NCBI GenBank assembly: GCA_023424865.1 | Contig: JAFADM010000045.1 | Span: forward strand, 1-19,852 | DNA length: 19,852 nt | Reading direction: 5' to 3' | Origin: Bacillota bacterium | Lineage (GTDB): Bacteria; Bacillota_A; Clostridia; DSM-8532 | Translations under genes and position numbers: made by a program | Shown: positions 1 to 19,852 of the stretch, one piece after another | Layout of the letters: the number at the start of each line of letters is the position of its first letter | Numbering within the stretch: the stretch's first letter is position 1 | The notes under the pieces: model-generated | Database searches by the model: none | Told to the model about the DNA's origin: nothing | The model's input: the letters and a program-made list of their open reading frames with translations, nothing else

Positions 1-2
1 AG

Positions 3-395
3 CCCCAATGGACGGATAAAATTGTTAAAAACCCGGACTATAACTTTCTTTCCATGCGGTATGTCAGTGTTGCCAACGGCCTTCCCGGAGTTTATGAACG
101 CAAGGCACAGCTGGTTGAGGAGCAGTCTATTGCCGATGATGCCCTTTACCGGAGCCAAGGAGACAACAGCTACCGCATCAGCAGCAATGTTTCCCTCACC
201 GAGGAGGAAAATGAGGTTTATGCGGCCTATATGTCCGACATTCTTACCTATGTGCAGGAAAAATGCCTGAGGTACATTTTGGGAGCCGAATCCCTGGATA
301 CCTTTGACGATATGGTGGAGCAGGTGAAGTCAATGAATATCGACAAGGTTGTTGAGGTTTATCAGAACGCACTTGACAGGTATAACGCACGGTAA
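3..395 (+). CDS. Extracellular solute-binding protein of an oligosaccharide ABC importer (3' end only)
   Basis: This is the C-terminal 130 residues of a protein whose start lies before the window; the frame is open from base 3 and ends at TAA 393-395. The visible part is hydrophilic and rich in acidic and aromatic residues. It ends in a helical segment (DTFDDMVEQVKSMNIDKVV, then a Tyr/Asn-rich tail), as in the last helices of family 1 solute-binding lipoproteins of the LplA/YtcQ type. The call rests mainly on context: two MalF/MalG-type permeases follow directly on the same strand, in the usual order binding protein, LplB-like, YtcP-like. The protein would be a surface lipoprotein that captures an oligosaccharide. 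The lipobox and ligand-binding lobes are outside the window, so the substrate cannot be inferred. Confidence 0.72.
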   Translation, partial: PQWTDKIVKNPDYNFLSMRYVSVANGLPGVYERKAQLVEEQSIADDALYRSQGDNSYRISSNVSLTEEENEVYAAYMSDILTYVQEKCLRYILGAESLDTFDDMVEQVKSMNIDKVVEVYQNALDRYNAR

Positions 396-434
396 GCGCA
401 GAGTAAATAAGAAGCACATAAACGCCCCCAAATT

Positions 435-461
435 CCGTGATAGGGTTGGCCCCTATCACGG
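435..461 (+). terminator. Strong intergenic hairpin between binding-protein and permease genes
   Basis: CCGTGATAGGG and CCCTATCACGG form a perfect 11-bp stem around the 5-nt loop TTGGC. No T-run follows (next bases GTTTATCTG), so it is not a classic intrinsic terminator. A hairpin after the binding-protein gene is a known arrangement in importer operons: it protects the upstream message and lowers permease expression relative to the binding protein. That role is inferred here. It ends 19 bases before the permease start. Confidence 0.6.
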
Positions 462-480
462 GTTTATCTGAGGTGAATGA

Positions 481-1383
481 ATGAAAGCGCTGATTTTAAA
501 CTATAAAAAGCACAGAGTGCTGTACTGGCTGTGTCTGCCCATCATGCTGTATTTCCTTATTTTTAGCTATATCCCCATGGGAGGCCTGGTAATGGCCTTT
601 CAGAATTTTAAAATAGCTAAAGGCTTTTTGGGAAGCAGCTTTGTAGGCCTTGACCACTTTATTAAATTTTTCACAAGCCCTTATTTTTCAAGAGTCATAA
701 CCAACACCCTGTTTTTAAGCGGGTATGATTTGCTGTTTGCATTTCCCGCGCCTGTTGCACTGGCATTTCTTTTGAATGAGGTTAAGAACCAGGTCTTTAA
801 AAAAACGGTACAAACCGTTACCTATATGCCTTATTTTATTTCCATGGTTGTCATATGCAGCCTCATTAAAAGCTTTACAAGCTCCGACGGCATCATTACA
901 CTGCTTGTCAATTCTATCGGAGGAAATTATAACAGCCTCATTGCCGCACCGGAAGCCTTTCGCAGTATATTTATCGTCAGCAACATCTGGCAGAGCGTCG
1001 GCTTTAACAGCATAATCTATCTGGCTGCTCTTTCCAGTGTTGATCAGGAGCTGTACGAGGCGGCCAGGATTGACGGAGCAGGCTATGCACGCCAGTGGCT
1101 ACACATTACCCTGCCTGGAATATTGCCGACGATTATCATTATGCTTATTCTACGCATTGGGCAAATCATGAATGTCAATTTTGAGAAGGTTATTCTGCTT
1201 TACAGTACCTCCACCTATGAAACGGCCGACGTCATATCGTCCTATGTTTACCGGGTGGGGCTTTTGAAAAGCGAATATTCCTATGCTGCGGCGGTAGGGT
1301 TGTTTAATTCCGTTATTGGCTTCGCTTTAATTATCGCAGCCAACACGCTGAGCAAAAAATACTCCGAAACCAGCTTGTTTTAA
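481..1383 (+). CDS. ABC transporter permease, LplB/MalF-type (oligosaccharide importer)
   Basis: A 300-residue inner-membrane permease with about six hydrophobic segments (first near residues 14-40). The MalF/MalG-family EAA loop is at about 193-213 (EAARIDGAGYARQWLHITLP), the cytoplasmic helix that docks on the ATPase. The short N-terminus and length match LplB/YteP-type permeases of Gram-positive oligosaccharide importers. The start ATG at 481 is preceded by AGGTGA at 471-476. The partner permease starts 12 bases after the stop, so the two form the heterodimeric channel and are surely co-transcribed. No ATPase gene is present in the visible operon; such importers commonly share an MsmX-type ATPase encoded elsewhere, which is an inference here. 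The substrate is unknown. Confidence 0.93.
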   Translation: MKALILNYKKHRVLYWLCLPIMLYFLIFSYIPMGGLVMAFQNFKIAKGFLGSSFVGLDHFIKFFTSPYFSRVITNTLFLSGYDLLFAFPAPVALAFLLNEVKNQVFKKTVQTVTYMPYFISMVVICSLIKSFTSSDGIITLLVNSIGGNYNSLIAAPEAFRSIFIVSNIWQSVGFNSIIYLAALSSVDQELYEAARIDGAGYARQWLHITLPGILPTIIIMLILRIGQIMNVNFEKVILLYSTSTYETADVISSYVYRVGLLKSEYSYAAAVGLFNSVIGFALIIAANTLSKKYSETSLF

Positions 1384-1395
1384 GGGGGGGCTTCG

Positions 1396-2283
1396 ATGAA
1401 AATCAAAGATAGCGGCAGCAGGAAAATTTTTCTTGTTTTTGTTCATGTTGTTCTTGCATTAACCGCCCTGGCCTGTGTGGCCCCGGTAATTCATACCTTC
1501 GCAGCATCTTTCTCGGATCCGGTGGCACTTACCTCCAGCAGGAGCATGCTGCTCTGGCCTGTGGGGACCCCCACGCTAAAGGGCTACGAAATTGTTCTGA
1601 GCAACAAATCCATCTGGACAGGGTACGCCAATACCCTTTACTATGTGGTTGCAGGTACGGCAGTGGGGATTTTTGCAACCATTCTTGCAGCTTATGTTTT
1701 TTCCCGCAAGTATTTCCTTCCCGGCAACCTGTGCATGCTCATTATCTCCTTTACCATGCTGTTTAACGGGGGCCTTATACCCAATTACATACTCATGACA
1801 AAGCTGGAGCTTATAAACACACGCATGGTGCTTATTCTGCCAATGGCCATCAACGTGTTTAACCTGATTGTGCTCCGTACGGCGTTTCAGGCCATTCCTG
1901 AGTCACTTGAGGAAGCAGCCAGGCTGGACGGCGCCGGGGACATGTATTTTCTTTTTCGCATTGTTGTACCTCTTTCGAAGGCGACCATCTCCGTCATCAT
2001 TTTATTTATAGCCGTTTTCAACTGGAATTCCTGGTTTGCCTCTTCCATTTATCAGAACAAGCGGAATCTTTATCCGCTGCAAATTGTACTCAGGGAGATT
2101 CTCCTTCAGGGAAACGCAAGCCTCACTGGCGTAACGTCAGATATTGCCTCAACCTATTCCCTCTACAACACCCTTACCCAGTATTGTACCATTGTGGTTT
2201 CCATTGTCCCTATACTGTGTGTTTATCCGTTTTTGCAAAAGCATTTTGCCAAAGGCGTCATGATAGGGGCTATTAAGGGATAG
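1396..2283 (+). CDS. Carbohydrate ABC transporter permease, YtcP/LplC (MalG)-type
   Basis: A 295-residue permease, second half of the channel heterodimer. It has an N-terminal membrane anchor (about 11-38), further hydrophobic segments, the EAA loop at about 172-193 (EEAARLDGAGDMYFLFRIVV), and the C-terminal tail KGVMIGAIKG that is very typical of the YtcP/LplC subgroup. The ribosome site AAGGGGGGG (1382-1390) overlaps the end of the previous gene and sits 5 bases before ATG 1396. It follows its partner by 12 bases. The MFS gene begins 43 bases downstream with no terminator between, so the transcript probably continues. The family call is secure; the substrate is not. Confidence 0.93.
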   Translation: MKIKDSGSRKIFLVFVHVVLALTALACVAPVIHTFAASFSDPVALTSSRSMLLWPVGTPTLKGYEIVLSNKSIWTGYANTLYYVVAGTAVGIFATILAAYVFSRKYFLPGNLCMLIISFTMLFNGGLIPNYILMTKLELINTRMVLILPMAINVFNLIVLRTAFQAIPESLEEAARLDGAGDMYFLFRIVVPLSKATISVIILFIAVFNWNSWFASSIYQNKRNLYPLQIVLREILLQGNASLTGVTSDIASTYSLYNTLTQYCTIVVSIVPILCVYPFLQKHFAKGVMIGAIKG

Positions 2284-2326
2284 AAAAGGAACAGCAAAGA
2301 AATGAAGAATAGATTGGTGAAAAACA

Positions 2327-3541
2327 ATGGCGTCTAAGGAAAAAGCAAAAACTCCGGAAGCGGCAGCCCATAAAACGCTTTGGAACAGCCAGTATTGCAT
2401 TTTAGTTATTATTAACCTCATGATTTCCCTCACGGTTTACATGACCAATACCTTTATGTCGCAGCACCTTGCAGCTCTTGACATTAATGCCGCGCTGAGC
2501 GGCACCATACTCGGCGTTATGTCCATAGCCTCCATGCTTATCCGCCCGGTAAGCGGCTGGCTCTGTGACCGTTTTAACCGAAAGCTGCTCCTGGTTTTAT
2601 GCAACGGAGTGATTGCGGCGGTGCTTCTTGGCTACGGCCTTGCCGGGACTGCGCTGGCCTTTTATGTGCTTCGCGGGTTCCATGGTATTGCATTTGGCTT
2701 GACGACCACCATTACAATGGCTTTCATTATGGATTATATACCAAAGGATCGGGTAGGCGAGGGAATGGGGTACTTTGGCCTTGGGCAGTCTGTGGCCGCA
2801 GCTGTTGGGCCGTGGATGGGATTGGCCCTGGCTGCACGCTATGGCGGGGCAGTCACCTTCTTTGCAGCCTCCGCCGCAGTATTGGCGGGAGCAGGCTTTG
2901 CCTGTGCCCTCCGGATAAACCCAGGGCACGCAGATCTGCAAAAGAGCAAAATCGGGAAGAGCAGCCTTCAGTTAAATCGCTTTATCACAGCAGAAGCTTT
3001 GCCCTATGCCGTTGTTACCATTGCCCTTTCGGCGGCTAACGGCATTGAAACAAGCTATATCGCAAGCTATGCGGATACCATGGGTATAGAGAGCATCGGC
3101 TGGTATTTTACTCTCAGTGCGGCCACCCTTTTTGGCGCCCGGCTGCTTCTTGGAAAACTAACGGATAAAAAAGGCTTTGTATGGGTTCTTTTACCGGGTA
3201 CCCTTCTCATTGCAGCCGCTCTAGTGCTTCTAAGCCTGATCCGTCCGGAAAATGCCCTTCTTCTGTTTGCAGCGGCTGCCGTTATAAAGGCCTGCGGCGT
3301 GGGTGCCCTTCAGCCCGGAATACAGGCCATGTGTGTGCAGTCGGTGCCTGCACAGCGCAGGGGTGCGGCATCCAGCACCTACTATATCGGTACCGATCTG
3401 GGACAGGGAATGTCCACTATGGCTGCGGGGCGCATGATCTCTGAAATGGGCTATGCTCCCATGTTTCGTCTTTTCACTCTTCCTCTGCTCCTGGTTGTGG
3501 GAATTTTTATGGCAACAGCGGCACTAATAAAAAAAGAATAA
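2327..3541 (+). CDS. Major facilitator superfamily transporter
   Basis: A 404-residue protein with about 12 hydrophobic segments, the usual MFS length. Between TM2 and TM3 the MFS motif A is clear at residues 77-86 (GWLCDRFNRK). A degenerate second copy in the C-terminal half (GKLTDKKG) marks the 6+6 duplication. Overall it resembles drug/sugar efflux-type MFS proteins (PF07690), but direction and substrate cannot be read. A modest site, GGTGA at 2316-2320, precedes ATG 2327 by 6 bases. It lies between the sugar permease genes and the hydrolase gene with short gaps (43 and about 23 bases), which suggests one transcript. In this setting it may export or import the product that the hydrolase acts on; this is inference. 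Confidence 0.9.
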   Translation: MASKEKAKTPEAAAHKTLWNSQYCILVIINLMISLTVYMTNTFMSQHLAALDINAALSGTILGVMSIASMLIRPVSGWLCDRFNRKLLLVLCNGVIAAVLLGYGLAGTALAFYVLRGFHGIAFGLTTTITMAFIMDYIPKDRVGEGMGYFGLGQSVAAAVGPWMGLALAARYGGAVTFFAASAAVLAGAGFACALRINPGHADLQKSKIGKSSLQLNRFITAEALPYAVVTIALSAANGIETSYIASYADTMGIESIGWYFTLSAATLFGARLLLGKLTDKKGFVWVLLPGTLLIAAALVLLSLIRPENALLLFAAAAVIKACGVGALQPGIQAMCVQSVPAQRRGAASSTYYIGTDLGQGMSTMAAGRMISEMGYAPMFRLFTLPLLLVVGIFMATAALIKKE

Positions 3542-3564
3542 AATAATGTGAGGTGTTGATATCC

Positions 3565-5265
3565 ATGCTCAAAGAAATGCTCAACGTCATGGCCCCCATG
3601 CGGGATGGCGTACGCCTGGCCTGTAACATTTTCAGGCCCGATGATACCAAGCCCTATCCCGCTATTCTTTTACGCACTCCTTATATCAAAGAAAAAATTC
3701 ATCGGGAATACCTTTACTCCAATTACAGGGATATGGCTCTAAGCGGATATAATATGGTTTTTCAGGATGTGAGGGGGACGGGAGCCTCAGAAGGTATTCT
3801 TGATGCTACAGGAGCCAACGAGAGCCAGGATGGCTACGATTCGGTAGAATGGCTGGCGGCCCAACCCTGGTGCAATGGAAATGTGGGTATGCAGGGGCTT
3901 TCCTACTTTGGCTTTACACAAATGGCGGCTGCGGAAAACAATCCGCCCCATCTTAAAGCTCTTTGCCCCTTTCAAAACTCTGCCCTACAGCCCTTCAGTC
4001 TTACAAAGGCCATGACCTTTGACAATTATCATCTGGCATGGCTAATGGATCGTGCGCTTGAAAATCAGGAGGCCTGGTTTCGGGAGCCTGACGAAAGAGA
4101 AAAAATTAAAGGGGCCATTGCTTTTTATAAAGAGAATTGGAACAGCCTGATGTTTAAGCTTCCGTTGTATGATACTCCTGCTGCACGCATAGAGGGGGTC
4201 CCACAGTTAAAGGTTTATCTGGAGCTCATTAACGGGGTGGAAGATCCTGCTTTTATGCAGCGGGCAGGGCGGCCTGTAAGGGTGGAAAACATCAATGCAC
4301 CCATGTTTTTTCTTACCGGATGGTTTGACGGGGCAAGGGACGGCACGCTTGACAACTGGTGCCGTGCTGAGGAAGGGAATATGCCGCAGAATGGAAGAAA
4401 GCTGATTATCGGTCCCTGGCTCCACGGCGGCGGGCTGGCCTCAAAGATTGATGGCCGCGATTTCGGAGCGGTTAACAGCGGAGAGGGAACAGGAATTCAT
4501 CAAACTGTTAAAAAATGGTTCGATTACTGGCTCAAGGACGAGCAGAACGGCATTATGGATCAATCGCCGGTACAAATCTTCGTTTTGGGAGACAACTTAT
4601 GGCGGGGCGAGCAGGAATGGCCTCTCAGCCGTGCCCGGAAGACAAGGCTTTACATCCATGGCGGTCCGGATAAAAACAGCGGCAGCCTTAATGAAGCCGC
4701 ACCTGGGGACGAAGCTTTTCAAGCCTATATGTACGATCCCGAAAATCCGTTGCCCTCGGGAATTCGGGATGAAGAAGGCCGAACCATCTTTGCGGATCCG
4801 TCTTTTCAGCATGAAAGAGAGGATGTGCTGGTATATACCGGCAATCCCCTGGATAAGGAAATGGAGGTCACCGGCCCTGTTGAATTTGTGCTTTATGCTT
4901 CTACCGATGCCCAGGATACCGACTTTTTCTGCCGATTATGCGATATTGATGAAACCGGATACGCTTTCCCTCTTTTATCAGGCATCGTGCGGGGGAAATT
5001 CAGAGAAGGAACCATGCCTGCACTCCTTGAGCCGGGGAGAATTTATCCCTTTCACATTGACCTCGGCAGTATAAGCGTGGTCTTCAAAAAGGGCCACCGT
5101 ATCCGCATCGATATCTCCAGCAGCTTTTATCCGTGCCATAACCGCAGCCTGAACACCGCCGAAAGAATCGGCCACGGTACATACAGTGTTAAGGCAAACC
5201 AGAAAATATACCATGACTCGGCACATCCGTCCCATCTTCTGCTGCCCGTTATCCCCAGGGAATGA
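3565..5265 (+). CDS. CocE/NonD family alpha/beta hydrolase (X-Pro dipeptidyl-peptidase S15-like)
   Basis: A 566-residue serine hydrolase without a signal peptide, so probably cytoplasmic. Numbering from ATG 3565, it has the QDVRGTGASEG strand-turn motif near 67-77, the nucleophile elbow GLSYFG with Ser113, GWFDG with Asp255, and GPWLHGG with His287, matching the Ser-Asp-His triad of CocE-type esterases and X-Pro peptidases. The C-terminal 200 residues form the jelly-roll domain (PF08530-like). The start ATG 3565 is chosen because GAGGTG (3550-3555) lies 9 bases before it; GTG 3553 and TTG 3556 overlap or abut that site. It follows the MFS gene by about 23 bases and is last in the cluster. Family members cleave esters, acyl groups or Xaa-Pro peptides; the substrate here is unknown. 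Confidence 0.9.
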   Translation: MLKEMLNVMAPMRDGVRLACNIFRPDDTKPYPAILLRTPYIKEKIHREYLYSNYRDMALSGYNMVFQDVRGTGASEGILDATGANESQDGYDSVEWLAAQPWCNGNVGMQGLSYFGFTQMAAAENNPPHLKALCPFQNSALQPFSLTKAMTFDNYHLAWLMDRALENQEAWFREPDEREKIKGAIAFYKENWNSLMFKLPLYDTPAARIEGVPQLKVYLELINGVEDPAFMQRAGRPVRVENINAPMFFLTGWFDGARDGTLDNWCRAEEGNMPQNGRKLIIGPWLHGGGLASKIDGRDFGAVNSGEGTGIHQTVKKWFDYWLKDEQNGIMDQSPVQIFVLGDNLWRGEQEWPLSRARKTRLYIHGGPDKNSGSLNEAAPGDEAFQAYMYDPENPLPSGIRDEEGRTIFADPSFQHEREDVLVYTGNPLDKEMEVTGPVEFVLYASTDAQDTDFFCRLCDIDETGYAFPLLSGIVRGKFREGTMPALLEPGRIYPFHIDLGSISVVFKKGHRIRIDISSSFYPCHNRSLNTAERIGHGTYSVKANQKIYHDSAHPSHLLLPVIPRE

Positions 5266-5318
5266 AAGCCTCTCCCTTTTGTACAGTCAACCATAATAGC
5301 AAAAGCTTAAAATCTGTA

Positions 5319-5350
5319 AACAGGTGTGTTACGGCCATAACACACCTGTT
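5319..5350. terminator. Hairpin between convergent genes
   Basis: AACAGGTGTGTTA and TAACACACCTGTT make a perfect 13-bp stem with the 6-nt loop CGGCCA. It lies between the hydrolase gene (stop 5265, +) and the convergent membrane-protein gene, whose TAA stop overlaps the stem by two bases. Read on the minus strand, the stem is followed by TTTACAGATTTTAAGCTTTT, a broken T-rich tail. On the plus strand only ACTTTATG follows. It probably serves both directions. Confidence 0.7.
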
Positions 5351-6116
5351 ACTTTATGTCCTCCCCGCCCAGTAAGATGCCTTTAAGCTTTTGCCAGGCA
5401 TCGCCGTAATTAAGAGGACGCAGCCTTGGAAAAGCCCGGATAAGCCTTATGTTTTGAAATCGGCTTACATTAAACAGAGTTTTGATATGCTCGTTGTAAA
5501 ATTCGCTTTCCTCAAACTTTTCCGTCAGGGAATCTTTAAGCGCGCCATAGCGTTTGGCATACTGTCCCCAAAACGTATTAATTGCGGCTTGAATTTCTTT
5601 AAGCCTGTTATTGAGAAGAAGAAGGTGGCGTACGGTTACATACAAATCCAAAAGGATAAGGGTGAAAAGAATAAGTGCAAGAATAAGCTTTGGCCAGACC
5701 TGCAATTGAATAATCGCTCCTGACACCAATGGGTGGACATACTTTATAAGCAATACGGACAGCGTACCAAAAACCACTGCCCCTAAAAGGCTGACCCGTC
5801 CCTGAAGGTTAAAGCGGTAGTGTGAATAATCCCACCATTTCGCATGAAACAGCTTCTCCAGCAAAACGGCGGTGAAATATTCCACCGTACAGGTGAGGAG
5901 CATTCCCGCAACGAAAAGGATAAGGAGGTTATCTGTTTTCTGATACAAAAAAGCGATGGCTGCCAGGGCGCCAAAACCATAAACCGGGCAAATCGGGCCG
6001 TTGAGAAAACCGCGATTCACGAATTTCAACTGTCCAATGGAACATATAAGTGATTCATACACCCATCCGATAAAGCTGTAGGCTATAAGCCATAAAAACC
6101 ATTCAATAACTGCCAT
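5349..6116 (-). CDS. PF06541-type putative ABC transporter permease (membrane protein)
   Basis: A 255-residue integral membrane protein. From ATG 6116 the N-terminus (MAVIEWFLWLIAYSFIGWVY, ES next, then GFLNGPICPVYGFGA at 37-51) carries the hallmark of the PF06541 family, often annotated as putative ABC-transporter type IV or CmpB. About five hydrophobic segments occupy residues 1-175. The last 75 residues are charged, helical and likely cytoplasmic. A 33-base extension upstream would need a TTG start (6149) and has no ribosome site, whereas GGAG lies 11 bases before ATG 6116; AT-rich TATAAA just upstream could be a -10. No partner ATPase is adjacent, so transport is not shown and the true function of the family is unclear. 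The gene ends inside the hairpin at 5319-5350. Confidence 0.85.
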   Translation of the reverse strand: MAVIEWFLWLIAYSFIGWVYESLICSIGQLKFVNRGFLNGPICPVYGFGALAAIAFLYQKTDNLLILFVAGMLLTCTVEYFTAVLLEKLFHAKWWDYSHYRFNLQGRVSLLGAVVFGTLSVLLIKYVHPLVSGAIIQLQVWPKLILALILFTLILLDLYVTVRHLLLLNNRLKEIQAAINTFWGQYAKRYGALKDSLTEKFEESEFYNEHIKTLFNVSRFQNIRLIRAFPRLRPLNYGDAWQKLKGILLGGEDIK

Positions 6117-6217
6117 ATACCCTGTTACTCCAATTAATTTATAATCCAAATAGTATTAAAATAACCATAGAAGCCCTGGGGCTGTTTATCCTGCTGTTCC
6201 AATTCCAACGGGCCTGG

Positions 6218-7612
6218 CTAAAGCGAAGCGGATGCCCGCTCTGTCGGCATCCTATTAGAGCACCCGGTACAGCCCGTGCAAACATGGGCTTCGTTCCAGA
6301 TGCGATCCGCCGACTGAGCCCAGCGTTCAGCGGTGGTCACACATTTGGCGCTTAGCTCATGTACGTCCTCAGGCTTGATGAAATCAGTGGATTTTGCACC
6401 TGACGCTTCAACCATTTCGATAATGCGTTCCGGATTGTCAAGAAGGGGACAGGGACGCAGAAGATTTTCATTAAAAGGCTGATTTTTGTGGTATTGCATG
6501 AACAGCGGCGACCTGAGGGCTTCCAAAAGGGTCTTTTCGTAAATACTGGAATCCGAGTAATGGATAAAGGCGCAGGGCTCGATATCTCCGGCAGCATTAA
6601 TATGTAAATACCTTCGGCCGCCTGCGATGCACCCCTCCACAAATTCTCCGTCGTTCCAGAAATCCATGGTAAACAAGGCTTTCGTTTGCCTGAATTTGCG
6701 AATCTGCCTGTACATAAACTCACGCTGTTCGGCCGTTGCCAATAGCTCCGGAGCCGCATCCGCACCAACCGGCATATAGGTAAAAAGCCATGCGAACTTT
6801 GCTCCTTGCTCAACCAGGAAATCCATATACTCTTCACTGCCTATAACCTCGGTATTATAGCGCGTATAGCAGAGAGAAGCGCCAAAGATAAGCTTCTTCC
6901 TTTTGAGAATTTCCATGGCACGAATAACTGCCTGATAGGTCCCCTTGCCCCGGCGGGAATCCGTTGCTTCTTCAAAGCCCTCAATGCTGATGGCGGGCAC
7001 AAAATTCTTCACCCTCAGCATTTCATCGGCAAACCCTTCGTCAATGAGTGTACCGTTTGTGAAAGCGCTGAAAAGGCAGTCACTGTGCTTTTCACAAAGC
7101 TTAAGAATATCCTTCTTGCGGACGAGGGGTTCCCCGCCTGAAAAGAGATAAAAATAGACATTTAACTGCTTTCCCTGTTGGATGATGCTGTCCAGGGTCT
7201 CATAGCTCATGGAGAGCTTATGACCGTATTCCGCCGCCCAGCAGCCCGTGCATTTCAAGTTGCAGGCCGAGGTAGGGTCCATTAAAATAGCCCATGGAAT
7301 ATTGCAGTTGTATTTTTTTCGGTGGGTCTCCTGCCTGGGCCAGCCCAGAAAGTTTTCATTTAATATGAAATTATTGAAGAAGGCCTGGCGTACTCCGGGA
7401 TCAATATCTTCCCACAGGCTGATAAGCAATTTATACCAGTTGTTTTCTTTATTTTTAATGATTTCGCGGATAGCGTCCCGCTGCCCTTTCATAGAGTCCT
7501 TTCCATCGAAACGGTCCACCCAGCCCATCAGCTTGGGAAGGTTCTTTTCGGGGTTGGAATTCAAATACGAATAAGCCAATTTTAACCCGAAAGTGCTGAT
7601 TGTTTCTTTCAT
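6218..7612 (-). CDS. Radical SAM protein with SPASM-like Cys-rich C-terminus
   Basis: A 464-residue iron-sulfur enzyme. An N-terminal helical region of about 105 residues precedes the radical SAM core, whose CxxxCxxC cluster motif is Cys117, Cys121 and Cys124 (ACNLKCTGCW). FSGGEP, the SAM-amino-group motif, follows about 50 residues later. The C-terminal part has scattered cysteines (GCIAGGRRYLHINAAG, EPCAF, RPCPLL) and ends in CTGCTGC (445-451), consistent with auxiliary clusters as in SPASM proteins. The start is ATG 7612, set by GGAGGT 7 bases upstream; an in-frame upstream extension of 15 codons is not used. The usual job of this subgroup is unknown to me, and no peptide substrate gene was seen beside it. 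A terminator separates it from the upstream regulator, so it is probably transcribed alone. Confidence 0.9.
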   Translation of the reverse strand: MKETISTFGLKLAYSYLNSNPEKNLPKLMGWVDRFDGKDSMKGQRDAIREIIKNKENNWYKLLISLWEDIDPGVRQAFFNNFILNENFLGWPRQETHRKKYNCNIPWAILMDPTSACNLKCTGCWAAEYGHKLSMSYETLDSIIQQGKQLNVYFYLFSGGEPLVRKKDILKLCEKHSDCLFSAFTNGTLIDEGFADEMLRVKNFVPAISIEGFEEATDSRRGKGTYQAVIRAMEILKRKKLIFGASLCYTRYNTEVIGSEEYMDFLVEQGAKFAWLFTYMPVGADAAPELLATAEQREFMYRQIRKFRQTKALFTMDFWNDGEFVEGCIAGGRRYLHINAAGDIEPCAFIHYSDSSIYEKTLLEALRSPLFMQYHKNQPFNENLLRPCPLLDNPERIIEMVEASGAKSTDFIKPEDVHELSAKCVTTAERWAQSADRIWNEAHVCTGCTGCSNRMPTERASASL

Positions 7613-7677
7613 GATGTATACCTCCATCGAATTTCTATAATGAAGTATACTATTCAAAGATTTTAAGGTAATTAGAC

Positions 7678-7708
7678 AAAAACAGCCCGTGTAAAGAAAC
7701 CATACACG
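7678..7708 (-). terminator. Intrinsic terminator after DhaS-like TetR gene
   Basis: On the minus strand CGTGTA and TACACG (plus 7703-7708 and 7688-7693) pair around TGGTTTCTT, then GGGCTG and a run of five T (plus AAAAA 7678-7682). It lies 62 bases after the TetR stop and about 65 bases before the radical SAM start, so it separates the two transcripts. Confidence 0.6.
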
Positions 7709-7769
7709 AACCCCTATTTGTCAATAGAGCATTGACCTGCATAAAGAATAGAATGATGAGCAGAAAGAG

Positions 7770-8387
7770 TTATTCGACATGTGAAAAGGGTTGTATATTG
7801 CGTGAAAAATCCTTACAATGCGCCTGTTTCTCCCCAATTTGATTTTCCAGCTCGCAGTACATGCTTCCATCAAATAAGCTGCGTATTTTCATTATGTACT
7901 CCGAAGGATCCTCCTTCATGCCATTGTTGGCCCAACGGATGATGAAGGCAACAAATGCGGTGGAAAAAAACAACAGAAAAAATTCCCATTTAGCACGATC
8001 AAATTCGGCATTTGATGTGTTTTCAATTACCGACAGGGATATGTGGCTGATATAACCATGCAAGTAATCGGGAAAAGAATTTTGCCCGACGGTATTAAGC
8101 GCGTTTGTATAAAAGGTCCTGTTCTCCTGCATGTAATAGCACAAATCCTTTAATCCGTCCGTCCAATGCTCCACCGAATCGTAAGCGCTCATAAACCGGG
8201 CTGTTTCAGTAGAATAAATCCAATTCATCAGATCGTACTTATCCTTAAAATGATAATAGAAGGACTGCCTTGTCAGTCCGCAATCTTCAACGATATCCCT
8301 TACACAGATCTTGCTGAAAGCTTTTTTAGCCATCAATCCCTTTAAGGAATTGGCAAGAGCCAATTTCGTTATGTTTGAATCGGACAT
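7770..8387 (-). CDS. TetR/AcrR family regulator, DhaS-like (TetR_C_8-type C-terminus)
   Basis: A 205-residue DNA-binding regulator. The N-terminal HTH spans about residues 10-55 (MSDSNITKLALANSLKGLM, then VRDIVEDCGLTRQSFYYHF with the recognition helix, then KDKYDLMNWIY). This opening and the segment after it are typical of the subgroup named for DhaS, the dihydroxyacetone-kinase activator, with a PF14278-type C-terminal domain. No dha genes are nearby, so that function should not be assumed. The start ATG 8387 is fixed by GGAGGT 6 bases upstream; a longer in-frame reading to 8531 overlaps the HD gene and is rejected. It begins 29 bases after the HD gene stop and is likely co-transcribed with it. 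The ligand is unknown. Confidence 0.88.
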   Translation of the reverse strand: MSDSNITKLALANSLKGLMAKKAFSKICVRDIVEDCGLTRQSFYYHFKDKYDLMNWIYSTETARFMSAYDSVEHWTDGLKDLCYYMQENRTFYTNALNTVGQNSFPDYLHGYISHISLSVIENTSNAEFDRAKWEFFLLFFSTAFVAFIIRWANNGMKEDPSEYIMKIRSLFDGSMYCELENQIGEKQAHCKDFSRNIQPFSHVE

Positions 8388-8416
8388 TACAATACCTCCA
8401 ATGGAATGAAAAACTC

Positions 8417-8977
8417 TCACAGGTGTGTTTGAGCCTCCGCTTTTTTTAATGTATTCAAGCAGCTCAATACACTCCCAAGCCGGCGTACCTTTTTTCGCTT
8501 TCCCAATTTTAAAATCTCCATAAGCGCGCAATATTTATCCGTTCCCGCCACAATATACGACTCCTTGTATTTGGGCGGCACGATAGTTAAAGGCCACATA
8601 TGCTTTAGAATAATATCTTTTTCCACCGCATTGAGCTGAAATTCCCTTGTTGCGTTATCAAATGCAGTGCGGGGGTGTGTAAAGCCATGGAGCCCCTTGT
8701 GTGATCCTTTAACATGCCAGTCATACAGGAAGAAATCGTGAAGAAGCCCCCCTCTGGCTGCCGAGCGGTAATCAAATCCCAGGCGTTTACAGACAAGGTA
8801 GCTGTTATAAGAAACGTAGAGGCTATGCTCAAGACAGTCGATATCACTGTGCTGTATATAGACCTTCATGGTTCTTACAAGGGGATGCTCAATCAAGTCG
8901 TGTATACAGTCAATATATTCAGTATCGCAAGTGGAATCCGTTTCCAGCTTTAGTTTTACAATGATCCGGTGGATCAT
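8417..8977 (-). CDS. HD-domain phosphohydrolase
   Basis: A 186-residue soluble protein with an HD-superfamily metal site: His51 (LEHSLYVSYNSY), His80-Asp81 (GGLLHDFFLYDW), His125 (ILKHMWPLT) and Asp147 (AGTDKYC). The whole stretch SAARGGLLHDFFLYDWH plus GLHGFTHPRTA is characteristic of a compact clostridial HD family with no assigned substrate. The ATG start 8977 has AAGGAG 8 bases upstream. The C-terminal 35 residues are basic and match nothing I recall. It precedes the DhaS-like regulator by 29 bases and lies 99 bases after the other TetR gene, so it may belong to a regulator-HD-regulator transcript. Nucleotide hydrolysis is the general family activity; the actual substrate is unknown. Confidence 0.87.
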   Translation of the reverse strand: MIHRIIVKLKLETDSTCDTEYIDCIHDLIEHPLVRTMKVYIQHSDIDCLEHSLYVSYNSYLVCKRLGFDYRSAARGGLLHDFFLYDWHVKGSHKGLHGFTHPRTAFDNATREFQLNAVEKDIILKHMWPLTIVPPKYKESYIVAGTDKYCALMEILKLGKRKKVRRLGSVLSCLNTLKKAEAQTHL

Positions 8978-8993
8978 GGGATATTCTCCTTTT

Positions 8994-9009
8994 GGATTCC
9001 TATGAATCC
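8994..9009 (-). repeat. Perfect hairpin just upstream of the HD gene ribosome site
   Basis: GGATTC and GAATCC form a 6-bp stem with a 4-nt loop, ending two bases before the Shine-Dalgarno AAGGAG (plus 8986-8991). The rest of the 99-base spacer (8978-9076) is GC-rich with several short self-complementary pieces (GGAG-GCA-CTCC, CTGCAG). It could tune HD gene translation; no known riboswitch consensus was recognised. Confidence 0.4.
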
Positions 9010-9076
9010 TGCAGGTCGTGGGGCCTTCATCTCTGCGGGGGAGTGCCTCCGGCTTTTGCTTCCGATGTGCTTCATT

Positions 9077-9658
9077 TCAATTTAACAGGTTTTCCGCCAG
9101 GTTTAAGGAATCTGGAGTGAAATCCTGATCCGAGCCAAGTATGATTTGGATGGAAGTGCCGAATAAGGCACCAAACACTAATTTTGAAATGAATTTTGGG
9201 GAATGCTCCGGAGCGTTTTTATCAGTGCTTGTGTCAATCGGCAGATTTTTCTCAATAATCTTTGTCAAATCATAAAACAGACTATCCAATCGCTCTCTAA
9301 AGGATGGAACCCACAAGGCCTGCGCTGTAAAATCGATGAAAAGCCTCAAAAGATTAGGCTTTTCCCCAATCAACACCTTAAAGAATTTTATGAGAGATGT
9401 CATTTTGTCCTTGGAATTGGCAGTAGCTCCCAAAGTGGCCTCGATTTCACTTAGGTATTGTTCCATCATCATATTGATAACCTCGATGAAAAGCTTCTCT
9501 TTACTTTTATAGTAATAGGTCAGCTGGCTTAAGGCTACACCTGCCTTATCGGCTATATTCCGCATGGTAACATTGGCGTAGCCTCGGGTGGAAAGACAAT
9601 CAAAGGCTGTCAGAAGGATTTTCCGGGAAGGATTCACTTTATCTGCTGCTTTCTCCAT
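9077..9658 (-). CDS. TetR/AcrR family transcriptional regulator
   Basis: A 193-residue regulator. The HTH occupies about residues 11-57: RKILLTAFDCLSTRGYANV, then TMRNIADKAGVALSQLTYYY with the recognition helix, then KSKEKLF. The rest is helical (ligand and dimer domain), with a conserved-looking LLRLFIDFTAQALWVPSFRE. The ATG start 9658 has GAGGAG 7 bases upstream. It has its own promoter at 9697-9725 with a palindrome at 9680-9697 directly downstream of the -10, so self-repression is likely. No efflux pump is adjacent; the nearest downstream gene is the HD protein, 99 bases away on the same strand, which might be its target through read-through. The effector is unknown. Confidence 0.9.
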   Translation of the reverse strand: MEKAADKVNPSRKILLTAFDCLSTRGYANVTMRNIADKAGVALSQLTYYYKSKEKLFIEVINMMMEQYLSEIEATLGATANSKDKMTSLIKFFKVLIGEKPNLLRLFIDFTAQALWVPSFRERLDSLFYDLTKIIEKNLPIDTSTDKNAPEHSPKFISKLVFGALFGTSIQIILGSDQDFTPDSLNLAENLLN

Positions 9659-9679
9659 AATTAAGCTCCTCGTTGTTTG

Positions 9680-9697
9680 TTCGTACGTACGTCTGAA
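9680..9697 (-). promoter_or_regulatory. Palindromic operator for the TetR gene
   Basis: TTCGTACGTACGTCTGAA is an 18-bp imperfect palindrome (7 of 9 positions symmetric around 9688/9689) with the core ACGTACGT, the kind of site TetR/AcrR proteins bind. It starts at the downstream edge of the -10 box and covers the expected transcription start of the 9658 gene, so bound protein would block initiation. Assignment to this regulator is inferred from position. Confidence 0.6.
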
Positions 9698-9725
9698 TTA
9701 TATCATGTGATTAATACCTTGGCAA
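9697..9725 (-). promoter_or_regulatory. Promoter of the TetR/AcrR gene (housekeeping sigma)
   Basis: On the minus strand TTGCCA (plus 9720-9725) and TATAAT (plus 9697-9702) are separated by exactly 17 bases, and TG at the extended -10 position precedes the -10 (TGATATAAT). It is one of the best promoters by eye in the window. It lies about 40 bases before the start codon and reads only leftward. Confidence 0.75.
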
Positions 9726-9860
9726 GCAGGGCCTCCTCCAGGGAAATAGCGTTAATAGCTTTAACCAGCCATAGGGGTTTGAGCGGGACGGGGAGGAAAA
9801 ATACAAATGAAAAATTTGAAGAAAAAACAAAGTATTTTAAAGGGGAGGGAATAGAGATGC

Positions 9861-9869
9861 TGGTATAAT
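9861..9869 (+). promoter_or_regulatory. Possible extended -10 promoter for the secreted protein gene
   Basis: TGGTATAAT fits an extended -10 element (TGnTATAAT). No good -35 is seen 17 bases upstream, where the sequence is purine-rich. It would give a leader of about 135 bases before ATG 10012. The 353-base gap 9659-10011 otherwise holds the divergent TetR promoter, its operator, and the ribosome site GGAGAGG before 10012; no gene or known riboswitch was recognised in it. Confidence 0.4.
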
Positions 9870-10011
9870 TTGTATGAAACTTTGTGCATTTGAACTATTC
9901 CACGGTTTTACTTTTGAAGATAAATCAGCTTCTCTGTTCGCTATTGAATGTAGAGGATATTAAAGAAAATCTTTATGTCCTGCTATATATATTTGAAAGG
10001 AGAGGTATGTC

Positions 10012-13000
10012 ATGAGTAAAAGGCAGTACGTGAGTGTTTTTCTGACCCTGTGCTTTCTGCTTAACATCATCACAGCCGTGCTTCCAGTCAGGGCGGAAGA
10101 GACATCGGGAGACTTGGCAGCAGTGACGACAGTTGAAGAGGAATACGCTTATTCCCAGAGCTTTGACAGCGGCTTGCCCCAGGACTGGCTGTATTCGGAT
10201 TCCCAGTTTTTCACCATCCAGGCATGGAGCGGGGCCACAGGAAACCGTCTGCAGGCTCTTTATTGGGCCGGATCCACTCGGGCGGTTTACGAAGAGCAAA
10301 GCTTTCAGGCGCCATTCACTTATAAGCTGGATGTGGCGTCCTACGGGGGCAATAATGGAAACAAAACCCAAATACTTTTTGACTACGTGGATGTAAGCAA
10401 TTACTACTTCCTTGAAGTCGGAGGCGGCAGCGCGGCTGTTACCAATCCCACCATCGAGCTTAAAAAAAGAGTCTCCGGTACTGTTTCAACCCTGGCTTCC
10501 ACCAGCGGCTACGGTTTTGACGGCAAAGTCATTACCTTTGAAATCGTACATGAAGCCGGCGGGCTGATTTCCGTTTTTGCTACCAAGGAAGGCGTCACTG
10601 AAACCCTCATTAACCGTGTGGCCGACAGCTCCTTTACCGGCGGCAAAATCGGTGTGGCCACCTCTTACAACCAATCCTTCTTTGACGAAATAACCGTTAA
10701 GCTGGAGGGGGATTTGGGGCCTACCCCGACACCGGACCCTACGCCTACACCCACACCCTCACTTACCCCGAGGCCCGATCCCGAGATAACGCCTACACCC
10801 TATCCAACTCCGGATTATAAGCGGGATCCGGCTATATGGCCCTTTGACACCAACAGCCCCTGGAATTATCCTCTGGGCTACGGTGCTCTTCTTGACGAAA
10901 TTGTTTCCGATGGCTTCAGCATTAACAATAGCGCATGGATTAATTCCACCGGTTACAGTGAGCCCGTTTTCATTGCGACGGAGGATGATCCCATACGCAC
11001 CATTACACAGCGGAATAACCCCAATAACACGGTTACTGTTAGGGTTCCGCCGGAATCCATGATCGATCCTCAATCTGACGGCAATCTGCTCATCATTGAT
11101 GAAACCCACAGCATTGTTGTAGAGATGTGGAAATGCGTTCTTGAGGCAGACGGTAATTATACGGCTGGCAGCATGGTGGTAAACAGCCTTTATGACTGGG
11201 GCTTTTACACCACCTACCATGGCGTAAGGGCTGCAGGCTGCTCGGTTCTGGGCGGTCTCATACGAAACGGCGAGCTGACGGATCCCTCAGGCTTTGGCAT
11301 TAAGCATGCTCTTGCAGCAGCCGTTTATCCCGCAGCCTTAAACAATGTGGCACCTGAGGGCAGCCCGGGAAGAAGCTGGGTATGGCCCGCAAGCTCTGCC
11401 GACTCCCATCATGACTCGACCTATACCTCTACAGGCAATCTGTATATGGGTTCCCTTATGGCGATTCCCATTGAAGTGGATATTGAAAGCCTGAATCTTA
11501 AAACCATCCAGGCCCAAAACATTTTTAATGCCCTTCAGCGCTATGGAACCTATATTGTTGACTGCGCCTACAGCAATCTTATTTTCTATGCCGAGCCCTC
11601 GGTGAAGCCTGAAATACCCATTCAGTATTATGGCGATTACTATGAGGATATTGTTAAGGTTACACAGCAGCTGAAAGTGGTGATAAACAATTCCAAAACC
11701 GATGTTGGCGGACCCGGCTATCGTCTTGGGCCTGTAGCCTCCGACTTAATCGGGTTCTTTGATAATTTTGAGGATGGGGACAGAAGCGGCTGGAGCGGTG
11801 CGGCAGGCGGCTGGTCCATATCCAGTGACGGCAGCAAGGTGCTTCGTCAGTCCAATACCACGGGAAGCACACGCATTTATGCCGGTGACGAAACCTGGTC
11901 CGGTGATCATTACTATGAAGCAAGTGTAAAGATTACCGCCGCTTCCTCCGAATCTTCGGCAGTAAGCCTGATTGCCCGGCAAAGCGGAAATGACTATTAC
12001 TTGCTTACCCTTTATCCTGCTTCAGGAGCCATACAGCTCTCAAAGAGAGTGGGCAGTACAACCACCGTACTTCAGCGCCTGGAGAATCAGGGAATTACTA
12101 CTGGTACACGGTATAAGCTAAAGCTAACCTTTATAGGCGACAATGTGACGGTTTATCTCAATGGTTCATCCGTTATCTCGTTAACGGATAACGGACCCTT
12201 GCAGGGCAGGGTCGGTTTTTCCGGAAATGCGGCGGCCTATAATGTGGATGAGGTTAAGGTAAAGCCTTTGGATGGCGGAACTACGCCCACACCGACGCCG
12301 ACGCCGACACCGACGCCTACAACGAGTCCGGAACCTACGCCTACGACAAGTCCGGAGCCTACGCCTACGACAAGTCCGGAACCTACGCCTACGACAAGCC
12401 CGGAACCTACGCCTACAACAAGTCCGGAGCCCACGCCTACAACAAGTCCGGAGCCCACGCCTTCCACCTCACCCGCCTTTCCTTTTTCCGATGACTTCAA
12501 TGACGGAAATCGGAACGGGTGGATCGTTACGTCCGGAGGCTGGTTTATAACCACCGACGGCTCCAGGGCGCTGCGCCAGAGTAACACAAGCGGGGGTTCC
12601 TTCATTTCGGCAGGCTCTGCATTATGGGAGAATTATTCAGTGGAAGCCCGTATGAAGGCCACCTCCGCATCTCTGGATACCAGTCAGTTTACCCTGGTGG
12701 GCAGGTATGACGGAACCAATTACTATGGTCTGTCCATCTTCCCGGCAGCAGGTAAGGTTCAGCTTATTAAACGGGTGAACAATACCCTGGTTGTCTTACA
12801 GGAGGTAACCGGGCAAAGCCTGGCGGCAGGGGAGTGGTATCATCTCAAGCTCCAAATGGCAGGCAGCGCTATTATTGGTTATCTTAACGGTAATGTGGTT
12901 GCCACCGCCACGGATACGGATATCACAAACGGCAAAATCGGTGCGAGAGGGAGTAACGCTGCTTACAACACCGATGATGTCAAGGTGTCCTTCGAAGAGG

Positions 13001-13497
13001 ATTTTGATTCCACTCAAACACGGTGGACTATCGGAGCGGGCACCTGGTCACACACAACAGACGAAACCACCGTATTAAGCCAGAGCAATGCATCAGGGCC
13101 CTCCTTTGTCTCTAAAAGCGGTGATTTCTGGGGGAATTATACCCTGGAAGCCAAACTTAAAATGACTGCCGGTGCTTTGGATACCTCTTCCTCAGGGCTG
13201 GTTGTTGGAGTCAGTGGAGGCGACTATTACACCTTACAGCTTATGCCGGGTACAGGAACCGTTAAGCTTATGAAGCATGGGGGAGGTACCACGGAGGTTC
13301 TTAATACAACCACCGGACACTCTTTTTCACTTAACACCTGGTATGCCATAAAGCTGGATTGGCGAGGAGGCGTTCTCAAAGGCTATGTGGACGGTGTTCA
13401 GGTCATTTCAGCCAATGACAGCGGCATTACTCTGGGCGGGGTCGGGTTTGCCGGAACCGATTCAACTTTTAGTGTGGATGATGTCAAGGTTTACTAA
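10012..13497 (+). CDS. Secreted multidomain protein: four concanavalin-like modules, PT linkers, unassigned central domain
   Basis: An 1161-residue exported protein. The signal peptide (hydrophobic about 6-24, likely cut after Ala28 in VRAEE) is followed by module A (about 46-232), a Pro/Thr linker (236-268), a central domain (about 271-535), a short connector, module B (582-751), a repetitive linker (757-822), module C (824-993) and module D (995-1161). Modules B-D share FxDxFxDG...W, a GGW-type turn, LRQSN, YY-x-L, KRV, G-x-V-x-V or GYxxG, and a closing VDxVKV; A is a diverged copy. Such laminin-G/DUF1080-like sandwiches sit on clostridial pectin- and glycan-degrading enzymes and probably bind polysaccharide. 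The central domain has SPWNYPLG, GLIRNGEL, GFGIKHALA, WVWPAS, MGSLMAIP and ALQRYGTYIVD, an order I recall from uncharacterised secreted proteins. No cell-wall anchor is seen, so it is probably released. The ATG follows GGAGAGG. Confidence 0.9.
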   Translation: MSKRQYVSVFLTLCFLLNIITAVLPVRAEETSGDLAAVTTVEEEYAYSQSFDSGLPQDWLYSDSQFFTIQAWSGATGNRLQALYWAGSTRAVYEEQSFQAPFTYKLDVASYGGNNGNKTQILFDYVDVSNYYFLEVGGGSAAVTNPTIELKKRVSGTVSTLASTSGYGFDGKVITFEIVHEAGGLISVFATKEGVTETLINRVADSSFTGGKIGVATSYNQSFFDEITVKLEGDLGPTPTPDPTPTPTPSLTPRPDPEITPTPYPTPDYKRDPAIWPFDTNSPWNYPLGYGALLDEIVSDGFSINNSAWINSTGYSEPVFIATEDDPIRTITQRNNPNNTVTVRVPPESMIDPQSDGNLLIIDETHSIVVEMWKCVLEADGNYTAGSMVVNSLYDWGFYTTYHGVRAAGCSVLGGLIRNGELTDPSGFGIKHALAAAVYPAALNNVAPEGSPGRSWVWPASSADSHHDSTYTSTGNLYMGSLMAIPIEVDIESLNLKTIQAQNIFNALQRYGTYIVDCAYSNLIFYAEPSVKPEIPIQYYGDYYEDIVKVTQQLKVVINNSKTDVGGPGYRLGPVASDLIGFFDNFEDGDRSGWSGAAGGWSISSDGSKVLRQSNTTGSTRIYAGDETWSGDHYYEASVKITAASSESSAVSLIARQSGNDYYLLTLYPASGAIQLSKRVGSTTTVLQRLENQGITTGTRYKLKLTFIGDNVTVYLNGSSVISLTDNGPLQGRVGFSGNAAAYNVDEVKVKPLDGGTTPTPTPTPTPTPTTSPEPTPTTSPEPTPTTSPEPTPTTSPEPTPTTSPEPTPTTSPEPTPSTSPAFPFSDDFNDGNRNGWIVTSGGWFITTDGSRALRQSNTSGGSFISAGSALWENYSVEARMKATSASLDTSQFTLVGRYDGTNYYGLSIFPAAGKVQLIKRVNNTLVVLQEVTGQSLAAGEWYHLKLQMAGSAIIGYLNGNVVATATDTDITNGKIGARGSNAAYNTDDVKVSFEEDFDSTQTRWTIGAGTWSHTTDETTVLSQSNASGPSFVSKSGDFWGNYTLEAKLKMTAGALDTSSSGLVVGVSGGDYYTLQLMPGTGTVKLMKHGGGTTEVLNTTTGHSFSLNTWYAIKLDWRGGVLKGYVDGVQVISANDSGITLGGVGFAGTDSTFSVDDVKVY
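12319..12462 (+). repeat. Six tandem 24-bp repeats encoding (TTSPEPTP)6
   Basis: Six in-frame units of about 24 bp (such as ACGACAAGTCCGGAGCCTACGCCT, shown split here as ACGACAAGTCCGG plus AGCCTACGCCT) differ only at a few third positions. They are preceded by a run of PT dipeptides (12283-12318) and encode the flexible linker between modules B and C. The low divergence at DNA level means the copy number may vary between strains by slippage. The same composition occurs without strict repeats in linker 1 at 10717-10821. Confidence 0.9.
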
Positions 13498-13858
13498 GTT
13501 TGTGAAGGCGTAATTCTATTAAATAGTCCTATAAGCCATAGTACTAACCAACAATGCAAAGACCATAATTCCATAACCTAAACCTAGTAAGCTATAAGCC
13601 CATAGCCCAATATTTAAAAACATAGTCCCATAGCCAAAATAGCCAAATAAGTCCTAATCCCACAATTCTGCAACCTATAATCGAAGGGGTAACAGCAAGT
13701 AAATGTCATTTGCCAGAGTCTTTTCAGGAAGAACCTGGGCTTTGCAGGCTGTTAGCCCTTCTTTTTACAGGTTGCGTATTGACAAGCAGGTCCCAGTCCG
13801 CTACCATGCAAACAGAAACAGGTTATGAGACATCCGTTTAGGATAATCGGAGGTTGGT
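13498..13858 (+). other. 361-base gene-free region: G-poor degenerate repeats, then a terminator
   Basis: No gene is supported here. From about 13510 to 13680 the plus strand is rich in A, C and T and poor in G, and built of variations on short words: CTATAAGCCATAG (13529-13541), CTATAAGCCCATAG (13592-13605), CATAGTCCCATAGCC (13621-13635), and several CCATAA, CCTAA and AGCCAAA pieces. The stretch ends before a hairpin-plus-T-run at 13737-13766, after which the methyltransferase leader begins. It lies within the 3' untranslated region of the large secreted-protein gene if that hairpin is its terminator. Confidence 0.6.
13737..13766 (+). terminator. Probable intrinsic terminator of the secreted protein gene
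   Basis: GGGCT (13737-13741) and AGCCC (13754-13758) pair around a 12-nt loop and are followed at once by TTCTTTTT. Flanking ACCTG and CAGGT could extend a larger fold. It lies about 240 bases after the stop codon of the 1161-residue protein gene, unusually far, with the repeat-rich stretch in between. Confidence 0.6.
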
Positions 13859-14473
13859 TTGGAAAATTTTGATTTGATGGCACCCACATTTGATACGGAC
13901 CTAAGGATTGAAAGAGCCAGGGCCATTGCCCGTAAAATCCGCACTCGAATCCATGGCGGACATAATAAGAGAGCACTGGAATTTGGCTGCGGAACAGGAC
14001 TTGTAGGCTTTGAACTGGAGGACGCCTTTGAGCACCTTTTACTTGTGGACTCCTCCCCCGGTATGATTGAACAGCTTCACAAAAAGCTTAATGGGGGAGA
14101 GCATCCCGCGTGTCAGGCGCTTTGCAGTGATTTTACCAAAAGCATCCCCAACGATATAAGGGTGGATTTTGTGTTTTCTTCCATGGTGCTTCATCATGTA
14201 AAGGATGTTGAAGCCATTCTTCGAAACCTGTTTAACCTGCTTAATGAGGGTGGCCGTCTTCTGGTTGTGGATCTGGACGCGGACGATGGCAGCTTTCACG
14301 CAAAATATCCCGATTTTGATGGTCACAACGGATTTGAACACCAAGCCCTCATCGGCATGGCTGAAAAAGCCGGCTTTAAGAATGTAGTCTGTGAGACCTT
14401 TTATTATAATAAAAAGAGGCTGGAAGGAAGAGAGGCACCTTATTCCCTCTTTCTTATGGATGGAGAAAAATAG
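13859..14473 (+). CDS. Class I SAM-dependent methyltransferase
   Basis: A 204-residue soluble methyltransferase of the Rossmann type. Motif I is at residues 41-47 (EFGCGTG) after strand 1, the acidic ribose contact is Asp64 (LLVDSSPGMI), and later strands carry FVFSSMVLHHV and the GGRLLVVDLD segment (motif III). The start is TTG 13859: GGAGG (13849-13853) is 5 bases upstream, whereas the first ATG (13877) is 23 bases from it. The N-terminus (MENFDLMAPTFDTDLRIERA) resembles a common small clostridial group without known substrate. It appears monocistronic: a terminator lies upstream and an AT-rich inverted repeat overlaps its stop. The acceptor cannot be inferred. Confidence 0.88.
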   Translation: MENFDLMAPTFDTDLRIERARAIARKIRTRIHGGHNKRALEFGCGTGLVGFELEDAFEHLLLVDSSPGMIEQLHKKLNGGEHPACQALCSDFTKSIPNDIRVDFVFSSMVLHHVKDVEAILRNLFNLLNEGGRLLVVDLDADDGSFHAKYPDFDGHNGFEHQALIGMAEKAGFKNVVCETFYYNKKRLEGREAPYSLFLMDGEK

Positions 14474-14491
14474 CTTAATTTACAATTAAGC
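14473..14491 (+). repeat. AT-rich inverted repeat at the methyltransferase stop codon
   Basis: GCTTAATT-TAC-AATTAAGC is a perfect 8-bp inverted repeat with a 3-nt loop that overlaps the TAG stop. No T-run follows, so it is a weak terminator or a processing site at best. Confidence 0.4.
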
Positions 14492-14524
14492 AGATACCAG
14501 GTGTTGCAGAAGGATTTGTTTAGA

Positions 14525-14611
14525 ATGAAATACAACATGATGTATAAGCTTGCCCTGATGCACGAAAAACACAGGCAGACGACGGTGAGAGCAGAGAATA
14601 AGGTCTGGTAA
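14525..14611 (+). CDS. Possible 28-residue small ORF
   Basis: ATG 14525 opens a 28-codon frame ending TAA 14609-14611 (product begins MKYNMMYKLALMHEKHRQ, basic). AAGGA lies about 10 bases upstream. It fills the space between the methyltransferase and kinase-like genes and ends 38 bases before the latter. The coding signal is weak and chance is quite possible; it could also be the leader of the next gene. Confidence 0.2.
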   Translation: MKYNMMYKLALMHEKHRQTTVRAENKVW

Positions 14612-14649
14612 GAAACTTGAATAGTGTGAAGCGGGAGGAGGGACGTTTT

Positions 14650-15399
14650 ATGAGTTTGGGAAAAAGAATTGGAACCGGCAACACAGCTGAGGTTTATGAA
14701 TGGGAAAGCGGAAGAGTCATAAAACTTTTTAAAAGGGAGTATCCCTTAAGCGCTGTGGAAAAGGAATACGCCAATGCCATGGCGGTAAGCTCTCTTGATT
14801 TTCCCGGGCCTGTGGCCTATGAGCTTTTATCGGTGGAGGGGCGGGCAGGTATCGTTTACGATAGAGTTGATGGCAGCTCACTCTACGACTGGGTTATGAG
14901 AAGCAATGACATTTCCTGCTGCGGCCGTTATCTGGCTGAGCTTCATAAGCGAATTTTGCTTCACAGGCTTCCACAAGCCCAAAGCTACAAGGACTTTCTG
15001 GAATGGGGCATTAAAAAAGCCTGGTTTAATCACGAGGAGAAGCTGAAGGACTTCCTTGGTGCTCTGGAGCAGCTGCCGGACGAGGATACGCTTTGCCATG
15101 GCGATTTTCATCCCGGCAATGTGCTTCTTTCGGAAGGGAAGACAGCGGTAATCGATTTTATGAATGTTTGCCGCGGCCCTATGCTTTATGATGCAGCCAG
15201 AACGGTTTACCTGATTGAATTCACACCTGTGCCGGAGGGTATGGAAAACAGAACGTTAATACTGAGGTTTAAAAGGGATCTTGCGGCTGCCTATCTTTCG
15301 GAGATGGGTATAGAGAGGGAAAGCCTTAATGCTTTTTTATATGTCATTACCGCCGCCAGGGCAGGAGAGTGTCCGGCCGAATTTGTGCAGGAGAAGTAA
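14650..15399 (+). CDS. Aminoglycoside phosphotransferase (APH)/choline kinase-like protein
   Basis: A 249-residue small kinase-fold protein. GTGNTAEVYEW (8-18) resembles a nucleotide-binding loop and VIKLF gives the candidate ATP-contact Lys25. The catalytic loop CHGDFHPGNVLL (149-160) has Asp152 and Asn157, and VIDFMN (168-172) gives the metal-binding Asp169. This Brenner-type pattern defines the APH/choline kinase superfamily (PF01636). The start ATG 14650 is chosen because GGGAGGAGGG (14632-14642) is just upstream; a TTG at 14617 lies before that site. Many such genes are annotated as resistance determinants, but nothing here supports aminoglycosides as substrate; small metabolites are equally likely. 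Neighbours do not form a pathway with it. Confidence 0.87.
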   Translation: MSLGKRIGTGNTAEVYEWESGRVIKLFKREYPLSAVEKEYANAMAVSSLDFPGPVAYELLSVEGRAGIVYDRVDGSSLYDWVMRSNDISCCGRYLAELHKRILLHRLPQAQSYKDFLEWGIKKAWFNHEEKLKDFLGALEQLPDEDTLCHGDFHPGNVLLSEGKTAVIDFMNVCRGPMLYDAARTVYLIEFTPVPEGMENRTLILRFKRDLAAAYLSEMGIERESLNAFLYVITAARAGECPAEFVQEK

Positions 15400-15411
15400 T
15401 TGCCTTAATTA

Positions 15412-15436
15412 ATCGATAAATAAGAATATCGATAAA
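15412..15436 (+). repeat. Paired ATCGATAAA repeats upstream of the SUKH-LRR gene
   Basis: ATCGATAAA occurs at 15412-15420 and 15428-15436, 16 bases apart start to start; the ATCGAT cores are themselves palindromes, and the stretch is very AT-rich. It lies about 60 bases upstream of two TATAAT boxes, so it could be an operator; this is tentative. Confidence 0.3.
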
Positions 15437-15494
15437 ATTGTCGAAATTAATAAAACATGACGTTAATTACTGGATACCCTACAACGCGTTGGAT

Positions 15495-15509
15495 TATAAT
15501 GGATATAAT
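15495..15509 (+). promoter_or_regulatory. Tandem -10 boxes before the SUKH-LRR gene
   Basis: TATAAT occurs twice, at 15495-15500 and 15504-15509, 26-40 bases before the GTG start 15535. Neither has a convincing -35 at 16-18 bases (GATACC and ACAACG at the 17-base positions), so strength and exact start are uncertain. Confidence 0.4.
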
Positions 15510-15534
15510 TTAACAAAGCGAGGTAAAGTGTATC

Positions 15535-17004
15535 GTGAAAACAAAGAACTTTTTAGACGAAATACAAACCTACATACCCGAACTTGATAGCCTCTTGAAC
15601 GCCGGTGTTGAAGAAGTAAAGCTTGGTGAGCTGGAAAGCCGCTTAGGCTGCGTTTTCCCGGAGGATTTCAGAAGTCTTTATCTTTGTCATGACGGTGAAG
15701 GAGATGGGCTGTCCGGTATCATGGCTGGATTTAAATGGATGGATACCCGTTCCCTGCTCCGTGCCTGGGAATCCCTTCAGGAATCGGCTTACAATGTGAT
15801 TTCCCATGAAGACGGTTATATAAAAGACGGCGAGTATAAGAAAGGTTGGATTCCTTTTGCGGAGGACGGGGGAGGTTCCTTTCTGGTTCTGGATCTGGAC
15901 CCTGGCATTAAGGGGAATGCAGGTCAGATTATCACCGCGGACAGGGACTCCGATGTCTCCTATGTGACGGCGAAAAGCTTTTCAGATTTTCTGGATATCA
16001 TTGTTAAAAGCTTAAAAAGCGGTGCCTTAAGTCAGGATGAAGAGATCGAAGAAGAAACGGTTTTTGTTTGGGCTAACGGCCATTTCTTTGACGATGTTCT
16101 TACCTTATCCGGCACTCAGACATCCTCCGGAGCGATAAAGCTCGACGCCTTCTGGACGGAGTACTATGGGGATGAGGCCGTTAACGGCTATATAACGGAA
16201 AAGGCTTTAGCCAAGCAAAGAATGGTCTTTATTCGAAACGAAATGGCCAAAAAGCACGGGGCTATATCCCTTGAACTTCTCAAAAAAATGGTCAATCTTA
16301 AGGAGTTAATCCTTCACGCACAGAAGGTGGAAAGCTTTCAGCCCCTTGAAGAGCTTTCAAGCCTGACTAAATTTGTAACCGGAAGCGCTGCCTTTAAATT
16401 GTCGGATGTGGAGTACCTGGCCAAGCTTAAAAACCTTAAATGCCTTCATTTATGCGAATTAAGCCTGGAGGATATCAGCTGCTTCCAAAATATTACATCG
16501 TTGAAAAGCCTGTTTTTATATAAAACCACCATAAAGAATTTAGCCTCAATCGGAAATCTTAAAAATATAACAGAGCTTGAGCTGGATAAAATGGAGGCAG
16601 GCGATTTGTCCTATCTTACCGGACTGATTAAATTAACCTCTCTGAACCTTGAGCGAATTAAGCTTCCGAATCTGAAATTTCTGAAGGATCTTAAAAAGCT
16701 GACCGTCTTTTCCACGGACACCAAGGCAGAGGATGCCTCCGATGAGGAAATTCTCCACAGCCTGAAGAAATTAAAGGAGTTAAACTATCCTGTAAGCGAT
16801 TTAAGCATACTGAAAAGCTGCCCCAAGCTCACCTGTCTGACTATTGACACCGAAAAGATAAAGGATATGAAGCCTTTTGCCGATGCCAACATTACTTCGG
16901 TAACGCTTTACAATATCAAGTCCGATGAAGAGGCGAGACAGCTTGCTGAAGATATTCGTCGTTACCATTTCCTGCAGGCATACAGCTGGCGATCACCCAA
17001 CTAA
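15535..17004 (+). CDS. SUKH (SMI1/KNR4) domain protein fused to leucine-rich repeats
   Basis: A 489-residue soluble protein with no signal peptide or membrane segment. Residues about 21-155 match the SMI1/KNR4 (SUKH) fold: ELESRLGCVFPEDFRSLYL, HDGEGDG, GWIPFAEDGGGSFLVLDLDP, and TAKSFSDFLDIIV. Residues 175-245 form a linker domain with paired aromatics (FWTEYYGDEAVNG). From about 250 to 465 come roughly nine leucine-rich repeats of 22-24 residues (LKNLKCLHLCELSLEDIS, SLKSLFLYKTTIKNL, LKNITELELDKMEAGDLS, LIKLTSLNLERIKLPNLK). SUKH domains act as immunity partners of bacterial toxins or as protein-binding modules, and LRRs bind proteins, so a protein-interaction or immunity role is inferred. GTG 15535 has GAGGT 10 bases upstream. 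No toxin gene is adjacent. Confidence 0.85.
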   Translation: MKTKNFLDEIQTYIPELDSLLNAGVEEVKLGELESRLGCVFPEDFRSLYLCHDGEGDGLSGIMAGFKWMDTRSLLRAWESLQESAYNVISHEDGYIKDGEYKKGWIPFAEDGGGSFLVLDLDPGIKGNAGQIITADRDSDVSYVTAKSFSDFLDIIVKSLKSGALSQDEEIEEETVFVWANGHFFDDVLTLSGTQTSSGAIKLDAFWTEYYGDEAVNGYITEKALAKQRMVFIRNEMAKKHGAISLELLKKMVNLKELILHAQKVESFQPLEELSSLTKFVTGSAAFKLSDVEYLAKLKNLKCLHLCELSLEDISCFQNITSLKSLFLYKTTIKNLASIGNLKNITELELDKMEAGDLSYLTGLIKLTSLNLERIKLPNLKFLKDLKKLTVFSTDTKAEDASDEEILHSLKKLKELNYPVSDLSILKSCPKLTCLTIDTEKIKDMKPFADANITSVTLYNIKSDEEARQLAEDIRRYHFLQAYSWRSPN

Positions 17005-17021
17005 AAAAGTTCTCAATCAGC

Positions 17022-17132
17022 ATGAGCGAAAAAGGGGCGATTAAGGCTGTACCCTGTTTTTTGTGTGCAGAAGAATGCACGGAATGCAAAGCAAAAAAAC
17101 GCCGAATCTTTATAATGAAGCTCAGGAGGTGA
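17022..17132 (+). CDS. Possible 36-residue Cys-rich small ORF
   Basis: ATG 17022 opens a 36-codon frame ending TGA 17130-17132, with two CxxC pairs spaced as CFLCAEECTEC (Cys12, 15, 19, 22) followed by a basic tail KAKKRRIF. Such pairing could bind zinc or a cluster. Its end overlaps the ribosome site AGGAGGTGA of the next gene, and that gene starts 4 bases later, an arrangement compatible with translational coupling. No good ribosome site precedes ATG 17022, so it may be chance. I know no matching family. Confidence 0.3.
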   Translation: MSEKGAIKAVPCFLCAEECTECKAKKRRIFIMKLRR

Positions 17133-17136
17133 TGAA

Positions 17137-17712
17137 ATGGATTGGCAAAAGGGTATGAATGCTGCTATTGACTACATTGAGGATAATTTGACGGGAACAA
17201 TTGACTTTAATCAGGCAGCCCGGCGCGCAGGCTGCTCAACATGGGAGTTTCAACGCAGGTTTTCCTTCCTTACCGGCATACCCCTGGGGGATTATATCCG
17301 TCAAAGAAAGCTCACACTGGCTGCACGGGACATCCAGACCGGAGGAAGTAAAATTATTGATATTGCCTTAAGCTATGGCTATGAATCTCCGGCGGCTTTT
17401 TCCAGGGCTTTCAGCAAGCAGTTTGGAACAACGCCGGTTGCATCCCGCAGTGTCGGCATTAACCCCGAAGCTTTTCCTAAAATCACCTTTGAATGGACAC
17501 CCTTTCGGGGCTTCCACCTGTTTAGTGGAGAGCCCCAAAAGAGTGTAGCACGCTTTATTATGGTGGAGGGTCTGGATTCCCCTTATCGGCTTGTGAAGGA
17601 AAAGGGCTGGGAACATATCACAGATATTGAGCCTCAGTCATGGGGAGCGAGAGAGTGTGCCGTAACCACGCCCGACGGCTGTATTTTGCGTTTTTTTGAG
17701 TCAACACCCTGA
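17137..17712 (+). CDS. AraC-type HTH regulator with a half VOC/glyoxalase-like C-terminus (chimeric)
   Basis: A 191-residue protein. Residues 5-105 are a full AraC/XylS double HTH (FNQAARRAGCSTWEFQRRF, then IIDIALSYGYESPAAFSRAF, then KQFGTTP). The next piece, LNP-like EAFPKITFEW (111-120), is what normally leads into a GyrI/effector-binding domain in about 290-residue AraC-GyrI regulators. Instead, from about 126 the chain reads like the last beta-alpha-beta-beta-beta half of a VOC/glyoxalase protein: RFIMVEGLDSPYRLVKEKGW, then PQSWGARECAVTTPDGC and LRFFES. The N-terminal VOC half and the GyrI domain are both absent, suggesting an in-frame deletion fusion. ATG 17137 is preceded by AGGAGGTGA. 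DNA binding may persist; ligand sensing is doubtful. Confidence 0.82.
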   Translation: MDWQKGMNAAIDYIEDNLTGTIDFNQAARRAGCSTWEFQRRFSFLTGIPLGDYIRQRKLTLAARDIQTGGSKIIDIALSYGYESPAAFSRAFSKQFGTTPVASRSVGINPEAFPKITFEWTPFRGFHLFSGEPQKSVARFIMVEGLDSPYRLVKEKGWEHITDIEPQSWGARECAVTTPDGCILRFFESTP

Positions 17713-17724
17713 TTAACTGAAAAG

Positions 17725-17756
17725 GGGAAGCAATAACTGAAGGGTTGTTGCTTCCC
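17725..17756 (+). repeat. Strong hairpin abutting the DJ-1 gene ribosome site
   Basis: GGGAAGCAATAAC and GTTGTTGCTTCCC form a 13-bp stem (one G-T pair) with the 6-nt loop TGAAGG. The right arm ends immediately before GGGGAG (17757-17762), the ribosome site of ATG 17770. No T-run follows, so it is more likely a translation- or stability-modulating structure than a terminator. Confidence 0.6.
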
Positions 17757-17769
17757 GGGGAGAATAAAG

Positions 17770-18354
17770 ATGACGATCAATTTTTTATTATTTGACCAGT
17801 TTGAAACTCTGGATGCCTTTGGCCCCGTAGAAATTTTAGGGAAGCCCGAGGGCTGGACTCTCAACTACTACTCCCTTTATGGCGGTACGGTGGTGAGCAC
17901 TCAGAGCGCGCCAATTGTAACCCAAAGCCTTCAAAAGGCTGATCCCGAGGGGGTGCTGGTAATTCCCGGCGGTATGGGCACAAGAAGTCTGGTAAAGGAT
18001 GAGGCTTTTATTGCTGCCCTTAAGGAGGCTGCCGCTAAGTCCGCCTATTGCCTTACCATCTGTACAGGCTCGGCTTTGCTTGCCAGGACCGGCCTTATAA
18101 CCGGCAAACGAGCCACAACAAACAAAAGAGCCTTTGACTGGGTTGTTTCGGTAAATCCTGAGGTTCTATGGGTTAAGCGGGCCAGATGGGTGGCTGACGG
18201 GAAGTACTATACCTCCTCGGGGGTGTCGGCGGGCATGGATATGGCATTAGGCTTTATAAGAGATCTTTTAGGGGAACCCAAGGCTTGTGACATAGCTGAC
18301 AAAATCGAATACACCTGGCACTCGGATTGCAATGAGGACCCTTTCGCAGGATAA
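17770..18354 (+). CDS. DJ-1/PfpI family protein
   Basis: A 194-residue single-domain protein of the DJ-1/PfpI superfamily. Glu21 (AFGPVEILG) and Cys98 in the nucleophile elbow (LTICTGSALLA) form the usual acidic-Cys pair. VLVIPGGMGTR and TGLITGKRATTNK are standard family segments, and SSGVSAGMDMAL is the motif typical of the AraC-linked and isonitrile-hydratase-like subgroup. ATG 17770 follows GGGGAG by 7 bases. It lies 57 bases after the AraC-type gene with a strong hairpin between, and its stop is 4 bases from the convergent XRE gene stop. Members act as deglycase- or hydratase-type enzymes or as sensor domains; which applies here is not shown. Confidence 0.9.
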   Translation: MTINFLLFDQFETLDAFGPVEILGKPEGWTLNYYSLYGGTVVSTQSAPIVTQSLQKADPEGVLVIPGGMGTRSLVKDEAFIAALKEAAAKSAYCLTICTGSALLARTGLITGKRATTNKRAFDWVVSVNPEVLWVKRARWVADGKYYTSSGVSAGMDMALGFIRDLLGEPKACDIADKIEYTWHSDCNEDPFAG

Positions 18355-18358
18355 GGCA

Positions 18359-19432
18359 TCAGAGCGCTTCTTCCGCTTCAAGTAAGGCAAGGGCTGTTTT
18401 ATATTCCTCCATATGCCGGATGCTGTCAAAGCTTGTGTCGCTTTTAAGGCTATCCAGTATTGTTTTGCGCATAAACTTCAAGGTTGCACTCACTTGAGAA
18501 GCACTCATGGGCATTTCATAAAAAAGCTTCCGGCCCCATGGCTTCATCTCACCGGTATAAGAACGGGCAAATTGCAGAAAGCTTCCGGCTGCTGCTTCCG
18601 GATTGTTTTCACGCAGGTAAACTTCCGCGAACAGTATGTCGCTCATAGCATAGGGATAATCCATTAAATGGGCCAGATCCTTGTGAAGCTGGCAAAGCTC
18701 CAGAGCGTCGGAGGTTACTGGTGTATAGCTTTGAGACATAAGTTTGGATAAGCAGTTTAGAGCCTTTTGAAGGGACAGATAGAGCTGGGTTTGTATAATG
18801 AGCCGGGCTTTTTTCATGTCACCCTGACGTTCATAAAGAACAGCTTGCAAAAAGTGCTTTTCAGGGGCATTGTCCGGTATGCTTTCCAGAAGCTCTTGCG
18901 CCCGTTGGAGAGCATCGTCCTCCAGGCACAGTCCGGCCAAAAGATAGGCGGCTTGATGAACCAGGGCAGCTTCCCCGCTTTTTATTACCTCTTCAAGTAG
19001 CTCTTTGGATTTTTGCCGGTTTGTTAGCCGAAGCTCATCGCTTTGTCCCGGCAGCCCCGCCAGGATAGAAGCCATTTGAAGCTGGAGCCCCGGATTTTCC
19101 GGATAGGTGCAAAGTATCTGGTGCATACGTGCAAGAGCCGTTTCTCCGTCCTTTTCACGGTAAAGTGCGGCTACCTCTGTCGCAAAGGCAGCTGCCTGCA
19201 TATCCGTAAGCTTCGGGGTAAAGCTTAAAAGCGTATCCACATTGGTGCCCAAGGCTCTGGCTATAGGAGCAAGGAGTGTAATGTCCGGGTAGCTGGCCTG
19301 GGTTTCCCATTTACTGACAGCCGGAGTGGAAACGCCTACAGCATTGGCCAGCTGCTCCTGTGTCAGGCCTTTTTGCTTACGCAGACTGGCAATGGTTGTT
19401 CCGATTTGTATGGTTTCAGGTTTTAATTCCAT
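18359..19432 (-). CDS. XRE-family HTH regulator with TPR-like C-terminus
   Basis: A 357-residue protein. Residues about 7-65 form an XRE/Cro HTH (IASLRKQKGLTQEQLANAVG, then VSTPAVSKWETQASYPDITL, then ARALGTNVDTLL). The remaining 290 residues are almost all helical, with repeated paired-helix patterns (AALYREKDGETALARMHQIL, LLEEVIKSGEAALVHQAAYL, LQAVLYERQGDMKKARLIIQ) like TPR units. This HTH-plus-helical-repeat layout is common in Bacillota, and in some members the repeats sense peptides or partner proteins. Numerous genomes carry such proteins next to unrelated genes. ATG 19432 has GGAGG 12 bases upstream. Its promoter at 19489-19517 and palindrome 19468-19477 suggest autoregulation. Confidence 0.87.
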   Translation of the reverse strand: MELKPETIQIGTTIASLRKQKGLTQEQLANAVGVSTPAVSKWETQASYPDITLLAPIARALGTNVDTLLSFTPKLTDMQAAAFATEVAALYREKDGETALARMHQILCTYPENPGLQLQMASILAGLPGQSDELRLTNRQKSKELLEEVIKSGEAALVHQAAYLLAGLCLEDDALQRAQELLESIPDNAPEKHFLQAVLYERQGDMKKARLIIQTQLYLSLQKALNCLSKLMSQSYTPVTSDALELCQLHKDLAHLMDYPYAMSDILFAEVYLRENNPEAAAGSFLQFARSYTGEMKPWGRKLFYEMPMSASQVSATLKFMRKTILDSLKSDTSFDSIRHMEEYKTALALLEAEEAL

Positions 19433-19467
19433 TAATTTAACTTTCCTCCGTTTTTGGTTATTCCGGC

Positions 19468-19477
19468 AGAGCGCTCT
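19468..19477 (-). promoter_or_regulatory. Palindrome AGAGCGCTCT in the XRE gene leader
   Basis: A perfect 10-bp palindrome just downstream of the -10 box of the XRE gene, near the expected +1. It is a candidate operator for the XRE protein itself. Short palindromes arise by chance, so this is tentative. Confidence 0.35.
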
Positions 19478-19488
19478 TGCTGATTTAA

Positions 19489-19517
19489 ATTATATGCGCT
19501 TAAGGTTTCTTCGGCAA
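19489..19517 (-). promoter_or_regulatory. Promoter of the XRE regulator gene
   Basis: On the minus strand TTGCCG (plus 19512-19517) and TATAAT (plus 19489-19494) are exactly 17 bases apart, close to the housekeeping sigma consensus. It sits about 57 bases before ATG 19432. Confidence 0.65.
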
Positions 19518-19549
19518 TGGAGGTGAAGTTAAGCAGTGATGCCAATTCA

Positions 19550-19564
19550 TTAACCGATGGTTAA
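19550..19564 (-). repeat. Inverted repeat at the end of the partial gene
   Basis: TTAACC-GAT-GGTTAA is a perfect 6-bp inverted repeat with a 3-base centre, overlapping the stop codon of the partial gene. It could be a protein-binding site or a weak structure; no T-run follows. Confidence 0.3.
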
Positions 19565-19852
19565 TATCAGCCGGGCAACTTTTTCTTCCAGATCATGAAT
19601 TTGCAGAATTAGCTCACAGTAGGGTTTCAGATTTTCTTTGGAGCTAAAAACATCAAAGGCCGAAAAATCCTGGGGTATCATCTGGGCCATTTGCCGTACG
19701 ATGGCTTCCATTTGCCTGTATAAATCGGCTAAATCCGGCCTGCCGTTATCTTCAAAAAAAGCAATGGCGTATTGCCTGTCCAGGTATTGCTTATAATTGC
19801 ACATAACATTGAGATAGGGCTCAAAATTATCCTCCCAGGTATAGGTTAAGAG
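19550..19852 (-). CDS. Unrecognised protein, 3' part (5' end beyond window)
   Basis: The frame is open through the window edge: 16 codons upstream of the first in-frame ATG (19804) read without a stop (LLTYTWEDNFEPYLNV then MCNYKQYL), so ATG 19804 is probably internal and the visible 100 residues are a C-terminal fragment. They are helical and polar, with FFEDNGRPDLADLYRQMEA, IPQDFSAFDVFSS and IHDLEEKVARLILTIG. I do not recognise the family. Stop is TAA (plus 19550-19552), inside the inverted repeat TTAACC-GAT-GGTTAA. It is on the same strand as the XRE gene, 117 bases upstream of it, and the XRE promoter lies between. Confidence 0.65.
   Translation of the reverse strand, partial: LLTYTWEDNFEPYLNVMCNYKQYLDRQYAIAFFEDNGRPDLADLYRQMEAIVRQMAQMIPQDFSAFDVFSSKENLKPYCELILQIHDLEEKVARLILTIG

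Follow-up and report, generated by a model that had tools for sequence, protein, structure and literature searches.

A conserved domain in a secreted clostridial protein belongs to a very large nameless family shared with phages and probably acts on surface sugar coats

What does the central domain of a large modular protein encoded on a Clostridia contig do outside the cell? The window, the whole 19,852-nucleotide stretch of DNA analysed here, contains an ORF of 1161 residues in which the first-pass annotation had outlined a compact domain (residues 271-535) with six well-formed motifs, and had suggested that it may represent a carbohydrate-active family without a described activity. The features of this ORF are given below, with conservation as the fraction of sequences in branches I/II/III of the superfamily to which we assign the domain.

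10012-13497, + strand: ORF of the modular secreted protein, 1161 aa
10012..10095, + strand: predicted signal peptide, about residues 1-28, recognized by eye (hydrophobic stretch, AVLPVRA)
10144..10710, + strand: N-terminal module, about residues 45-233, a probable divergent sandwich (matches the third module by BLASTP at E 0.008)
10714..10821, + strand: Pro/Thr linker, residues 235-270, read from the sequence
10822..11733, + strand: central domain, residues 271-574 (alignments; AlphaFold2 pLDDT 95.2; PHROG 17388, E 2.5e-23)
10855..10866, + strand: S-P-W-N of the motif SPWNYPLG at residue 282, with W284 (.98/1.0/.98) and N285 (.98/1.0/.98) conserved in all three branches
11254..11277, + strand: GLIRNGEL at residue 415, with R418 (.97/.98/.92) and E421 (.97/.98/.99)
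11290..11316, + strand: GFGIKHALA at residue 427, with H432 (.99/1.0/1.0)
11377..11403, + strand: WVWPAS at residue 456 (WVWPASSAD), with P459 and A460 in all branches (Ala.94 in III) and D464 only in I and II (.97/1.0)
11530..11595, + strand: ALQRYGTYIVD at residue 507, running on to AE, with Y511 (.93/1.0/.98), G512 and D517 (.99/1.0/1.0)
within 11530..11595, + strand: E528 of the same stretch, in branches I and II (.90/.94); III has an Asp two columns later
11767..12222, + strand: concanavalin-like sandwich module 2, residues 586-737 (PF06439, E 1.4e-6)
12283..12462, + strand: Pro/Thr linker built from tandem repeats with 18-base and 24-base periods (repeat analysis; the 24-base repeat spans 12309-12462)
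12490..12942, + strand: concanavalin-like sandwich module 3, residues 827-977 (PF06439, E 1.4e-7)
12997..13428, + strand: concanavalin-like sandwich module 4, residues 996-1139 (PF13385, E 2e-8; PDB 4b1l levanase chain, E 3.1e-4)

The protein exhibits the order signal peptide, probable sandwich, Pro/Thr linker, central domain, sandwich, repetitive Pro/Thr linker and two further sandwiches. The layout proposed earlier, a domain flanked by sandwich modules and Pro/Thr linkers, is borne out for the linkers and for the C-terminal side, where all three modules match PF06439 or PF13385. For the N-terminal flank a sandwich is probable: Pfam gave no match there, and BLASTP linked it weakly to one of the downstream modules. 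The last sandwich is similar to the binding module of a levanase (PDB 4azz, 4b1l); the PDB record says levanase, and we take the module to be a CBM66 from Bacillus. This likeness concerns a flanking module of the protein and not its central domain.

All six motifs are present in the ORF, MGSLMAIP starting at residue 479. The domain itself proved real and folded, although its end had been placed too early, at 11616: homologue alignments run past residue 535 to a GGPG motif (residues 566-569), so that the domain extends from residue 271 to about 574 (11733). AlphaFold2 predicts a confident fold (pTM 0.93). A Pfam and NCBIfam scan of the protein gave no significant match over the domain, in keeping with the earlier statement that no glycoside hydrolase, polysaccharide lyase or carbohydrate esterase family could be named for it. 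When the PDB was searched by sequence, using the window protein and two profiles (A3 and A8) as queries, the matches were confined to linkers, sandwiches or chance level, and Foldseek returned no PDB match at E ≤ 0.001 for both models in a search that barely tested parts of them. Among the PHROGs, the central domain has a single match, phrog_17388, over residues 7-252 of the domain as first delimited; this homologous group is annotated as minor tail protein and has no assigned activity.

Searching with the central domain as a single sequence recovered 8 proteins. With a profile built from 11 domain sequences, 611 of 7,996 scored candidates matched at E ≤ 1e-3, so the domain is not a product of chance. 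Of 245 pattern matches in a genome scan, 189 were relatives; the best 80 of them gave 76 loci, which by title belong to Cyanobacteriota, Pseudomonadota, Actinomycetota, Myxococcota, Bacteroidota, Acidobacteriota and other groups, Bacillota being represented by a single locus (L018). A viral collection contributed 24 loci among 72 pattern matches. Profile A4 found members in 25 of 25 genomes, all picked for holding a relative, and revealed there a further branch, III, of the GLPIFPGLVRYDEV type (E 1e-9 to 1e-16), linked through intermediates at E 1e-32 or better. The motif order of branch III occurs in unnamed proteins; its link to the central domain rests on the profile searches. When branch III was used as the query, all 7,998 of 7,998 scored candidates matched. 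The observation of the domain and its motifs is confirmed: the domain is real, is predicted to fold well and is one member of a very large nameless family.

No superfamily member with a described activity came up in our searches. Among the 120 branch III matches listed, this fold has neither a name nor a Pfam domain; the sole named match owes its name to an S-layer homology domain. In the branch III and intermediate proteins scanned, neither Pfam nor NCBIfam had a match covering the domain; on 86 aligned members, no family matched more than 2, and the one match to GH113 was at chance level (E 0.065). Several betaproteobacterial members among the 611 profile matches are named 'Atrophin-1 multi-domain protein', probably a mis-annotation; searches of open-access literature listed no paper on that name, nor one describing this domain by title or in the beginning of its abstract. 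By a crude measure, 75 of the 87 cellular ORFs of the family begin with a hydrophobic stretch, compared with 235 of 964 other ORFs; the kinship with uncharacterised secreted bacterial proteins put forward in the first-pass annotation is supported, most members looking secreted. An architecture census of 83 full-length proteins, leaving out near-copies and two ORFs longer than 1,200 aa, found known carbohydrate-binding modules in at most 4 members (ricin-B in 2, CBM_6 with F5/8C in L041, NPCBM with PA14 in L027) and no recognised one in the other 79.

Some relatives occur in multiple copies. A goat-colon Clostridia contig (L018, 9599-17214) carries a cluster of four domain copies, one of them preceded by leucine-rich repeats, and an Acidobacteria contig (L016, 6686-10879) has three in a row. 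In a Steroidobacter member (L069, 226-2274), the ricin-B lectin part also matches Pfam CDtoxinA just above cut-off, probably via the common lectin fold.

Conservation was assessed on 298 non-redundant domains out of 388, near-copies having been removed (159 from branch I, 50 from II and 89 from III), with a mean pairwise identity of 30%. The window residue is present at ≥ 90% in each of the three branches at 13 of 309 columns: W284, N285, P346, G415, R418, E421, H432, P459, A460, G480, Y511, G512 and D517. Within this set, conservation of N285, R418, E421, H432, Y511 and D517 lies between 92 and 100% whichever branch is considered, H432 and D517 reaching 99-100%. The motifs thus do contain the invariant Asp, Glu and His for which the annotation had suggested looking (D517, E421 and H432, together with R418). 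D464 and E528 are conserved in branches I and II and replaced in III. None of the 13 all-branch positions is Ser or Cys, and Asn replaces S282 in 61% of branch III. Since the window domain carries all of these conserved residues, including the full W, N, R, E, H, Y, D set, this copy is probably functional.

Cellular members are often encoded near polysaccharide-synthesis genes, beyond chance. On a plasmid of Mitsuaria sp. 7, the gene sits in a same-strand run with genes for a tyrosine autokinase, an exosortase, an O-antigen ligase, acyltransferases and glycosyltransferases. The Laspinema copy is surrounded by genes for Wzz, Wzy_C, GT2 and a flippase on the same strand; the one of Rhizobium rhododendri adjoins a GT2 gene, beyond which come genes for Wzy_C, a hexapeptide-transferase and a second GT2. 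We counted GT2 and GT4 genes within about 10 kb of the family gene at one locus in each of 28 genomes; these derive from 29 of the 76 loci, picked after the gene clusters were known and mostly from isolate genomes with long flanks, L058 being dropped as it comes from the same genome as L036. The count was 38 against 6.39 expected from genome-wide counts, where the local figure is a low estimate obtained with models from 13 and 18 seeds, the backgrounds are Pfam counts, and the background is slightly low in three large genomes whose candidates were partly scored (G018, G021, G027). At least one such gene was present at 15 of the 28 loci against 5.6 expected (binomial P 8.6e-5). No Poisson value is used, since glycosyltransferase genes cluster and some of the loci are related. 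As a control, 18 regions around RlpA and MltA genes, taken from 9 of the 28 genomes, gave 2 glycosyltransferase genes against 2.37 expected, these lying in 2 of the regions.

The association is uneven. Ten of the 15 positive loci are cyanobacterial, corresponding to 10 of 15 cyanobacterial loci against 5 of 13 others, and within the 28-genome set no GT2 or GT4 gene was found at the two Actinomycetospora, two Williamsia, Parahaliea and Undibacterium loci. Across all 76 genome loci, a glycosyltransferase gene is present in 32, and none of the GT2 or GT4 type was found in 44, some of which are short contig ends. A putative UDP-galactopyranose mutase gene, recognized by eye, recurs in 10 cyanobacterial loci (e.g. 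L025, L053, L055, L068, L071, L079) and hints at galactofuranose in the polymer there; because all ten are cyanobacterial, we dropped it as a general substrate hint.

In the window itself, a scan of the six flanking ORFs and inspection of the ORF list by eye found no polysaccharide-synthesis gene; as a tentative guess, its gene content is reminiscent of Paenibacillus. The flanking ORFs are an ABC permease, a peptidase S15, an ABC_trans_CmpB protein, a radical SAM protein, a SUKH protein with leucine-rich repeats and one without a match. The SUKH-type domain (PF09346) and the leucine-rich repeats are joined in a single ORF (15535-17004); SUKH proteins are often immunity proteins. The radical SAM protein (6218-8977, - strand; PF04055) has a cysteine-rich tail, and upstream of it on the same strand lie a TetR-like regulator and a small HD-like ORF with no Pfam match, both recognized by eye.

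The family also occurs in viruses. A tblastn search of annotated phages returned 69 records, which all come from Gordonia phages and include duplicate entries for one phage. The 40 phage entries listed show 30-33% identity to the domain and are annotated as minor tail protein (28), hypothetical protein (11) and glycosylhydrolase (one). The Gordonia phage proteins match PHROG 17388 and differ from the window protein in their N- and C-terminal parts; the last sandwich of the window protein has no BLASTP match in the phage C-terminus (E 2.9). The tail assignment is an annotation: the Guillaume gene sits between those for the portal and the capsid protease, and the Stormageddon gene has RNA ligase and ADP-ribosyltransferase genes as neighbours. 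On viral contig L092, the domain follows a tail-assembly module (phrog_778, E 1.7e-61). Another viral contig (L099, 1878-11891) carries four divergent domain copies in separate ORFs. In a quick tree of 112 domains, with SH-aLRT support only and silent on the direction of transfer, the viral entries need 11 label changes. Because well-supported branches force at least 5 of the changes between cell and virus, the tree indicates that the domain has moved between the two several times.

Our preferred explanation, to which we assign a probability of roughly 60%, is that the central domain provides the catalysis in a secreted, polysaccharide-active enzyme of a new family. This reading draws on the secretion of the protein, the invariant His, Asp, Arg, Glu, Tyr and Asn, the polysaccharide-gene context and the repeated occurrence in phages. 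As relatives lie near surface-polysaccharide genes and in phage tail proteins, the domain probably cuts or modifies surface sugar coats. Glycoside hydrolases or lyases are common in exopolysaccharide operons, as described in PMC9894940. The examples given there, PelA (GH166), PslG, AlgL and PgaB, resemble our family in being secreted or exported and encoded in a polysaccharide-synthesis locus. In contrast to these enzymes, the central domain is not covered by any Pfam family.

The main rival, which we consider unlikely, is a pure binding domain: a non-catalytic glycan-binding or matrix protein that attaches to exopolysaccharide, or on phages to a receptor, its conserved residues forming a binding site or maintaining the fold. 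It would account for the lack of any known activity among members, for the fact that 7 of the 13 conserved positions are Trp, Pro, Gly or Ala, and for several relatives consisting of little beyond the domain; phage tail proteins, moreover, often only bind. However, a His and an Asp at 99-100% across three branches with a mean identity of 30% are hard to reconcile with it, binding modules being usually less conserved than this, and the three clear and one probable sandwich modules beside the domain could already provide binding. A distant lytic transglycosylase that attacks peptidoglycan and is built on a double-psi barrel like that of MltA or expansin is more doubtful still. One of our models shows a weak fold resemblance to the double-psi barrels of MltA (GH102) and expansins, not seen with the branch III model, and D517 and E528 would fall at the places of MltA D297 and D308. 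MltA has three aspartates, the catalytic one following D-T-G-G, whereas the window domain has one all-branch Asp (D517), no DTGG motif, and E528 or a nearby Asp depending on the branch. Homology by profile was rejected at the sequence level (hhalign probability 0.1%, against an MltA alignment of only 6 sequences). Peptidoglycan cleavage is the less likely activity.

A glycan-modifying enzyme that spares the backbone, such as a deacylase, epimerase or transferase on a secreted polymer, shares the polysaccharide-locus context, and the Mitsuaria locus does contain acyltransferase genes. We nevertheless regard it as very improbable. A classic serine esterase is unlikely because no Ser or Cys is conserved in all branches, and although phage deacetylases exist, repeated viral occurrence fits depolymerases better.

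For a polysaccharide-active enzyme, the sandwich modules would hold the protein on its glycan while the central domain acts on, and most likely cleaves the backbone of, an extracellular polysaccharide (from a capsule, sheath or biofilm). H432 and D517 are the candidate catalytic residues, possibly helped by R418, E421, Y511 and N285. The conserved set would suit either a lyase (Tyr/His/Arg/Asn chemistry) or an acid-base hydrolase (Asp/Glu). In cells, relatives from exopolysaccharide loci may trim or release their own polymer, and in phages, tail-borne relatives may be used for passage through it. The window copy, standing alone with its own sandwich modules, could work extracellularly, on the polymer of its own cell or on a foreign one. 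As for the original suggestion of a carbohydrate-active family, the polysaccharide-synthesis loci, a few carbohydrate-binding modules and the phage tail proteins point towards glycans; the enzymatic role is what we infer from them.

A broader and more tentative possibility is that these proteins form a new class of polysaccharide-degrading enzymes with a fold not yet in the PDB, comprising thousands of unnamed proteins with which many phyla cut their own exopolysaccharide, and repeatedly exchanged with phages as tail depolymerases. Beyond the single protein first described, the family is far larger than that protein suggests and is shared with phages. If the domain is an enzyme, a large block of entries now called hypothetical or 'Atrophin-1 multi-domain protein' would become a new exopolysaccharide-degrading family, and the substrate could be found by pairing a member with the polymer of its own polysaccharide locus. 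An enzymatic activity would also account for the protein in the 69 Gordonia phage records and could provide new depolymerases for biofilm matrices.
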